Assembly (NCBI RefSeq): GCF_000495475.1
Contig: NZ_ASGZ01000002.1
Span: forward strand, 124,001 to 188,000
DNA length: 64,000 bases
Origin: Candidatus Halobonum tyrrellensis G22
GTDB lineage: Archaea > Halobacteriota > Halobacteria > Halobacteriales > Haloferacaceae
Direction of reading: 5' to 3'
Positions within the stretch are counted from its first letter, which is position 1; the number at the start of each line of letters is the position of its first letter. Positions 1-64,000 of this stretch are shown piece by piece. Below the pieces are notes generated by a model that was given only the letters and a program-made list of their open reading frames with translations, was not told the origin of the DNA and did no database searches. The translations under genes and the position numbers were made by a program.

Positions 1-200
1 GTGAACACCATGAACAGCGAGAACAGCGTCGTGGTGTACGAGAAGATGCCGTAGAGGCTGGTGCCGAGCGTCCGCGTCAAGATCAGGTTGGTCACGAGCC
101 CGACGGCCCGAGAGAAGCCGTCACCGCCGAGGAACAGCCCCGCACCCTTCGAGACCGACCCCAGTGAACTCTCCGAGTCCGCGTCCTCTTCGTCACTCAT
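1..200 (-). CDS. Polysaccharide flippase (Wzx/MATE-like), N-terminal part only
   Basis: This is the first 66 codons of a gene that runs off the left edge. The ATG start is at 198-200 on the minus strand. After an acidic leader, the sequence reads into GAGLFLGGDGFSRAVGL, TRTLGTSLYG and a hydrophobic stretch ending FSLFMVF, the typical opening of haloarchaeal oligosaccharide flippases, in which the first helix precedes an 'R-x-LG-x-x-x-YG' motif. Such proteins move lipid-linked glycans across the membrane. The glycosyltransferases and sugar-nucleotide enzymes that follow fit an S-layer-glycan or exopolysaccharide locus. Family assignment rests on a short N-terminus, so confidence is moderate to good. 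Confidence 0.72.
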   Translation of the reverse strand, partial: MSDEEDADSESSLGSVSKGAGLFLGGDGFSRAVGLVTNLILTRTLGTSLYGIFSYTTTLFSLFMVF

Positions 201-298
201 TCATCGGGAGGGGCCGTCGGTGTCGTACTGTCGTCCGTACCGTGCGTCGTCCGGACGCCGGGCCTGTTCGGGTCGTCGAGTGGGTGACGGCGGTCGGC

Positions 299-1231
299 TC
301 ACTCCGCATAACCCAACTGCTGAAGCCGGTCTTCCACGGACGACGAGACGTCGGCCCGTTCGTGGTCGGCCGGGTCGTGGTCGCCGGTGTCGGTCGCCGA
401 CGCCTCGACCCACGGGACGCGCCGCACCGCCGGCAGCGCGGAGCCGTCGTGGCCGAACACCCCGTGTTCGCCGAACGCCTCGCCGTGGTCGGCGGAGATC
501 GCGACCGTGTCGGCGTCGACGTTCGACAGGAGCAGTTCCACGTCGTCGAGCACGTAGTCGAGGTTCGCGCGGTAGGCGTCGCGCGCCTCGTCGACGGTGA
601 TGCGTCCCTCGGCGATGTCGTCCCAGACGGACATCGAGTCGTCGCCGAACCCGTCGACGGAGAGCCCGCTCGTGATCGGGGTGGGCACGCTGGGGAAGTG
701 CGGCTGCATGTAGTGGACGATCAGTCGGTCGGCGTCGCGGGTCCGGGCGGCCTCGATGGCGCGGTCGGTGACCGGGCGCGCCCGTATCGTCCCCGTCTCG
801 TCGTCCCACGCGTCGCGCCACACCTCGTCGACGAACGCGAACGCCGACTCGTCGACGTGGGTCTCGGAGTACGGGTTCCCGGTGACGTAGCCGACGTCCG
901 AGAGGTCGACGGACGGGTCGTCGAACGTGCGGTCCATCCACTGCGTGGACGTCCCCCCCACGGACCACCGGCTCTCGACGCCCGAGAGCCACCGGTGTCG
1001 GTTCTGCGCACGCCGAGCGGCGTCGTACCGGCAGGCGTCGAGGAGGACGAGTACGTCCCACTCCTCGTCGAACACCGGGTCGGCGGTGACGGAGTCGACG
1101 CCGAGCAGTTTGTACGGTATCGAGTAGCCGAAGTGCCACACTGCCCACCGGAGGGCGAACGGGAGACCGAACGACCGCGTCCGCGTGCGGAAGTGCTCCC
1201 ACCACCTCCCCGCGGCGCCAACGAGTCCCAT
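299..1231 (-). CDS. Sulfatase / alkaline-phosphatase superfamily protein
   Basis: 310 residues. DVLVLLDACRYDA (about 59-71) supplies the first metal-binding Asp, GGTSTQWM (92-99) holds a candidate Thr or Ser nucleophile, MQPHFP lies near 175-180, and ADHGEAFGEHG (247-257) followed by His261 is the second metal-binding block. This pattern is shared by sulfatases, phosphoglycerol transferases and phosphoethanolamine transferases. A Ser/Thr rather than a sulfatase-type C-x-P-x-R site argues against a classical Cys-activated sulfatase. No membrane helices or signal peptide are clear, so it may act at the cytoplasmic face on lipid-linked or sugar-linked phosphates. It lies between the flippase and glycosyltransferases, so a role in glycan modification is likely. 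The exact substrate is unknown. Confidence 0.75.
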   Translation of the reverse strand: MGLVGAAGRWWEHFRTRTRSFGLPFALRWAVWHFGYSIPYKLLGVDSVTADPVFDEEWDVLVLLDACRYDAARRAQNRHRWLSGVESRWSVGGTSTQWMDRTFDDPSVDLSDVGYVTGNPYSETHVDESAFAFVDEVWRDAWDDETGTIRARPVTDRAIEAARTRDADRLIVHYMQPHFPSVPTPITSGLSVDGFGDDSMSVWDDIAEGRITVDEARDAYRANLDYVLDDVELLLSNVDADTVAISADHGEAFGEHGVFGHDGSALPAVRRVPWVEASATDTGDHDPADHERADVSSSVEDRLQQLGYAE

Positions 1232-1447
1232 GTGCGGCTGTTTCGGTGGGAGTGATTAATAGTATCCATAGCCGACGCGAGCGGTAGTCGTCCACACACC
1301 CGGCGACGACGGCCCGCGAACCCGCCCGCGGGGACGGCGCCGGCGACCGGACCGATACCTCGCGGACGAACCCGACGGGCCACCCCCGACCGGGACGAGT
1401 CAGAGGCTATAATCGGCGCCGGCCCAGTTGTCCCAGTGAGACCGTAG

Positions 1448-2368
1448 ATGGGCACGACATCCGACGCCGGCGACGACCCGACGGTGAGCGTGGTCCTCCC
1501 CGTGTACGACGCCGAGTCGTACGTCGAGGAGGCGGTGGAGTCGGTGCTGGGGCAGACGTACGACGACTTCGAACTGCTCGTCGTCCACCGCCCCCACGCC
1601 GCGGACGACCGGACCGAGGAGCTTCTCGAGCCGTATCTCCGCGACGAACGGGTCGTCTACCGGCGACAGGTCGACGCCGGGTACGCCGAGGGGATCAACC
1701 AGGGGATCGAGGCGGCGACCGGCCGGTACGTCTGCTTTCAGGACGCCGACGACGTCTCGCTGCCGACCCGCCTGGAGAAGGAGGTGGCGGTGCTGGACGC
1801 CCACCCGAACGTCCACTTGGTGTTCTCGCAGGCGTGGTTCCTCGACGACGACGGGGAGCGGGACGACCGGTGGAGCGAGGTGCCCGCCGGCGTCCTCCCC
1901 GCCGAGGAGGCGTTCTACCGGCTCTACCTCCACGGGAACTTCGTCCCGAACCCGTCGGTGATGTTCCGGAACGACGGCGCCCGCCGCTTCAACGAGGACC
2001 TTGAGACGTGCGCCGACTACGAACACCACCTCCACGTGGCACACGAGGCGGACCTGTACGCGATCGGCGAGCCGCTCGTGGAGATGCGGCGGGGCGACGC
2101 ACACGAGCACATGACGACGCGATACGAGCAGAACCTCGCCGACGGGAGACGGATCATCCGCCTGATCCGCCGGCGGTATCGGGAGGCGGAGCCGCGGGTG
2201 ACGCGCCGGCACTACCGGCGGGCGATGTCGAACCGGTATCTACAGGACGCCAACTACCGCCTGCCGAACCCGGCGTCGCTCCGCGGGTTGGGTCTGGCGC
2301 TCGCGTACGACCCGACCAACGAGCGGATATACGACTCGCTGTCCTCGCTCGTGGCCGGGGTGTCGTAG
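1448..2368 (+). CDS. Family 2 glycosyltransferase with atypical first acidic motif
   Basis: 306 residues, ATG start at 1448. The GT-A fold opens with VSVVLPVYDAESYVEEAVESV (13-33), and the metal-binding DADD lies at 99-102 inside CFQDADDVSLPTRLEKE. The usual 'VVDDGSTDDT' stretch that contacts the nucleotide is replaced by VVHRPHAADDRT (45-56), so the first Asp pair is missing. A downstream acceptor domain reads NPSVMFRNDG and CADYEHHLHVA. No membrane helices are seen. It most likely transfers a sugar during glycan assembly, though the altered nucleotide site may change donor choice or reduce activity. It is oriented opposite to its neighbours, tail to tail with the GT4 gene at 2376, 7 nt away. 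Confidence 0.85.
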   Translation: MGTTSDAGDDPTVSVVLPVYDAESYVEEAVESVLGQTYDDFELLVVHRPHAADDRTEELLEPYLRDERVVYRRQVDAGYAEGINQGIEAATGRYVCFQDADDVSLPTRLEKEVAVLDAHPNVHLVFSQAWFLDDDGERDDRWSEVPAGVLPAEEAFYRLYLHGNFVPNPSVMFRNDGARRFNEDLETCADYEHHLHVAHEADLYAIGEPLVEMRRGDAHEHMTTRYEQNLADGRRIIRLIRRRYREAEPRVTRRHYRRAMSNRYLQDANYRLPNPASLRGLGLALAYDPTNERIYDSLSSLVAGVS

Positions 2369-2375
2369 TCCCGCG

Positions 2376-3554
2376 TCAGCTCACGCGGTCGAAGACGGCT
2401 TCGAGGTCGTCCACCGCGGTCGCGATGTCGAACTTCGTCTCGACCGTCTCGCGGGCGTTCCCCGCGAGGGTCCGCCGACGCGCCGGGTCGTCGAGCAGGT
2501 CGGCGAGTGCGTCCGCCAGCGCGACCGCGTCGTTCGGGTCGACCAAGCGGCCGTCGTGGCCGTCCGTGATGACCTCGGGGATGGCGGAGATGGTGGTCGA
2601 CACGCAGGCGGTCCGCGTCGCCATCGCCTCCCGGAGCGCGACCGGCGTGATGTCGCGGTCGCCGTTGGCCGTGATCACGCACGGCAGGACGAACAGTTCC
2701 GCCTCGTGGAGTTCCCGCTGGAGTCGGTCGTCCGAGACGTGTCCGAGGAACTCGACGGCCTCCTCGACGCCGCGTTCGCGCACCCGCTCGCGCAGGAACG
2801 CCTCACGTTCGCCGGTCCCGACGATGTGGTACTCCACGTCGTACCCGCGGTCGAGCAGGTCCGCGACGGCGTCGATGGCGTACTCGTGGCCCTTCTTCTC
2901 GACGAGACGCGCGACGGTCAGGAGGCGCCCGGAGACGCAGTCGTCGGACGGCTGGAACTTGTCGACGTCGATGGTCGCCGGGACGACCGAGACGTCCGTT
3001 TCGATTTCGAGGTCCTCCCGGAGGTACCGCTTGTTGTACTCGGAGGGGACGACGACGTGGTCGAGCCGCGAGAGTAGTCGCCGCAGCCGACGCATGTTCG
3101 GCGAGGCGAATATCTCGTACGCGTGGGCGGTGAGCGTACAGGGGATGTCGAAGTAGTTCGCGACGTACGTGGCGGCGATCCGGGTCGGGAACGCGAAGTG
3201 GGCGTGGATCAGGTCGACGTCGCCCTCCGCCTCGACCGCCCTCATCAGCTCCTTGCCGAAGTAGAGGTAGGCGGCGTGAGACAACGGGTCGTCCACGTAC
3301 GCCGACTGCCGGAGGATGGTCGGGTTCAGGACCCGCCGCGAGAGCAGTTCGGGGAACGAGCGGAGCGACGGCCGCCCCGCGTAGTGGACGGTGAGGTCCA
3401 TCTCCGCCACCTCGTCGTGGGCGATCTCCTCGTCGGGGCGCTCCTGGGCGAAGACGGACACGTCGTGTCCGCGCTGTTCGAGTTCGTAGATCTCGTTGAT
3501 GACGAAGCTCTCCGAGAGACTCGGAAAGCGGGACACCATGTACAGGATGTTCAT
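2376..3554 (-). CDS. Family 4 glycosyltransferase
   Basis: 392 residues. The N-terminus MNILYMVSRFPSLSESFV and HAHFAFPTRIAATYVANYF (about 130-148) form the acceptor half of a GT-B fold. SVVPATIDVDKFQP, LLTVARLVEKKGHEYAIDA (about 214-232) and the C-terminal block VALREAMATRTACVSTTISAIPEVI (about 320-345) form the donor half with the conserved glutamates of GT4. Length and motif order are normal. Retaining enzymes of this type add hexoses from nucleotide-activated donors to growing glycans in the cytoplasm. It is flanked by a GT2 and a sugar-nucleotide epimerase-like gene, supporting a polysaccharide locus. Donor and acceptor cannot be read from sequence. Confidence 0.9.
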   Translation of the reverse strand: MNILYMVSRFPSLSESFVINEIYELEQRGHDVSVFAQERPDEEIAHDEVAEMDLTVHYAGRPSLRSFPELLSRRVLNPTILRQSAYVDDPLSHAAYLYFGKELMRAVEAEGDVDLIHAHFAFPTRIAATYVANYFDIPCTLTAHAYEIFASPNMRRLRRLLSRLDHVVVPSEYNKRYLREDLEIETDVSVVPATIDVDKFQPSDDCVSGRLLTVARLVEKKGHEYAIDAVADLLDRGYDVEYHIVGTGEREAFLRERVRERGVEEAVEFLGHVSDDRLQRELHEAELFVLPCVITANGDRDITPVALREAMATRTACVSTTISAIPEVITDGHDGRLVDPNDAVALADALADLLDDPARRRTLAGNARETVETKFDIATAVDDLEAVFDRVS

Positions 3555-3879
3555 GTCGGGATCGGGTACGTGAGTCGGGTGAGTACCGGATTCACGGGGT
3601 GAACTGACGTGACGGCCGCGTCCCCTCCATCGCGGACGCGTCTCGCGGACCGCGCCCGGTGTCTCGCGGTGGTCGCGTCCGGGCGAGCGGCCGTACCGAG
3701 TCTCCGGTCCGAGTCACTCTCTCTGCCGGCTGTTCAGCGTCCGGTCGTTTAGCCGGTTCGATCCTCGCGCGGACGCCGCGAGGTCCACCCCGCACACCGC
3801 GTATCGGAGTGCGGGCCGGCCTTCGAGACGGTCGAACGAGCGGCTCGTCCCGGCGGGCGCGGCGTCGCCGTGAACCGCG

Positions 3880-4824
3880 CTACTCCGACCGGCCGGCCGT
3901 CCCCGAGTGGTCGAGGTACGGTTCGCACACCTGCTTGACCCCCTCCTCGAAGGACACCTCGGGTTCCCACCCGGTCGCCTCCCGCACCTTCGAGATGTCG
4001 GCGCAGGTGTCGTGGACGTAGTTCTCCAGCGGGATCGGTTCGTACTCGGGGTCGACGTCGGTGCCGAGGACGTCGTTGATCAGGTCGACCATCTCGTTGA
4101 ACGAGTACGGCTCGCCGGTTCCGAGGTTGTACACGCCCGCGAGTTCGTGGTCGGCGATCGTCTCGAGACCGCGGACGATGTCGCTGACGTGGGTGAAGTC
4201 GCGGGTCTGGCTCCCGTCGCCCCAGAGAACGGGCGACTCGCCGTCGGCGATCTTGTCGGCGAACTGTGAGATGGTGTTGGCGTACTCGCCCTTGTGCGCC
4301 TCGGTGCCGCCGTACCCCTGGTACACCGAGAAGAACCGCGTCCCGGCGACCGAGAGGTCGTCGTAGAACTCGTTGTAGTACTCCGCGTAGCGCTCGCGCC
4401 CGAGCATCGACGCGTCGTACCCCGTCGCGGCGGTCAGGTCCATCCCCTCGCTGGACGGTTCGGTCCGACTGCCGTACGCCGAGGAGGTGGAGGCGTACAC
4501 CACCGTCTCGCAGCCGTCGGCCCGCGCCTGTTCGACCACGTTGACGAACCCCTCGACGTTGACGCGCGCGCCGAGACGCGGGTTCTCCTCGAGCATCTGC
4601 CGGGAGGAGAGCGCCGCGAGGTGGAACACGACGTCCACGTCCGTCGGGAGCTCGTCGTCGAGAACGTCGGCGTCGACGAACTCAACCTCGTCGACGAGGT
4701 TCTCGGGCGTCCCCAGATAGCCGTTGTCGAGTGCGACGACGTCGTTGTCCGCGGCGAGCGTGTTCGCCAGGTTCGAGCCGATGAACCCGGCTCCCCCGGT
4801 GACCAAGATCCGTTCGTCTCTCAT
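3880..4824 (-). CDS. NAD-dependent sugar-nucleotide epimerase/dehydratase-like protein, catalytic Lys replaced by Met
   Basis: 314 residues. The Rossmann motif GGAGFIGS is at 10-17, Asp33 follows beta-2, and YASTSSAYG (110-118) supplies the catalytic Ser/Thr. The active-site helix reads GYDASMLGRERYAEYY (135-150): Tyr136 is present, but the Lys of the Tyr-x-x-x-Lys pair is Met140 (codon ATG, one base from AAG). Substrate-domain landmarks RFFSVYQGYG and QTRDFTHVSDIVRG are intact, as is the NxGTGEPYSFNE block. Family members epimerise or dehydrate UDP-sugars. Without the Lys, activity may be low or different, or the Met may be a subfamily trait. It sits 99 nt from the nucleotidyltransferase gene, same strand, so the two are probably co-transcribed. 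Confidence 0.85.
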   Translation of the reverse strand: MRDERILVTGGAGFIGSNLANTLAADNDVVALDNGYLGTPENLVDEVEFVDADVLDDELPTDVDVVFHLAALSSRQMLEENPRLGARVNVEGFVNVVEQARADGCETVVYASTSSAYGSRTEPSSEGMDLTAATGYDASMLGRERYAEYYNEFYDDLSVAGTRFFSVYQGYGGTEAHKGEYANTISQFADKIADGESPVLWGDGSQTRDFTHVSDIVRGLETIADHELAGVYNLGTGEPYSFNEMVDLINDVLGTDVDPEYEPIPLENYVHDTCADISKVREATGWEPEVSFEEGVKQVCEPYLDHSGTAGRSE

Positions 4825-4923
4825 GAGTCGGTAACTCGTCCTCCCGTAGAAAGTACTGATCGATTAACGTTTGGATGAGTACCAGTATTCGCTCGCACGG
4901 CGGGGTGGCCGGGTCGTGTCGCG

Positions 4924-5646
4924 TTACGCTTCGAGTTCGGCCTGGAGGCGTTCCTCGGCCTCGTCGCGGTCCTCCGGGTAGCCGATGTCGAGCCGCCAGC
5001 CGTCGAGGCGGATCGCGTCGATCGTCCGGCCCGACCGGATGAGGAGGTCGATCGCCTCGCTGATCTCGTACTCGCCGCGGTTCGACGGCTGGACGAGGTG
5101 ACACGCGTGGAAGATCGCCGGCGAGAACGTGTAAAAGCCCGTCATCACCAGGTTCGACGGCGGGTCGTCGGGTTTCTCGACGACGTCGGCGATCTCGCCG
5201 TACTTGTTGGTGTCACAGACGCCGTAGCGGGACGCCTCCTCCCACGGCACCTCCTCGACGAGGAAGGCGGCGTCGGCGCGGTCCTCCCGCTGTCGGCGGA
5301 CGACGTCCTCGAGGTTGGCGTGGAAGACGTTGTCCCCCAACATCAGCATGAAGTCGTCGTCGATGTGGTCCTCGACGGTGATCAGCGCGTGGGCGAGCCC
5401 CTTCTGTTCGCGCTGGTGGGAGTAGGTGATCGGCACCCCCTCGTACTCGTCGCCGTAGTGTTCGATGATCTTCTGTTTGAGGTAGCCGACGACGATGACG
5501 AACTCGTCGGCGCCCAACTCGACGAGCTGGTCGAGACAGTGGGTGAGGATCGGCTTGCCGTCCACCTCGACCATCCCCTTCGGCTTGTCTTCGGTGAGCG
5601 GACGGAGTCTCGTCCCCTCTCCCGCCGCGAGAACAACCGCTTTCAT
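4924..5646 (-). CDS. Sugar-1-phosphate nucleotidyltransferase (GalU/RmlA/AglF type)
   Basis: 240 residues. The N-terminal signature LAAGEGTRLRPLTEDKPKGM (6-25) binds the nucleotide, KPILTHCLDQL follows, and MLGDNVFH (about 97-104) contains the metal-binding Asp. VEEVPWEEASRYGV and VEKPDDPPSNLVMTGFY are typical of UTP- and dTTP-dependent sugar nucleotidyltransferases. The enzyme makes an NDP-sugar from a sugar 1-phosphate and an NTP in the cytoplasm. Length is standard for the short archaeal class without a left-handed helix domain. It lies upstream of the epimerase-like gene on the same strand, so it probably provides UDP-glucose or a related donor for the nearby glycosyltransferases. Base specificity is not decidable from sequence. 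Confidence 0.9.
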   Translation of the reverse strand: MKAVVLAAGEGTRLRPLTEDKPKGMVEVDGKPILTHCLDQLVELGADEFVIVVGYLKQKIIEHYGDEYEGVPITYSHQREQKGLAHALITVEDHIDDDFMLMLGDNVFHANLEDVVRRQREDRADAAFLVEEVPWEEASRYGVCDTNKYGEIADVVEKPDDPPSNLVMTGFYTFSPAIFHACHLVQPSNRGEYEISEAIDLLIRSGRTIDAIRLDGWRLDIGYPEDRDEAEERLQAELEA

Positions 5647-5707
5647 GTGACCGGAGAGTTGTAAGCGGTCCTATTCAAGCTATGGGGATTGGTTCCCGGC
5701 GACGGGG

Positions 5708-6547
5708 CTACTCCGAGATGCCGTACACGTCGCCCGACCACTCGCGGGCGGGCGTGTCGTACACCGGGTAGTCCCTGTCGAGGTCGTCGAGTCGTTCGTG
5801 GTCCGCCTCGTCGAGTTCCCAGTCGAACAGGTCGACGTTCTCCGCGATGTGGTCGGCGGACGACGACTTGGGGACGACGACGACGTCCTTCTCGACCGCC
5901 CACCGGAGGACGACCTGCGCGGGCGTCTTGTCGTACTCCTCGGCGAGTTCCGTCACGGTGTCGTCGCCGAGGATCTCCGTGCGCGCGAGCGGCGCGGCCG
6001 CCTCGACCACCACGTCCGACTCCCGGCAGTAGTCAACGATCTCGGGTCGCTGGAGCCAGGGGTGGAACTCGATCTGGTTGACCGCGATCGGCACGTCCGA
6101 GACGTGGAGCGCGTTGCTCAACTGGTAGGCGCTGAAGTTGGAGACGCCGACGTTCCGGACCAGCCCCTCGTCGTGGAGCGTCGCCATCGCGTCGAGCGTC
6201 TCCCGCAGCGAGACGGCGGGGTTCGGCCAGTGGATCAGGTACAGGTCGAGGTAGTCGGTGCCGAGTTTCTCGAGCGACTCCTCGCACGACGCGATCACGG
6301 AGTCGTAGTTGAGGTTCTTCGGCAGGACCTTCGAGGTGAGAAACAGGTCCTCGCGGTCGTAGTCGGCGACCACCTCGCCGATCTCGGACTCGTTGTGGTA
6401 CCCCTCTGCGGTGTCGACGTGGGTGTACTCGCCGTCGAGCGCGGCGCGCACCGACTCGCGGACGGTGTCGCCGCCGATGTCCCACGTGCCGACGCCGACG
6501 ATCGGCATCTCGTCGCCGCTCGGGAGCGTCACGGACGGAACGGACAT
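5708..6547 (-). CDS. Aldo/keto reductase
   Basis: 279 residues. The catalytic tetrad is complete: Asp45 and Tyr50 in HVDTAEGYHNE, Lys73 in FLTSKVLPKN, and His106 in YLIHWPNP. The C-terminal phosphate-binding region reads VVPKSSSADHIAENVDLFDWEL, similar to the family's VIPKS loop. The enzyme should reduce aldehydes or ketones with NADPH, or work in the oxidative direction. Length and the 'LPSGDEMPIVGVGTW' opening are typical of AKR family 5-like members. It follows the glycan locus on the same strand, but nothing ties it to glycan synthesis; it may be a stand-alone redox or detoxification enzyme. Confidence 0.92.
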   Translation of the reverse strand: MSVPSVTLPSGDEMPIVGVGTWDIGGDTVRESVRAALDGEYTHVDTAEGYHNESEIGEVVADYDREDLFLTSKVLPKNLNYDSVIASCEESLEKLGTDYLDLYLIHWPNPAVSLRETLDAMATLHDEGLVRNVGVSNFSAYQLSNALHVSDVPIAVNQIEFHPWLQRPEIVDYCRESDVVVEAAAPLARTEILGDDTVTELAEEYDKTPAQVVLRWAVEKDVVVVPKSSSADHIAENVDLFDWELDEADHERLDDLDRDYPVYDTPAREWSGDVYGISE

Positions 6548-6910
6548 ACGCGCGGTAGTTCCCCCAAACGGCCATTAACTGTGTGGGCCGGGCGGTCGCG
6601 TTGCCGGTACTCGGTCGGGGGTTCGGTCTCGCGCCCCGAGGCGGGCCCGAAACGGTGCCGACGGGACCCTCGACCGGTCGGTCGGCGGCGCGAGACGCCC
6701 GCACTCGGCCGTCCGTTGGGTATCAAAAGTGAGTTCCGGAACTCAACGGTTATCCGTGGGATTCGACACGACGACACTAGTGAACGATCTACGACTTACG
6801 AACATCACGCGATCGGCGGCGTCAGCCGGGCGTATCGCACGACGTGACGGGGGGTCGGCGTCGGTCGACGGCGGTCGGGGTCACGTGTGGGAGCGAGGAG
6901 GCGGGAGAAC

Positions 6911-9900
6911 GTGAGGATCCGGACCAAACTGATCGCGATGTGTCTCGTGGTCTCGCTGATCCCCGTCTCCGTCGTCGGCGTCGTCGGCGTCCAGGAGATG
7001 GATGCGATCGGGTCGTACGCCCAAGAGCGGAGCACGAACCACATGGAAGAGCAGGTGTCCGGCGAACTCAACAACACGGTGAGCGCGCGCCAGGCGGGGA
7101 TCCAGAACGTCCTCGACGGCCGGAGCGTCGACACCCGGTCGCTCGCCGACTCCTCGCCGGTGCAGAACTACTACGCCGCGGAGGCGGGTGAGTGGCGACT
7201 CGTCCAACGGCGGAGTCAAGCGCAGGTCGGCCACGTGGCGCTCCAGATGCACGCGACCGTCGAGAGCACGAAGCGGACGGTTCTCGAATCCGAGTACGGC
7301 GGACGGTCGTTCGACGACCTCTCGCCGGCCGAACAGCGGGCCGTCGAGGCGCGCGTCGAGCGGACGCTCGCGGGCACGAGCGGCGACGGCGTCGCCAACG
7401 ACGGTACCCTCGCGGAGACGTTCCGGCCCGGCTACATCGGCGACACCGGCTACGCGTACATCACCGACAGCGACTCGAACGTCGTCGCCCACCACAGCCT
7501 CGACGACGGGTACAACCTCCGCGAGGACGCCTCGCTGGCGGTGTTCGACGACATCGCGGCGGAGGTGGAGTCGAACCCCGGCGTCCGGAACGGCGACGAG
7601 TGGGGGATCGCGGAGTACGAGTGGGAGGACACCACCCAGGCGGGGAACCCGTCCGAACACAAGTTCATCGCGTACACCTACCACGAGGAGTTCGACTGGG
7701 TGCTCGCGCCGAGCGTCTACTACTACGAACTCCAGACGACCGCGAGCGCGGAGGCGCGAGACCGGATCGAGGCCTCGTTCCGGAGCTACCTCACCACCCG
7801 GTCGGTGTCGATCGACGGCGAGGACGTGCCCGCGTACGACGAGGCGATCCTCACCGACGCGAGCGGCGAGACCGTCGTCGCCGTCCAGCGGACGGACGGG
7901 ACCATCTCGACCGAAGAGGCCGAGCGGATCGACTACTACGAGGAGTTCGACGGCACCACCGGCGAGCAGTGGTTCGAGGCGACGAAGTCGCTCGCGAAGG
8001 GCGAGGTGCACGTCAGCGAGGTGCGACGGCTCGACGGCGAACGGGTGGCGTACGTCACGACGCCGGTGTACCGCGACGACGAGTTCGTGGGCACGGTCGC
8101 GCTCCGGTTCGACTACGGCATCCTCTCGTCGATGATCGACGGCGTCACCGTCGGCGACACGGGCTACCTGAGCATCGTAAACGAGGAGGGTCGGTTCGTG
8201 AGCCACCCCGACCCCGACCTGGTCGCCGGGCCGAGCATCGCCAACGAGTCGTACGCGGGCGGACTCGCGTCGGTCGCGAACGACCGGGTCCTCGCGGGCC
8301 AGCGGGGACTCGACACGTACGTCCGTACGGACGCGACCGGCAACGAGAGCCGCTACTACGCGGCGTACGCCCCGCTCCGGTTCGGCGACAGGCAGTTCGC
8401 GCTGCTGGCGACGGTGCCCGAGGAGGACGTGACCGGACCGACCGCCGCGCTCGGACGCGAACTGCGCGAGCAGACCGCCTCCGCGCGCGACTTCTTCCTC
8501 CTGTTGATCGGCGCGGTGGCCGTCGTCGTCGTCGGAGTCGGCTACGGCGCGGCACGTTACTTCTCGGGACCGATCGAGCGACTCCGCGACCGCGCGACGG
8601 CGCTCGCGGCCGGCCGGTTCGACGAGGAGAGCGAGAGCGGTGCGGCGTCCCGCGACGACGAACTCGGCGAACTCGTCGCCGCGTTCGACGACATGGAGGA
8701 GAACCTCGAAGGGCAGGTGGCCGAACTCCGGCGCGTCAGCGGCAACCTCGGCGAGGGACGACTCGACGAGGAAGTCAAGACCGACCTGCCGGGCGAGTTC
8801 GGCGCGATCATGGCCGACCTCGACGAGGGGGTCGGGAAACTCCGCGACGGGTTCGGCGAGATCCGCCGCGCGAGCCGGGGGATCAGGGCGGGCGAACTCG
8901 ACCAGGAGGTCGACACCGACCTCCCCGGCGACTACGGCGCGGTGCTGTCGGACCTCGACGACGGCGTCGACCAACTCGCACACAGCTTCGATGAGATACG
9001 CGCGGCGAGCAGCGGCCTGCGCGAGGGGAACCTCGACCAGCGTCTCGACACGCAACTGCCCGGCGCGTACGGCGCGGTGACGAGCGACCTCGACGCGGGG
9101 ATCGACGAGGTCGAACGCAGCCTCGCGGAGGTGCGCGCAGTCGCCGACCGGTTCGCCGAGACCAGCGCGGAGGCGGGCACGAGCGCGGCGGAGGTCGAAG
9201 CGGCGAGCGAGGAGACCGCCACGTCCGTCGAGGAGATAGCCGCCGGCGCCGAGCGACAGACCGAACAGCTCCAGTCGGCCGCCGGCGAGATGAACGACCT
9301 CTCGGCGACGATCGAGGAGGTGGCCTCCTCGGCCGACGGCGTCGCCGAGACCACGAGCGACGCCGCGACGCTCGCCGACCGCGGCCGGGAGCACGCGTCC
9401 GAGGCGACGGGCGAGATATCCGCGATCGAAGCCGAGACCGAGACGGCCGTCGAGGGGGTCGAAGGGCTCGGCGAGCGGGTCGACGAGATCGACGAGATCG
9501 TCGGGATGATCACCTCGATCGCCGAGCAGACCAACCTGCTCGCGCTCAACGCGTCGATCGAGGCCGCCCGCGCGGGCGAGGCGGGCGACGGGTTCGCGGT
9601 CGTCGCCGACGAGATCAAGACGCTCGCGAGCGAGGCCGAGGAGGCGACCGACCGGGTCGAGCGGCTGATCGACGAGATCCAGGCGGACGCCGACGAGACG
9701 GTCACCGACATGCGGTCGATGCGCGACCGCGTCGAGACCGGGTCGGAGACGATCGGCGATGCGATCGACCTGTTCGACGACGTCGCCGAGGCGATCGACG
9801 AGGCGGAGTCGAGCGTCACGGAGATATCCGAGGCGACCGAAGACCAAGCCACGTCGACCGAGGAGGTCGTCGCGATGGTCGACGAGGTGGCGAGCGTGAG

Positions 9901-10183
9901 CGAGGAGACGGCCGCGGAGGCCAACACCGTCTCCGCCGCGACCGAAGAGCAGACCGCCGCGGTAAACGAGGTCACGCGGAACGTCCAGCAGGTGGCGGAG
10001 TCGGCGGAGTCGCTCCAGCGACTCGTCGACCAGTTCGACGTCGGCGACGTCGACGTGGACGTGGACACCCGCGATGCCGGGGCGGTCGGCGCGGCGGGCG
10101 GCGACGCCGGCGACGGCACCGGGTCGGCGGTCGCGGACGGCGGACAGTTCGAGGAGAGCGGCACGGACCCCGGCGACGACTGA
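6911..10183 (+). CDS. Methyl-accepting chemotaxis transducer (Htr) with Cache sensor and three HAMP-like repeats
   Basis: 1090 residues from the GTG at 6911, chosen because the protein then opens [18 protein letters not shown], a transmembrane start; a GTG at 6887 would add eight residues. A long extracytoplasmic part (about 30-525) has two Cache-like units ([38 protein letters not shown]), so small-ligand sensing is likely. TM2 lies near 527-548, followed by HAMP (about 550-600). Three tandem HAMP-like units at 601-648, 649-693 and 694-738 share 'E-I-R-x-A-S-x-G-L-x-x-G-x-L-D-x-x-x-x-T-x-L-P'. The signalling hairpin [19 protein letters not shown] is near 870-890. It should drive CheA. No che genes are adjacent. 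Confidence 0.93.
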
Positions 10184-10683
10184 CCGGTCGAACCGGGACG
10201 AAGCGCCGTCCGCTCCGCGCTACGCTCGGCTCGTCTCCTCGTCGGCGGGCGCGTGTTCGCGGCGCCGAACGCCGACGGCGACCACGTCCTGTTCGCCGCC
10301 GCGGCCGGTCCACTCCCACGTGACGGTCGTTCCCGCGTCGACTGCGACCGCCGCGGGGTCGAACGCCATCCCGCGGTCGCCCGCGCCGCGTCACTCCGGA
10401 GGGGTCTTCGCTCATGTCCGTTCGGTCCCGGGCGCGCTCGTGGGAAAAGCGTTCGCCGAACTCGGACCCAAATTCGACGGAGATCGTCCGACTGCGGTGG
10501 GGTTCGGAGCCGGCTCGGCGCTCGACGGCGTCGCCACGGCGACGGTGGCGGTCCCTCGCGGTCGGGACCAGTTCCGCCGGCGGGCGTGACGCGACCGAAC
10601 CGCCTGTCGCTGTTCGCTCCCGCGCGTACGTAAACGCGTCCGACCTGGACAGCCTTAACCGCCTCCTCGACGGACCGGGACGG
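10184..10683. other. Intergenic stretch with a gene remnant
   Basis: About 500 bases between the transducer and the oxidoreductase. Apart from a 49-codon halocyanin-like scrap on the minus strand, no convincing coding sequence is seen. A weak TATA-like 'ccttaacc' at about 10653-10660 lies about 28 nt before the GTG at 10684, consistent with a leaderless transcript for the oxidoreductase. Confidence 0.5.
10220..10369 (-). pseudogene. Halocyanin (blue copper) domain remnant
   Basis: A 49-codon open frame from an ATG at 10367-10369 to a TAG at 10220-10222, with an in-frame TGA 24 nt upstream of the ATG. It reads FDPAAVAVDAGTTVTWEWTG then RGGEQDVVAV. The 'DAGTTVTWEWTG' strand is the hallmark of haloarchaeal halocyanins, small type I copper electron carriers. 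The normal copper-binding His that follows ('GGxHNVV') is Gln-Asp here, the C-terminal Cys/His/Met loop is absent, and no signal peptide precedes it. It is therefore read as a decayed fragment. The short length leaves some doubt. Confidence 0.6.
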
Positions 10684-11724
10684 GTGGACCTATCGCTCGT
10701 CGACCTCGCGCCGATCCCGGAGGACGGATCGGCGACCGAGGCGTTCGAGAACACCGTCGAACGGGCACAGCAGGCCGAACGGCTCGGCTACTCGCGGGTG
10801 TGGGTGGCCGAACACCACGACTTCACCGACCGGCTGGCGAGCACGACCCCCGAGGTTCTGATCGCACACGTCGCCGCGAGGACCTCGGAGATCCGGGTCG
10901 GCTCCGGGGCGGTCCTGCTCAACCACTACAGCCCGTACAAGGTGGCCGAGACGTTCGGCGTGTTGGACGCGCTCGCACCCGACCGTATCGACCTCGGGCT
11001 GGGGCGTGCGACCGGGAACCCGGTGAGCGACCGCGCGCTCCAAGTGGACCGCGAGCGGAACGGGCGGCGCTCGGGCGCCGACCACGCCGAGAAGATAGAC
11101 GAGGTGGCCGCCCACCTCTACGGCGGGTTCGACGACGACCACCCGTACGCCGAGTTGAGCCTCGCGCGGTCGCACGACGGCGCCCCCGAGGTGTGGGTGC
11201 TCGGCTCCAGTCCGTCGAGCGCGGAGATCGCGGGCGAACTCGGGTTACCCTACTGTTTCGCCGCGTTCATCCGGCCCACGCCCGCCGTCCGCGCGTTCGA
11301 GACGTACCGCGAGCACTTCCGGCCGTCGCCGTACGGCGCGGGTCCCGACGAACCCCGCGGCGCCGTCGCCGCGAACGTGGTCTGTGCGGAGACGGACGAG
11401 GAAGCGGCGCGGCTCCGCGCGACGGCCGAGGCGTCCCACCGCCGGCTGGCGCAGGGGCGCGTCGACGAACCCCCGATCCGGTCGACGGAGGAGGCGGTCG
11501 ACGAACTCGGCTACGTCCCCGACCCGACGCCCGCGTCGGTCGAACCCGGCGAGTGGCCCCGACAGCTGTCCGGGAGCCCCTCGACCGTCCGGGCGCTGCT
11601 CGACCAGATGGCCGACCAGACCGGCGTCGACGAGGTGATCGTCCAAGAACAGGTCGCCGACCCCGACGACGCCCTCCGGTCGCACGAACTGCTCGCGGAG
11701 GCCGCCGACCTCTCGCCGCGGTAG
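10684..11724 (+). CDS. LLM-class flavin-dependent oxidoreductase (luciferase-like monooxygenase)
   Basis: 346 residues from the GTG at 10684; an upstream extension of the frame has non-haloarchaeal composition and is not counted. Luciferase-family landmarks are YSRVWVAEHHDF near 40, SGAVLLNHYSPYKVAETF near 80, LDALAPDRIDLGLGRATGNP near 100-119 and a late substrate block. Length and the 'LSLVDLAPI' opening match the MsnO8-like single-component group, which typically use FMNH2 supplied by a separate reductase to oxidise small molecules. No reductase gene lies next to it. The physiological substrate is unknown. It is probably expressed as its own unit. Confidence 0.9.
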   Translation: MDLSLVDLAPIPEDGSATEAFENTVERAQQAERLGYSRVWVAEHHDFTDRLASTTPEVLIAHVAARTSEIRVGSGAVLLNHYSPYKVAETFGVLDALAPDRIDLGLGRATGNPVSDRALQVDRERNGRRSGADHAEKIDEVAAHLYGGFDDDHPYAELSLARSHDGAPEVWVLGSSPSSAEIAGELGLPYCFAAFIRPTPAVRAFETYREHFRPSPYGAGPDEPRGAVAANVVCAETDEEAARLRATAEASHRRLAQGRVDEPPIRSTEEAVDELGYVPDPTPASVEPGEWPRQLSGSPSTVRALLDQMADQTGVDEVIVQEQVADPDDALRSHELLAEAADLSPR

Positions 11725-11862
11725 CGGAGCGGGACGGACGCGCCCGTAGCGGGCGGGCGTCCGGTGACGAACCGCCGCGAGCGGGAGCCGGGTCGCTGGG
11801 CGCTACTCGGACTATTCGGCGTCGACGGGTCGATCGGCACTACTGGGCGTCGGCGGTCGATG

Positions 11863-12621
11863 CTACTCGGCGTCGGCGGGCCGGTGTCGAACCGCCGCGA
11901 GCGGGCCGTACGTCCCGCCGAGCAGGCGCTCGGCGAGCCAGCCATTCGCCCGCGCGAGCCAGTTGAGCAGGTGGAGACCGACCAGACAGACGCCGACGCC
12001 GACGGCGGCGACGGCGGCCGCCTCGCCGGCGGTGTCGACGCGCCACGCGTCGAGGGTGACGACCGTCTCGACGCCGACGAGCAGGCGGTCCCAGCCGAGG
12101 TACAGCGCCGGGTGGAACTCGACCGGCCGGTCGGAGACGACGCCGACGTACAGCCCCGGCTGGTCGTAGTAGAACGGGACGAACAGCAGCGCGACGCCCG
12201 TCACGAGCGTGTTCATCACGAGGACGAACGAGGCGACGCCGAACGCGAACCGGGCGGGCAGGTACAGCAGCGCCGCCCACGTGCTCAGGTCGGTGACGAC
12301 CGCACGGAGGCGGTCGAAGAAGCCGCCCGCGGGCCGTGGCCGGGGCGTGAACTCGACGCCCAGCAGGGCCGCCGTCAGCCTGCGCTCCACCCCGGCCACT
12401 CCGAGCGTGACCGCGAGGACGAGCGCCAGGAGGGGGATGCCGACGACGACGACGGCCAGCGCCAGGCCGAACGAGACGCCGAGCGAGACGAACAACACGT
12501 AGACGAACCCGAGCGGGAACGCCAGCGAGAGGTAGAGGAGGTTCCGGTAGGTCTGCGGGCGGAACGGCACCGCGATGAACGACAGCGCGTGGCCGCCCGC
12601 CTCGGCGAGCGTCGGGACCAT
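11863..12621 (-). CDS. Sensor-domain (PF13796-like) membrane protein
   Basis: 252 residues from the ATG at 12619-12621; the frame is open further upstream but there it encodes implausible Arg/Pro-rich sequence. Four hydrophobic blocks are clear: TYRNLLYLSLAFPLGFVYVLFVSLGVSFG, LALAVVVVGIPLLALVLAVTLGV, a third around FGVASFVLVMNTLVTGVALLFVPF and a last one near AAAVAAVGVGVCLVGLHLL. The FRPQTYRNLLYL start and WAALLYLPARFAFG middle are typical of the 'putative sensor' family, which in haloarchaea often stands alone without a kinase. The gene is divergent from an HTH regulator at 12931. A TATA-like 'aataaacg' (12654-12661) lies close to the start. Function beyond membrane localisation is unknown. 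Confidence 0.82.
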   Translation of the reverse strand: MVPTLAEAGGHALSFIAVPFRPQTYRNLLYLSLAFPLGFVYVLFVSLGVSFGLALAVVVVGIPLLALVLAVTLGVAGVERRLTAALLGVEFTPRPRPAGGFFDRLRAVVTDLSTWAALLYLPARFAFGVASFVLVMNTLVTGVALLFVPFYYDQPGLYVGVVSDRPVEFHPALYLGWDRLLVGVETVVTLDAWRVDTAGEAAAVAAVGVGVCLVGLHLLNWLARANGWLAERLLGGTYGPLAAVRHRPADAE

Positions 12622-12930
12622 CGTGTGCGGGTCTCCCCGTGGCGATCGAATAAACGTTCGGGTCGACCTGTCGAGCGCGCACGTCGACACCGGGAACGAA
12701 CCCCACCCGCGTCGACCGGCGGACGTGGGAGTCGAACCGACCGGGCCGGGTACGGCCGTGGGCGCGTCCGCAGTCGCGACCGGGTCCACCGCCGGCGGGA
12801 ACCGACCGCCAGCGTGGATACGGCCGCGAGCGCGGGTGCGAACGCGAGTACGAGCGCGCGTACGGACGCCGACGCGACCGCCGGAACGGAGTGCGGGGAG
12901 TTTTCACGGGGCGGACGGTGCTCTCTGACG
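12622..12930. promoter_or_regulatory. Divergent promoter region between the sensor and HTH genes
   Basis: 309 bases with no convincing gene. On the minus strand, CGTTTATTCG (12653-12662) is a good TATA-like box about 30 nt before the sensor ATG. On the plus side only a T-rich 'ggagttttcacgg' just before 12931 stands out. The HTH protein encoded to the right could bind here, but no clear operator dyad was found. Confidence 0.5.
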
Positions 12931-13305
12931 ATGAGCGGCGACGCGGGCGGGACCGAACGCGCGGCCGCCGACGACGAGGAGGTGGTCGACCTCCTCGGCG
13001 ACGACTACGTCCGGACCATCCTCGTCGAGACGCGCGAAGAGCCCAAGTCCGTCGACACGCTGAGCGCCGCCTGCGGCGCCGACCCGTCGACCATCTACCG
13101 TCGCGTCGAACGGTTGCGGGAGGCGGGGCTGCTCGTCTCCCACCAGCGTCTCGACCCCGATGGACACCACTACAAGGAGTACGGCGCGGCGCTCCGGGCG
13201 GTGACCGTCCGCATCGACCCCGACGGCTACGAGGTCGAACTCGACCGGGCACCCGAGGAGGACCCCGCCGACCGCTTCACCAGACTGTACGAGGGATTCA
13301 AGTGA
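12931..13305 (+). CDS. Winged helix-turn-helix (ArsR-like) transcription regulator
   Basis: 124 residues from the ATG at 12931. After an acidic leader, VVDLLGDDYVRTILVETREEPKSVDTLSAACGADPSTIYRRVERLREAGLLVSHQRLDPDGHHY (23-86) is a complete winged HTH with recognition helix at PSTIYRRVERL. The tail AVTVRIDPDGYEVELDR is a short beta extension common in haloarchaeal HTH proteins paired with small membrane proteins. Its stop codon overlaps the GTG of the next gene (GTGA), so translation is coupled. The gene therefore probably controls or works with the two downstream membrane proteins and perhaps the divergent sensor gene. Confidence 0.88.
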   Translation: MSGDAGGTERAAADDEEVVDLLGDDYVRTILVETREEPKSVDTLSAACGADPSTIYRRVERLREAGLLVSHQRLDPDGHHYKEYGAALRAVTVRIDPDGYEVELDRAPEEDPADRFTRLYEGFK

Positions 13306-13688
13306 CACCGACCGGACTCGACGCGGCGTGGACGACCGCAGTGGCGACGGCGTGGCCGACCGCGTCGACGGCGCTCGGACCGCTCGCGACCACGGCGACC
13401 GGCGGGTCGCCGACGCTGGTACTGCTGGTGTTCGCCGCGCTGTTCGCCGCGACGCTGCTGTCGCTGTACCTCGCTACGCGCCTCTATCGCGGCTACCGTG
13501 CGGGTGGCGGCCGCGGCATGCTCGGCCTGTTCGTCGGGCTAGTGCTGTTGACGACGGTGCCCATCCTGTTACGGCTCGTCTTGACCAACGTCGGGGGCGT
13601 GCCCGCGACGACGCGCGCGCTCGCGGCCACGACCAGCCAACTGCTCGGCCTGCTCGTCGTGCTCGGGGTGGTGTACGACCGTGGTTGA
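13302..13688 (+). CDS. Small membrane protein, DUF7521-like (first of two paralogs)
   Basis: 128 residues from the GTG at 13302, overlapping the HTH gene's stop by four bases. Three hydrophobic segments are seen: LVLLVFAALFAATLLSLYLATRLY (about 40-63), MLGLFVGLVLLTTVPILLRLVL (about 74-95) and SQLLGLLVVLGVVYD near the end. The 'RLYRGYRAGG' turn between the first two helices is also present in the next gene, so they are paralogs. Haloarchaeal proteins of this shape commonly follow an HTH gene and carry the label DUF7521; that label is from memory. No enzymatic motif is visible. A membrane-sensing or regulator-tethering role is inference only. Confidence 0.75.
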   Translation: MTPTGLDAAWTTAVATAWPTASTALGPLATTATGGSPTLVLLVFAALFAATLLSLYLATRLYRGYRAGGGRGMLGLFVGLVLLTTVPILLRLVLTNVGGVPATTRALAATTSQLLGLLVVLGVVYDRG

Positions 13689-14082
13689 CCCGAGCGCGCT
13701 CGCGGTCGACCCCGCGTTGTCGGTCGGACTCTCGACTTCGACGGCGGTACCGGTCCCGGCTCCGTCCCCGCTCGCGGGCGCGCCGGCGGCGAGTGCCCCG
13801 CTCGGCGTCGACGCCGCCACCCTGCTGTTCGTCACCGCTGCGGTCACGGCGCTACTCGGGGGGTTCGTCGCGTGGCTCGCCTACCGGGGGTACCGCCGCA
13901 ACGGGAGCCGGGCGATGCGGTTGCTCGCGGTCGGCGTCGTCTGTTTCACCGTCGTCCCCTTCCTCGCTACCTACGGCGCCGGGCCGGCGCTCGGCGCGTC
14001 GGACGCCGCGACCCTACTGGGCGTGCTCCTGTCGAACGTCGTCGGTCTCCTGGCCGTGCTCTACTCGCTCGACGGGACGTGA
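13681..14082 (+). CDS. Small membrane protein, DUF7521-like (second paralog)
   Basis: 133 residues from the GTG at 13681, overlapping the previous gene by eight bases. A low-complexity Ala/Pro/Val leader (about 1-45) is followed by AATLLFVTAAVTALLGGFVAWLAYRGYRRNGS, AMRLLAVGVVCFTVVPFLATYG and ATLLGVLLSNVVGLLAVLYSL, the same three-helix plan and 'YRGYRxxG' turn as its neighbour. The overlapping starts of HTH, first and second paralog indicate a single transcript and coupled translation. Function is unknown. The longer variable leader is the main difference between the copies. Confidence 0.75.
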   Translation: MVDPSALAVDPALSVGLSTSTAVPVPAPSPLAGAPAASAPLGVDAATLLFVTAAVTALLGGFVAWLAYRGYRRNGSRAMRLLAVGVVCFTVVPFLATYGAGPALGASDAATLLGVLLSNVVGLLAVLYSLDGT

Positions 14083-14653
14083 CGCGCCGTCGACGCACCC
14101 ACCGGCTCGGCGGTCCACTCGGTCACTTCAATCCTCCGCCGAGTCGCACGGCTCGCAGTCGGTCTAGCGGCTATACCGACCTGCCGTGTCTCGACGGAAC
14201 CGGGCGCCCCGCACCCGCCGACCCACCGCGGGACCGCCCGCTCGCCACCCCCACGCTGACCACCTCACCGCGGCGCGTCCCAGCGTCGGTCCTCGGCGCG
14301 CCGTTCGCCCTCCGGACGTACCGCACGTCGTACCCCTGCTGACGCTCGCGCTCGCCCTCCTCGCGGCCCGAGACGCGTGGACCGGCGCCGCTTACCGCTG
14401 CTAGCGCGTCGTCTTCGCGGCCGCCGCGGTCGCCCTCCCGACGACCGTGGTCTCGCTGACCGTCGATCTCCCGGTTTCCCCGCTGGCGTACGGTGAGTCG
14501 AGGTTCTCGTGGTTGACTACCGGTTCGGACTGCGGACCGTCGACATCCGCTCCCGAGCGGCGCGGTCCGACCCGCTACATGAACCTTTCGACGAGTGGGT
14601 CGGCCCACAGGCACCGATGACGGTTGAAGTGGGTCGGGGTCGTGGGTGGAGTC
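14083..14653. other. Intergenic stretch with decayed coding traces
   Basis: About 570 bases between the DUF7521-like pair and the DUF4097 gene. It holds a stop-interrupted hydrophobic frame (see the separate entry at 14300-14515) and otherwise nothing that can be supported. Confidence 0.45.
14300..14515 (+). pseudogene. Possible remnant of a membrane protein gene
   Basis: One frame reads VVPLLTLALALLAARDAWTG, then AAYRC, a TAG at 14402-14404, and continues in the same frame as RVVFAAAAVALPTTVVSL. The two hydrophobic halves joined across a single stop, with an 'A-Y-R' turn between them, look like the first two helices of a small membrane protein such as the two intact genes just upstream. There is no clear start or end. 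It could be a third, decayed copy, or chance hydrophobicity in GC-rich DNA. Confidence 0.3.
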
Positions 14654-15496
14654 GTGGATCGAACCGCTACGAGACGACGCTTCCTGGCCGGAGGCGCCGT
14701 CGCCGCTCTCACGAGTCTCGCCGGCTGTAGCGGTGCGACGCCGTTCGTCGGCAAACGCACCGAGTCCGACCGCACCCTCCCGCTCGACGGGGTCTCGACC
14801 CTCTCGGTCCACGCGAACGTCGGCGACGTCCGCGTCGTCGGCGAGGACCGCGACGACGCCGCCGTCCACGTCGTCAAGCAGGCGAGTTCCGTCACCGCCG
14901 ACCTGTCGGGACTCACCCTCGCCGTCGAACCCGACGGGGACCACCTCCGCCTCCGCACCCAGTACGAGGGGTCGACCCCCTTCTTCGGCGGGACGCCGAC
15001 GATGGACCTCTCGCTCCGGGTTCCCCGGTCGCTCGCCGTCGACCGCGTCCGGACCACCGTCGGCGACGTGACCGCGCGCGACGTCGCCGGGAACCTCGCG
15101 GCCGAGGCGACGACCGGTGACGTGCGCCTGCGGGGCGTTCGCGGCACCGTCACCGCCGAGGCGAGCACCGGCGACGTCGTCGTCGACGGCGCCGACGCGG
15201 TGGGCGACGTCTCCACCTCGACCGGCGACATCGACCTGACCGTCGCCGCCATCGACGGGTCGACCCGGTTCAGCGCCTCGACTGGGGACGTCACCGCCGC
15301 CCTCTCGCCGGACCTCGACGCCTCGTTGACCGCGCGGACGAACACCGGCGACGTGGTCGTCCAGGGGCTGTCGGTGACCGACACGACTCGCGAGGACGGG
15401 TTCGTCTCGGGAACGCTCGGCGACGGCGGCCCGAGCCTGACGATCGAGACGAACACCGGGGACGTGCGGCTCTCGGCGTACCGAACCGACGCGTAG
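14654..15496 (+). CDS. DUF4097-family beta-repeat lipoprotein
   Basis: 280 residues from the GTG at 14654 (a TTG ten codons upstream is possible). The N-terminus TRRRFLAGGAVAALTSLAGCSG combines an RRRF Tat-like motif with the lipobox LAGC, so it is probably exported folded and lipid-anchored at the outer face. The rest is a ladder of short beta turns: TGDVRLRGV, STGDVVVDG, STGDIDLTV, STGDVTAAL, NTGDVVVQG and NTGDVRLSA. This repeated '(S/N/T)TGDV' pattern is characteristic of DUF4097 (adhesin-like beta-helix). No enzymatic function is known. The gene ends just before the 28-bp repeats and the replication origin. Confidence 0.88.
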   Translation: MDRTATRRRFLAGGAVAALTSLAGCSGATPFVGKRTESDRTLPLDGVSTLSVHANVGDVRVVGEDRDDAAVHVVKQASSVTADLSGLTLAVEPDGDHLRLRTQYEGSTPFFGGTPTMDLSLRVPRSLAVDRVRTTVGDVTARDVAGNLAAEATTGDVRLRGVRGTVTAEASTGDVVVDGADAVGDVSTSTGDIDLTVAAIDGSTRFSASTGDVTAALSPDLDASLTARTNTGDVVVQGLSVTDTTREDGFVSGTLGDGGPSLTIETNTGDVRLSAYRTDA

Positions 15497-15511
15497 CGTC
15501 GTGGACTCCCG

Positions 15512-15616
15512 GTATCGGTGATAGAGCGCGTGATGTAGTGGCGTAGTAACGTCGGTGATGAGCGGGTGGTGTAGTAACGTCGGTAATGAGCGAGTGAGGT
15601 AGTAACGTCGGTGACG
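15512..15616 (+). repeat. 28-bp direct tandem repeats downstream of the DUF4097 gene
   Basis: The unit begins gtagtaacgtcggtgatgag. Copies start at 15543, 15571 and 15599, a regular 28-bp period, and a diverged copy (ggtatcggtgatagagcgcg) precedes them from about 15512. The array directly follows a stop codon and precedes the first origin recognition box by about 105 bases. Its role is unknown; it may be a replication-associated iteron set or a recent slippage product. Confidence 0.75.
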
Positions 15617-15720
15617 ACGGTCCCGGCGGTCCGTCGAACGGAGTGGAGAGTAGTCGGGGTGGACGGGGACCGGCGGAGCGGACCGGGAGATATCGACGCA
15701 CGAACCACCCCCTCGGGTGG

Positions 15721-15741
15721 CACACCGTGTTTCCGGTGAAA
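15721..15741 (-). repeat. Origin recognition box 1
   Basis: cacaccgtgtttccggtgaa followed by a; on the minus strand this is TTTCACCGGAAACacGGTGTG. It is the outermost left box, facing the orc1 gene with boxes 2 and 3. Confidence 0.85.
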
Positions 15742-15971
15742 GGAACGCTGCGTGGGCGGTCATCGGCCCGAATTCGCGGGTCCGATTCGGCCGTTCGGTT
15801 TTCGGATCGACGCCGGGTGAGTCTCGGGGTAGGGCACGGCTTCTCGACTCGCCCCTCGACCGGTCGCTCTCGTTCGCGTACCTCGCGTACGGACGCGGTC
15901 GACGAGTCCGTAGGGGACCTCCTGGCCGTTCTGCTTCCATCGGACGGCCGTGTTCCCGTCGGTGGCCGGGA

Positions 15972-15992
15972 CACACCACGTTTCCGGTGAAA
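15972..15992 (-). repeat. Origin recognition box 2
   Basis: cacaccacgtttccggtgaa followed by a; identical to box 3 over its whole 21 bases. Contains the GTTTC-CGGT-GAAAC dyad. Confidence 0.88.
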
Positions 15993-16208
15993 CCTCGGCG
16001 CGGATGTTCCCTTCCCCCGATATCGCGGAGACGAGAGTCGACTCGATCCATTCTGGTCCATCTGGTCCATCCTGACCCATTCCCGTCTCATCTCTGCCTC
16101 CACCGTTTCCCTCCGGGGGTTGGGTGCGGCCCGTGCGTGTCCCGGACGAAGGGGAATCCGGGTCCCGGGGTGGAAACGGGTGGCGCGTGGAGGAGGTGGC
16201 CGCGCGCG

Positions 16209-16229
16209 CACACCACGTTTCCGGTGAAA
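16209..16229 (-). repeat. Origin recognition box 3, next to the G-string
   Basis: cacaccacgtttccggtgaa followed by a. It lies about 30 bases before a run of G residues (16262-16271) and the AT-rich segment, the arrangement reported for halophile origin boxes flanking the unwinding element. Confidence 0.88.
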
Positions 16230-16259
16230 GCCGTCGGAAGCGTCTCCGGGACGGGCGTT

Positions 16260-16360
16260 CACGGGGGGGGGAGCGCCGAGCGGCGTCTGACGTACTTTTA
16301 TTACCCCTACTCCCTAATCGCTCATTGAGTCGATCGCGAAACGAAAGAAGAAGCGATCGG
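16260..16360. other. G-string and AT-rich candidate duplex unwinding element
   Basis: The plus strand has ten consecutive G residues (16262-16271), then gacgtacttttattaccc (16288-16305), tccctaatcgctcattgag (16311-16329) and a purine-rich run gcgaaacgaaagaagaagcg (16336-16355). In a window of about 70% GC this is the most AT-rich part of the origin and lies between oppositely oriented boxes, so it is the best candidate for initial strand opening. Confidence 0.65.
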
Positions 16361-16498
16361 TATCGCTTCGGTGTTCGACTCGAAACAGTCGAACTGGTCC
16401 CGTCCACGACGATTCGGCTTCTCGTCTTGTCCTCCGTCTCGACCCATCCGAGCTCGTCTCCTCCTCGATTGACCTTCCGACTCCCGACTTCTCTGAAC

Positions 16499-16519
16499 GC
16501 ACCGCCCTTCCGGTGAAAA
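16499..16519 (-). repeat. Degenerate origin recognition box 4
   Basis: gcaccgcccttccggtgaaa followed by a. The CTTCCGGTGAAA half is conserved; the left half is diverged from boxes 1-3. Same orientation as boxes 1-3. Confidence 0.6.
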
Positions 16520-16689
16520 CTATCCCGTTACCGTACAGTACTGCGATATTCGCCGACTCGGTTCGGTCCACCCAGTTCCCTCTTCCCCGTCTCGTTTCCG
16601 CCAGTCCCGGACCGAGTAGAGTACTTCCCCCGAGAACAGAGGAGATCGAGGGAGATCCCCCGAGGATCCCCCGCTTTTCCGTGTGACCA

Positions 16690-16769
16690 CCTCGTTTCGC
16701 GTGGAAGCGCCTCGTTTCCCACGAAACTGCCTCGTTTCCCACGAAACTGCCTCGTTTCCCGTGGACCTC
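16690..16769 (+). repeat. Four 20-bp iterons in the origin
   Basis: Units start at 16690, 16710, 16730 and 16750. The two central units are identical (cctcgtttcccacgaaactg); the first and last diverge in their right halves. The unit contains GTTTC-CCAC-GAAAC, the same dyad arms (GTTTC and GAAAC separated by four bases) as the origin recognition boxes but with a different spacer. They may be secondary Orc1 sites or an independent iteron set. Confidence 0.85.
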
Positions 16770-16810
16770 GACCCCGGTTTCGTCTGGGGTGGGGGCCCCT
16801 CCGCAGCCCG

Positions 16811-16833
16811 TTTCACCGGAAACGTGGTGTGTG
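16811..16833 (+). repeat. Origin recognition box 5
   Basis: tttcaccggaaacgtggtgt then gtg, opposite in orientation to boxes 1-4. It lies 53 bases before the orc1 start and is preceded by a short G-rich run (ggggtggggg, 16788-16797). Confidence 0.88.
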
Positions 16834-16858
16834 TGTGCGGGGGAAAGAGTCAACACGA

Positions 16859-16879
16859 TTCACCGGAAATCCGGTGTGT
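16859..16879 (+). repeat. Origin recognition box 6, abutting the orc1 start
   Basis: ttcaccggaaatccggtgtg then t. Only six bases separate it from the ATG at 16886, so bound Orc1 would block its own start region; this position implies autoregulation. Confidence 0.85.
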
Positions 16880-16885
16880 AAGGAA

Positions 16886-18103
16886 ATGTCCGAGTCAGAC
16901 GATCTGTTCATTCGGGAGGACCCCATCTTCGTCAACAAGGAACTCCTCGAGATCAACCACCTCCCCGACGAAGGACGGATCGTCGGTCGGGACGAGGAGA
17001 TCAGCCAACTCGCCAACGCGGTCAACCCGGGTATCTTCGGACAGAGCCCGAGCAACGTCCTCATCTACGGGAAGACGGGCACCGGAAAGTCGCTGTGTGC
17101 GAAGTACGTCTCCAGTCGACTCGTCGAGACCGCCGACGAGGAGGGGGTCAGCGCGGCGCACGCGTACGTCGACTGCGCGCAGGACGGAACCGAGACGCAG
17201 GCGGTCCAGACCATCGCCAGCAGCGTCAACACCGAGGGGACCGACATCTACATCCCCGACAAGGGGATCAGCACCGCGACGTACTACAAGCGGCTCTGGA
17301 CGATCCTCGACGAGGAGTACGACGTCGTCCTGATCATGCTCGACGAGATCGACAAACTGGAGGACGACGACATCCTGATGCAACTGTCGCGCGCGGGCGA
17401 GGCCGGCAAGCTCACCTCGTGTAAGATCGGCGTCGTCGGGATCAGCAACAAGATCAAGTACAAAGACCGGATGGACGAGCGGGTGAAGTCGAGCCTCTGT
17501 GAGCGGGAGTTCGTCTTCCCGCCGTACGACGCCTCACAGCTCAACGACATCATGACCGCCCGCAGCGACGCGTTCCGGGACGGCGTCCTCGACGACGGCG
17601 TCATCCCGCGCGCGGCGGCGCTCGCGGCGCGCGAACACGGCGACGCGCGGAAAGCGATCGACATCCTGCGGTACGCCGGCGAGATCGCCCAGTCGGAGGA
17701 GGCGGAGACCGTCCGCGAGGTGTTCATCACCCAAGCGCGCGAGCGCGCGGAGACCGACCGGTTCCGCGAACTCATCCGGGGGTCGACGCCCCACTCGCGG
17801 TACGTCCTCCAGGCGCTGACGATGCTGTTGATCAACAGCCAGGACGGCGCCCACGAGGGGACCGAGAACCAGGGGTTCCGGACGACCCGGATCTACGACC
17901 TCTACGAGCAGATCTGTCGGCAGGAGGGGTCGGACTCGCTGTCGCTCCGGCGGGTTCGCGACCTCCTGAAGGAACATGCCTTCCTCGACATCGTCGAACA
18001 GTCCCGCCACAGCGGCGGGAGCGCGGAGGGGAGTTACACCGAGCACACCCTCCTCGAAGACCCCGACGTGGTTCGGGACGTCCTCGCCGACACGATCGAG
18101 TGA
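16886..18103 (+). CDS. Orc1/Cdc6 origin-binding initiator ATPase
   Basis: 405 residues from the ATG at 16886; an in-frame extension upstream would run through an origin box and is rejected. MSESDDLFIREDPIFVNKELL is the standard haloarchaeal Orc1 opening. Walker A GKTGTGKS is at 62-69 and Walker B LIMLDEID has Asp153-Glu154. VVGISNKI (sensor 1 region) and EHGDARKAIDILRYAGEIA (sensor 2, Arg in the lid) follow, then a C-terminal winged helix from about 300 (SRYVLQALTMLLINSQDG to LLEDPDVVRDVL) that reads origin boxes. It should bind the flanking boxes with ATP, open the origin and recruit MCM. All key residues are intact. Confidence 0.95.
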   Translation: MSESDDLFIREDPIFVNKELLEINHLPDEGRIVGRDEEISQLANAVNPGIFGQSPSNVLIYGKTGTGKSLCAKYVSSRLVETADEEGVSAAHAYVDCAQDGTETQAVQTIASSVNTEGTDIYIPDKGISTATYYKRLWTILDEEYDVVLIMLDEIDKLEDDDILMQLSRAGEAGKLTSCKIGVVGISNKIKYKDRMDERVKSSLCEREFVFPPYDASQLNDIMTARSDAFRDGVLDDGVIPRAAALAAREHGDARKAIDILRYAGEIAQSEEAETVREVFITQARERAETDRFRELIRGSTPHSRYVLQALTMLLINSQDGAHEGTENQGFRTTRIYDLYEQICRQEGSDSLSLRRVRDLLKEHAFLDIVEQSRHSGGSAEGSYTEHTLLEDPDVVRDVLADTIE

Positions 18104-18187
18104 GAGGCGGCCCCCGAGAGCGACCCCTCTCCGCCTCGCGACTCCCGACCCTGCGACCCCTCGGTACCGTTCGACTCGTCGTTACCG

Positions 18188-18208
18188 TTCACCGGAAGTT
18201 CGGTGTGC
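18188..18208 (+). repeat. Origin recognition box 7
   Basis: ttcaccggaagttcggtgtg then c. Located 85 bases after the orc1 stop codon. Confidence 0.82.
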
Positions 18209-18226
18209 CCATCGGATGCTCGACGG

Positions 18227-18247
18227 TTCACCGGAAACTCGGTGTCT
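18227..18247 (+). repeat. Origin recognition box 8
   Basis: ttcaccggaaactcggtgtc then t. Starts 39 bases after box 7, same orientation. Confidence 0.82.
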
Positions 18248-18253
18248 ACGGGG

Positions 18254-18274
18254 ACACCGGGCTTCCGGTGAACC
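18254..18274 (-). repeat. Origin recognition box 9 (inverted)
   Basis: acaccgggcttccggtgaac then c. It faces box 8 with six bases between them, making a head-to-head pair. Confidence 0.78.
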
Positions 18275-18365
18275 TCCCGTGTCGTCCTCCCTGCTGCGGT
18301 ATCTTCGGGTTCCCGGACCGATCCCCGTTCGCGTCCGACCGGGAGCCAAGGCGTTGCTCCGACGG

Positions 18366-18386
18366 TTCACCGGAAACCCGGTGTCC
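18366..18386 (+). repeat. Origin recognition box 10
   Basis: ttcaccggaaacccggtgtc then c. The most distal clear right-hand box. Confidence 0.82.
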
Positions 18387-18528
18387 ACCCCTGTGCGTCC
18401 GACCCAAGACGCGTGCGACGGGAGGCGACAGTCGTTCCGGGCCACGGGGTTTCCGAGTACACGTCGTAGACTCGGTCGTGCGTGGCTGTCGATCGTCTCG
18501 AACCCACGCCGCGTCCGCGGGTCGAGCC

Positions 18529-18993
18529 TCACCGGTCCGTCTCCTGCCACCGCTTCCGGATGGCCGTCGCCAGTTCGTCCGGACGCTGACTCCCGATCAG
18601 GAGGTCACGGTCGTCGGGCCGTTCCACGAAGACGCCGCGGGACCCGCTGACGTTGAACGCGACCGCCCTGGGTCTCCAGCGGATCCCCCACCCGCCGTAC
18701 TCGCGGAGCGGCCGGTACCGCGTCGACTCGACCGACTCGACCGCCGACCAGGGGACCCGTCGGAACGACCGGTGGAAGGGGGCGAACCTGACGTAGAGTC
18801 CGTCGTCCCGTACCTCGGTGACCAGTCGGAGCGACCACACGAACGCGACGAGGGCGGCGGCGACGAGGACGCCGACGGGTCCGCCGGCGACGGCCGAGAC
18901 CAGACCGCCCCCGACCACGACCGCCCAGAGCCACCGCTGGCGGAACCGTTGCACCTCGCGGAACGTACTCTCGTGCGACATCTCTCCGCTCAT
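18529..18993 (-). CDS. DUF6141-family membrane protein
   Basis: 154 residues; a second Met at codon 5 (18981) is an alternative start. Two adjacent hydrophobic segments (WLWAVVVGGGLVSAVAGG and VGVLVAAALVAFVWSLRLVT, about 22-58) form a hairpin, followed by a beta-rich cytoplasmic part: DGLYVRFAPFHRSFRRVPWSAVESVESTRYRPLREYGGWGIRW (about 65-107) and ERPDDRDLLIGSQRPDELATAI. This resembles PH-like domain proteins, and the 'YRPLREYGGWGIR' signature is that of DUF6141. No catalytic residues are evident. It converges on the right arm of the origin and is unlikely to be related to replication. Function unknown. Confidence 0.82.
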   Translation of the reverse strand: MSGEMSHESTFREVQRFRQRWLWAVVVGGGLVSAVAGGPVGVLVAAALVAFVWSLRLVTEVRDDGLYVRFAPFHRSFRRVPWSAVESVESTRYRPLREYGGWGIRWRPRAVAFNVSGSRGVFVERPDDRDLLIGSQRPDELATAIRKRWQETDR

Positions 18994-19219
18994 CGAGTGA
19001 CGCGAGGAGTATGAGTGTTCGGGAGCGGAACCCCGATCGGGAAGCCAGAGCTGACCAAGACGACGAGGCGGATACCGCCGTTCGTGACACCTCGCGGCTT
19101 CGTTTACGGGTCTCGGCTTCGAGAGTGAGAGTGATGGTCGGCGCTGCTACACCCGCCGCTGCCCATCCGCAGGTAGCCCTGAAACGGTCTCACCCGGTCG
19201 ACCCACTTTCGCTTACGGG

Positions 19220-19231
19220 TGGTTATTTGCC
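19220..19231 (+). promoter_or_regulatory. TATA-like box of the recombinase gene
   Basis: ggttatttgcca lies about 27-30 nt before the ATG at 19256 (and about 20 nt before the GTG at 19247). The distance favours a leaderless transcript starting at the ATG. Confidence 0.5.
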
Positions 19232-19255
19232 AGTGGCCACCGTCGGGTGCGTTCG

Positions 19256-20401
19256 ATGGCTCCGTCAGCCGACGAGCAGGGGTCCGCCGGTCGTGTCCGG
19301 CCGCCGACGCCGCTCGAAGACGCCCTCGCCGCGTTCGTCGACCACGTCGCCAAGGGCGACTCCGGCCGCCACCGCGGCGAGGTCGCCCGCGTCGTCGGCG
19401 CCTTCGTCGACCGCGCCGCCGCTCGGGGGGCCGAGACGGTCGCCGACCTCGACGACCGACGGCTCGAAGCGTACGCCGACTACCTCTCACAGCGCGCGTG
19501 GGCCCGCGAGCGCGACCCCGACGCGGGCGTCACCGGCCGGACCGCCCACCAGTACTACGCGCTCGTCCGGTCGTTCTGTTCGTACCTCGTCGACCGGGAC
19601 GCACTCGCGGACAACCCCGCGAAACGCCCCGCCGCGACCGGCGCGCTCCCCGACGAGAGCGTCGGCGTCCGCGACGCGTCCGGTCGCCAGCAGTTCTGGA
19701 GCCGCGAGACGCGCGAGGCCGTCGTCCGCTGGACGGACTGGCGCGCCGACGACGCCGTCGACGCCGGGTGGATGGACCCCGCACGGGCGATGCGCGACCG
19801 CGCGCTCGTCGCCGTCCTCGCCTACTCGGGCGCCCGCGGGGCCGAACTGTTCCGCGACCCGCAGAACGAGCGCCGACACGGGCTCCGGTGGCGGAACGTC
19901 GACTTGGAGACGGGGACGCTCCGGGTGTTCGGGAAGAGCCAGGAGTGGCAGGAGACGCCGCTGCTCCGACCCGGCGTGGAGCGACTCCGCGCGCACTACC
20001 GCCGGCAGGACCCGCCGACCGACGAGTGGCCGGTCTTCCCGACGAGCCACCTCCCGAGCCTGTACGGCGCGCTCGACGCGGCGGACGGCGTCGACGCCGA
20101 CCCCACGCCGGAGACGGTGTGGGACCTGCTCCGGACGCACGGCGTCGCGCCGCCGGCGCTCACGACCGCGGGCGCGCGGCGGCTACTGAAGACGCTCTCG
20201 GCGGAGAGCGGTATCACCGAGGGCGGCGAGGCGCTGAAACCCCACGGCGCCCGCCGCGGACTCGGCGACGAACTGTACGACGTCTCCGCGGAACTCGCCC
20301 AGGAGGTCCTCCGACACGAGTCGGTCGAGACCACACACCGGAGCTACCGCGACGAGGACGTCGAGCGACTCCGGGACGCGGCCGAAGACGCGCTCCTGTA
20401 G
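19256..20401 (+). CDS. Tyrosine recombinase (XerC/D-like integrase), probably with a premature stop
   Basis: 381 residues from the ATG at 19256. The N-terminal SAM-like arm spans about 15-130 (LEDALAAFVDHVAKGDSGRHRG to RSFCSYLVDRDALADNPA). The catalytic set is complete: Arg194 in YSGARGAEL, Lys227 in GKSQEW, His330 and Arg333 in HGARR, His354 in LRHESVE, and Tyr364 in HRSYRDED. It should cut and rejoin DNA through a 3'-phosphotyrosine. The frame after the TAG at 20399-20401 stays coding-like for 23 codons (FTDALDRIERAQAEAEYARR..) to a second TAG at 20471, suggesting a CAG-to-TAG change that trims the C-terminal helix. It may be a replicon resolvase near the origin or a remnant of an integrated element. 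Confidence 0.9.
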   Translation: MAPSADEQGSAGRVRPPTPLEDALAAFVDHVAKGDSGRHRGEVARVVGAFVDRAAARGAETVADLDDRRLEAYADYLSQRAWARERDPDAGVTGRTAHQYYALVRSFCSYLVDRDALADNPAKRPAATGALPDESVGVRDASGRQQFWSRETREAVVRWTDWRADDAVDAGWMDPARAMRDRALVAVLAYSGARGAELFRDPQNERRHGLRWRNVDLETGTLRVFGKSQEWQETPLLRPGVERLRAHYRRQDPPTDEWPVFPTSHLPSLYGALDAADGVDADPTPETVWDLLRTHGVAPPALTTAGARRLLKTLSAESGITEGGEALKPHGARRGLGDELYDVSAELAQEVLRHESVETTHRSYRDEDVERLRDAAEDALL

Positions 20402-20719
20402 TTCACCGACGCGCTCGACCGGATCGAGCGGGCGCAGGCCGAGGCCGAGTACGCGAGACGGCTCGGAGGGTAGCGACGCTCCGAATACCGTTCCCCGGTG
20501 CTCCCGGCTGTCGTGGCTCTCGGGAGTCGCCACGGTACGGTACGTTTCCCGCTACGGCGCGGCGGTCACTGTCGGGCAACACCGAACGGCCACCGGATAC
20601 GACTCGCCGAGCGGTCGCCCGCCGAAGCGTCAGACGAGACGGTGGTGTCGCCGACGGGACCGGGGTGATCAGTCATCCGTAACAAGAACAGTCATGGCAT
20701 ACGACGTACGAATCGGTGT
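20402..20719. other. Intergenic stretch: former recombinase tail, then nothing recognised
   Basis: 318 bases. The first 72 bases continue the recombinase frame past its stop and look like a truncated coding tail. The rest contains no gene; 'catccgtaacaagaacagtcatgg' around 20675-20698 is the only AT-richer part and may hold the promoter for the next gene. Confidence 0.5.
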
Positions 20720-21667
20720 ATGGACCCTCCCTCCGAGGACCTTCCGCTGGTGAGTGTGGTGATCCCGACGTACGACAGACCGGCGAAACTCGTGACGGCC
20801 GTCCGCAGCGTCGCCGCACAGACGTACCCGAACGTCGAACTGGTCGTCGTCGACGACGCCTCGCCCTCGCCGGCGCGGGAGGTGCTCGAAGGGGGGTCGT
20901 TCGGCGGTCTCCGGTGGCGGTGTGTCAGACACGACCGGAACCAGGGAGCCAACGCGGCGCGAAACACCGGAATCCGCGAGTCGTCGGGCGACATCGTCGC
21001 GTTCCTCGACGACGACGACTCGTGGCTGCCGGAGTACGTCGACGCGCAGGTGACGCAGTTCCGCGAGGGGGAGGACGTCGGCGTCGCGCTCGTCGGACAG
21101 CGGTACACGTACGACGGGAGGACGACGACGGTTCGCATCCCGACGGTGGGGGGTGACGCGACCCGCGGCCTCTTGGAGGGGGAGGTGAGCGGGACGTTCT
21201 CGACGATGGCCGTCAGCCGGTGGGTGCTCGAGCGCGCGGGACTCCCGGACGAGGAACTGCCGGCGTGGCAGGACCTCGACTGGCAGTTCAGGCTGTCGCG
21301 TCACTGCTCGTTCGCCGTCGACCCCCGACCGCTCGTCGTCAAAGGGGCGGGGGAGTACGAACAGATCAAGAACGCGTTCGAGGAGAAGCGGGACGTCTCC
21401 TACCCGCGACTCATCGAGAAACACCGCGACCTGGCCGCCGAGTACGACCGCGAGCGGGAGTTCGTCGAGTCGCTGTCGGTCACGCTCGCGTCGTCGGCAC
21501 TGACCAACGGCCACGCCGCCGACGCGCGGCGGTTCGCGTTCAGGGCGCTCCGGCTGAACCCGCTGCTGTTCCGCGCGTGGACGCTGCTGCTGTTGGCGCT
21601 GATTCCGTCGTGGCTGTACCAGGCGGTCATCGCGACCCGACGGCGAGTGATCCGGCTACGGAACTGA
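20720..21667 (+). CDS. Family 2 glycosyltransferase
   Basis: 315 residues, ATG at 20720. Canonical GT-A motifs: LVSVVIPTYDRPAKLVTAVRSV (about 9-30), VELVVVDDASPSP (about 40-52) with the first Asp pair, RNQGANAARNTGIRESSGDIVAFLDDDDSWLPEY (about 75-108) with the metal-binding acidic run, and WQDLDWQFRLSRH as the acceptor-site block. The C-terminal segment AWTLLLLALIPSWLYQAVIA (about 287-306) is hydrophobic and flanked by basic residues, so the protein is probably membrane-attached. It likely adds a sugar to a lipid-linked or protein-linked glycan. It sits alone between a recombinase and a truncated ATP-grasp gene, so it may be part of an eroded glycan island. Confidence 0.9.
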   Translation: MDPPSEDLPLVSVVIPTYDRPAKLVTAVRSVAAQTYPNVELVVVDDASPSPAREVLEGGSFGGLRWRCVRHDRNQGANAARNTGIRESSGDIVAFLDDDDSWLPEYVDAQVTQFREGEDVGVALVGQRYTYDGRTTTVRIPTVGGDATRGLLEGEVSGTFSTMAVSRWVLERAGLPDEELPAWQDLDWQFRLSRHCSFAVDPRPLVVKGAGEYEQIKNAFEEKRDVSYPRLIEKHRDLAAEYDREREFVESLSVTLASSALTNGHAADARRFAFRALRLNPLLFRAWTLLLLALIPSWLYQAVIATRRRVIRLRN

Positions 21668-21716
21668 CCGGCGGGCGGGGCGCCCGCTCGCTCCCGACTC
21701 GGGGTCGTCCACCGTC

Positions 21717-22331
21717 TCACGCGTGGCCGTGCCGCTCGTAGAAGCGGCGGACGCGCGGGTCGTCGAGGAGCGGGCGGTGGACCTGGAGGGTCTCGACCCC
21801 GGGATGGCTGTTGCGTTCGATGACGACGAACCCCGGGTCGTTCTCGCCGTCCCCCTCGTCCGTGAGCACGACGTCCCACCCGATGTGCGGGAGCGACGGG
21901 AGCGCCGCGGCCATCCACAGAATCCGCTCGCGGACCGCCGGCCAGCCGGGCATCTCCACCCCCGCGAGGGGGTCGCCCGTGTCGGGGTGGGCGTCGAACC
22001 ACCGCAGTTCGCCGGCCGACGACCACCGCGCGCCGTCCGAGAGCGTGCCGTCGCCGGCTATCTCGACCGACAGCCCGCCCCGGCTCCAGTTGTCGACCGG
22101 CGCGGACGCCGCCGTCCCGACCCGGTGGACCGCGCCGGCGACGAACGGCCCGTCGGCGTCGTCGTTGAGCGTGACGACCCGGAGCGTGTTGACCGCGTCC
22201 GGGAACAGCCGGTCGGCGTAGTCGGCCTGCCGGACGAACTCGGAGACGAGGTACTCCGAGAGGTAGCGGTCCCACTCGCCGGGTTCGACGCCGAACAGCG
22301 CGCCCGCACGGCTGGTGAACCCGTGGCGCAA
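21717..22331 (-). pseudogene. N-terminally truncated sugar-transfer-associated ATP-grasp protein
   Basis: About 205 codons are recognisable: SEYLVSEFVRQADYADRLFPDAVNTLRVVTLNDD, VDNWSRGGLSVEI, HPDTGDPLAGVEMPGWPAV, LPHIGWDVVLTD and VVIERNSHPG, in the order found in the ATP-grasp family linked to sugar transfer (PF14397-like). The family normally has a further 100 or so N-terminal residues holding the first ATP-binding strands. Here the frame stays open upstream to roughly 22500 without any start codon and reads RPVGDGGELVSE, a weak echo of the 'KPxxGxGG' loop. The only start is a TTG at 22331. It is read as a 5'-truncated, probably inactive gene. Confidence 0.65.
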
Positions 22332-22513
22332 GCGGACCAGTCGGCGCCCGAGGGGGAGCCGGGCGGACGGTTCCGAGACGAGTTCGCCGCCATCCCCTAC
22401 GGGACGACCGGCGAGTCGGTGACCCGAGAACGCCGGTACCGCCCACCTACCGACGGACGCGTTACGGGCTGACGACCACGAGGTATATGTGACTCCTCGC
22501 GGAGCGTACGAAC

Positions 22514-23479
22514 GTGTCCCCGAAACGGTACCTCCGCGCCCTCCTCCGGCCGCGCGAGGCGTTCGACGGGTGGACCCCGCGCCTCCGCGTGGCGCTCGCG
22601 CTCGTCGTCGTGTTGTGCGCGCTCAGCGCCGTGTCGGTCGGACGGGCGGGCGATGCGGTCGTCGGCGAGGTGGGTGGCAGCGTCACCGTCGACAACCCCG
22701 AACGCCCGCCCGACTGGGTGTGTGAGGGCGGGACGGACTCCGACGTGTGGGACTGTGACGCCCCCGAGACGGTCGAACGGTCGTTCCGGCCGGCCGCGAG
22801 CGCCGCCGTCGGCGACGTGACGTCGAAGGCGGCGCTCGTCCCGTTGGCGTGGGTGCTGCTGGTCGGCGGTCTCCTCGCACTCGTCTCCGGGCGCGCGTCC
22901 GGGAGCGACGGCGACGCGGCCGACGCGTTCGGCGACGGCGTACGGGTGGCCGCCCTCGCCGCGGTTCCCGGCGTCCTCCGGTATCTCGCCCGCCCGGTCG
23001 CCGTCGAGCGCTCGCTGACGGGGTGGAGCCACCCGGCGTCGCTCGACGGCGTCCGGGCGGCCGCCGTCGACGCGCTGTTCCCCGACGGCGCCCTCTGGGC
23101 GGCCGTCGTCGTCGTCTCGGCGCTGTGGACGGCCGCGGTGGTTCTCGGCGGCGCGCGCGCCTCCCTCGACGTCCGGCGGACCCCGGCGGCGCTGGTCGCC
23201 GCGGCGTCGTTCGCCGCCGTGGCCGGGTCGGTCGCCCTCCCGAACGGCGGGTGGCTCGGCGCGCCGGGCGGGGCGGGACTCGTGTTAGTCCTGGTCGGCG
23301 TCGTCGGTCTGGCCGGGGCGCACACCTACATCTCCGTCTCGAAGGCGTTCGAACTCGTCGGGTTCGGGGGGAGCGAGCAGGTCACGCCGAAACCGTGGTA
23401 CGTCTGGCTCCACCGCCTGACCGGTTTGGCCGTGGTCGCGGTCGGGTTCGTCCTCCTCGACGGGGTCGCACTCGTCTGA
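22514..23479 (+). CDS. Multi-spanning membrane protein, Yip1-like architecture
   Basis: 321 residues from the GTG at 22514. The opening SPKRYLRALLRPREAFDGWTPRLRVALALVVVLCALSAV resembles the amphipathic start and first helix of Yip1-domain proteins. A Cys-containing external loop (DWVCEGGTDSDVWDCDAPE, about 72-90) follows, then four to five further hydrophobic segments: LVPLAWVLLVGGLLALVSG, GALWAAVVVVSALWTAAVVLGG, AALVAAASFAAVAGSVAL, GLVLVLVGVVGLAGAHTY and GLAVVAVGFVLLDGVAL. Two Cys in an exported loop could form a disulfide. No catalytic motif is seen. Its divergent neighbour is the truncated ATP-grasp gene. The Yip1 label is tentative; function unknown. Confidence 0.7.
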   Translation: MSPKRYLRALLRPREAFDGWTPRLRVALALVVVLCALSAVSVGRAGDAVVGEVGGSVTVDNPERPPDWVCEGGTDSDVWDCDAPETVERSFRPAASAAVGDVTSKAALVPLAWVLLVGGLLALVSGRASGSDGDAADAFGDGVRVAALAAVPGVLRYLARPVAVERSLTGWSHPASLDGVRAAAVDALFPDGALWAAVVVVSALWTAAVVLGGARASLDVRRTPAALVAAASFAAVAGSVALPNGGWLGAPGGAGLVLVLVGVVGLAGAHTYISVSKAFELVGFGGSEQVTPKPWYVWLHRLTGLAVVAVGFVLLDGVALV

Positions 23480-23537
23480 GGGGCGGCGTCGGGGTCGCAA
23501 GCGTCGGAGTCGTCGGGGTCGGAACCGCCGGTATCGG

Positions 23538-23936
23538 TCAGGGGCCGACGCTCGTCTCGGGCACCGCCGACGGGAGGTAGACCACTTTCTCGTGTCCGAA
23601 CCGGAGGCGGCTGATCTGACCGACCGACTCCATCTCCCCGAGCAGGTCGGAGACGTACGACGCCGACCAGTCGGTGAGACCGACGATGGCCTGCTGGGGG
23701 AGTTCCCCGTCGGCGTCCGCGAGCGCTCGTAACACGTACTCGTGGGGCAGCAGTCCGGTCTCACAGAAGAACTCCGCGGTCGTGATCGGACCGCCGCTCG
23801 CCGAGTCGGCGGTGTCGCCGTCGGCCGAACCGAGCGCGTCGCTCGCGTTCGGCGAGGCGGGGTCGTCGGCGGGCGGCGCCGACCCGGTGTCGGAGCGGTC
23901 CGAGTCGTCGGGAGAGGGAGGGCTGTCGGGCACCAC
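23538..23936 (-). CDS. Helix-turn-helix (MarR-like winged helix) protein
   Basis: 132 residues. The first 50 are an acidic, Ser/Asp/Pro-rich low-complexity leader. The folded part is FCETGLLPHEYVLRALADADGELPQQAIVGLTDWSASYVSDLLGEMESVGQISRLRFGHEKVVYLP (about 57-122): helix, HTH with recognition helix SASYVSDLLGEM, and a wing ending in VVYLP. This is a common haloarchaeal layout (DUF7343-like). It should bind DNA as a regulator. The gene converges on the membrane protein gene at 22514, with 58 bases between their ends. Targets are unknown. Confidence 0.82.
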   Translation of the reverse strand: MVPDSPPSPDDSDRSDTGSAPPADDPASPNASDALGSADGDTADSASGGPITTAEFFCETGLLPHEYVLRALADADGELPQQAIVGLTDWSASYVSDLLGEMESVGQISRLRFGHEKVVYLPSAVPETSVGP

Positions 23937-24489
23937 GGCTCGGAGGTCGGGTCCGACCTGGAAAAACGAACCGAAATCCGGGGACGGCGGCCGCCCCTCC
24001 CGCGGCGGCCGGGGCGGTAGCGGCGGCCGACCGATACCGCCTCGGTCCGACGGCTCCCCGCCCCTCGTTCGGAGTGTATCCGTGTGGGGTGTCGGTCCGA
24101 GCGTCGGGGCACGTCGGTCGGGTCGGCAACGCCCGTCGAGGGGTCGGTCGGATCCGTCGGCTCGCCGGGAGCAGTCGGCTCGGTCAGATCGACCGGACTG
24201 GTCAGGTCGGTCGGGGCGTCGGCGGCCGGCCCGCCGGGCGTACGTACTGCGGGAGGATGCGACTCGCTCGCCGACGAGCTACCGTCGGAATACGGGTGCG
24301 GGGACGGGCGGCGCGTAGCCGGATATGACACCTCTACCGAGTGCGGTCACGCGACCGCGATTCCCGGTCGACCGTCCGGCACAAAAATCCCCGGTTCTCG
24401 ACGCCGATACTCGAACGCCCCGTCCCGACGACGGAGCGACGGGCTCCCGCCCACCACGCACTTCCGTGTCGCTCCCCTCCTCGTAACCG
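23937..24489. other. Intergenic stretch with low-complexity GGTCGG-rich sequence
   Basis: 553 bases. Around 24110-24220 the sequence is a drift of gtcggtcgg/gatccgtcgg-type motifs; on the minus strand it reads as Asp/Pro/Thr runs, but without a credible start, domain or neighbour relation. No gene is supported. A promoter for the cupin gene presumably lies in the last 60 bases. Confidence 0.45.
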
Positions 24490-24810
24490 ATGTCGTACAC
24501 GAAGGTCAACTACGAGGAGACGGAGACGAGCCACGGGATGCACTTCCTCCGGGAGGAACTCGGCTGTGAGGACCACGGCGTCACGGTCGTCGACGCCGAC
24601 CCGGGCTGGGAGGGACCCGAACACGACCACGCCGACGAGAATCACGAGGAGGTGTACCTGCTCGTCGACGGCGAGGCGACGGTCACCGTCGACGACGAGG
24701 AGGTCACCATGGAGTCGGGCGACGCGGTCCGCGTCCCGCCGGAGGCGACCCGACGGATCGAGAACGGCGACGTGGAGAGTACGTTCGTCCTCACCGGCGC
24801 GCCCGAGTAG
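24490..24810 (+). CDS. Cupin-domain protein
   Basis: 106 residues, ATG at 24490. A single conserved beta-barrel: motif 1 GPEHDHADENHEEVYLLVDGEATV (about 43-66) carries the metal-binding His-x-His, a further His and Glu, and motif 2 is MESGDAVRVPPEATRRIEN. Length equals one cupin fold with no extra domain. Such proteins bind a metal and act as small isomerases, dioxygenases or sugar/ligand binders; the function cannot be narrowed. It is separated from neighbours on both sides by more than 100 bases and is probably monocistronic. Confidence 0.9.
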   Translation: MSYTKVNYEETETSHGMHFLREELGCEDHGVTVVDADPGWEGPEHDHADENHEEVYLLVDGEATVTVDDEEVTMESGDAVRVPPEATRRIENGDVESTFVLTGAPE

Positions 24811-24934
24811 TCCGACGCGCGGCGAGAGCCGACGCCGGACCTCGGTCGGCTCCCGATACGGACCCGGGTCCGGGCGCACACCCGGTCCCCCCGGGGACCC
24901 GTAGTTCTATACCGGGTCCGGCGCTCGCACCCGT

Positions 24935-25978
24935 ATGGCTCCGCCGACGGACGACGCGGACGCGAGCGACGAGTCGGGCGGCGACCCGGTCGCGGTTTTC
25001 GAGGGCGTCACCTACGCCGACCGCGAGGCGGGCGCGATGGACCTCGATCTGTTCGTCCCCGAGACCGACGACCCGCCGCTCGTGGTGTACGTCCACGGCG
25101 GCGGGTGGGTCGCCGAGACCCGCGACAACGTCCCCGACCCCGAGCGGTACGCCGCCGAGTTGGGGTGTGCGCTCGCCAGCGTGAGCTACCGGCTGGCCGA
25201 GGTACCCGACGACGCGGACGAGGCGGTGGCGGCCATGTTCGACTCCGACAACCCCACGCCGCGGGGCGTGTTTCCCGACCCGTTCGTCGACGTGAAGGCG
25301 TCGATACGGTGGCTCCGTTCGAACGCCGACGAGTACGGCTACGACGCCGACCGCGTCGCCGCGTGGGGGTCGTCCGCCGGCGGCCACCTCGCGCTACTCG
25401 CGGGAGTGGTCGACGACGTCGCCGACCTGGACGGAACTGCCTTCCCCGACGCCGACCTGGAGAAGACGGTCGCGCCCGACGAGTCCGGCGCGGTACAGGC
25501 GGTCGTCGACTGGTACGGCGTCGCCGACTTCGCGTTGGTCCCCGGCGACGCGACCGACCCCACCTCGCTCCTCCTCGGCGGGACGAAGTCCGACCGCGAG
25601 GCGGCGTTCGCGGAGGCCAGCCCCCTCACCCACGTCGCCGCGGACAGCCCGCCGATGCTCGTGATGCACGGCACCGAGGACGACGTCGTCCCGGTCGAAC
25701 ACAGCCGGCGGCTGTTCGACGCCCTCGACGACCGCCGCGTCGACGCGGCCTTCTACGAGTTACACCACCTCGACCACGTCTGGTCGCACGACGGCGTCGA
25801 GGCCATCGAGTCCGAGCGCACGGCGATGGACCTCCTCACCGCCGAGCCGACCCCCGCCCAGTCGCTCCGCCGGGCGACCCACGCCGCCGAGGGTGAGAGC
25901 GGAACCCCGCTCGTAGAGGGGGCGCCGCCGGCCGGTCCCGTCCCGATCCGGGAGTTCCTCGACCGGACGATCCGGTGA
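24935..25978 (+). CDS. Alpha/beta hydrolase (BD-FAE / hormone-sensitive-lipase-like esterase)
   Basis: 347 residues, ATG at 24935. The oxyanion-hole motif VYVHGGGW lies near 50-57, the nucleophile elbow WGSSAGG at 144-150 (Ser147), an Asp in MHGTEDDVVPVEHS near 250, and the catalytic His in HHLDHVW near 278. SVSYRLAEV and WYGVADF are typical of the acyl-peptide/feruloyl-esterase-like branch. It should hydrolyse carboxylic esters in the cytoplasm; no signal peptide is present. The C-terminal 60 residues (TAEPTPAQSLRRATHAAEG..) are a less conserved extension. It lies 124 bases after the cupin gene on the same strand. Confidence 0.9.
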   Translation: MAPPTDDADASDESGGDPVAVFEGVTYADREAGAMDLDLFVPETDDPPLVVYVHGGGWVAETRDNVPDPERYAAELGCALASVSYRLAEVPDDADEAVAAMFDSDNPTPRGVFPDPFVDVKASIRWLRSNADEYGYDADRVAAWGSSAGGHLALLAGVVDDVADLDGTAFPDADLEKTVAPDESGAVQAVVDWYGVADFALVPGDATDPTSLLLGGTKSDREAAFAEASPLTHVAADSPPMLVMHGTEDDVVPVEHSRRLFDALDDRRVDAAFYELHHLDHVWSHDGVEAIESERTAMDLLTAEPTPAQSLRRATHAAEGESGTPLVEGAPPAGPVPIREFLDRTIR

Positions 25979-26095
25979 GACGCTAACCGAACGGGACGAC
26001 CCGCCCGCGAGTCGCTCCCCCGGAACGGACGCGACAGGATAGGACCCGTCCGTCGAGCCGACTCCGAGCGCGGGTCGCTCCCTCCCGGGGATGAA

Positions 26096-26106
26096 CACCA
26101 TTTATG
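26096..26106 (+). promoter_or_regulatory. TATA-like box of the adenine methylase gene
   Basis: accatttatgc lies about 28-30 nt before the GTG at 26132, a spacing typical of haloarchaeal leaderless genes. Confidence 0.55.
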
Positions 26107-26131
26107 CCGGGCGCTCGCGTGCCTCGGGGCA

Positions 26132-26998
26132 GTGGCCGAACCGATCGTCAAGTGGGTCGGCGGGAAGCGCCAACTGCTCTCGGAACTCCGCCCGCGGTTC
26201 CCGGCGTCGTTCGACGAGTACCACGAGCCGTTCGTCGGCGGCGGGGCGGTGTTCTTCGACCTCGAACCCGCACGCGGGTCGGTCAACGACCTGAACCGGA
26301 AGCTGATCGCGCTCTACCGGGCGGTCCGCGACCACCCCGAGCGGGTCGTCGAGGAGAACCGGACGCACCGGTACGAGGAGGCGTACTACTACGACGCGCG
26401 CGACGAGTTCAACGCGCTGTTCGACGGCGACGACCGCTCGACCGACGAGACGGTCCGGGCGGCGAGCCTGTTCGTCTACCTGAATCGGAGCGGGTTCAAC
26501 GGGCTGTACCGCGAGAACAGCAGCGGCGAGTTCAACGTCCCGTTCGGCAGACACACCAACCCCGACCTCGTCCGCGAGCGACAGATCCGCCGCGCGAGCG
26601 CGGTGCTGTCGGACGTCGAGGTGTACAACGCCGACTTCGAGTACGTCCTCGACGAGGCGACGGCGGGCGACCTGGTCTACTTCGACCCGCCGTACGAACC
26701 GGTCTCGGAGACGGCCGACTTCACCGAGTACCAGGCCGACGGGTTCGACGCCGACGACCAGAGACGGCTCCGGGACGTCGCGGTCGAACTCGACGAGGCG
26801 GGTGTCGACGTGTTGCTGTCGAACTCCCCGCCCGTCGCGGACCTGTACGCGCGCCACGACGCCTTCGACGTCGAGACGGTCGCCGCCGCGCGGACGGTCA
26901 GTCGGGACGCGGCGAACCGCGACGACGTCGCCGAGATCATCGTCTCGAACGTCGACGCGGCCGACCGGCGCCAGCGGTCGCTCGACAGTTTCGGCTGA
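26132..26998 (+). CDS. Dam-like DNA adenine-N6 methyltransferase
   Basis: 288 residues from the GTG at 26132. VKWVGGKRQLLSELRPRFP (6-24) is the AdoMet-proximal Dam opening, EPFVGGGAVFFDLEP (about 32-46) the FxGxG loop, NDLNRKLIALYRAVRD the following strand, VYLNRSGFNGLYRENSSGEFNVPFG the Dam-type target-recognition stretch, and DPPY at 185-188 the catalytic motif. It is a class D12 alpha-group methylase and most plausibly modifies the adenine of GATC or a related short site. No restriction endonuclease gene lies on either side, so it appears to be an orphan used for regulation or replication marking, or for protection from foreign nucleases. Confidence 0.92.
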   Translation: MAEPIVKWVGGKRQLLSELRPRFPASFDEYHEPFVGGGAVFFDLEPARGSVNDLNRKLIALYRAVRDHPERVVEENRTHRYEEAYYYDARDEFNALFDGDDRSTDETVRAASLFVYLNRSGFNGLYRENSSGEFNVPFGRHTNPDLVRERQIRRASAVLSDVEVYNADFEYVLDEATAGDLVYFDPPYEPVSETADFTEYQADGFDADDQRRLRDVAVELDEAGVDVLLSNSPPVADLYARHDAFDVETVAAARTVSRDAANRDDVAEIIVSNVDAADRRQRSLDSFG

Positions 26999-27064
26999 GC
27001 CGCCGCGGGTGACCGCACGGCCGGGTCGTCACGCTCCCGCGCGGGCCGCCCGGTCGGGGTCACC

Positions 27065-27823
27065 TCACAGCGTCATGTAGCCGCCGTCGACCGGGAAGGC
27101 GTTGCCGGTGACGAACGACGCCTCCTCGGACGCCAGCCAGACGACGGCGTTCGCCACCTCCTCGGGTCGGCCCATCCGCCCCATCGGCTGCATCCCGACG
27201 AACCCCTCTATCTCCTCGGGCGACTCCTCGCTCGCGCGTGCGACCATCGGCGTGTCGATGACGCCGGGACAGACGGCGTTGACGCGGACGCCCGCCTCGG
27301 CGTACTGGTTCGCGGCCACGCGCGTCAGCCCGACGACGCCGTGTTTGCTGGCGACGTACGGCACGGCCCCTGCGGCGGCGAGTCCGGCGATCGAGGCGGT
27401 GTTGACGACCGCGCCGCCGCCGTTCGCGGCCATCTCGGCCAGTTCGTGTTTCAGACAGAGCCAGACGCCCTTCAGGTTGATGTCGACGACGCGGTCCCAG
27501 TTCTCCTCCGACTGTTCGGCGAGGGGTGCGTCGTCGCCTTCGATGCCCGCGTTGTTGTGCGCGACGTCAAGGCTGCCGTACTCGTCGACCGCCGTCGCGA
27601 CCATCGCCTCGACCGACGCGGCGTCGCTCACGTCCGTCTCGACGAACGTCGCGCTCCCGCCGGCGTCCTCGACAGCGTCGACCGTCTCTGCACCCCCGTC
27701 GGCGTCGACGTCGGCGACGACGACGTTCGCGCCCGCCGCGGCGAACCGTTCGGCCGTCGCGCGCCCGATGCCCGATCCGCCGCCCGTCACCACCGCCGTC
27801 TTCGAGTCGAGACCGGATACCAT
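27065..27823 (-). CDS. Short-chain dehydrogenase/reductase (SDR)
   Basis: 252 residues. Cofactor motif TGGGSGIG (13-20), Asp38 after beta-2 (favouring NAD(H)), NNAG at 90-93, catalytic Ser144 with Tyr156 and Lys160 in YVASK, and PGVIDTPM after beta-6. The C-terminus NAFPVDGGYMTL is the classical SDR ending. It is a fabG-like oxidoreductase of about normal length that reduces a ketone or oxidises an alcohol; the substrate is unspecified. On the minus strand, a TATA-like 'ttataatgaa' region just upstream (27843-27868) provides a strong promoter. It faces away from the CetZ genes. Confidence 0.93.
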   Translation of the reverse strand: MVSGLDSKTAVVTGGGSGIGRATAERFAAAGANVVVADVDADGGAETVDAVEDAGGSATFVETDVSDAASVEAMVATAVDEYGSLDVAHNNAGIEGDDAPLAEQSEENWDRVVDINLKGVWLCLKHELAEMAANGGGAVVNTASIAGLAAAGAVPYVASKHGVVGLTRVAANQYAEAGVRVNAVCPGVIDTPMVARASEESPEEIEGFVGMQPMGRMGRPEEVANAVVWLASEEASFVTGNAFPVDGGYMTL

Positions 27824-28135
27824 GCGAGCGAGTAACTCCCGAACTATAATGAATTTTATTTATAATATCTGGGCGGGGTCCCGTGAGACGAACCGGGTCG
27901 GACGCGCCCGGTCGGCGTTCGGGGACGCCGAACCCGAGTCAGCCGGCGACGCGGCGGACGCCGTCCCCGGAGTATCGAACGTGAAAATCGCTCGCCAACA
28001 TATAAGCCCGGAAGCGACCACGAGCTATCCAACTGGGTATCGGGGTCGGCGGCCGGGCCACGAGCGGACCCGCTCGGGGCGGCCGCATCCGGGGGGTGGT
28101 CCCGGTCGCACGACCGAACCTGGTCCACGTCAACC
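27824..28135. promoter_or_regulatory. Divergent promoter region between the SDR and CetZ genes
   Basis: 312 bases without a gene. ataatgaattttatttataa (27848-27867) is strikingly AT-rich and close to the SDR start on the minus strand. On the plus side, 'caacatataagccc' (27997-28010) is a good TATA-like box; it would give the first CetZ gene an untranslated leader of roughly 100 nt. Confidence 0.55.
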
Positions 28136-29314
28136 ATGAAACTAGGCACGATCGGTGTCGGCAACGCCGGCAGCAAAGTCGTCGACAAGATGGTCGAGTT
28201 CGAGACGCTCACCAACCGCAGCCTCTGTCGGGACGCGTTGGTGATCAACACCGCGCGGACGGACCTGTCGAAACCCGACCACGTTCCCGAGGAGCGACGG
28301 ATCCTGATCGGCGACACCCACCAGAAGGCGAAGGGTCACGGCGTCGGCGGCGACGTCGAGGTGGGCGCCGAGGTGGCGAAGAACGACATCGACGAGATCC
28401 GTCGCGCGTTCGACGACGTCGACATCCACGAGGTGGACGCCATCCTCGTCTGCGCGTCGCTTGGCGGCGGCACCGGCAGCGGCGCCGGTCCCGTGGTGAT
28501 CAACGAACTCCAGAAGATGTACGACGAGCCGGTGTACGCGCTGGGCGTGCTCCCGGGGCAGTTCGAGGGCGGCCGGCCCGCGCTCAACGCCGCGCGGTCG
28601 CTCCAGTCGTTCGTCGCCAACGTCGACAACTTCATCGCGTTCGACAACGACGCGTGGCGCTCGAAGGACCAGACCGTCGGCGAGGGGTACGCGGGCATGA
28701 ACCGCGAACTCGCGACCCGGCTGGTCACGCTGTTGGGCGCCGGCGAGTACGACGAGCCGACCGTCGCGGAGAACGTGATGGACGCGAGCGACATCATGCG
28801 GACGCTCGACACGGGCGGTATCTCCTCGATCGGATACGCGTCGACGCCCGTCGAGGACGCCGACGAGGAGGAGGGGCTGCTCGGACGGTTCCGCGAGACG
28901 GAGGCGGTCGAGAGCGGGTCGACCCCCGCCGCCAAGATCAACGGCCTGGTTCGGCGGGCGGTCAACTCCCGGCTCACCCTGCCGTGTGAGTCGTCGAGCG
29001 CCGACCGGGCGCTGATCGTCCTCTCGGGGCCGCCGTCGGAACTCTCCCGGAAGGGGCTCGAGAGCGCGCGCGAGTGGATCGAAGACGAGGTCGACACCGT
29101 CGACGTGCTCGCGGGCGACGACCCCCGCGAGGGCGCCTCCGCGCTGTCGGCGGTGGTGCTGCTGTCGAACGTCACCGAGACGCCGCGGATCGACGCGATC
29201 CAACAGCAGGCGGTCGACGCGCAGGACAAGATCGCCCACCAGGACGCGGTGCGCGAAGAGGAGATCGAAGACCTGATCACGGACGACCAGGGCAAGATCG
29301 ACCCGGTCCTCTGA
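28136..29314 (+). CDS. CetZ-type tubulin-superfamily cytoskeletal GTPase (first of tandem pair)
   Basis: 392 residues, ATG at 28136. MKLGTIGVGNAGSKVVDKMVEFE is the CetZ opening with the T1 glycine loop; GGGTGSGAG at about 111-119 is the T4 tubulin signature; NVMDASD places Asn213, Asp216 and Asp219 as the T7 catalytic loop that completes the GTPase site of the next subunit. CESSSADRALIVLSGPP and a C-terminal charged tail (AHQDAVREEEIEDLITDDQG) follow. CetZ proteins form dynamic filaments at the haloarchaeal envelope and control cell shape and motility. All active-site motifs are intact. A paralog follows 58 bases downstream, so the two are probably one transcript. Confidence 0.93.
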   Translation: MKLGTIGVGNAGSKVVDKMVEFETLTNRSLCRDALVINTARTDLSKPDHVPEERRILIGDTHQKAKGHGVGGDVEVGAEVAKNDIDEIRRAFDDVDIHEVDAILVCASLGGGTGSGAGPVVINELQKMYDEPVYALGVLPGQFEGGRPALNAARSLQSFVANVDNFIAFDNDAWRSKDQTVGEGYAGMNRELATRLVTLLGAGEYDEPTVAENVMDASDIMRTLDTGGISSIGYASTPVEDADEEEGLLGRFRETEAVESGSTPAAKINGLVRRAVNSRLTLPCESSSADRALIVLSGPPSELSRKGLESAREWIEDEVDTVDVLAGDDPREGASALSAVVLLSNVTETPRIDAIQQQAVDAQDKIAHQDAVREEEIEDLITDDQGKIDPVL

Positions 29315-29372
29315 CCGTGAGACCGACCGCCGTCGCCCCCGGGGGCGCCGACAGCGACCGGGGGTTGGGTCG

Positions 29373-30671
29373 ATGAGGCTGGCGGTCGTCGGCGTCGGCG
29401 CCGCCGGGAGTCGAGTCGCCAACCGGCTCGTGGCGTTCGAACAGCGGTCCGGCCGCACCCTCTCGGGCGGCAACGCGCTCTTGGTCACCTCGAAACCCCC
29501 CGCGTTCGACGCGCCCGAGCGGGTTTCCGACGAGCGGCGCGTGACGATCGGCGACGTCCACGACGCGGTCGACGGCGGGGGCACCCGCGGCGACCCCGAC
29601 TTGGGCGCCGACGTCGCCCGCGCCGAGCGGGGCGAACTCGTCCGCGCGTTCGACCTGCTCGACCTCCACCGGGTCGACGGCGTCCTCGTACTCGCGGGGC
29701 TGGCCGGCGGGACCGGCGGCGGCGCGGGCGCGGTGGTGATTGACCGCCTCCAGTCGGTCTGTGACGAACCCGTCTACGCCGTCGGCGTCCTCCCGAGCGC
29801 GAGCGAGGGCGGGCGGGCGGCGCTCACCGCCGCGCGGTCGCTCCGGTCGTTCGTCGAGCACGCGGACAACGTGATCGTGTTCGACAACGACGCCTGGGTG
29901 AGCGACCCCCCGGTGGCGGACCGCGACTCCGCCGCCGACGCGGGGGACGACGACGCCGGGACCGATGGGGCCGACGGAACCGATAACCCCGGCGACCCGG
30001 TGTCGTTCGACCCCGCGGCGTTCGCGGAGGTCAACGAGGCGCTGGCGGAGCGGCTGGTCGCGCTGTTCGCGGCGGGCGAGTTCGGCGACGGCTCCGCGCC
30101 CGAGAACGTGATGGACCCCAGCGACATCGCGCGAACGCTCGACACGGGGGGTGTCTCGACGGTCGGCTATGCCTCGACCGACCTCCCCCCGAACGGCGGG
30201 GTTCGCTCGTGGCTCCGCGCGGTCCGCGGCTGGCTGCCCTGGTCGTCCGACGACGAGGAACCGACCGACGCGGCGAGGATCACCCACCTGGTCCGTCGGG
30301 CGGCCGGGTCGGCGCTGACGGTCTCCTGTGAGTCGTCGAGCGCCGACCGCGCGCTGGTCTCGCTGTCGGGGCCGCCGCGGGCGCTCTCGCGGAAGGGGTT
30401 CGAGAGCGGCCGTCACTGGCTCGAACGCGAGGCGGACGTCGTCGACGTGAAGGCCGGCGACGACCCGATCGACGGGTCGACGACGCTGTCGGCGGTGGTG
30501 CTGCTGTCGAACGTCACCGACGTTCCCCCGGTCGAGGCGATGCAGACGCGGGCGCTCGACTACCTCGACGACGCGGAGTCGGAGCGGGGTCGCGACGACC
30601 CGGCGGCGGACCGGGACTCGCGGGAGCGGGACGCCGACTGGGGACGCTTCGAGACGGCCGACCCCCGGTAG
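29373..30671 (+). CDS. CetZ-like tubulin-superfamily protein, divergent second copy
   Basis: 432 residues, ATG at 29373. It aligns throughout with its neighbour: MRLAVVGVGAAGSRVANRL opening, LAGGTGGGAG at 110-119 (instead of GGGTGSGAG), ENVMDPSD with Asn245, Asp248 and Asp251 of the T7 loop, ARTLDTGGVSTVGYAST, and CESSSADRALVSLSGPP. Differences are a 38-residue acidic, Ala/Gly/Asp-rich insertion at about 176-213, an altered T3 region (GGGTRGDPDLG), and an acidic Arg/Asp tail. Catalytic acidic residues remain, so GTP hydrolysis is possible. The divergence suggests a specialised partner that could co-assemble with or modulate the first CetZ; this is inference. Confidence 0.9.
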   Translation: MRLAVVGVGAAGSRVANRLVAFEQRSGRTLSGGNALLVTSKPPAFDAPERVSDERRVTIGDVHDAVDGGGTRGDPDLGADVARAERGELVRAFDLLDLHRVDGVLVLAGLAGGTGGGAGAVVIDRLQSVCDEPVYAVGVLPSASEGGRAALTAARSLRSFVEHADNVIVFDNDAWVSDPPVADRDSAADAGDDDAGTDGADGTDNPGDPVSFDPAAFAEVNEALAERLVALFAAGEFGDGSAPENVMDPSDIARTLDTGGVSTVGYASTDLPPNGGVRSWLRAVRGWLPWSSDDEEPTDAARITHLVRRAAGSALTVSCESSSADRALVSLSGPPRALSRKGFESGRHWLEREADVVDVKAGDDPIDGSTTLSAVVLLSNVTDVPPVEAMQTRALDYLDDAESERGRDDPAADRDSRERDADWGRFETADPR

Positions 30672-30868
30672 GGGTCGGCGCTCCGCCGCGCTCCCCGGTT
30701 TCCGTCCTCGGGCGAGTCCGGTCGGTGCCCCTCCGAGGGGCGCGCGCTCGGTGGGTCTCTATCGTGACAGGGGGGTGTCCGTACCCGACCACACCCCTGG
30801 GGACGTCGACCGTCGGCTACGTCGACCCATTATAAACCGATAAGCGGAGGTGCCGACAGGGTCGCCGT

Positions 30869-32641
30869 ATGTCCGACGATGGCATGCGACGGCGGAGGGT
30901 GCTGCGACTGTCGGCGGGAGTGCTCGGGGCGGGCGTCGTCTCCGCGTCCGCGGCGGCCGAGACCGGCGCGACGACCGACGACGAGGATGAGGATGCGGCC
31001 GACACGCCTCTCCCGTCGGTGACGGACGTCACGTTCCACGACCTCGACACGGAGGGACTGGAACTCGGCGACGTGTCCGTCCCTGGCGGGGAGACGCTCG
31101 GTCCCGTCGCGTCGGTCGGGAGCGGCGGGTTCGCCGTCGACGACGACGGAACGTTGGCCTTCTACGGCGTCGCGGACGGCGGCCCGGAGGTCGACGCCGA
31201 GAACGCCGAGGCGCTCACCGGCCGCAGCGCCGACTACTTCTGTGGCGACACCCGTCCCGCGACGATCCGACCGGTTCCCGACTACACGCCGTCGGTGTAC
31301 CGGATCGGGATCGGATCCGACGGGACCGCCGGCCTGACCGACCGGACCGAACTGACCGACGCGGCGGGCGACGGAATCTCCACGCTCTCGAACCCGCTTT
31401 CCGACGCGGCGCCGATGTTCTCCGTCGAGGGCGAGCGGGTCCCGTTCGACCCGAACGGGCTGGACCTGGAGGCGGTCGCGCGGACGGCCGACGGCACCTT
31501 CTGGGTCGGCGAGGAGTACGCGCCGAGCGTCGCGAAGGTCGGCGCCGACGGGGAGGTGCTGGCGCGGTACGTCCCCGCGTCGCTCGAATCCACGCTCGAC
31601 GGCGCGACCTATCCGGTCAGAGGAGCGCTCCCGGCGGTGTTCGAGCGGCGCGACCGGGGCATCGAGTCCGTCGGCGTCGGACCGGACGACGAGACGGTGT
31701 ACTTCGCGCTCCAGAGCCCGCTGGCCAACCCCGATCCGGCGGCGTTCGAGTCGTCGCGGAACGTCCGGGTGGGCGCGTTCGACCCCGAGACGGAGCGGGT
31801 GAGCGCGCAGTACCTCTACCGGCTGGACCGCCCGGAGACGTTCGAGGCCGACGTCGCCGCGGGCGACGTGGCACAGAGCGACGTCAAGGTGAGCGAGCTA
31901 TCGGTGCTCGGGACGGACCGACTGCTCGTCCTCGAACGGGTCAGCCGGACGACGAAGTTCTACGTGGTCGACCTCTCCGACGTACCGCCGGTCCCCGACG
32001 CGTACGACGACCCCGAAACGCGGCCGACGCTCGCGCAGGTCGACCCGGCGTCCGACCCGGAACTCGAAGCCGTTCCGAAACGGCTCCTGTTCACGACCGA
32101 CGACCACGAGGGGTTCCCGACCAAACTCGAAGCCATCGCGCAGCCGACCCCGGACGAACTGCTGATCGCGAACGACAGCGACTACGAACTGTTCGGCGCT
32201 GAGACGCGGGTCGCGCGCGTCGAACTGTCCGGCCCGCTCGGCGCCGACTACTACCAGGTGGACTTCCTCGCGGGCGAACCGATCGAGGAACTCGGCGAGG
32301 AGGGGCTGTACGCCGACCAGGACCGCCTGCTCCGGTACGCGTGGGGCAACACCGACGAGGGGGTCACCGACCGCGGGTCGGCGTGGGCGAGCGCCGACGT
32401 GCGGAACTGTCTCGCCGACTACGGCCACGTGGTCGAGACCGACGACGGCGCGCGCGTGACGTTCACCGTCGCGGAGGGGTGTGAACTCACGCTGTCGCTG
32501 GCGGTCCACTCGATGCCCGGCGAGGCGTTCTCGGCCGACACCGTCGACCAGCAGGTGCTACTCGACAGCACGACCGAGACGTTCGGCCCCGGCGAGCACA
32601 CCATCGAGATCGACCTGCCGAGCGACGGCGGACGCGCCTGA
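30869..32641 (+). CDS. Secreted esterase-like phytase-family protein (PF13449-like)
   Basis: 590 residues, ATG at 30869. The N-terminus MRRRRVLRLSAGVLGAGVVSASAAAE is a Tat-type signal ending in an Ala-rich cleavage region, not a lipobox, so the protein is probably released. Beta-propeller landmarks include GSGGFAVDDDGTLAFYGVADG, DPNGLDLEAVARTADGTFWVGEEYAPSVAKVGADGEVLARYVP (about 192-234), YFALQSPLANPD, and LLFTTDDHEGFPTKLEAIAQPTPDELLIANDSDY. These are typical of 'esterase-like activity of phytase' proteins. About 100 C-terminal residues form a separate beta-rich piece. Substrate is probably a phosphate or carboxylic ester outside the cell. TATA-like 'attataaacc' at 30830-30839. Confidence 0.85.
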   Translation: MSDDGMRRRRVLRLSAGVLGAGVVSASAAAETGATTDDEDEDAADTPLPSVTDVTFHDLDTEGLELGDVSVPGGETLGPVASVGSGGFAVDDDGTLAFYGVADGGPEVDAENAEALTGRSADYFCGDTRPATIRPVPDYTPSVYRIGIGSDGTAGLTDRTELTDAAGDGISTLSNPLSDAAPMFSVEGERVPFDPNGLDLEAVARTADGTFWVGEEYAPSVAKVGADGEVLARYVPASLESTLDGATYPVRGALPAVFERRDRGIESVGVGPDDETVYFALQSPLANPDPAAFESSRNVRVGAFDPETERVSAQYLYRLDRPETFEADVAAGDVAQSDVKVSELSVLGTDRLLVLERVSRTTKFYVVDLSDVPPVPDAYDDPETRPTLAQVDPASDPELEAVPKRLLFTTDDHEGFPTKLEAIAQPTPDELLIANDSDYELFGAETRVARVELSGPLGADYYQVDFLAGEPIEELGEEGLYADQDRLLRYAWGNTDEGVTDRGSAWASADVRNCLADYGHVVETDDGARVTFTVAEGCELTLSLAVHSMPGEAFSADTVDQQVLLDSTTETFGPGEHTIEIDLPSDGGRA

Positions 32642-32720
32642 GACGGCGCCCCCGTCGGCAGTGGGACGCGACCGGGCGCGAACAGGGACCGTCTCCCGGT
32701 CGCGGAGGCAGACACGCTAA

Positions 32721-33035
32721 GTGTCTCCCCGCCCGACCGTCGGTGTGAACGGCGAACGGGAGTACCTGACTCGGGTTTCGGCGGCGCTCCGGGAGGCGTT
32801 GGCCGACGTGGTCGACCACGTCGAGGTCACGGAGTCGGAGGAGGCGGACGTACTCGTGGTGCGCGCCTCGGGCGACCGCTTCGGCTCGCCGTCGGTCCGG
32901 CGGGGGGCGGAGTATCTCGTCGAGGAGTTCGGTCTCCAGCACGGACTGTCGGTGTCGACGACCGTCCACGACGACAGGCGGGTGTACACGCTCCACCCGC
33001 GGCCGGGCGTGTTCGACCCCACCGACTCCGACTGA
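32721..33035 (+). CDS. Small conserved-type hypothetical protein
   Basis: 104 residues from the GTG at 32721; a GTG at 32745 is an alternative. I do not recognise a family. Visible features are an amphipathic helix (REYLTRVSAALREALADVVDHVEV), a hydrophobic strand EADVLVVRASG, a second helix RRGAEYLVEEFGLQHGL and a strand pair SVSTTVHDDRRVYTLHPRPG. The even helix/strand alternation, acidic composition and typical haloarchaeal codon use support a real gene. It is convergent with the Lrp regulator at 33558. No catalytic signature is apparent. Confidence 0.6.
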   Translation: MSPRPTVGVNGEREYLTRVSAALREALADVVDHVEVTESEEADVLVVRASGDRFGSPSVRRGAEYLVEEFGLQHGLSVSTTVHDDRRVYTLHPRPGVFDPTDSD

Positions 33036-33063
33036 CGCTCCCCCGAAGCGACCGCCCGTCCCG

Positions 33064-33558
33064 TCACGCCCCTCCGGTGTCGCCGTCCCCCGAGCCGTCG
33101 GCGTCGTCGAACCCCGAGAACGGCCGGCGGTGGGTGTTCCGGACCAGGTCCTCGTCGGTGACCCGGAGGCCGAGTTCGTCGAGTTCCTCGCCGATCCGGC
33201 TGAGGTCGTCGCCGTCGACCCCGATCGCCCGCACCAGGACGTTCGCCTCGCCCGTCATCACCTCCTGTACCTCGACGACGCCGGCGACGTCGGCCGCCGC
33301 GGCGGCGAGTTCCTCCCGCTCGGGGATCGGCGCCGTACAGACGATGAGCGTGAACAGTTGGTACCCCGCCGCCTCGTAGTCGACGTCGGCGTGGTACCCC
33401 CGGATCACCTCGTCGGCTTCGAGCCGCTGGATCCGGTTCCGGACGGTGCTCGCCGAGACGTCGAGCGCGGACGCGACGTCGCTCGACGAGGTGTGGCGGG
33501 CCTCCCGCTGGAGCGTGTAGAGGATCCGCCTGTCGAGCGCGTCTATCTCTCGAATCAT
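33064..33558 (-). CDS. Lrp/AsnC-family transcription regulator
   Basis: 164 residues. The N-terminal HTH is LDRRILYTLQREARHTSSSDVASALDVSASTVRNRIQRLEADEVIRGYHADVDYEAAGY (about 8-66), with recognition helix SASTVRNRIQRL. The C-terminal RAM-like domain reads LFTLIVCTAPIPEREELAAAAADVAGVVEVQEVMTGEANVLVRAIGVDGDDL. This is the standard haloarchaeal Lrp layout, forming dimers or octamers that sense small ligands such as amino acids. The acidic C-terminal tail (DDADGSGDGDTGG) is variable. It probably regulates itself or nearby genes; targets cannot be deduced. Confidence 0.92.
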   Translation of the reverse strand: MIREIDALDRRILYTLQREARHTSSSDVASALDVSASTVRNRIQRLEADEVIRGYHADVDYEAAGYQLFTLIVCTAPIPEREELAAAAADVAGVVEVQEVMTGEANVLVRAIGVDGDDLSRIGEELDELGLRVTDEDLVRNTHRRPFSGFDDADGSGDGDTGGA

Positions 33559-33654
33559 CGTTCGCCCCCCGGTTCGACCCTCGCCGGTATAATGGTGGAG
33601 GGACCGGTCGCGCGGGCGACGCGAGCCGCCACGACGCCGGCCGCGCGCCGCGTC

Positions 33655-33940
33655 TCACGGCTCGCGTTCGACGCGCCACGTGGTCGAACTGCTGTACCCC
33701 CACTGGTCGACGCGCAGGTCCGTCTCGGCGGTCTGGAACTCGAAGAACAACCGCGCCCACCTCCTTGGGGGAGAGCCCCGTCTCCGCGGCGACCTGCCGG
33801 CTGTTGAAGTGGCGCGGCCCGTCGGCGAGTTCCCGCCGGAGGTACGCGCGCAGGACGTTCCGCTTCTCCTCGCCGTCGGTCGGATACGTCCGCCATACCC
33901 GACGAACCCAGCCGGGACGTGATGAGTGGTTGACGAACTT
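33655..33940 (-). pseudogene. Frameshifted small winged-helix-like haloarchaeal gene (DUF7123-like)
   Basis: Two minus-strand frames together spell one protein. The first gives EEKRNVLRAYLRRELADG then PRHFNSRQVAAETGLSPKEVG; the second continues LFFEFQTAETDLRVDQWGYSSSTTWRV to a TGA at 33655-33657. The frames join around 33761-33764 (plus-strand 'cttcgagg' side of ggttgttc), where GCGG in place of GCGCGG, a two-base loss, would explain the shift. Intact relatives known to me end in 'WGYSSxTTWxV' and are labelled DUF7123; that label is from memory. No clear start codon could be placed, so the right boundary is approximate. It is most likely an inactivated gene, unless a sequencing error is present. 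Confidence 0.65.
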
Positions 33941-34014
33941 CCTCCCGGATCGGCCACGAGTTAGGCCCGGATCCACCCGAACTCGGCCGACCGTCCCCGG
34001 GCGGCCGGGTCGCG

Positions 34015-34893
34015 TCAGTCGTAGCGGTCGGCGGCGTCGTTGAGCGCGAGCCAGTAGCGGACCAGCGCCGCGGCGTGGCCCTCGTCGTCGTCAGCCCGAC
34101 GGACCGCCGCCTTGTACGCCTCGTGTACGACCGCCGCGAGCGGGAGCGCGGTGCCCCGCTCGCGGGCGAACTCGCGGGCGTACCCCACGTCCTTGTCCCA
34201 GATGGCGAGGCCGCCGAGCCCCTCGATGTCCTGCGTGAAGTCGCCGGTCAGGTAGCGCTCCCAGACGTCGAACCCGAGGAACTCCGAGAACAGCGACGGG
34301 TCAACGTCGTTGTCGCGGACGAACTCGACGACTTCGGCGTCGACCGCGCGGTGACCGGCGTACCGCATCTGGAGGCCGAGTTTGAACACGGTCCCCCGCG
34401 GGACCGGGCCGACGCGGACGTGGTCGTCGCCGAGGGCGTCGAGGAGGTCGCTCGCGCGTTCGTACCGGTCGGCGGTCCCGCCGACCATCAGGTGGTAGCC
34501 CTCCCGGGGCGCCCCGCCGGTGATCGGCGCCTCGACGAAGTCGACGCCGGCCGCGTCGCACCGCTCCTCGCAGGCGACCGACGTCGCCGGCCGGGTCGTG
34601 CTCGCGTCGACGACGAGTTCCCCGCCGTCGAACGCCGCGATGGCGCCGTCGCCGTCCCCGCCGCCCGCCATCGTCGCCTCGACCTCCGCCGACCCCGGGA
34701 GCGCCAACACCAGCGTCTCCACCTCGCGGGCCACCTCGGCTGGCGACTCGGCGGCGGTCGCCCCCCGCTCCGTCGCGTACGCCGTCTGGCGGTCGTCGAC
34801 GTCGTACACCGTCAGCGGGTAGCCCGCCGCGAGCAGGCGGTCGACGAACAGTTTCCCGATGTAGCCGACGCCGACCAGGCCGATCGGTCTCAT
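34015..34893 (-). CDS. 3-hydroxyisobutyrate-dehydrogenase-like NAD(P)-dependent oxidoreductase
   Basis: 292 residues from the ATG at 34891-34893; the frame is open far upstream but loses family resemblance there. GLVGVGYIGKLFVDRLLAAGYPLTVYDVD (4-32) is the dinucleotide motif, LALPGSAEVEATM the second strand, DASTTRPATS and FVEAPITGGAPREG the substrate-binding signature, and FKLGLQMRYAGHRAV supplies the catalytic Lys. Members oxidise beta-hydroxyacids or reduce semialdehydes such as tartronate semialdehyde. The overall length is typical. It lies apart from other metabolic genes, so substrate is uncertain. Confidence 0.88.
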   Translation of the reverse strand: MRPIGLVGVGYIGKLFVDRLLAAGYPLTVYDVDDRQTAYATERGATAAESPAEVAREVETLVLALPGSAEVEATMAGGGDGDGAIAAFDGGELVVDASTTRPATSVACEERCDAAGVDFVEAPITGGAPREGYHLMVGGTADRYERASDLLDALGDDHVRVGPVPRGTVFKLGLQMRYAGHRAVDAEVVEFVRDNDVDPSLFSEFLGFDVWERYLTGDFTQDIEGLGGLAIWDKDVGYAREFARERGTALPLAAVVHEAYKAAVRRADDDEGHAAALVRYWLALNDAADRYD

Positions 34894-35868
34894 CCCTCCC
34901 CCGGTCGGTCCCCGGGACCGTAAGCGCCGGGGGCGAGGAGGGCGACCGCGGCGGCGCTCGGCCTCGGGACCGGAACCGACCCGAACTGGATCGGGTCGGA
35001 CCGACTCTCGAACGAGATACATACTGTGTCTGACTGTAGATCTAACACATACAGACGGAATCACGAACGCGAACGACGAGACGCGTCGCTCTCGCGCGAC
35101 CACCCCGACGGCGGGAGCAGTAGAGTCACTCTCGTCCCGGACGCCGACGCCGTAGCCGGTGGGGTTCACACGCGCTCTCCGCCTCGTCACCCCGCCCGAC
35201 CCGCCGGACGGTCCGTCCGATCGTCGTCCCGGTCACGGACCCGGCTCACCCCCGGTGGGGCCGCACAGATCGCCGTACGCTCGTGAACGGCGTCGAACCG
35301 GGACGATTCCCGTTCGCGCCCCGGTTCGTCCGCGTCGGTCCCGGCGTGGAGAGGACGGACGCCCCCACCTCCCAATTCGTCGTCGAAACCGCGGTGAGGC
35401 GGCGCGGCCGGAGCATCTCGGCGGGCCATCCGTTCCGTCTCCGCCGCCAGAGAGCTATTGCGGCGCGAGGAGAACCGGTGGCGTCTGCGGGGTCGATAGC
35501 CGGTCTGCGACCTCCGGACCCAGAAGATGGTGTCTCGCTGTCTGGTGTGCGCTTTCGGGTCGTTCCTCGCTCGCTCCGGGACGGGGTTCGTGTACCGGCG
35601 GCCGACGCGGATCCTGAAGTCGACGCGAGCGACGAACGCGAACCCACGTCTCGGACTCGAAATATATCGGATTAGAGTATAGTATTTCGAGACGGTAAGT
35701 GCGTCTCGACGACCGTCGTTCCGCGGTGGGCGCCGGGACCTACTCGGTCTACCGACGCCCCCGCGGCGTCCGTCGCGAGGCGGTCACTCGACGGGCATCC
35801 CTCCCTAGCCGAGGGGGGACGCGACCACGGGTCGGGGACCGGGCGCCGACCGTCGCCGTCGTTCGGCG
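34894..35868. other. Gene-poor stretch of unclear origin
   Basis: 975 bases without a recognised gene. AT-richer islands occur at about 35018-35053 (gatacatactgtgtctgact and following) and 35658-35698 (aatatatcggattagagtat and following), which in this genome usually mark promoters or past insertions. A 130-codon GTG-started plus-strand frame spans 35283-35675, but overlapping minus-strand frames are equally long and none shows a domain, so none is called. It may be a decayed mobile element or a large regulatory spacer. Confidence 0.4.
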
Positions 35869-37686
35869 CTACTGCGGGTCGTACTGGAGGTCACCCTCGT
35901 GGACCCACCAGAACTGCGGCCACTTGACGTTGCGGTTGGGGCTGTCCGTCGGGGCCTCCGTCCACTCGTCGTTGGTGACCCACGACTGCTCGTACTTCGA
36001 CACCAGCCCGAGGAACGGCAGGTCGACGTGGTTGTACCACGCCGACTGCTGGACGTACGGCCGCGCCTCCTCGTCGCCGCTCTGTCGTGCGATCTGTTCG
36101 GCCGTGCTCAGCGGGGTGTCGAGGGTCAACTCGCCGCCGTCGCGGCCGGGGACGGTCTGGCTCTCCTGTGCGATCGACCGGTAGTTGTGCCCGCCGCCGA
36201 TGTCGGTCGCGTACATCTGGTAGTACAGCGGGAAGTAGGGGAACGCCGACCGCGACCCGCCGGGCAGCCAGTAGAACGACCCCATCTTGAAGTTGCTCTC
36301 GGAGTAGCGGGTGAACCACTCGTTGGTCGGGAGCGTGCTGATCGAGAAGTCGAAGCCGAAGTCGTTCAGTTGGCTGGTGACCGTCTGGGTCATCGTCGTC
36401 CAGTCGCTCCAGCCTGCCGGCGAGTAGTAAGTGCCGCCGAGCGTCCGCCCCTCCTTCGACCAGGTGCCGTTCTGCCGGCTGTACCCCGCTTCCTGGAGGA
36501 GTTCGGCCGCCCGGTCGGTGTTGCTCGACTCGGGGCCGTACGTCTCGAAGTCGTCCATCCAGTCGCCGAGCCAGTACTCCTGGTCCTCGGGTGCGATCCC
36601 ACACGGGACGGGGGCGGTGAACTTGGTCTGGGGACCCGCGTTGTCGACGATCGACTGGCGGTTGATGACGTGTGCGACCGCCTGTCGGACGTTCCGGTTG
36701 CCGAAGTCGGGGTCGTCGTGATTGAAGACGATCCCGTACCCCCACTTGGCGGGGATGTTCACCTCGACCACGTGGTCGGGGAACCGGTCGGCGATCTCCG
36801 GCGGGGTGAACGCACTCGTCGCCGCGTCGACTTCGGTGCCCGAGATGAGCGCCTGGTGTTGGGCGGAGCCACCGCCGGTGTTCTCGATGAGTTGGGTCTG
36901 GAAGTTGACGTTGTCCGACTTGTAGAACTGGGGGTTGCGCTCGAACTCGAACGCCTGACGGTCCTTGCTCGCGAGCGAGAACATCCCCGTCGCCACCGGG
37001 TCCTCCCACGCCCACTGGAGCAGTTCCGCCGTCTCGCGGTCGAGCCACTCCTCGTGGGTCTCGGCCTTCGTGTTGAGGAAGAAGTTGGTGAGTTCGAACC
37101 GGATGATCCGCGGGTTCGTCGGTCCCGACAGCGCCAGCCGGACCGTCCGGTCGTCGACGATTTCGTAGTCGTCGACGTAGCCGAACAGCGTGTTGCCGGT
37201 CTTCTCCAGCAGTTGGAGTTGGACGTCGAAGTCCTCGGTCGTCCACTCGTCGCCGTCGCTCCACGTGATGTCGTCGCGGAAGGTCATCGTGACCTCCTGG
37301 TCAGCGATCTCCAGGTTCTCGAGGGCGCCGTAGAGGAACTCGTCTTCGTTGAACGAGTACTTCAACAGCGGCGCGAACACCGCCCGGCCGGCCGGCCAAC
37401 TGTAGTTCTGGCTGGCGTAGGCGTTGAAGTGGAGGTCGACGGGGTTCCCGTTGTACGCGTTCACCAGCGACGCGTCGTACACCTGCGAGTCCCCGTCGGA
37501 ACTCGGCGTGTTGCTGTCACTCGTCTCCCCACTCGTGCCGTTCGTCCCGTTCGTCGCCCCGTCACCGCCGCCCCCGCCACCCGAACAGCCGGCGAGGGCC
37601 GCTACCCCGGACGTGCCCGCGGCCGCCAGCATCGCCCGGCGACTCAGGACCTGGTCCAACTCCTCCGGATCGCTATCTGTCGCCAT
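35869..37686 (-). CDS. ABC-transporter solute-binding lipoprotein, peptide/nickel family 5
   Basis: 605 residues. The N-terminus LSRRAMLAAAGTSGVAALAGCSGG has a twin arginine and lipobox LAGC, so it is Tat-exported and lipid-anchored, followed by an Asn/Gly/Ser/Thr linker to about residue 65. The SBP_bac_5 fold is visible in FAPLLKYSFNEDEFLYGALENLEI, TFRDDITWSDGDEWTTEDF, VRQAVAHVINRQSIVDNAG (about 338-356) and RAAELLQEAGY. Family members bind oligopeptides, nickel chelates or sugars. No permease or ATPase gene lies beside it, so it must use components encoded elsewhere or act as an orphan receptor. Confidence 0.92.
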   Translation of the reverse strand: MATDSDPEELDQVLSRRAMLAAAGTSGVAALAGCSGGGGGGDGATNGTNGTSGETSDSNTPSSDGDSQVYDASLVNAYNGNPVDLHFNAYASQNYSWPAGRAVFAPLLKYSFNEDEFLYGALENLEIADQEVTMTFRDDITWSDGDEWTTEDFDVQLQLLEKTGNTLFGYVDDYEIVDDRTVRLALSGPTNPRIIRFELTNFFLNTKAETHEEWLDRETAELLQWAWEDPVATGMFSLASKDRQAFEFERNPQFYKSDNVNFQTQLIENTGGGSAQHQALISGTEVDAATSAFTPPEIADRFPDHVVEVNIPAKWGYGIVFNHDDPDFGNRNVRQAVAHVINRQSIVDNAGPQTKFTAPVPCGIAPEDQEYWLGDWMDDFETYGPESSNTDRAAELLQEAGYSRQNGTWSKEGRTLGGTYYSPAGWSDWTTMTQTVTSQLNDFGFDFSISTLPTNEWFTRYSESNFKMGSFYWLPGGSRSAFPYFPLYYQMYATDIGGGHNYRSIAQESQTVPGRDGGELTLDTPLSTAEQIARQSGDEEARPYVQQSAWYNHVDLPFLGLVSKYEQSWVTNDEWTEAPTDSPNRNVKWPQFWWVHEGDLQYDPQ

Positions 37687-38584
37687 CGTAGTCCGTCTAC
37701 CTGTCAGGCGCGGTTAACAGTTTCGAGTCGCCGCTCCGCCCGCGGGCGTTTTCCCGACCCGCCAACGCGCCTCACGACCCGCACGTGTTCTCGAATACGA
37801 AACGCCCGATCGAGGAAATTACATCGGTATCGATGTAATCCTCACTCGGGGGAGGTGAGGCGGGTCGTGACGGGGCGAGCGCGTTCTCGCATACGGAACG
37901 GACGAGCGGGTGGGAGGGACGGTCGGACGGTTCCTCGCGGGTACCACAGCCCCTGCTCCACAGCGCGAACTCGTCGACGGGTCGAACGCCTCGACGGAGA
38001 ACGGCGCCGACGCCCAGCAGTCGTCGTGGAGCGACGACGCCAACCAGCACTCGACGCTCGACTCCATCCGAGCGTCGACGCGGGACGGCCGGTCGAGATC
38101 GCGGAAGGCGATCCAAAAATGACACCTCTCATTAAATAATCTAAAGTTGTTACGAGCGTTCGTAGAGGTGGGTCAGCCGACACGCTGGCTTCGGACTCGG
38201 TCGAGTACTACGGAGCCGAGCCGTGACTTTCGACGCGGTACGGTCGCTCGTGTTGCCGTTTTTATCCGAGCACACTACTGTATTTATTCCCCCGATCCGA
38301 TTATTAGTTTACGATCGATCTGATCTGCGGCCAGTTAGGTTGGGAAAGATACTCCGAGTGACCGACAAACCCGGATCGTCCGATTCGAACGCTCGTCGGG
38401 ACTCGCCGAGTTCGGACGGCCGCTCCCCTGTCGGCTTCCACGACGAGTATAAAAGAAATATATATTATATGTATGACAAACTATCGAAGTACAGTTACAA
38501 ACGGGAGTACGCTCGTCCGTCAGTCGCGAGTCGGCTCGGCGACATCGATCGGTTATATCCCCCCGCCGCCCCGCCACTCCCGGG
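37687..38584. other. Intergenic stretch with a long dyad and AT-rich islands
   Basis: 898 bases between divergent genes. It contains a 9-bp-arm inverted repeat at 37819-37840, a pair of diverged direct repeats (tgttctcgaatacgaaacg near 37787 and cgttctcgcatacggaacg near 37880), and unusually AT-rich segments around 38122-38150, 38270-38320 and 38450-38485. A TATA-like gttatatccc (38550-38559) is well placed for the esterase gene at 38585. Minus-strand open frames exist, but none resembles a known protein. Confidence 0.5.
37819..37840. repeat. Inverted repeat ATTACATCG-GTAT-CGATGTAAT
   Basis: Perfect 9-bp arms around a four-base centre. A neighbouring GAGGA/CCTC pair extends the symmetry with a small bulge. 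It lies about 135 bases upstream of the solute-binding protein start and could be an operator or a structured element. Confidence 0.6.
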
Positions 38585-39277
38585 ATGGCATCCGACTCGA
38601 CTACCGTCCACCTGGTCGGCGACTCCACCGCGGCCGACAAGGCGGCGGACGAACGCCCCGAGACCGGTTGGGGGACGCCGTTCGCCGACCGGTTCGACGG
38701 CTCCGTGACGGTGGAGAACCACGCGCGCAACGGGCGGAGCACCCGAACCTTCATCGAGGAGGGGCGGTGGCAGCCCGTCGTCGACGCCCTGACGGCCGAC
38801 GACTACGTGTTCGTCCAGTTCGGCCACAACGACGAGGTGCCCTCGAAGGAGCAGTACACGCCCGAGGCGGCGTTCCGGGCCAACCTCGAACGGTTCGTCG
38901 ACGAGACGCGCGAGCGGGGGGCGAACCCGGTGTTGCTCACGCCCGTCGCGCGCCGCCGGTTCGACGAGTCCGGCGAGCCGACGGACACCCACCGCGAGTA
39001 CGCCGACCTGACGCGGACCGTCGCGCGCGACCGGGACGTACCGCTGGTCGATGCGGACGAGCGGAGTCGGGCGCTCCTACGCGAACTCGGGCCGGAGGCG
39101 TCGAAGCGGCTCTACAACCACCTCCCGCCGGACGAACACCCCAACTACCCCGAGGGGGTGGCCGACGACACCCACTTCAGCGAGTACGGCGCCCGCCGAG
39201 TGGCCGACCTGGTCCTCGCCGGGGTCGAGGAGGTGGACCTCGAACTGGCCGCACGCGTCGCGCGCGACGACCCGTAG
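38585..39277 (+). CDS. SGNH/GDSL esterase, rhamnogalacturonan-acetylesterase-like
   Basis: 230 residues, ATG at 38585. Block I is VHLVGDSTAAD (8-18) with the catalytic Ser in GDST; block II NHARNGRSTRTFIEEGRW carries the conserved Gly; block III VFVQFGHNDE (about 75-84) has the oxyanion Asn; block V DDTHFSEYGARRVADLV (about 197-213) gives the Asp-x-x-His pair. Spacing matches acetylesterases that deacetylate pectin-type or other polysaccharides. No signal peptide is seen, so it may be cytoplasmic or leave by another route. A TATA-like box lies about 30 nt upstream, so it is probably a leaderless single gene. Confidence 0.92.
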   Translation: MASDSTTVHLVGDSTAADKAADERPETGWGTPFADRFDGSVTVENHARNGRSTRTFIEEGRWQPVVDALTADDYVFVQFGHNDEVPSKEQYTPEAAFRANLERFVDETRERGANPVLLTPVARRRFDESGEPTDTHREYADLTRTVARDRDVPLVDADERSRALLRELGPEASKRLYNHLPPDEHPNYPEGVADDTHFSEYGARRVADLVLAGVEEVDLELAARVARDDP

Positions 39278-39364
39278 CCCGGCCCGGTTACGGCGACGGG
39301 GACGCACCGCGGCTCGCGGACCGGCGGCGCTCGGCGTCCTATCGGCCGGCGTCGCCGTCCCGTC

Positions 39365-41590
39365 TCAGTACAGCGGGTCGACGAACGACTGTTCGAGGAT
39401 CGTCCCGTCGCCGCCGCAGACGATCTTGGGGACGGACGGGTCGCTCGTGACGAGCGTCCCTTGGAGGTTCTTCGAGGGACCGGTGTACGTCCCCGTCCAG
39501 CCGCCGATCTCGCGTTCGAACACCTCGCCCGACCCGCCGCCGATCAGGCCGCGGTCGTCGTCGCGCGCCAGCGAGTAGCGCGCGTTGCCGCCGAGTTTCT
39601 GCTCGGTCCAGACCGCCCCGTTGTAGCGGAACAGCCGGCCGGAGCCGCCCGAGACGGTGATGTCGTCCTCCGCGACGACGGCGACGTCGTACAGCGAGAC
39701 GCCCGCGCCGTCGATGCCGAGCGTGCTCCACGTCGCGCCGCCGTCGGTCGAGCGGAACACGGTCGCGTTGTCGTCACAGACGTACACCCCCGAGTCGTGG
39801 GTCGTGACGCCGCGGATCGTCGACCCGTTGCCCGGCTTGACCGGGGCGGACCACGTCGGTCCGTCGGCGCCGTACCGTCCGACGAGCACCTCGCCGGAGC
39901 CGTTGACGAGGTACACCGACTCGTCGCCGGCCGCTCCGCCGACGGCGACGTCGGTCCACGTGCTCGTCTCGCCCGCGGGGGCGGTGTAGTCGGTCGAATC
40001 GCCGGCGGCCACGTCGTACAGGCCGAGTTCGCCCGACCCGCCGGCGGCCCAGAGGTGGTCGCCCTCGTCGGTGACTGCGGCGCCGTAGAGGTTGTTGCCC
40101 GCACCCGAGGGACCGTGCGCGTCGACGACGCCCCACCCGTCGTCCGTCCGCGCGACGACGCGGCCCGCCCCGCCGACGGCGTACGGTCCCGCCGCGGTCT
40201 CGGCGAGTGCGAACAGCGTGACCGACACGCCCGCGTCGACCGCCGACCACGACCGGTCGGCGAGACGCTCGACGGACACCTCGGTCCCGCTCACCGAGGT
40301 GACGAGGTCGGCCGCCGAGCCGTCGGTCACCGAGAACCCCCGTACTGCGCCGCCGTAGCGGAAGTCGTCGGCGTCGGCGGAGCCGCCGACGCTCCCAGTC
40401 ACCTCGAACGCGTGCCCCGCACAGCCGCACGTCTCCTCGACCGACTCGGTGGCGTCCGCGTTCGGTCCCTTCCGGACCCTCGTGTCGTTGCCGAACGCGT
40501 AGTCGACGCGCGACTCCGACGTCGTCTCGACGGTGAGCGTGTCGGGGTACGCGTCGAACGACCCGCGCTCGTAGACGTAGCCCGCGTTCCCCGCGACCGT
40601 GTCGGGGTACGCCTCTCTCGCGTCGAGCGTGAGGTCGCGGAGCGTCTTGCTCGCGTCGAGACCGGCCGCCGTCCAGCCGTCGTCCGTCCGCCGGTAGACG
40701 ACGCCGCCCTCGCCGCAGGCGACGACCACGCCGTCGGCACTGTCGACGCCGCGGACGGCCGCCCCGCCGGGCCGGGCCGCCGCCCACGACGAGCCGTCGT
40801 ACTCGAAGACGTGGCCCGCCGACCCGACCGCGGTTACCCCTCCGTCCGCGCGGACCGTCACGTCGTACAGCGGCGAGCCGAACCCGTCGGGACCCACCTC
40901 GGTCCACGTCGACCCGCCGTCGCGCGTCCGGTAGACCGACCCGGTCGCGTCGGCGAACCAGCCGCGACTCGCGTCGACCATCTCCAGTGCGTGGATGGTG
41001 TTGCCGCCGTTCGGCGAGACGGCCGTCCCCCACTCCATCCCGCCGTCGCGCTTCCGGCCCGTGAGGAACACCCCGCCGCCCGTGACGAGTGCGACCCGTT
41101 CGTCGCCGGCCGGTCCCATCGCCGCGACGTCCCGGACCGTCGACCCGAGTCCGTTCGGCTTCGAGTGGTCGGTGAACTGCTCGTCGACCACGTCGTAGTG
41201 GCCGACCACGCCCGCCTCGCCGCAGAGCCACAGGTTCCGGCCGTCGGCGGTCGCGTCCGCGCCGTAGAAGCTCTTCGACTGGGCGGTGAGACCGGCGTCG
41301 AGGACTCGCTCGAACGTCGGCGGGTCGTCGCCCGCGCGCCGCGCGAGGACGTCGCCGTTCGCCGCGGCGGCGTACGCGCCCTCCGCCGTCGCCGCCACCG
41401 CGCGGACCGACTTCCCCGTCTCCGACGCCACCCGCTCGAACCCGGCCGCAGCGCGGGTCGTCCCCGCCGTCGCGAGTCCCGCCGCACCCGCGACGCCTGC
41501 GCCGAGCAGTTTGAGTGTGTTCCGCCGACTCACGCTCTGCCGTTCGGAGGGGTCTGACGACACGGACGGGAACCCGAACGGTGTTCGCAT
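39365..41590 (-). CDS. Tat-exported duplicated beta-propeller protein (YCF48/BNR-like)
   Basis: 741 residues from the ATG at 41588-41590. The N-terminus has SRRNTLKLLGAGVAGAAGLATAGTTRAAA, a Tat signal with Ala-rich cleavage site and no lipobox, so it should be released. The rest is two homologous halves: KSFYGADATADGRNLWLCGEAGVVGHYD (about 105-132) against NNLYGAAVTDEGDHLWAAGGSGELGLYD (about 499-526), and VYRTRDGGSTWTEVGPDGFGSPLYDV against VFRSTDGGATWSTLGIDGAGVSLYDV. Asp-box-like 'S/TxDGGxTW' motifs mark blades, indicating two propellers in one chain. A Cys pair in TCGCAGH sits between them. Binding to a surface or glycan ligand is plausible; no enzymatic site is evident. Confidence 0.85.
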   Translation of the reverse strand: MRTPFGFPSVSSDPSERQSVSRRNTLKLLGAGVAGAAGLATAGTTRAAAGFERVASETGKSVRAVAATAEGAYAAAANGDVLARRAGDDPPTFERVLDAGLTAQSKSFYGADATADGRNLWLCGEAGVVGHYDVVDEQFTDHSKPNGLGSTVRDVAAMGPAGDERVALVTGGGVFLTGRKRDGGMEWGTAVSPNGGNTIHALEMVDASRGWFADATGSVYRTRDGGSTWTEVGPDGFGSPLYDVTVRADGGVTAVGSAGHVFEYDGSSWAAARPGGAAVRGVDSADGVVVACGEGGVVYRRTDDGWTAAGLDASKTLRDLTLDAREAYPDTVAGNAGYVYERGSFDAYPDTLTVETTSESRVDYAFGNDTRVRKGPNADATESVEETCGCAGHAFEVTGSVGGSADADDFRYGGAVRGFSVTDGSAADLVTSVSGTEVSVERLADRSWSAVDAGVSVTLFALAETAAGPYAVGGAGRVVARTDDGWGVVDAHGPSGAGNNLYGAAVTDEGDHLWAAGGSGELGLYDVAAGDSTDYTAPAGETSTWTDVAVGGAAGDESVYLVNGSGEVLVGRYGADGPTWSAPVKPGNGSTIRGVTTHDSGVYVCDDNATVFRSTDGGATWSTLGIDGAGVSLYDVAVVAEDDITVSGGSGRLFRYNGAVWTEQKLGGNARYSLARDDDRGLIGGGSGEVFEREIGGWTGTYTGPSKNLQGTLVTSDPSVPKIVCGGDGTILEQSFVDPLY

Positions 41591-41860
41591 AAATTCGGTG
41601 GCCACTCGGGAGAAGGCAACGCTGTTCCGATAGAAAATACGGATACTGCGAGGCCGCCGTTCGGGTGGTCCCCGTCTCGAACCCGCAGACGTCGTCTTCG
41701 ATACCGGTGGCCCGGTGGACTGTGAAACTCCCGGTGGCGGGAGCCGTCCGATAGCTGGTAGGGTCCCTCTCGAACGGCAGCGTCGGCGGTCCGGCCGGAG
41801 GGTTCGGCTCCGAGAACCGTGAACGGCCGCCGGGTCGGTCACCCGGGACGCGCGTCGCGT

Positions 41861-42280
41861 CTACCCGTCCATCTCGTCGAAGCGGTCCACGGCGGCGCTC
41901 GCGACCTCCATGTCCTGTGAGACCTCGCCGCCGCTGACGCCGACCGTCCCGACGATGTCGCCGTCGCGCTTCAGGGGGTACCCGCCGCCGAAGACGACGA
42001 TCCGTCCCTCGTCGGTGGTCTGGAGTCCCCACAGCGACTCGCCGGGTTCGGTGGGTTCCGCGAGTTCGTGCGTGGCCGTCTGGAGTGCGGCCGCCGTGTA
42101 CGCCTTGTTCCGCGATATCTCGACGCTCGCCAGCCACGCGTCGTCCATCCGGTGTTGGGCGATCAGGTTCCCCTCGGGGTTGGCCACGGTGATCACCATC
42201 CGGAGGTCCATCTCCTCCGCCTGCGCCTCGGCGGCGTCGATCAGTTCCTTCGCGTCGTCGAGCCTGAGTGCGTCTGCCAT
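41861..42280 (-). CDS. GlcG/HbpS-family small protein
   Basis: 139 residues from the ATG at 42278-42280 (an upstream Met adds three). LDDAKELIDAAEAQAEEMDLRMVITVANPEGNLIAQHRMDDAWLASVEISRNKAYTAAAL is the diagnostic opening, and GGGYPLKRDGDIVGTVGVSGGEVSQDMEVASAAVDRF the diagnostic close of the heme-degrading/GlcG-like family (PF03928). Members are found next to glycolate and diol genes or act as heme-binding extracellular sensors. This copy has no signal peptide and no obvious partner gene. The function is unresolved; a small-ligand or cobalamin-type binding role is possible. Confidence 0.9.
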   Translation of the reverse strand: MADALRLDDAKELIDAAEAQAEEMDLRMVITVANPEGNLIAQHRMDDAWLASVEISRNKAYTAAALQTATHELAEPTEPGESLWGLQTTDEGRIVVFGGGYPLKRDGDIVGTVGVSGGEVSQDMEVASAAVDRFDEMDG

Positions 42281-42539
42281 CCCCGACACCTACTCCCGTC
42301 GACCACTTATACCCGGCTGTCGACCGGATCGGGCGGCCGAATCGGTGGCCTCGGTCGGGCGGCCGAACCAGTGGTTCCGGTCGAGTGACGCCCGTCGGTC
42401 GCTCGACCGGGAGCGCCGAGGAGGGCCGTCGCCCGTGCTTGCGAGGCGCGGGTATCGGTCCGCAGAGCCGCCGGTCGGGACCGGGACGCCCTGCACCCGC
42501 CGGTTGTGCAGCTAAGACCGTGGCGCCCGAAGACGGGGT

Positions 42540-42686
42540 GTGAACGCATGCACGCGCTGTGGAACGCCCTACGGAACCCACCGCTACGAGGAACAGGGTC
42601 GGCAGGTCTACTACTGCGTGCACTGTAAGCCGGACCGCGCAGAGCGGGTCGACGAGACGTGGCCGACCGTTCGCGGGAGCTACTGA
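42540..42686 (+). CDS. 48-residue zinc-ribbon protein
   Basis: Starts with GTG at 42540 and ends TGA at 42684-42686. The protein begins MNACTRCGTPYGTHRYEEQG and ends in VRGSY. Cys4, Cys7, Cys26 and Cys29 form two CxxC knuckles (CTRC and CVHC) spaced as in a single treble-clef or ribbon finger. A TATA-like 'gctaagacc' about 28 nt upstream (42510-42518) indicates a leaderless transcript. Small zinc fingers of this type are abundant in haloarchaea and some affect biofilm and stress behaviour; the role of this one is unknown. The gene is isolated between HbpS-like and EamA genes. Confidence 0.75.
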   Translation: MNACTRCGTPYGTHRYEEQGRQVYYCVHCKPDRAERVDETWPTVRGSY

Positions 42687-42757
42687 GCCGGGGCGTCCGC
42701 ACCCGCGTGAGGCCGACTCCCCGCTCGCCCGAGCGTCGTCGGGACCCGACTCGGGGG

Positions 42758-43648
42758 TCACTCGCCCGTGTCGACTAAGAGCACGCCCGCGGCCAAGAGG
42801 ACCCCGCCGACCGCGAACTCCGGTCCGATACGCTCGCCGAGCAACAGCACGCCGAGCGAGATGCCGACGACGGGTTGTGCGAAGAAGAACACCGCGACCG
42901 CGCTCGCGTCCGCGTACTCCATCCCCTTGTACCAGCAGTACCACGCGGTGGCGGTGCTCAACAGCCCCAGGTAGAGGACGGCGCCGACGACGGGGGCGGT
43001 CGTCGGGACGGACTCGAACGCGGCGGGCGAGAGGGCGAACTCGACCGGGACCAGCGCCCCGAACAGCGGGACCGACAGCACCGTCGCGTACGTGGCGGTT
43101 TCGAGCGCCGAGTAGCGCCGGATCAGCGGCTTCCCGAAGACGGTGAACCCGCCGAAGCAGAACGCCGACGCCAGCAGGAGCGCGGCGCCGACGACGCTCC
43201 CGCCGGTCACCGCCGTCACGTCGTACTGGCCGGCGAGTATCACCAGCGTCCCGGCGCACGCGAGGGCGGTCCCGCCGACCTTCCGCCGCGTGAGCGACTC
43301 GTCGAGCACCGTCACCCCCAGTCCGATCACGAATATCGGCGTCACGACGGTGAGTAGCGACCCCTGACTCGCGTTCGTGAGGTCGGTGCCGACGAACTGG
43401 GTCGTGAGCGCCGCGGTCAACCAGACCGCGAGCGCCCCGAACTGCCGCCACTCCCGTCGCGAGAACGACCGGGCCGGCGCGGTCGCCCGCACCGCGGGGT
43501 AGAGGACGGCCGCGCCGACGACGATCCGTGCGAACGCGAGCGTGAGCGGGGGCACCTGTTCGAACCCCCACTTGCTCACGACGTACATCCCTCCCCAGAT
43601 CACCGCCGCGAGCAGCGGCGTGGCCGCCAGGACTCGCTCGCGGTTCAT
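42758..43648 (-). CDS. EamA/DMT-superfamily transporter
   Basis: 296 residues. About ten hydrophobic helices form two EamA repeats. The first repeat begins LAATPLLAAVIWGGMYVVSKWGFEQVPPLTLAFAR (about 6-40), and the second begins AALLLASAFCFGGFTVFGKPLIRRYSALE (about 154-182) and includes STATAWYCWYKGMEYADASAVAVFFFAQPVVGISLGVLLLGERIG. Members export metabolites, amino acids or drugs, usually by proton exchange. The substrate cannot be predicted. The gene stands alone, 71 bases from the zinc-ribbon gene on the opposite strand. Confidence 0.92.
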   Translation of the reverse strand: MNRERVLAATPLLAAVIWGGMYVVSKWGFEQVPPLTLAFARIVVGAAVLYPAVRATAPARSFSRREWRQFGALAVWLTAALTTQFVGTDLTNASQGSLLTVVTPIFVIGLGVTVLDESLTRRKVGGTALACAGTLVILAGQYDVTAVTGGSVVGAALLLASAFCFGGFTVFGKPLIRRYSALETATYATVLSVPLFGALVPVEFALSPAAFESVPTTAPVVGAVLYLGLLSTATAWYCWYKGMEYADASAVAVFFFAQPVVGISLGVLLLGERIGPEFAVGGVLLAAGVLLVDTGE

Positions 43649-43896
43649 CCGCCGCTCACCCGCTCACCCTCATCGGTTCGTCCTACGGCCACTGACCCGC
43701 CTACGCGTTTCGGTATCCGCCGCTCCCGCTCCGGCGGTCACCCGCCGGCGCGCACCCGACCGCAACAGGGCGTCTCGTTCGCTCGAACACCGTCTCGCGT
43801 GTTCGCGACACTCACGCTCGTACTCGGAAACGTACTCGGAACCGTGCCGGTCACGGCGGAAGGAGGGGGGGATTCCGTCGGCGACGCGGCGCCGGC

Positions 43897-44331
43897 CTAC
43901 GGGTCGTCAAGGATCTCCAGCGTCTTCGGGTCCGGTTCGCCGCCGTAGTACCGCTGTAGGGCCGCCCGGAACGGGGTCGGGTCGTCCGCGACGGCGTCGA
44001 ACAGCGTCATCGACGAGCGGAACTTCAGGTCGTCCGGCGAGCCGAACACGTCGTTCGCGGAGCGCCCCTCGACGGCGGTCGCGAGCCTCGTACACCGCCG
44101 CAGCCGCGGTCCGAGTATCGGGTGCGCCAGGTAGGCTTCCGCCTCCGCCCGCGAGCCGATCGCGTAGCGTCGGGCCGTCCGACTCCGACCGAGCCCCTCC
44201 ATCTGCGGGAAGACGTACCACATCCAGTGCGTGCGCTTGCGGCCCGACCGGAGTTCCTCCTTCACTTCCGCTATCACCGGGTCTTGCGCCTCGACGAACC
44301 GTTCCAGGTCGTGGGGGTCCGAGCGCGTCAT
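43897..44331 (-). CDS. DUF1810-family protein
   Basis: 144 residues. DPHDLERFVEAQDPVIAEVKEELRSGRKRTHWMWYVFPQMEGLGRSRTARRYAIGSRAEAEAYLAHPILGPRLRRC covers the diagnostic DUF1810 core (about 5-80), and SSMTLFDAVADDPTPFRAALQRYYGGEPDPKTLEIL closes it. Length is typical of the family. The family is helical and widely distributed; its function is not established to my knowledge. No operon partner is clear: the gene upstream (44484) is on the same strand but 152 bases away. Confidence 0.93.
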   Translation of the reverse strand: MTRSDPHDLERFVEAQDPVIAEVKEELRSGRKRTHWMWYVFPQMEGLGRSRTARRYAIGSRAEAEAYLAHPILGPRLRRCTRLATAVEGRSANDVFGSPDDLKFRSSMTLFDAVADDPTPFRAALQRYYGGEPDPKTLEILDDP

Positions 44332-44483
44332 CGGTTCTCGGTTCCGTTCCTACGCGGACCGACGAGGAAAGTGGATCGGCGGAACGGCTCCCGTCGGCGA
44401 GTGCTCGCACACTACCGTCCTCCGGTGTTCCCCCGGGTGTCCTCGCCCCCGTGCTACCGGCGGCCGCCGGTCCACCAGCCGTA

Positions 44484-45458
44484 CTACTTGTGTCCGGCGC
44501 TGGCTTCGTGGTACGACCACACCGTCTCCATCGCCCGCACGAACCCGTCGAGGTCGATCGACGTCGTCTCCCACTCGCGCTCGCACGCGCGTTCGAGTCG
44601 TCGTGCGCGCTCCCGGCCGATCGTCCGCTCGACGCTCGCTTCGCGGATCCGCTCGGCGAACAGCGGGCGATAGCTCGGGTCGTCCCGCGCCCGAAACACG
44701 TCCGACGACGAGACGACGCCGTCGTCGACGGCTCGAACGACGACGCCGTTCGCCAGGTCGCCCTCCGAGAGTTCCCGCTCCCACGTCGTCAGCCAGTTGC
44801 CGATCCGGCCGAGCGGTTCGACCAACTCGATCGCCTCCCGGAGTTCCGGCTCGTCGTTCGGGTCGACCCCGGGCGAACAGATCAGGTCGACCGTCGCGAG
44901 CGCGTCCATGCACATGGTCGACGACTGCGCGCGCAGACACTCGTCGTAGTCGGCCGACTCCGGGTCGTCGGCGACGGCGACCGAGTGTCGCTGCGCCTCG
45001 GCGCTGCCGGCGAGCGCCTCGTGGAGGGTCGCGCGGTAGTACTCGAAGTTGGGCGCGTCCGCGAGACGGTCGACGAGCGCCGCCCACGCGTCGGCGGCCA
45101 CCCGGACCGCGGGTTCGTCCGCCGGGCTGCCCGGTTCGGGCGGTCCCTCCCGCGGGACCCGTGCGGCTGCCTCGAAGGCGGTGTAGTCGGACCGCCGGTC
45201 CGAGAGGTCGTTGAGCGCGGTGACGTAGACGCTGACGAGCAGGCGTCCCTCGTCGGCCACGTCCTCGTACCGACCGGGCACCGAGTCGAGTCGGAACTCC
45301 GGCAGGACCGCGTCGAGCCACCCCCACATGTAGCGGTCGCGACAGGCGAACGCCGACCGGTAGTCCTCGACGAGTCGTTCGACGACCGGCGGCAGACTGC
45401 GAGCGCGCAGGTCGTCGGGTGCTGGTGCCGTCGTCCCCCCGCGACGGTGTGATGACAT
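44484..45458 (-). CDS. Class I terpene-synthase-like protein
   Basis: 324 residues. The helical fold shows YVTALNDLSDRRSD with a (N/D)DxxD-type metal motif at Asn83-Asp84-Asp87. CLRAQSSTMCMDALATVDL (174-192) parallels the terpene-synthase 'YLxxRxxTxG' helix and places Arg176 45 residues before Asn221. GNWLTTWERELSEGDLAN (220-237) supplies Asn221-x3-Thr225-x3-Glu229, the NSE/DTE metal triad, followed by the usual 'GDxxN'. A late W-S-x-x-x-x-S segment resembles the family's C-terminal 'W..T.RY', though the RY is absent. Length fits microbial single-domain cyclases. It may cyclise or ionise a prenyl diphosphate, or be a non-catalytic relative. No prenyl-transferase gene is nearby. Confidence 0.68.
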   Translation of the reverse strand: MSSHRRGGTTAPAPDDLRARSLPPVVERLVEDYRSAFACRDRYMWGWLDAVLPEFRLDSVPGRYEDVADEGRLLVSVYVTALNDLSDRRSDYTAFEAAARVPREGPPEPGSPADEPAVRVAADAWAALVDRLADAPNFEYYRATLHEALAGSAEAQRHSVAVADDPESADYDECLRAQSSTMCMDALATVDLICSPGVDPNDEPELREAIELVEPLGRIGNWLTTWERELSEGDLANGVVVRAVDDGVVSSSDVFRARDDPSYRPLFAERIREASVERTIGRERARRLERACEREWETTSIDLDGFVRAMETVWSYHEASAGHK

Positions 45459-45707
45459 CTCGGTCGTGAGTTCGATTGGTGACGTATAACCTGTCCGGCC
45501 GGTATGCGGAACGTGATAATCGGGACGTGGTATGCACGGCGTCGGCTGGCGGGGACAGGCCGGTTCGCACCCCCGGTCGGGGGGTCAGGAGGGGACGAGG
45601 GGGGTCCGGCGCGCGCGTGGGTCAGGTCCGTCGAACCCGTCTCCCGGTCGCGCCCGACGGACCGGTGCGCGTTCTGGCCGCCCGTTCGACCGCCTCTCCC
45701 CCAACGC

Positions 45708-46031
45708 TCAGACGCTCCCCGAGACGAACCGGAGGCCGACGATCCCGACGACGATGAGGAGGATGAACACCAGTCGGGCGCCCGTCGCGGGTTCGTCGAA
45801 CAGCACGACCCCGAGCGCGGCCGTGCCGACCGCGCCGATACCCGTCCAGACCGCGTACGCCGTCCCGATCGGCAGGTCGCGGACGGCGCGCCCGAGCAGT
45901 AGCATGCTCACGGCGAGCGCGACGACCGTCGCCGCCGACGGGAGCGGCTTCGAGAACCCGTCGGAGTACTCCAGCCCGACCGCCCACGCTATCTCGAAGA
46001 GCCCGGCGACGAAGAGGACCAGCCACGACAT
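45708..46031 (-). CDS. Small multidrug resistance (SMR/EmrE-type) transporter
   Basis: 107 residues from the ATG at 46029-46031. Four helices: MSWLVLFVAGLFEIAWAVGLEYSDG with the essential Glu in 'GLFEIAWAVGL' (Glu13), AATVVALAVSMLLLGRAVRDL, IGTAYAVWTGIGAVGTAALGVVLF and LVFILLIVVGIVGLRFV. 'PIGTAYAVWTGIG' is the SMR signature of the quaternary-ammonium or guanidinium exporters. It works as an antiparallel dimer exchanging protons for cationic compounds. Only a single copy is present, suggesting a homodimer. Promoter region is AT-poor and regulation is unclear. Confidence 0.95.
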   Translation of the reverse strand: MSWLVLFVAGLFEIAWAVGLEYSDGFSKPLPSAATVVALAVSMLLLGRAVRDLPIGTAYAVWTGIGAVGTAALGVVLFDEPATGARLVFILLIVVGIVGLRFVSGSV

Positions 46032-46226
46032 CTCCTCGTCGTTCCCGGTCTCGCAAGCTATAAGTTGGGATCCCCGTCCGCCTCCCGCCGGCGCTCGCGG
46101 CGATACCGTCGAGCGCCGGTCGGGTTCGCCGGACCGGACGCGGCCGACTGCCGACCCGCCGCGGCCGCGGGGCCGCGGGGCCGCCCGACCCGAGTAGCTA
46201 AACCCTCGCCCCCGGTAGCGGCCCGC

Positions 46227-47240
46227 GTGCGATACGACGACCGCGCGACGCTGCACAACGTCGCCGAGACGGTCGAGACCGACGAGGGACTCGCGCTCGC
46301 GCGCGTCCCACGGGCCGTCCGCGCGGACCTCAACGAGCAGGCGCGGGACAACTACCGCCGGCCCTCCGGCGTGGAGATACGGCTCGTCGCCGAGGGCGAC
46401 GCGCGCGTCACCCTCTCGTGTCCCGACGGGGAGTGCGAGGTGACGCCGTTCTGGGGACCGTTCCAGACGGGGCCGGACGAACGGGTCACGGTCGGCGCGG
46501 AGCCGACGACCGTCGAGGTGTCGTTTCCCGACCGCCTCGCCGACCTCGAATCCGACGCGGTCGACGAGGCCTCCGTCTCCCCGCGGGTGTGTCGACTCGT
46601 CCTGCGGGGGAACCCGACGCTCCTCCGCGGCATCGAGGGGGAGACCCGCCCGCCCCGGGCCGCGGAACTCCCCGACCGGACGTACCTCGCGTACGGCACC
46701 TCCATCACGCAGGGTGCGGTGGCGACCGACCACCCCTCGACGTACGTCGCCGAGACCGCCCGGCGGGTGAACGCCGACCTGCTCAACCTCGGGACGGGCG
46801 GGTCGGCGTTCTGCGAACCCGCAATCGCCGACTACATCGCCGGCCGCGACGACTGGGACGTCGCGACGCTCGCCGTCTCCGTCAACATGCTCGCGGAGGG
46901 GTTCACGGCCGCGGAGTTCCGCGAGCGGGCGGTGTACCTGCTGGAGACGGTCGCGGGGGAGAACCCCGACCGGCCCGTGCTCGCGGTCACGCTCTTCCCC
47001 GTCTACCCCGACGTCTGTTCGGGCTACGACGACGAGTGGGAGGCGACCCCCGACGAGTACCGGACGGCGCTCCGGGAGGTGGTCGCCGACTCGCCGCACG
47101 CGAACGTCCACCTCGCGGAGGGCGAGGAACTCCTCGACGACGTCGCGGGTCTCTCGCCCGACCTGGTCCACCCCACCGACCGCGGGATGGGCGTGGTCGC
47201 CGGGAACCTCGCGCCCAGACTCGCGGCCCTCCTCGAGTGA
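46227..47240 (+). CDS. SGNH/GDSL hydrolase with N-terminal beta domain
   Basis: 337 residues from the GTG at 46227; TATA-like 'gtagctaaac' about 28 nt upstream supports a leaderless start. Residues 1-140 form a beta-sandwich-like domain (VEIRLVAEGDARVTLSCPDGECEVTPFWGPFQTGPDERV). The SGNH part begins LAYGTSITQGA (about 155-165, Ser in GTSI), continues with NLGTGGSAFCEP and a late DLVHPTDRGMGVVAGNLAP (about 312-330) with the Asp-x-x-His pair. This two-domain plan is shared by carbohydrate esterases acting on acetylated glycans. No signal peptide is seen. It is the second SGNH esterase in the window. Confidence 0.88.
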   Translation: MRYDDRATLHNVAETVETDEGLALARVPRAVRADLNEQARDNYRRPSGVEIRLVAEGDARVTLSCPDGECEVTPFWGPFQTGPDERVTVGAEPTTVEVSFPDRLADLESDAVDEASVSPRVCRLVLRGNPTLLRGIEGETRPPRAAELPDRTYLAYGTSITQGAVATDHPSTYVAETARRVNADLLNLGTGGSAFCEPAIADYIAGRDDWDVATLAVSVNMLAEGFTAAEFRERAVYLLETVAGENPDRPVLAVTLFPVYPDVCSGYDDEWEATPDEYRTALREVVADSPHANVHLAEGEELLDDVAGLSPDLVHPTDRGMGVVAGNLAPRLAALLE

Positions 47241-47280
47241 GCGTGGGGTGTGGGGGCCGCCGGAGCGAGGGGTGGACGAC

Positions 47281-48456
47281 CTACCGCCCGAGGTCGTACA
47301 GCCGGCGGAAGACGGTGGGCGGGAAGCGGAACTCGATCCGGCTCGGGGGGCGCCCCCGCCCGGTCTCGCCCTCCGAGCGGACGCGCTCGACGACCCCGGT
47401 CTCGGCCATCTCGTAGAGGTACCGTTTCACCGTACCCGCCGAGAGGTCGACCGCCGGGGAGGCGCTGATGGCGTCCGTCGTCTCGGTGACCGACGTGCGC
47501 TCGCTCGCGTCGAGGTCGACGAGTTCGCGCAAGACGAGTTGCTCGTTCGGCGGCAGCGCCAGAACCCGGCCCAGCGAGACCGACGGCCGGGGGACCTCGT
47601 CTATCGCCGCGGCGACGTCCCGGTCGGCCAGCCGGGTCCGTCCGTCCCGCTCGGCCCGGTCGGCGGCGGCGAACAGCGCCGCCAGCGCGTCGTGGGCGTC
47701 CCCGTCGGCCCAGTCGGCGACCCGGCGGGCCAGGTCGTGTCCGAGCGCCTGCGGCGCCAGTCCGGTCGAGGCGCGCGCCATCACCACGTCCACGAGCGTC
47801 TGGCGCGGGTAGCGGCCGACCCGAACCGACGTCGCCGTGTACGCCGCCAACTCCGCCGGCTCGGGGTCCTCGCGTCCGACGGCGAGCCAGCTCACGTTGC
47901 TCGGGAGGCCCGCGAACCGGTCTCGGAGTTCGCCCGGGTCGACGCCCTCGGCCGTGTCGACGTGGTCGACGGCGATCACGACGCCGGTCCGCGACCCACC
48001 GAGGCGGGCGTGGAGGCGGCGCCGGACCTCGTCGGTGCTGATGCCGTGTTCCGGAACCGACTCCTCGGTGAGCGCGCCGAGTACGCCCCGGTAGAAGGCG
48101 AACTCGCTGGTCGTCGTCCGGAGGTCGAGGTACGCGAACGCCGGCGAGGGCGGCGACGTGGCCCGCGTGCTCGTCTGGATGACCGACCGGGTCTCCGTCG
48201 GGAGCCGTCGGAGGTGCGCGAACAGGGCGGTGACGACCGCCGACTTGCCGGACCCGGCGGGACCGTGGACGTACGCGTTCGGCGGCAGGTTGCCGTCGAA
48301 CACCGGGTCGAGGTGGTCCAGCAGCCGCTCGAACGTCGGTCCCCTGCCGGTCGGCTCCTCGACGTGTGCGACCGGCGAGAGCGACTCGTAGTTCCGGACG
48401 AGCCGGCGGTCGCCGTTCCGCCGCTGTCGTCGTCGGATCCGCGCGTCAAGGTCCAC
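47281..48456 (-). CDS. Orc1/Cdc6-like AAA+ ATPase with degenerate Walker B
   Basis: 391 residues from the GTG at 48454-48456; a longer frame upstream is compositionally unlike the protein. RNYESLSPVAHVEEPTGRGPTFERLLDHLDPVF is the Orc-like entry helix, Walker A GPAGSGKS is at 65-72, and the Walker B strand VVIAVDHVD has Asp164-His165 where an Asp-Glu pair is expected. The lid contains RRVADWADGDAHDALAALFAAADRA, and a C-terminal winged helix ends GTVKRYLYEMAETGVVERV. No origin recognition boxes lie nearby. It is probably a paralogous, non-origin Orc-like protein; loss of the Walker B Glu predicts ATP binding with poor hydrolysis. Confidence 0.85.
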   Translation of the reverse strand: MDLDARIRRRQRRNGDRRLVRNYESLSPVAHVEEPTGRGPTFERLLDHLDPVFDGNLPPNAYVHGPAGSGKSAVVTALFAHLRRLPTETRSVIQTSTRATSPPSPAFAYLDLRTTTSEFAFYRGVLGALTEESVPEHGISTDEVRRRLHARLGGSRTGVVIAVDHVDTAEGVDPGELRDRFAGLPSNVSWLAVGREDPEPAELAAYTATSVRVGRYPRQTLVDVVMARASTGLAPQALGHDLARRVADWADGDAHDALAALFAAADRAERDGRTRLADRDVAAAIDEVPRPSVSLGRVLALPPNEQLVLRELVDLDASERTSVTETTDAISASPAVDLSAGTVKRYLYEMAETGVVERVRSEGETGRGRPPSRIEFRFPPTVFRRLYDLGR

Positions 48457-48595
48457 TGTCGGTCTCCACGTCCGGCGGCGGCGGCCCCGCCCCGGCGACG
48501 CAGACGCGTCCCGCGCGGCGGTCGGCACCGGCCGACGGGCGCGGTCCCCGGTCGCCGGCGCGACGGGTCGAAAGCGAAGACGGAAGCATGGCGCG

Positions 48596-49666
48596 TCAGA
48601 TCCCGAGGTATCCCGCGTTCGGGATGACGCCGGCGAGGTAGAGCACGCCGACGAGGAACATCACGACGGCGATCGCCATCGCGGGCGGGTCGACGTGGGT
48701 GCCGGAGTGCGAGTAGAACACGCGCTGGGTCACCTCGCCGATGACGCCCGTGAGCGCGCCGACGCCGCCCGCGACCAACAGCGTGACGAGGGGGCTGCCG
48801 ACGGCGGCGGCGGCGACCACCGCGCCCGCCGAGCCCATGAGCGTGATGTGGTGGGTGACGGGGATCTTCTCGACGCCGAGGTTCAAGAACAGCAGGCTCA
48901 TCGCCGAGATGGCGTACCCCATGAAGATGCTCCCCGTCTCCAGCCAGATGTAGCCGCCGAGTATCCCGCCGACGAGACCGATCGCGGTGACGCCCGCCCA
49001 CTCGTACTGGTGGGGGAGCCACGGCTCGGTCGCGGGCCTGACGCGCTCGACCCCGCCGTCCGTCTCGACGCGCTCCTCGCCGCGTTCGAACGGCGACATG
49101 TCGAGCAGCCCGTCACCGGCGGGGCTGCCGATCAGCGGGTAGTCGAAGACGACGCGCGCGAGGACCGCGGTCAGGAACACCGACAGCGCGATCCCGTCGG
49201 TGGGAACGCCGAGCGCCGACGAGACCTGGCTGATCAGCATGCCGAGCGCGCCGAAGGCGGCGCCCACCGCGAGGATGTCGGGTTTCGTCCCGAACGCGTA
49301 CGCGATGTCCTTCCCGAAGTGGTACCCCTCCTTGGGACCCATCTCGGGGTACTTCTTGCCCGCGTACGCGCTCGCGGCGACGCCGCCCGCGAACGCGATG
49401 TGGGGGCCGGTGACCGCGCCGAACCCGATGACGCCGGTCACGTTCACCGCGAGCGCATCCGCCGGAACCCCGTCGACCCCGGCGACCGCCCGCTGGAGGA
49501 TGTCGATCCCCTCGCCGAGGAACACGAGGAACCCGGTGAACACGAACGCCGGCAGCGCGCCCAGCGCGGCGCCGAGTGCGCCGCCGGCGAGGGCGGTGAT
49601 GAACAGCACCGCGAACGCCTCGAAACCCATGTCCAACAGCGGGACCTGGGCGACGAGTCCGTACAT
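48596..49666 (-). CDS. Predicted membrane partner of glycerol kinase (putative glycerol uptake protein)
   Basis: 356 residues with about eight to nine hydrophobic segments, for example AFAVLFITALAGGALGAALGALPAFVFTGFLVFLG, FGALGMLISQVSSALG, AGVTAIGLVGGILGGYIWL and MAIAVVMFLVGVLYLAGVIP. A conserved-looking motif GVIGFGAVTGPHIAFAGGVAASAYAGKKYPEMGPKEGYHFGKDIAYAFGTKP (about 77-128) lies in a loop. It starts three bases after the glpK stop, so it is co-transcribed with glpK. Haloarchaeal genomes place a similar protein beside glpK where bacteria have the GlpF facilitator; from that context I infer a role in glycerol uptake. It is not an aquaporin: no NPA motifs are visible. Confidence 0.75.
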   Translation of the reverse strand: MYGLVAQVPLLDMGFEAFAVLFITALAGGALGAALGALPAFVFTGFLVFLGEGIDILQRAVAGVDGVPADALAVNVTGVIGFGAVTGPHIAFAGGVAASAYAGKKYPEMGPKEGYHFGKDIAYAFGTKPDILAVGAAFGALGMLISQVSSALGVPTDGIALSVFLTAVLARVVFDYPLIGSPAGDGLLDMSPFERGEERVETDGGVERVRPATEPWLPHQYEWAGVTAIGLVGGILGGYIWLETGSIFMGYAISAMSLLFLNLGVEKIPVTHHITLMGSAGAVVAAAAVGSPLVTLLVAGGVGALTGVIGEVTQRVFYSHSGTHVDPPAMAIAVVMFLVGVLYLAGVIPNAGYLGI

Positions 49667-49669
49667 CGG

Positions 49670-51202
49670 TTACTCCTCGGTCGCCCAGTCGAGCGACCGT
49701 TCGACGGCGTCGTCCCACCGGCCGTACATCCGGTCGGCCTCGGCGTCGGACATCTCGGGGTCGAACTCGCGGTCGATCTGCCAGTTGTCGCGGAGTTCGT
49801 CGATGGTGTCCCAGTAGCCCACCGCGAGCCCCGCCGCGTACGCGGAGCCGAGCGCGGTCGTCTCGTCGACCTCGGGGCGGGCGATCTCGGTCTGGAGGAT
49901 GTCGGCCTGTAGCTGACAGAGGAAGTCGTTCTTGACGGCGCCGCCGTCGACGCGGAGCGTCGTCGTCTCCGCGCCCGAGTCCGCCTCCATCGCCTCGGCG
50001 ATGTCGCGCGTCTGGTAGGCGATCGACTCCAGCGTCGCCCGGACGATGTGTTCCTTGCGGGTGCCGCGGGTCATCCCGACGATGGTCCCGCGCGCGCGGC
50101 CGTCCCAGTGGGGCGCCCCGAGTCCGGTGAACGCGGGCACCATGTAGACGCCGTCGGTCGAGTCGACCGACCGCGCGAGTTCCGCCGTCTGGGCCGCGTT
50201 GGTGATCAGGTCGACGTCTTCGAGCCACTCGATGGCGGCGCCGGTGACGAAGATCGACCCCTCCAGTGCGTACTGGACGGGTTCGCCCGACATCTGGAAG
50301 CCGACCGTCGTGAGCAGTCCGTGGTCGGACTCGACGGCCTCCTCGCCGGTGTTCATCAGGTAGAACGACCCCGTGCCGTACGTGTTCTTCGCGTCGCCCT
50401 CGTCGAAGCAGGTCTGACCGAACAGCGCGGCCTGCTGGTCGCCGAGCGCGCCCGCGACGGGTACCTCGGCGCCGAGGAACCCGTCGGGGTCGGTGTGGCC
50501 GTAGAACTCCTCGTCCGAGGAGGGGCGGACCTCGGGGAGCATCGCCTCGGGGACGTCGAACTCCTCGAGCAGTTCGTCGTCCCACGCCATCTCGTGGATG
50601 TCGTACAGCATCGTCCGCGAGGCGTTGGTGACGTCGGTGACGTGGTTACCCGTCAGGTTGTAGATCAGCCACGAGTCGACCGTCCCCACCAGGAGTTCGC
50701 CGTCGCGGGCGCGGTCGCGGAGGTCGCTCGCCCGACTGCCCGCGAGTTTGAGCGGTTCGGCGTTGTCGAGGAGCCACTCGGCTTTCGTCGCCGCGAAGTA
50801 CGCGTCGGGCTGGAGTCCGGTCTTCGCGCGGATCGCGTCGGCCTTGCCCGCCTCCTCCAGTTCCTCGACCCGGTCGGTGGTCCGGCGGTCCTGCCAGACC
50901 AGCGCGTTGTGGACCGGCCGCCCCGACTCGGCGTCCCAGATCAGGGTGGTCTCCCGCTGGTTGGTGATCCCGATCGCCTCCAGTTGGCTGGCGTCGATCC
51001 CGCCCGAATCGAGGGCGTCAGTCACGACCTGCTCTGTGTTCTCCCAGATCTCCGTCGGGTCGTGCTCGACCCAGCCGGGTTTCGGGTAGATCTGTTCGTG
51101 TCGCTCGTACGAGTTGGCGACGACGTGCCCGCCGTGGTCGAACACCATGAAGCGGGTTCCCGTCGTCCCCTGGTCGATCGCGCCGACGTATGTGTCTGCC
51201 AT
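49670..51202 (-). CDS. glpK: Glycerol kinase
   Basis: 510 residues from the ATG at 51200-51202. AIDQGTTGTR (8-17) is the first phosphate-binding motif, WVEHDPTEIW the glycerol-binding stretch, GITNQRETTLIW and ALVWQDRRT the FGGY-kinase core, GALGDQQAALFGQ and NTYGTGSFYLMNTG the second phosphate loop, and LRVDGGAVKNDFLCQLQADI the adenosine motif. The enzyme makes sn-glycerol 3-phosphate from glycerol and ATP, the entry step of haloarchaeal glycerol use. Length and motifs are normal. It faces glpA across a 294-base promoter region and is followed directly by a membrane gene likely to import glycerol. Confidence 0.97.
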   Translation of the reverse strand: MADTYVGAIDQGTTGTRFMVFDHGGHVVANSYERHEQIYPKPGWVEHDPTEIWENTEQVVTDALDSGGIDASQLEAIGITNQRETTLIWDAESGRPVHNALVWQDRRTTDRVEELEEAGKADAIRAKTGLQPDAYFAATKAEWLLDNAEPLKLAGSRASDLRDRARDGELLVGTVDSWLIYNLTGNHVTDVTNASRTMLYDIHEMAWDDELLEEFDVPEAMLPEVRPSSDEEFYGHTDPDGFLGAEVPVAGALGDQQAALFGQTCFDEGDAKNTYGTGSFYLMNTGEEAVESDHGLLTTVGFQMSGEPVQYALEGSIFVTGAAIEWLEDVDLITNAAQTAELARSVDSTDGVYMVPAFTGLGAPHWDGRARGTIVGMTRGTRKEHIVRATLESIAYQTRDIAEAMEADSGAETTTLRVDGGAVKNDFLCQLQADILQTEIARPEVDETTALGSAYAAGLAVGYWDTIDELRDNWQIDREFDPEMSDAEADRMYGRWDDAVERSLDWATEE

Positions 51203-51226
51203 TGGCTGTTTCCTTCGGCGGAACCG

Positions 51227-51241
51227 GGCACCGCCGGTGCC
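51227..51241. repeat. Dyad GGCACC-GCC-GGTGCC in the glpK leader
   Basis: Perfect 6-bp arms around a three-base centre, about 25 bases before the glpK start codon. It could form an RNA hairpin in the leader or serve as an operator. Confidence 0.6.
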
Positions 51242-51244
51242 GCC

Positions 51245-51259
51245 GTTCTCGAAGAGAAC
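51245..51259. repeat. Dyad GTTCTC-GAA-GAGAAC next to the glpK promoter
   Basis: Perfect 6-bp arms around a three-base centre, just downstream of the glpK TATA-like box where transcription should begin. Its position is that of a repressor operator. Confidence 0.62.
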
Positions 51260-51496
51260 AGTCGCATCAATCATAAACGTTACTAACGATCCGGATCCGG
51301 CGATAAAGATATCCAGTTCGTCGCGTGGCGACGCGCCCGCGCGTCGTCCGCGGCGGCTCGGTCGGAGTCTCCGGTCGCGAACCGGGCAGTTCGGGACCGC
51401 GCGCGTGCCGCATCTCCCACGCTCGAACGTTATTTTTACCCCCGCGATCGGCTCACCGGTAAACAGAAGTGGGCGGCTCCCGAATCGGGTGTCGTA

Positions 51497-53230
51497 ATGG
51501 CGTCGGCACCACACGTTGTGATCATCGGCGGGGGGTCGACCGGGGCGGGTATCGCCCGCGACCTCTCGATGCGGGGGCTGGACGTGACCCTCCTCGAACA
51601 GGGGAACCTGACCCACGGGACGACGGGTCGGATGCACGGGCTGCTCCACAGTGGCGGCCGGTACGCCGTCTCGGACCAGAAGAGCGCGGCCGAGTGCATC
51701 GAGGAGAACCGCGTCCTGCGGCGGATCGCGAGCCACTGCGTCGAGATGACCGGCGGGCTGTTCGTCAAACGGCCCGAGGACTCCGAGGAGTACTTCGAGG
51801 AGAAACTCCGCGGCTGTGAGGCCTGCGGTATCCCCGCGGAGGTCGTCTCCGGGTCGGAGGCGCGCGCGATGGAACCCCACCTCGCCGAGGACATCGACAA
51901 GGCCATCTCCGTCCCCGACGGCGCCGTCGACCCGTTCCGACTGGTGGTCGCCAACGCCGCGAGCGCGAGCGAACACGGCGCGCGCATCGAGACCCACTCG
52001 ACGGTCACCGACCTCCTCGTCGACGGCGACGAGGTGGTCGGCGTCGAAGTCGACCACGCCTCCGGCGCCGGCAGACACGTCCACGGCGTCGAGGGCGGCA
52101 CCGAGGAGATCCGCGCCGACTACGTCGTCAACGCGACCGGCGCGTGGGCCGGCCGCATCGGCGAGATGGCGGGCGTCGACGTCGAGGTGCGCCCCTCGAA
52201 GGGCGTCATGACGATCATGAACACCCGGCAGGTCGACACGGTGATCAACCGCTGTCGGCCCAAGGGCGACGCCGACATCGTCGTCCCCCACGAGACCACC
52301 GCCATCCTGGGGACGACCGACGAGGAGGTCGAGGACCCCGAGGACTACCCCGAGGAGGAGTGGGAGGTCGACCTGGTGATCGACACCCTCTCGGAACTGG
52401 TGCCGATGCTCGCGGACGCGCGGACGATCCGCTCCTTCTGGGGCGTCCGCCCGCTGTACGAACCGCCCGACGTCGGCAGCACCGACCCGACCGACATCAC
52501 GCGCGACTACTTCCTCCTCGACCACGAGGAGCGCGACGACCTGCGGGGGATGACGAGCATCGTCGGCGGGAAGTTCACCACCTACCGGATGATGGGCGAG
52601 GAGATCAGCGACCACGTCTGCGACCAGTTCGGGGTCGACGCCGACTGCCGCACCGCCGAGGTGCCGCTCCCGGGCAGCGAGGACTTCTCGGTGCTGCGCG
52701 ACTACATGGACGAGTTCGGTCTCCGCTCGCCGGTCGGCCGGCGCAGCGTCGAACGACTCGGCTCGCGCGCCGACGAGGTGCTGAAGACGACCGACCCGAA
52801 CCCGGTCGTCTGCACCTGCGAGGGCGTCACCCGCGCGGAGGTGCAAGACGCCATCGAGGGGTCGGGGTCGAACCTCAACGCGGTCCGCATCCGCACGCGC
52901 GCGTCGATGGGCAACTGCCAGGGCGGGTTCTGCTGTCACCGGCTGGCGAGCGAACTCCACGGCGAGTACGACGAGGCGACGACCCGCGCGGCGTGGAACG
53001 AACTGCTCGAGGAGCGCTGGAAGGGTCAGCGACACGCCCTGTGGGGCGAACAGCTCTCACAGGCCATGCTGAACTACGCGCTCCACGCCACCACGCAGAA
53101 CCGCGACCACGACCCGGCCGAACGCGACGGTCCCCCGGTCGACTTCGGCGCGTTCGACGACGGTGCGACCCCGACGGACGACCCGCCGACCCGGGACGCC
53201 GTCGCCGACGGGGGCCGGGATGGCGATTGA
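51497..53230 (+). CDS. glpA: Glycerol-3-phosphate dehydrogenase subunit A (FAD-containing)
   Basis: 577 residues, ATG at 51497. FAD-binding [21 protein letters not shown] (7-27) is followed by [18 protein letters not shown], the substrate-domain signature, and [11 protein letters not shown] near 213-223. [16 protein letters not shown] is the second flavin-contacting stretch. The C-terminal BFD-like [2Fe-2S] domain has CTC (Cys439, Cys441) and GNCQGGFCC (Cys474, Cys479, Cys480). With GlpB and GlpC it oxidises glycerol 3-phosphate to DHAP at the membrane and feeds electrons to quinone. It overlaps glpB by 11 bases. An acidic tail after about 540 is typical of halophiles. Confidence 0.97.
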
Positions 53231-54494
53231 GTCCGAGGTGCTGGTCGTCGGCGGCGGCCTCGCCGGTCTCACGGCCACGCTCGCGGCCGCGCGCGCCGGC
53301 GCGGACGCGCGCCTGCTGTCGTACAAACAGAGCACGCTCCGGAACGCCTCGGGGCTCGTGGACATCCTCGGCTACACCCCCGAGGGCGACGGACCGCTCG
53401 TCGACCCGTACGACGCCATCGCCGACCTCCCCGACGAACACCCCTACCGCACCGTCGGCGTCCCGACGGTCCGGGAGGCGATGGCACTGTTCGACGACGC
53501 CGTCCCGTGGTACCGGGGCGGCCACACCGACCGGAACGCGCTGTTGCCGACTCACGGCGGCAGCGTGAAGCCGACCGCGCGCTACCCCGAGGGGGCGAGC
53601 GCCGGCCTCGCGAGCGACGACCGCGACGTCCTGTTGGTCGGGTTCGAGTCGCTGGTCGACTTCGACGCCCCCCAGGCGGCCGCACACCTCCGGGCGGCTG
53701 GCGTCCCGTTCGACGCCCGCGGGGTCACGATCCGGTTCCCGGGCGACCTCCGGGCGGACGCGACGGTGACCCGGTACGCGAAACTGCTCGACACGGACGG
53801 CGAGGTGACCGTCCGCGGGCAAGCGCGTCCGGTCCGCGACGCGCTCGCCGAGCGGGTGAACACCCAGCTCCACGGGGAGGAGCGCGTCGGTTTCCCCGCG
53901 GTCCTCGGCGACGACGACGCGCCGGGCATCCGCGCCGCGCTGGGCGACCGGCTGGGCGCCGAGGTGTTCGAGGTGCCGATGGGACCGCCGTCGCTGCCGG
54001 GACTCAGACTCGAAGACCGGCTGTTCGCGGCGTTAGACGCCGCCGGCGCGAGCATCGAGACGGGCAACCCGGTCGTGGACTACGACGGCGACGGCCGGGT
54101 CGAACGGGTGTACGTCGAGCGGAACGGCGCGCGGATCCCCAACGCCGCCGACCAGTACGTGCTCGCGACCGGCGGGCTGGTGGGGAAGGGGGTCGAGTCC
54201 GACCGCGAGGGCGTCTCCGAACCCGTGTTCGGCTGTCACGTTCCCCACCCCGACGACCGCTACGACTGGTTCGAGACGGACGCGTTCGGCGACCACCCGT
54301 TCGCCCGGTTCGGCGTGTCGACCGACGACGACCTCCGGCCCACGAGGGCCGACGGAGGGACGGAGTTCGACAACCTGCGGGCCGCAGGCTCGGTGCTCGG
54401 CGGCTACGATTTCGCGGCGGAGAAGTCCGGAAGCGGTGTCTCGATAGCGACCGGCTACGCGGCCGGCCGCGCGGCAGCCGAGGAGGTACGATGA
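53220..54494 (+). CDS. glpB: Glycerol-3-phosphate dehydrogenase subunit B
   Basis: 424 residues from the ATG at 53220, inside the end of glp[33 protein letters not shown] (6-37) is a Rossmann FAD/FMN motif, and [42 protein letters not shown] and [30 protein letters not shown] are the GlpB hallmarks. It is the flavoprotein subunit linking GlpA and GlpC. The ATGA overlap with glpC shows translational coupling, so A, B and C should be made in equal amounts. Confidence 0.96.
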
Positions 54495-55861
54495 GCGACA
54501 CACACTCACCTAACGACTTCGACCCGGCAGAACCGAACACGAGCGAGGAGTACGACCCCGTCGACGTGGCCGCCGACTCGGCCGACGCGGACCTGCGGCC
54601 GGGCGCGGACTCCTGTTACAAGTGCTCGACGTGTGACACCACCTGTCCCGTCGCGGAGGTGGACGACGACTTCCCCGGCCCGAAGTTCCAGGGGCCCGAG
54701 CAGTGGCGGCTCAAACGCCGGGAGGACGAGCAGACGATAGACGACTCGGTGATGAGCTGTTCGAACTGCATGCGGTGTGACGGCGCCTGTCCGTCGGGCG
54801 TGCCGCTCTCGGAGATGCACAACACCGCCCGCGGGGAGTACGTCGACGAGCAGATGTCGAAGACGTCGGTCGAGTACTGGCGCAACCGCATCCTCGCCAA
54901 CTACCGGACGTCGGCGTGGCTCGCGAGCAAGGTGCCGCGGCTCGCCAGTTTCGCGATGAACTTCGGTCCCGCGCGGTGGGCGATGGAGAAGACGCTGGGC
55001 GTCACCAGCGAGCGCGACTTCCCGGAGTTCGCGACCGAGACGTTCCGCGAGTGGTGGGAACGCCGGGGGGCGGCCGCGGAGTCGAGGCGGCGCGCACGGG
55101 AGGCCCGTTCGCGTCTCGACGAACCTGTCGACGGCGACAAGAAGGTGGCGTACTTCCACGGCTGCTACTCGAACTACAACACGCCCGAGGTGGGCAAGGC
55201 GATGGTCCGGGTGTACGAACACTTCGGCTACGAGGTGGTCGTCCCCGAACAGCGGTGTTCGGGCACGCCGATGTTCGCCAACGGGATGGTCGACGACGCC
55301 CGGCGGCACGCGGAGGTGAACGTCTCGTCGATGGCGGACCTGGTCGACCGGGGGTACGACGCCATCGCGTCGTGTACGTCGTGTTCGATGGCGCTCCGAC
55401 AGGAGTACCCCGAACTGTTCGACATCGAGGGGATCGACGACGTGGCGGCGCGCACCTTCGAGTCGGTGGAGTACCTCCGGATCCACGAGGACCTCCGGGG
55501 GGAACTCGCGGCGGCGGACATCGAGGGCGACCTCGCGGAGGAGTTCGCGTACCACGCGCCGTGTCACGCGCGCAATCAGGGGTTGGAGCGGCAGGCGGTC
55601 GAACTGTTCGGCGAACTCGACGAGGTGACCGTCACCGACGTGGGCGACTCCTGTTCTGGCATCTCGGGGACGTACGGCTGGAAGGCCGAGAAGTACGACA
55701 CGTCGATGGAGATCGGCGACGAGATGTTCGACCACATGGAAGCCACCGAGGGGGAGACGGGGATGACCGAGTGTCCGACCTGCGCGATGCAGATGGAACA
55801 CGGCACCGGCTACGAGATCCGCCACCCGCTGGAGTTGCTGGAAGCGGCGCTGGTGGCCTGA
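54491..55861 (+). CDS. glpC: Glycerol-3-phosphate dehydrogenase subunit C (iron-sulfur, membrane-attached)
   Basis: 456 residues, ATG at 54491. Two [4Fe-4S] ferredoxin motifs are present: CYKCSTCDTTCP (Cys42, 45, 48, 52) and CSNCMRCDGACP (about 90-101). Two CCG-type domains follow: HGCYSNYN with EQRCSGTPMFANG and SCTSCSMAL, then APCHARNQGL with DSCSGISGTYG and CPTCAMQM. CCG domains pass electrons towards quinone in GlpC, HdrB and SdhE. The acidic first 35 residues are a halophile addition. It completes the glpABC operon, after which transcription probably ends in the 45-base gap before the convergent gene. Confidence 0.96.
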   Translation: MSDTHSPNDFDPAEPNTSEEYDPVDVAADSADADLRPGADSCYKCSTCDTTCPVAEVDDDFPGPKFQGPEQWRLKRREDEQTIDDSVMSCSNCMRCDGACPSGVPLSEMHNTARGEYVDEQMSKTSVEYWRNRILANYRTSAWLASKVPRLASFAMNFGPARWAMEKTLGVTSERDFPEFATETFREWWERRGAAAESRRRAREARSRLDEPVDGDKKVAYFHGCYSNYNTPEVGKAMVRVYEHFGYEVVVPEQRCSGTPMFANGMVDDARRHAEVNVSSMADLVDRGYDAIASCTSCSMALRQEYPELFDIEGIDDVAARTFESVEYLRIHEDLRGELAAADIEGDLAEEFAYHAPCHARNQGLERQAVELFGELDEVTVTDVGDSCSGISGTYGWKAEKYDTSMEIGDEMFDHMEATEGETGMTECPTCAMQMEHGTGYEIRHPLELLEAALVA

Positions 55862-55906
55862 CTCACCGCGGGAACGGGGACGCAGCCCGACGCGACGTGC
55901 CGGCGC

Positions 55907-56209
55907 TCAGAACAGCGGGTCGGGTTCGTCGTCGCTCACCGGTTCCACCTCGAGCGCGTCGGCGATCGCTTCGAGTTCCGGCTTCGAGAACGCACCGTCG
56001 TCGGTCTCCCCCTCGTCGTCGTCGGTGAGTCCGACGACCACTCGGACCCGACGACGCATCGCCGTTTTCGACCCCGGCGGCTCGACGCCCGGTTCGAGTT
56101 GCGCACACAGCGCCGCGAGTTCCTCCTTGGTGAACGGGGCGGTAACCTCCCGCTTGAACCGCCCGACCCCGCCGCGGATCCCGTTCCGGATGTCGTGCGT
56201 CGTGACCAT
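55907..56209 (-). CDS. Small acidic haloarchaeal hypothetical protein
   Basis: 100 residues from the second of two adjacent Met codons (56207-56209; the first is three bases upstream). It opens MVTTHDIRNGIRGGVGRFKREVTAPFTKEELAALCAQLEPGVEPPGSK, then a basic MRRRVRVVVGLTDD, an acidic spacer and FSKPELEAIADALEVE. The 'FTKEELAALCAQL' and 'FSKPELEAIADAL' helices are repeats of one another. I do not recognise a function. It converges on glpC. Codon use and acidity fit a real gene. Confidence 0.72.
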   Translation of the reverse strand: MVTTHDIRNGIRGGVGRFKREVTAPFTKEELAALCAQLEPGVEPPGSKTAMRRRVRVVVGLTDDDEGETDDGAFSKPELEAIADALEVEPVSDDEPDPLF

Positions 56210-56296
56210 CACCTGCCTCTCGGGGTGACGGCGACAAAACCGCTCCGACGGACGACCCGCGACCGGCGGACCGGGTCGGTACCGCCGCCGGCTACC

Positions 56297-56740
56297 TCAC
56301 TCCTCGCTGGCGCCCGTCTCGGCGGCGTCCCCGTCGGCGTCTCCGTCGCCCTCCTCGGTGTCGTCGTCCGCGGAGCCGTACGTCCCCGCCTCGGCCGTCA
56401 GGTCCGCGACGAGCATCCCCTCGTCGTCGTCCCACTCGACTTCGTAGCGGGTCGTGACGTCCGGAACGAGACCGTGTCGCTTCATGAACGAACTCGGGGT
56501 GATGCCGGCGCTCGACTCGGTCATGTTCACTTTGTACGTGTTCCCGTCCGCCTCGTCGACCGGCTTGATACCGATCTTCCGGTTGTCTTCGTCGTAGTAG
56601 ATGTGGACGAACTCGACGTCGGAGAGATACTCCTCGGTCGCGGCGGAGTTGATACCGATTCCGCCGCTCTTTCGGAGACTAACTAGCGGTTCGTTCGTGC
56701 TTCCTCCTTGACCAGTCTTTTGGACCTTTTCGAATGCCAT
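56297..56740 (-). CDS. Haloarchaeal protein of unknown function with beta-rich core
   Basis: 147 residues from the ATG at 56738-56740. A Lys/Gly/Ser-containing start (MAFEKVQKTGQGGSTNEPLVSLRKSGGIGINSAATEEYL) is followed by alternating strands VEFVHIYYDEDNRKIGIKPV, TYKVNMTESSAGITPSSFMKRHGLV and TTRYEVEWDDDEGMLVADL, and a very acidic tail (about 120-147). The pattern resembles a swapped-hairpin (AbrB-like) or other small beta domain, but no certain family is recognised. The first third is less GC-rich than neighbours. Isolated gene; function unknown. Confidence 0.7.
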   Translation of the reverse strand: MAFEKVQKTGQGGSTNEPLVSLRKSGGIGINSAATEEYLSDVEFVHIYYDEDNRKIGIKPVDEADGNTYKVNMTESSAGITPSSFMKRHGLVPDVTTRYEVEWDDDEGMLVADLTAEAGTYGSADDDTEEGDGDADGDAAETGASEE

Positions 56741-57007
56741 GTTCGCTCGTTGGATTGTGTGGTCGTACCTTGAAACTGTCCATAGTTTCCTCTGTAACCG
56801 CCTAGTACCGATACCTCGACTCCATCGATACCCGAATCTTTCTTCGGCAACGGTGCGGGTAGCGTAAGAACCTCGGTGGAGGTTTCGGACGGTCCGAATC
56901 TCCCTCCGGAGCGGACGACCGCTGTAGTACGATGTGGGCCGCGTCGGGTCGGCTCCGCCGCCGTAACGCTCGGTAGACTCGGCCGCGAACGCGGCGGACC
57001 AACAGTT

Positions 57008-57484
57008 ATGTGGCGGCCGACACAATCCCCGTACGTGTCACGAATTGGTCCCTCCCTCGATAGACTCGGCGACCGGTGGCGGTACGCGCTCGTCGGCGGT
57101 CTCGCGTCGGTGCCGTTTACGGCCGCGAGCTACTGGCAGACCGGCTCGGAACTGTCGGTCTCGCCGGTGTTCTTCGGCGGACTCCTCGCCGGCTACCTGG
57201 CCCAACGGGCGACGGGCGACCGCAGCGGCGTCGGCGCCAGGGCGGGTCTGGTCGGCGCGCTCCCGGCACTGTGGATGCTGACCGACGTCCTCCTCGCGAC
57301 GTCGGCGCTGGCCGGTCCGGCGTGGTTCGTCGCCGCCGGCACCGCGTTCACCGTCCTGATGGGCGGCGTGTTCGCGCTGCTCTGTCTGGCGCTCACGGCG
57401 CTCGTCGGCGCCGTCGGCGGACGGGTCGGCGGGTGGCTGGCGGGCGTCGTCGGCCCGCGCCGGCCCCCCGCCGCGGGGAGCTAA
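57008..57484 (+). CDS. DUF5518-like small membrane protein
   Basis: 158 residues from the ATG at 57008; a GTG at 57035 (VSRIGPSLDRL) is equally plausible because ttatg at 57006 could belong to a TATA-like element. Hydrophobic segments: YALVGGLASVPFTAASYWQ, LSVSPVFFGGLLAGYLAQRATGDRSGVGARAGLVGALPALWMLTDVLLATSAL, AWFVAAGTAFTVLMGGVFALLCLALTALVGAVGG. The 'GGLLAGYL..G.R.G..AG' pattern is common in haloarchaeal DUF5518 proteins. No enzymatic motif. Function unknown; it probably sits as a four-helix bundle in the membrane. Confidence 0.75.
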   Translation: MWRPTQSPYVSRIGPSLDRLGDRWRYALVGGLASVPFTAASYWQTGSELSVSPVFFGGLLAGYLAQRATGDRSGVGARAGLVGALPALWMLTDVLLATSALAGPAWFVAAGTAFTVLMGGVFALLCLALTALVGAVGGRVGGWLAGVVGPRRPPAAGS

Positions 57485-58333
57485 AGCTCTCGTCGGCCGT
57501 CCGCGCCCTCCCCCGACGCCCTCCTCGCCGACGGGCGGAGTCGGCGAAACAGTCGGATACCAATGTATTCCGTCGAGCGATACCACTCTCCCGTCAGGCC
57601 GTCTCAGTCGGCCCGAGTGAACTGCCCGGAGAGCGGGGGCCGCCGGACTCCCCTGCCCGGTGCCGGCGCCTCCGGCCCACCCTCCCGGTCGTTCGCGTTT
57701 CGACCCAGCGAGACCGGCGAGGTCCGCCGTCAGTATCGAGCGCGGCTCACGACGGCGACTACACGGTACTCGGGGCGCTCGACCGCTCACTCGGCTCGTT
57801 CCCGCCTCGATAGCCGGCGCCCGGAGTGGAGTGCGCGCTCGTCGGCTGAAACGCGCTCGTCTGTCGTGGCTCGTTCGCCGAAATCCTGTACGGACACCGA
57901 TAGCTCGCCCGAAGTACGCGCTGAGTGACGAGCGATGGCTCATCGCGTCGTCGGGCGCGTGCCCCGCGGGTCGGTCCCGTACCGTCGTGGCTTTCGTCCC
58001 CACACGCGATCAGGTGTGGTGTACGGACGGTACCGTCACCAGAAGTGGGCGCTCGTGTCCTCCTGTAGACACAGGTTCAGGACCCGGTATATACTATAAA
58101 ATTCTACATGATAGTTAACTAACCTCGGATCCGAGACCGATAGAGGATCGTACACGTTCCGGATCGGACGTTTTACCCCGATTCTTCGGCGAGAACGTGA
58201 ACGATCATCGTCGATTAGTTCGGCAAGTATTGGGATAAACCCCGGGATAATACTCACACTCGCGGAAGCCGGAGGCGATCACAGCGGTGGACCGAACACA
58301 CACGAACACCGAGTCCGGGCGGGGGACGGCGGG
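57485..58333. other. Intergenic stretch upstream of the urease operon
   Basis: 849 bases. 57485-58020 is GC-rich with no supported gene. From about 58080 the DNA turns AT-rich: cggtatatactataaaattc (58092-58111), tgatagttaactaacctcgg, and gggataatactcacactcgc (58244-58263). The last is a good TATA-like box, giving ureB a leader of about 60 nt. A 73-codon minus-strand frame (58036-58257) across the AT-rich part has no domain and is not called. Confidence 0.5.
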
Positions 58334-58783
58334 ATGAGCGAGCGGACCGTACCCGGCGAACTCGTCACCGGCGACGGGACCGTGACGCTGAACGAGGGGC
58401 GCGAGACGGCGGAGGTCAGGGTCGCCAACACGGGCGACCGGCCGGTGCAGGTGGGGTCGCACTTCCACTTCTTCGAGGCGAACGCCGCGCTCGCGTTCGA
58501 CCGCGCGGCGGCGTTCGGCCGGCGGCTGAACGTGCCCGCGGGCACCGCCGTCCGGTTCGAACCCGGCGACGAACAGACGGTCGAACTGGTCGACATCGGG
58601 GGCAAGCGGCGCGCACACGGGATGAACGGCCTCGTGAACGGCACCGTCGGCACCGACCGGAACCTCGACGCCGCGCTCGAACGCCTCCGCGACGCCGGCT
58701 TCGCCGACACCGGCGCGCCCGACGACGGCGACGGCGCGAGCGGACCCGACGGGACGCCCGACGACGCGGAGGGCGGGTCGTGA
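58334..58783 (+). CDS. ureB: Urease beta subunit
   Basis: 149 residues, ATG at 58334. [87 protein letters not shown] (about 5-95) is a complete UreB jellyroll with the 'GSHFHFFE' signature. A 45-residue acidic, Gly/Asp-rich tail extends beyond the usual end, a halophile addition. It is the first gene of a seven-gene operon; its stop overlaps the ureC start (GTGA). It packs against UreC in the urease trimer. Confidence 0.97.
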
Positions 58784-60486
58784 CCCGCGACATCGGCCGC
58801 GACGCGTACGCGGAACTGTACGGCCCGACCGTCGGCGACAAAGTGCGACTCGCCGACACCGAACTGTTCGCCGAAGTCGAGGAGGACTACCGGACGCCCG
58901 GCGACGAGGCGGTGTTCGGCGGCGGGAAGACGCTCCGGGACGGTCTCGGGATGGCGCCCGGCGTGACGCAGGCGGAGGGCGCGCTCGACTGGGTGATCAC
59001 GAACGCGACGGTGATCGACCCGGTGGTGGGGATCGTCGCGGGCGACATCGGCATCCGGAACGGCGAGATCGCGGGCATCGGGAAGGCCGGCAACCCGGAT
59101 ACGATGGACGGCGTCGACATGGTGGTCGGCCCGTCGACCGACGTCTACCCCGCCGAGGGGAAGATCGCCACCGCGGGCGCACTCGACATCCACGTCCACT
59201 GGAACTCCGCACAACTCCACGAACACGCGCTCGACGCGGGGATCACGACGATGCTCGGCGGCGGCTACGGCGGCGGCGCGACCACCTGCACCACCGGGCC
59301 GGAGAACGTGAAACGCCACCTCCAAGCCGCGGAGGCGTGGCCGGTCAACGTCGGCTTCTACGGCAAGGGGAACGCCTCGGACCCCGAACCGCTCCGAGAG
59401 CAGATCGAAGCGGGCGCCTGTTCGCTCAAACTCCACGAGGACTGGGGGTCGACCCCCGAGACGATCGACACCTGCCTCGCGGTCGCCGAGGAGGAGGACG
59501 TGCAGGTGTGTATGCACACCGACACGCTCAACGAGGCGGGGTTCGTCGAGAACACCTTCTCGGCGGTCGACGGCCGGACGATGCACCTGTTCCACATCGA
59601 GGGGGCGGGCGGCGGGCACGCGCCCGACATCATGGAGATGGTGGGCGAACCCAACATGCTCCCCTCCTCGACGAACCCGTCGATGCCGTACACCGACAAC
59701 ACGTTCGACGAACACCTCGACATGGTGATGGTGTGTCACCACCTCAACCCCGACGTGCCCGAGGACGTCGCGTTCGCGGAGTCGCGCGTGCGCGCGGAGA
59801 CCATCGCCGCCGAGGACGTCCTCCACGACATGGGCGCCATCTCGATGATGACGACCGACTCACAGGCGATGGGGCGGATGGCGGAACTCGTCCCGCGGAC
59901 GTGGCAGACCGCCTCGAAGATGAAGTCCCAGCGGGGACCGCTCCCGGCGGACGAGGGGACGGGCGCGGACAACTTCCGGATCAAGCGGTACGTCTCGAAG
60001 TACACGGTCAACCCCGCCATCTCCGCGGGGATCGAACCGTACGTCGGCACGCTCGAACCCGGAAAACTCGCCGACGTCGTCGTCTGGGACCCCGCGTTCT
60101 TCGGGATCAAACCCGCGATGACGTTCAAGGGCGGCTTCCCGGTCCACTCCGAGATGGGCGAGGCCAACGGGTCGCTGATGACCTGCGAGCCGATCAAACA
60201 GCGGAAGCGCGCGGGCGCGGTCGGCAAGGCCAAACACGGTCTCTCCGTCTCGTTCGTCTCGCCGGCGGCCGCGGAGGCGGGCGTCGGCGAGGAGTACGGC
60301 CTGGACACGCCGGTCGTCCCCGTCGAGGGGACGCGCACGCCCGGCAAGGCGGACATGCTGTACAACGACTACTGCCCGGACGACATCGAGGTCGACCCCG
60401 AGACGTTCGAGGTGCGGGTCGACGGCGACCACGTCACCTGCGAACCGGCGTCGGAACTGCCGCTGGCACAGCGGTACACGATCTGA
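58780..60486 (+). CDS. ureC: Urease alpha subunit (nickel-containing catalytic subunit)
   Basis: 568 residues from the GTG at 58780. Nickel site: His138 and His140 in DIHVHWN, the carbamylated Lys217 in SLKLHEDWG, a His in CMHTDTLNE, a His in [13 protein letters not shown], and an Asp in [10 protein letters not shown]. The mobile flap carries Cys319-His320 in VMVCHHLN. All residues needed to hydrolyse urea to ammonia and carbamate are present. Length equals bacterial UreC. It is coupled to ureB by a four-base overlap and precedes ureA, the haloarchaeal order rather than the bacterial A-B-C. Confidence 0.98.
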
Positions 60487-60499
60487 TCAGGGTTCTACA

Positions 60500-60838
60500 A
60501 TGAAACTCACCACCAAAGAGGAGGAACGGCTGACGACGTTCACCGCCGCGGAGGTCGCCCGCCGCCGGAAGGAGCGGGGCGTCCTCCTGAGCCACCCCGA
60601 GGCGGTCGCGTACGTCAGCGACTGGTGTATCGAACGCGCCCGCGACGGGCAGTCGGTCGCGGAGATCCGGTCGGGGGCGTCACAACTGCTCGGCCGCGAC
60701 GACGTGATGGAGGGGGTGCCGGAGATGATCGACATGATCCAGGTCGAACCCGTCTTCCCCGACGGCACCAAACTGGTGACCGTCCACGACCCGATCCGGT
60801 CGGACGACATCGAGACCCCCGGTGGTGACGGGGAGTGA
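60500..60838 (+). CDS. ureA: Urease gamma subunit
   Basis: 112 residues, ATG at 60500, 13 bases after ure[100 protein letters not shown] covers the complete gamma fold. The acidic tail is slightly longer than usual. Stop codon overlaps the GTG of ureG. Confidence 0.97.
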
Positions 60839-61464
60839 GTCCGAGCCTCACCCACCGCGACGTGGCAACGGTCGGCGTCGGCGGTCCCGTCGGGTCGGGG
60901 AAGACGTCGTTGTTGACCGAACTCGTCCCGCAACTCCGCGACGACGGCCTGGACGTGGGCGTCATCGCCAACGACATCCTGACCCAGGAGGACGCCGACC
61001 GCCTCCGCGAGCGGTTCGAGGGGGTCGTCCCGCCGGACCTGGTCGCGGGCGTCGAGACGGGGGCGTGTCCCCACACCGGGATCCGCGAGGACCCCTCGAT
61101 GAACCTCCAGCAGATCGACGAGTTCCTCGCGGCCCACCCGGAGCTCGACCTCGTGGTCGTCGAGAGCGGCGGCGACAACCTCGCGGCGACGTTCAACCCC
61201 GAACTCGCCGACTACTCGCTGTACGTCATCAGCGTCGCCGAGGGCGACGACATCCCGCGCAAACGCGGGCCGGGCGTCGTCGAGTGCGACCTGCTCGTGG
61301 TGAACAAGACCGACCTCGCGCCCCACGTCGGCGCGGACCTCGACGCGATGGAACGCGACACCCGCGAGGTGCGGACCGGGCCGTACGTGTTCACCGACTG
61401 CAAGGCGCGCGAGGGGGTCGACGAGGTGATAGCGCACGTCCAGCGCGAGGTGCTGTTCGCCTGA
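60835..61464 (+). CDS. ureG: Urease accessory GTPase UreG
   Basis: 209 residues from the GTG at 60835. P-loop GPVGSGKT (17-24), CPH nickel motif in [11 protein letters not shown], the ESGGDNL switch and the base-recognition NKTD near 158-161. UreG hydrolyses GTP to drive nickel insertion into the urease apoprotein together with UreD, UreF and UreE. The His-rich N-terminus of some bacterial forms is absent. It overlaps ureA by four bases and ureD by one base. Confidence 0.97.
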
Positions 61465-62465
61465 TGGCGGCCGACGCGAACGCCGACGCGGACGGCCCCC
61501 ACGATACGGACGCCGCCGGGACCGACGACGGTGCCACCGACGACGCGGACGACGCCGACACCGTCGACGTCCCGCACCCGGCGTTCGAACCGTACGCCCG
61601 CGAGACGGTGCCGCAGGCGGCCGTCGGCTCCCCCGGGAAGGACGGTCGCCTGGAACTCCGGTTCGCGGCGACGAGCGGCGGAACCACACTGGTCCACGAC
61701 TACGCGACGGTACCGTTCCACCTCTCGGGCACGCTCGACTACGACCCCCACCCCGACGGGGAGACGGTGTTCGTCCAGTCGCCGACCGGCGGCGTCGCGC
61801 AGGGTGACCGCCACGAGGTCACCGTCGAGGTGGGGGCGGACGCCGTCGCGCACGTCTCGACGGGGAGTTCGACCAAGGTCCAGTCGATGACGCACAACTA
61901 CGCGGGCGCCGAGACGACGCTGTCGGTCGGTTCCGGCGGCCACCTCGACTACGCGCCCGAGCCGACCATCCTCCACGCGGACGCCCGCTACGCGGAGGAG
62001 TTCTCGCTCGACCTCGCGGCGGGGGCGTCGGCGGTCGTCTCGAACGTGGTGGTGCCGGGTCGGCTCGCGCGCGACGAGCGGTTCGCGTTCGAGCGCTACC
62101 TCTCGCGGACCCGCGCGACCGGTCCCGACGGCCCCCTGTTCGCGGACGCGACCCACCTGACGCCCGCGGAGTCGGACCCGACCGCACCCGGGGTCCTCGG
62201 CGAGTTCGCGGTGTACGGGGCGGCGTTCGTCGTCGCGCCCGACCGCGACGCCGCCGCGCTGAGCGACACGCTCCACGACGCCGTCGCGGGCGGTGCCGAC
62301 GGCGACGCCCGCGCGGGGGCGACCGAACTCCCGAACGGCGCGGGCGTCGCCGTGCGCGCGCTCGCGGACCGCGCCGAGACGGTCCGGGCCGCGTTACACG
62401 CCGCCTGGGACCGCGCCCGGCGCGAACTCGTCGGCGCGCCCGCGCCCGCGGGGAGGAAGTACTGA
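61464..62465 (+). CDS. ureD: Urease accessory protein UreD
   Basis: 333 residues from the ATG at 61464 (TGATG with the ureG stop). A 40-residue Asp/Ala/Thr-rich leader precedes the fold LELRFAATSGGTTLVHDYATVPFHLSGTLDYDPHPDGETVFVQSPTGGVAQGDRHEVTVEVGADAVAHVSTGSSTKVQSM (about 73-150), which is the UreD beta core with 'GGVAQGD' and 'STGSSTKVQSM'. It is the scaffold that holds UreF and UreG on apo-urease and carries nickel through a tunnel. The leader is longer than in bacteria and strongly acidic. Confidence 0.95.
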   Translation: MAADANADADGPHDTDAAGTDDGATDDADDADTVDVPHPAFEPYARETVPQAAVGSPGKDGRLELRFAATSGGTTLVHDYATVPFHLSGTLDYDPHPDGETVFVQSPTGGVAQGDRHEVTVEVGADAVAHVSTGSSTKVQSMTHNYAGAETTLSVGSGGHLDYAPEPTILHADARYAEEFSLDLAAGASAVVSNVVVPGRLARDERFAFERYLSRTRATGPDGPLFADATHLTPAESDPTAPGVLGEFAVYGAAFVVAPDRDAAALSDTLHDAVAGGADGDARAGATELPNGAGVAVRALADRAETVRAALHAAWDRARRELVGAPAPAGRKY

Positions 62466-63109
62466 TGCTCGTCGCCGACGACTATCTCGGTCACCGCGAC
62501 GAGGAGCGGGTCGCCGCCCGCCTCGCGGACGCGGTGGACGGCGACGTCCACCGGGTGGTCCTGTCGGAGGTGGAGCGCCGCCGGTCGCGCGTCCGGACCG
62601 AGACCGCGGCGGACCGGGAGGTCGGCATCGTCGTCCCCGAGGAACTCGCCGACGGCGACGTGCTCGAAACCGACGCGGGCGAACTCGTCGTCGTCGAACT
62701 CGCGCCGGTCGACGCGCTGGTGGTCGAGTTCGGCGACGCCGACGTGTCGGCGACCGAGGCGCTCGAGATGGGTCACGCGCTCGGCAACCGTCACTGGGAC
62801 CTGGCGGTCGAGAGCGGTCGGGCGCTGTTCCCGGTCGCTGACTCGCGCGAGCGGACGGAGGCGACCGTCGCGGACCTGCTCCCGCCCGGCGTCACCACCC
62901 GGTTCGAACGGATCTCGCCCGCCGTCTTCGACGGCGACGCGCCGGACCACGCGCACGGCTCCGACCGCGGTCACGGACACGAACGGGACGGTGCTCACGG
63001 GCACGACCACGGCCCCGACGGGGGACACGCTGGCGCTCGCTCACGCGGTGGCTTCCGACCGGGACGCGACGGTGACGGCGCGGGCGGCACCGCGGGGGAC
63101 GGCGCGTGA
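62465..63109 (+). CDS. ureE: Urease accessory metallochaperone UreE with His-rich tail
   Basis: 214 residues from the ATG at 62465, overlapping the ureD stop by one base. VADDYLGHRDEERVAARLAD and the GIVVPEELADGDVLETDAGELVVVEL strand set form the N-terminal domain; ATEALEMGHALGNRHWDLAVESGRALFPV (about 98-126) is the metal-binding domain with the interface His of MGHALGNRHW. The tail HAHGSDRGHGHERDGAHGHDHGPDGGH contains many His and should bind several nickel ions. The last 25 residues are Gly/Arg-rich. It delivers nickel to UreG. Confidence 0.95.
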   Translation: MLVADDYLGHRDEERVAARLADAVDGDVHRVVLSEVERRRSRVRTETAADREVGIVVPEELADGDVLETDAGELVVVELAPVDALVVEFGDADVSATEALEMGHALGNRHWDLAVESGRALFPVADSRERTEATVADLLPPGVTTRFERISPAVFDGDAPDHAHGSDRGHGHERDGAHGHDHGPDGGHAGARSRGGFRPGRDGDGAGGTAGDGA

Positions 63110-63822
63110 GCGACCGCGAGGAGGCGGCCGCGGACGACCCGCTCGCGGCGCTCGAATCGTTCCGGCTGGCCGACTCCTTTCTCCCGGTCGGCGGCTACAC
63201 GCTCTCGTACGGACTCGAACAGTTCGTCGCCGACGACCGGGTGACCGGCGCCGACGACCTCCGGGACCTGCTCGCGACGTATCTCCGGAACCAGTTGGGA
63301 CCGGCCGAACTGGTCGCGCTCCGGGCGGCGCACGCCGCCGCCGGCGACGGCGATGTCGACGCGGTGTGTGACGCCGACCGCCGGCTGACCGCGGTGACGC
63401 TGCCCGCGGAGTTCCGCGAGAGTTCGCGCAAGTCCGGGCGGCGACTGCTGTCGCTCCAGCGGGAACTGCGCGACGACCCGGTGCTCGACGGCTACGCCGA
63501 ACGGGTCGAGGAGGGCGACACCGCGTGCAACTACGCGGTCGTCCTCGGGGCCGCGACGGGGGTGGCCGGCGTCGACGCCGACCGGGCGTGTCTCCTCTGC
63601 TGTCACGGGTTCGTCACCGGGCGGCTCGGCGTCGCCCAGCGGCTGCTCTCGCTGGGCCACACCGACGCCCAGCGGGTGCTCGACGACCTCCGACCGGTGA
63701 TGGTCGAGGCGGCCGACGACAGCGTCGGGCGGGGGCTGGCGGATATGACGCCGTTCTCGCCGCTCGTGGACGTGCTCTCGGCCGAACACGAACGCGCCGA
63801 CAGGCGGCTGTTCGTGAGCTGA
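63106..63822 (+). CDS. ureF: Urease accessory protein UreF
   Basis: 238 residues from the GTG at 63106, overlapping ureE by four bases. LESFRLADSFLPVGGYTLSYGLEQFV (about 16-41) is the UreF opening helix with 'FLPVGGYTLSYGLE', and RESSRKSGRRLLSLQRE, GYAERVEEGDTACNYAVVLGAATGVAGVD and RLLSLGHTDAQRVLDDL are the rest of the helical fold. UreF bridges UreD and UreG and gates nickel transfer. It closes the ureB-C-A-G-D-E-F operon. Confidence 0.96.
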   Translation: MSDREEAAADDPLAALESFRLADSFLPVGGYTLSYGLEQFVADDRVTGADDLRDLLATYLRNQLGPAELVALRAAHAAAGDGDVDAVCDADRRLTAVTLPAEFRESSRKSGRRLLSLQRELRDDPVLDGYAERVEEGDTACNYAVVLGAATGVAGVDADRACLLCCHGFVTGRLGVAQRLLSLGHTDAQRVLDDLRPVMVEAADDSVGRGLADMTPFSPLVDVLSAEHERADRRLFVS

Positions 63823-64000
63823 GCCGGGCCGTCCGATTACGCGCGTACGGCTGTCACGCCCCCGAGTATCTTTCGTTTCGGCTCCGTCGCCGGGGGATTG
63901 CCCCCACGAACGGTCGGTTCGTGCGGCCGACCGGCGGGAGCGGGTCGTCGAGGCGGCCGTCGTGGAGGCGGCGCGGGTCGCTGGACGGCGACGCGGTCGA
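63823..64000. other. Window end, downstream of the urease operon
   Basis: 178 bases. A GGGGG-ATTG-CCCCC hairpin-like sequence (63893-63906) is present, but no T-run follows, so it is not called as a terminator. Nothing else is supported; a gene could begin or end just beyond the edge. Confidence 0.35.

Follow-up and report, generated by a model that had tools for sequence, protein, structure and literature searches.

P0001, a 324-residue protein of Candidatus Halobonum tyrrellensis G22 encoded in a stretch of 64,000 nucleotides (the window), is a diverged member of an archaeal family that is almost certainly class I terpene-synthase-like by descent. This family is sizeable, widespread and publicly unannotated. 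P0001 itself is, on balance, probably a Mg2+-dependent enzyme that ionises GGPP or FPP and became neofunctionalised within the family.

Gene and motif organization

The P0001 gene occupies positions 44484..45458 of the minus strand (stop codon included) and its translation runs from an ATG at 45458 without internal stop. A TATA-like gttata, read from the sequence, precedes the ATG by about 26-31 bases (45484..45489, minus strand) and would be compatible with a leaderless haloarchaeal promoter. All motifs discussed below are likewise on the minus strand. The original prediction had recognized in this gene a class I terpene-synthase layout composed of N83-D84-x-x-D87, R176, N221-x3-T225-x3-E229 and EGDLAN, and each of them was found at these positions in the 324-residue protein. 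Metal motif 1 (45186..45212) is lengthened by D91 and reads N83-D84-L-S-D87-R-R-S-D91 (i.e. NDxxDxxxD). Metal motif 2 (44772..44798) is a near-invariant NSE-type triad, N221-x3-T225-x3-E229, in which R228 directly precedes E229. R218 (44805..44807) is located three residues before N221, and the triad is followed by an E232-G233-D234 tail (44757..44765) that is conserved in the family. R218, R228 and D91 were additional to the features first described. The RY pair had been reported missing and is indeed absent from the C-terminus of P0001; the family C-terminus reads H317...G322-x-K324.

When P0001 was shuffled 20,000 times, the two metal motifs alone, with loose spacing, were present in 2.4% of the shuffles, so that this pair by itself is weak evidence. 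The four motifs together appeared in none of them (0/20,000) and their combination is therefore not trivial. The highest 19-residue hydropathy mean in P0001 was 1.1 and no membrane helices were found.

Profile and fold evidence

The sole Pfam match of P0001 was Terpene_syn_C_2 (PF19086), a profile for class I terpene synthases of bacteria and fungi. The match spanned profile positions 4-175 of 199. A search against terpene-synthase profiles had been suggested as a check on the original prediction, and its outcome was mixed: the E-value was 6.7e-5, while the score of 23.2 bits remained 0.5 bit under the gathering cut-off of 23.7. The paralogue on C13, with 65% identity to P0001, scored 24.3 bits and thus passed the cut-off. 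Likewise, 28 of 47 diverse family members matched PF19086 at E <= 0.01, some of them above the cut-off. None of the NCBIfam terpene-synthase models matched, and direct PDB sequence searches, with either the single sequence or an alignment as query, returned nothing useful. A profile of the 47 diverse members had a single PDB sequence-profile match, Sat1646 (E 0.033).

An AlphaFold2 model of P0001, built with 24 natural sequences, was all-helical (mean pLDDT 88.1, pTM 0.88). Residues N83-D87 close model helix 62-87, in agreement with the predicted location of NDxxD at a helix end, and N221-E229 are near the end of helix 200-231. A helix break was observed at residue 183, between helices 171-182 and 184-193. 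The best 50 matches listed by Foldseek against the PDB were all class I terpene synthases (50/50), 25 of them at E <= 0.001. The comparison called for by the original prediction thus gave no unrelated fold, and the model displays the alpha-helical isoprenoid-synthase bundle. That the two metal motifs may face one cavity is supported by their helix positions and by the whole-fold matches. TM-scores on the query were moderate among the listed PDB matches (0.44-0.60), the highest being that of BjKS, the ent-kaurene synthase of Bradyrhizobium (PDB 4xlx; 0.60 on the query, 0.66 on the target, Foldseek probability 1.00). Like P0001, BjKS is a small single-domain class I protein, yet the two share only 16% identity and BjKS needs ent-copalyl diphosphate.

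The same superfamily fold is found in trans-isoprenyl diphosphate synthases, and P0001 could be a diverged enzyme of this kind, active in chain elongation. A second model, of a Haloarcula vallismortis relative, displayed lower confidence around helix H and matched many farnesyl/geranylgeranyl diphosphate synthases; all of its listed matches were terpene synthases or prenyl diphosphate synthases and hence fell within the superfamily. Chain elongation is nevertheless very improbable: a second DDxxD is absent and an NSE-type triad is present in about 146/146 family members, the 50 listed fold matches of P0001 were terpene synthases only, and the source genome encodes two polyprenyl synthases away from P0001, with strong matches to PF00348, a profile that P0001 did not match in the Pfam search.

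Family distribution and conservation

Of 391 Halobacteria genomes searched by profile, 120 contained the family; a search of the wider phylum added genomes that lie outside the order and represent three further taxonomic families. Judging from this phylum context and from the PAS kinases encoded beside them, the relatives from outside the order (L178-L192) would fit Methanosarcina-like and related methanogens. Among them, L186-L191 form a highly divergent group, with a stem of 2.65, in which extra residues are inserted behind the motif 1 DD. Family copies with in-frame TAG stops (G634:C231 and G634:C55) occur in a single genome of this phylum; they are possibly pseudogenes, or TAG may encode an amino acid there, a usage known from some methanogens. 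The family was also found on six plasmid records of named haloarchaea, each time annotated 'hypothetical protein', and no relatives occurred in phage records. The source genome holds three family copies: P0001, its 65%-identical NDxxD paralogue, situated upstream of a protoglobin-MCP (HemAT-like) gene (G000:C13, L025), and a 29%-identical DDxxE copy belonging to another subfamily (G000:C17, L026).

Conservation was counted in 149 distinct family sequences. Positions D84, N221, T/S225, W226, E229, D234, R218 and R228 were near-invariant. In motif 1, D84 was present in 144/144 and D or E87 in 143/144 sequences; in motif 2, N221 was found in 145/146, T or S225 in 146/146 and E229 in 145/146. The neighbouring positions were similarly preserved, with R or K228 in 145/146, R218 in 138/146, E232 in 140/145 and D234 in 145/145 members.

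No description of this archaeal family was found in the papers searched. Terpene clusters detected by antiSMASH were reported for Halomicroarcula, with no mention of this gene in the text consulted (PMC8600319), and structure-based mining of non-canonical terpene synthases concerned other families with other motifs, from bacteria, fungi, protists and plants (PMC11234867). The original statement that descriptions of archaeal terpene cyclases are rare is justified, with the reservation that a preprint cited in PMC12797696 (Samusevich et al., bioRxiv 10.1101/2024.01.29.577750) claims in its title that archaea make terpenoids. Relatives may be covered there, and the novelty of the present finding is lowered.

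Candidate diphosphate sensor

R176 (44931..44933) had been taken for the Arg that precedes the NSE triad in the family, and this part of the layout did not hold. The residue is indeed located 45 positions ahead of N221. However, the closest (65%) paralogue has Ala here and the next relatives have Gln, Arg being present in only 47/149 sequences. Its location is therefore a coincidence, and conservation rules it out as the diphosphate sensor. What stood of the claim of a class I terpene-synthase layout in an archaeon is the profile match, the predicted fold and the family-conserved metal sites.

Compared with the PF19086 enzymes, P0001 is devoid of both the RY pair and the usual bacterial type of sensor, i.e. 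a helix-G Arg that precedes the NSE Asn by about 46 residues. A helix-G sensor is not strictly defining, however, as Sat1646 from Salinispora (PDB 7e4n/7e4o) and Stt4548 from Streptomyces, both class I pimarane-type diterpene synthases, carry theirs on helix H (PMC9814573). The sensor of Sat1646 is Arg220, with Asn182 as linker and Tyr183 as effector at the G1/2 break; Stt4548 displays the same layout with Ser198 as linker and I199 as effector (PMC9814573). In our profile alignment, R-L-S-N of Sat1646 was aligned with R218-I-G-N221 and its SGD with EGD, which places R218, N221 and D234 in register. The two proteins thus have in common the R-x-x-N start of helix H, with an Arg three residues before the NSE Asn, and the GD tail. 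Position 181 is Asn in 122/132 members outside the NDxxD clade (see below) and Thr in P0001. Given this register and the model helix break at 183, R218 on helix H is the likely diphosphate sensor, and T181 and M182 (44913..44918) would be the probable linker and effector at the G1/2 break, by analogy with Sat1646 and Stt4548. R228 is the equivalent of Sat1646 R230, the Arg before the last NSE residue, which also lines the Mg2+ B site (PMC9814573).

The NDxxD clade

Motif 1 is DDxxE in the family at large, whereas NDxxD is fixed in one five-member clade that includes P0001. Outside this clade, D83 was found in 132/132 and E87 in 116/132 sequences; inside, N83 and D87 occurred together in 5/5, and the first carboxylate of the Asp-rich motif is consequently absent. 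All five members also have D91, which gives NDxxDxxxD, and all have kept D84, D87, N221, T225, E229, R218 and R228. Other family-conserved positions were altered (Q151, Y158, N181 and Q214), changes that agree with the ancestral reaction having been lost as much as with a new one having been gained. In the tree, the clade had a support of 100/100, a stem of 1.18 changes per site and inner branches of 0.10-0.38; pairwise dN/dS values within it ranged from 0.24 to 0.54. Such a burst of change followed by constraint favours a changed function over decay, and the most plausible interpretation of the clade is a neofunctionalised branch with an altered substrate or product, rather than a decaying copy. 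In genus g6 (L064, L118 and L119), a gene for a large protein lies downstream of the NDxxD gene in the same orientation; by eye, this protein appears to be S9 (TolB-like propeller) peptidase-like.

Sat1646 retains the first Asp of motif 1 (Asp88), in contrast to the Asn of the P0001 clade. Since Asp88 binds Mg2+ A and C (PMC9814573), N83 may well weaken or change catalysis. P0001 may be either a new cyclase or a non-catalytic relative, as first proposed, and both readings stand because of this substitution. A non-catalytic relative would have kept the fold and the diphosphate/metal pocket, lost ionisation and taken a prenyl-diphosphate-binding or regulatory role. The Asn at an otherwise invariant position, the further changes at family-conserved positions and the long stem all point in this direction. 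Yet the remaining diphosphate/metal site is intact in all five members, E87 changed alongside D83 to produce NDxxDxxxD, which is a catalytic pattern in UbiA prenyltransferases (PMC7414894), and dN/dS in the clade is below 1; we consider the loss of catalysis unlikely, although it deserves to be kept in mind. That P0001 itself turns over a prenyl diphosphate is the reading to which we lean, with modest confidence.

The NDxxDxxxD pattern is shared with motif 1 of the UbiA-superfamily prenyltransferases, enzymes that use Mg2+ in the ionisation of prenyl diphosphates (PMC7414894). UbiA proteins are integral to the membrane and have a second DxxxD motif, whereas P0001 is predicted to be soluble and carries the NSE triad. 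We tentatively suggest, as a rather doubtful extension, that the soluble clade ionises GGPP or FPP through this UbiA-like motif with a changed outcome, either a new terpene or a transfer of the prenyl group, the product of the wider family being perhaps tied to PAS sensors. It is improbable that P0001 is a soluble prenyltransferase instead of a cyclase, handing the prenyl group to an acceptor after UbiA-like ionisation. Besides the motif 1 pattern of the five members, cryptic aromatic prenyltransferase activity of some terpene cyclases, reported in PMC7414894, would agree with such a transfer; on the other hand, P0001 lacks membrane helices, its motif 2 is not the DxxxD of UbiA, no UbiA protein was among the 50 fold matches listed and no acceptor gene was found near P0001.

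Proposed reaction and substrate

In its mode of working, P0001 most likely resembles a class I terpene synthase of the Sat1646 layout, and would be a soluble, halophilic, single-domain (alpha) class I enzyme of the divergent archaeal family. A linear prenyl diphosphate (GGPP or FPP) would be held in the cavity of the alpha-helical bundle, with Mg2+ bound between N83/D87 (together with D84) and N221/T225/E229. The diphosphate would be contacted by R218 and R228, and the roles of linker and effector at the helix G1/2 break would fall to T181-M182. Ionisation would then free pyrophosphate and leave an allylic cation to be cyclised, rearranged or quenched.

Sat1646 and Stt4548 use copalyl diphosphate. 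This substrate is unlikely for P0001, contrary to Sat1646 and BjKS, as neither the N nor the C domain of SQHop_cyclase had a match in the source genome. The presence of polyprenyl synthases and the absence of SQHop_cyclase make a linear C15/C20 diphosphate the likelier substrate. A prenyltransferase-repeat neighbour at the Halobellus locus L113 was considered as a class II cyclase partner and discarded, its best match being a glycoside hydrolase family. Because of the first residue of motif 1, the sub-cut-off Pfam score and the missing RY pair, we classify P0001 as a diverged family member rather than a proven terpene synthase.

Genomic neighbourhood

P0001 is surrounded by genes for DUF1810, EamA, SMR transporter, GDSL lipase and Orc1/Cdc6-like ATPase proteins. 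DUF1810, EamA, the SMR transporter and the GDSL lipase were rejected as operon partners, none of them being conserved beside relatives. Elsewhere in the window, 39365-41557 (minus strand) encodes a large protein whose start is twin-arginine-like (SRRNTLKLLG) and which contains two propeller stretches of the YCF48/BNR type, and 48596-49666 (minus strand) a hydrophobic protein of 356 residues without Pfam match, which adjoins a glycerol-kinase-type (FGGY) gene.

The neighbourhoods of relatives were compared in 82 loci dereplicated at 75% identity. In 36 of these, the family gene adjoins a PAS-type sensor/regulator (BAT/HTH_10 or histidine kinase) or a FilR1-like regulator. PAS-type proteins accounted for 32/175 ORFs next to the family gene and for 3/412 located farther away (Fisher P 5e-15, a value that is indicative only because the loci are not fully independent). 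Their arrangement was variable (upstream, divergent or downstream), and they were also present at the non-haloarchaeal loci L178, L186-L188 and L190. PAS/GAF/BAT-HTH_10 regulators or PAS histidine kinases were encoded directly beside L113, L008, L001, L114, L116, L164, L178, L186, L190 and others. HalOD1 proteins, recorded in 14 loci, often accompanied the PAS-type neighbours. The P0001 locus itself displayed no PAS-type, FilR1-like or HalOD1 neighbour. One subfamily (L061, L062, L065, L071, L144, L166 and L170) had its own arrangement, with a metallo-beta-lactamase-fold protein divergent upstream and a cystathionine gamma-synthase-like gene downstream.

Significance

Characterised class I terpene synthases come from plants, fungi, bacteria and some viruses and, to our knowledge, hardly from archaea, even though archaea produce much GGPP for lipid synthesis. 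A widespread family of halophiles and methanogens that is recorded as 'hypothetical protein' would represent a new source of terpenoid chemistry that could be probed in cultured Haloarcula. The NDxxD clade is in effect a natural test of which part of the metal site is truly required for class I chemistry. Neighbouring PAS sensors recur in the family and would give a first clue to the purpose of archaeal terpenoids; if the link is true, they hint at an archaeal terpenoid that is made under, or acts in, signal control.
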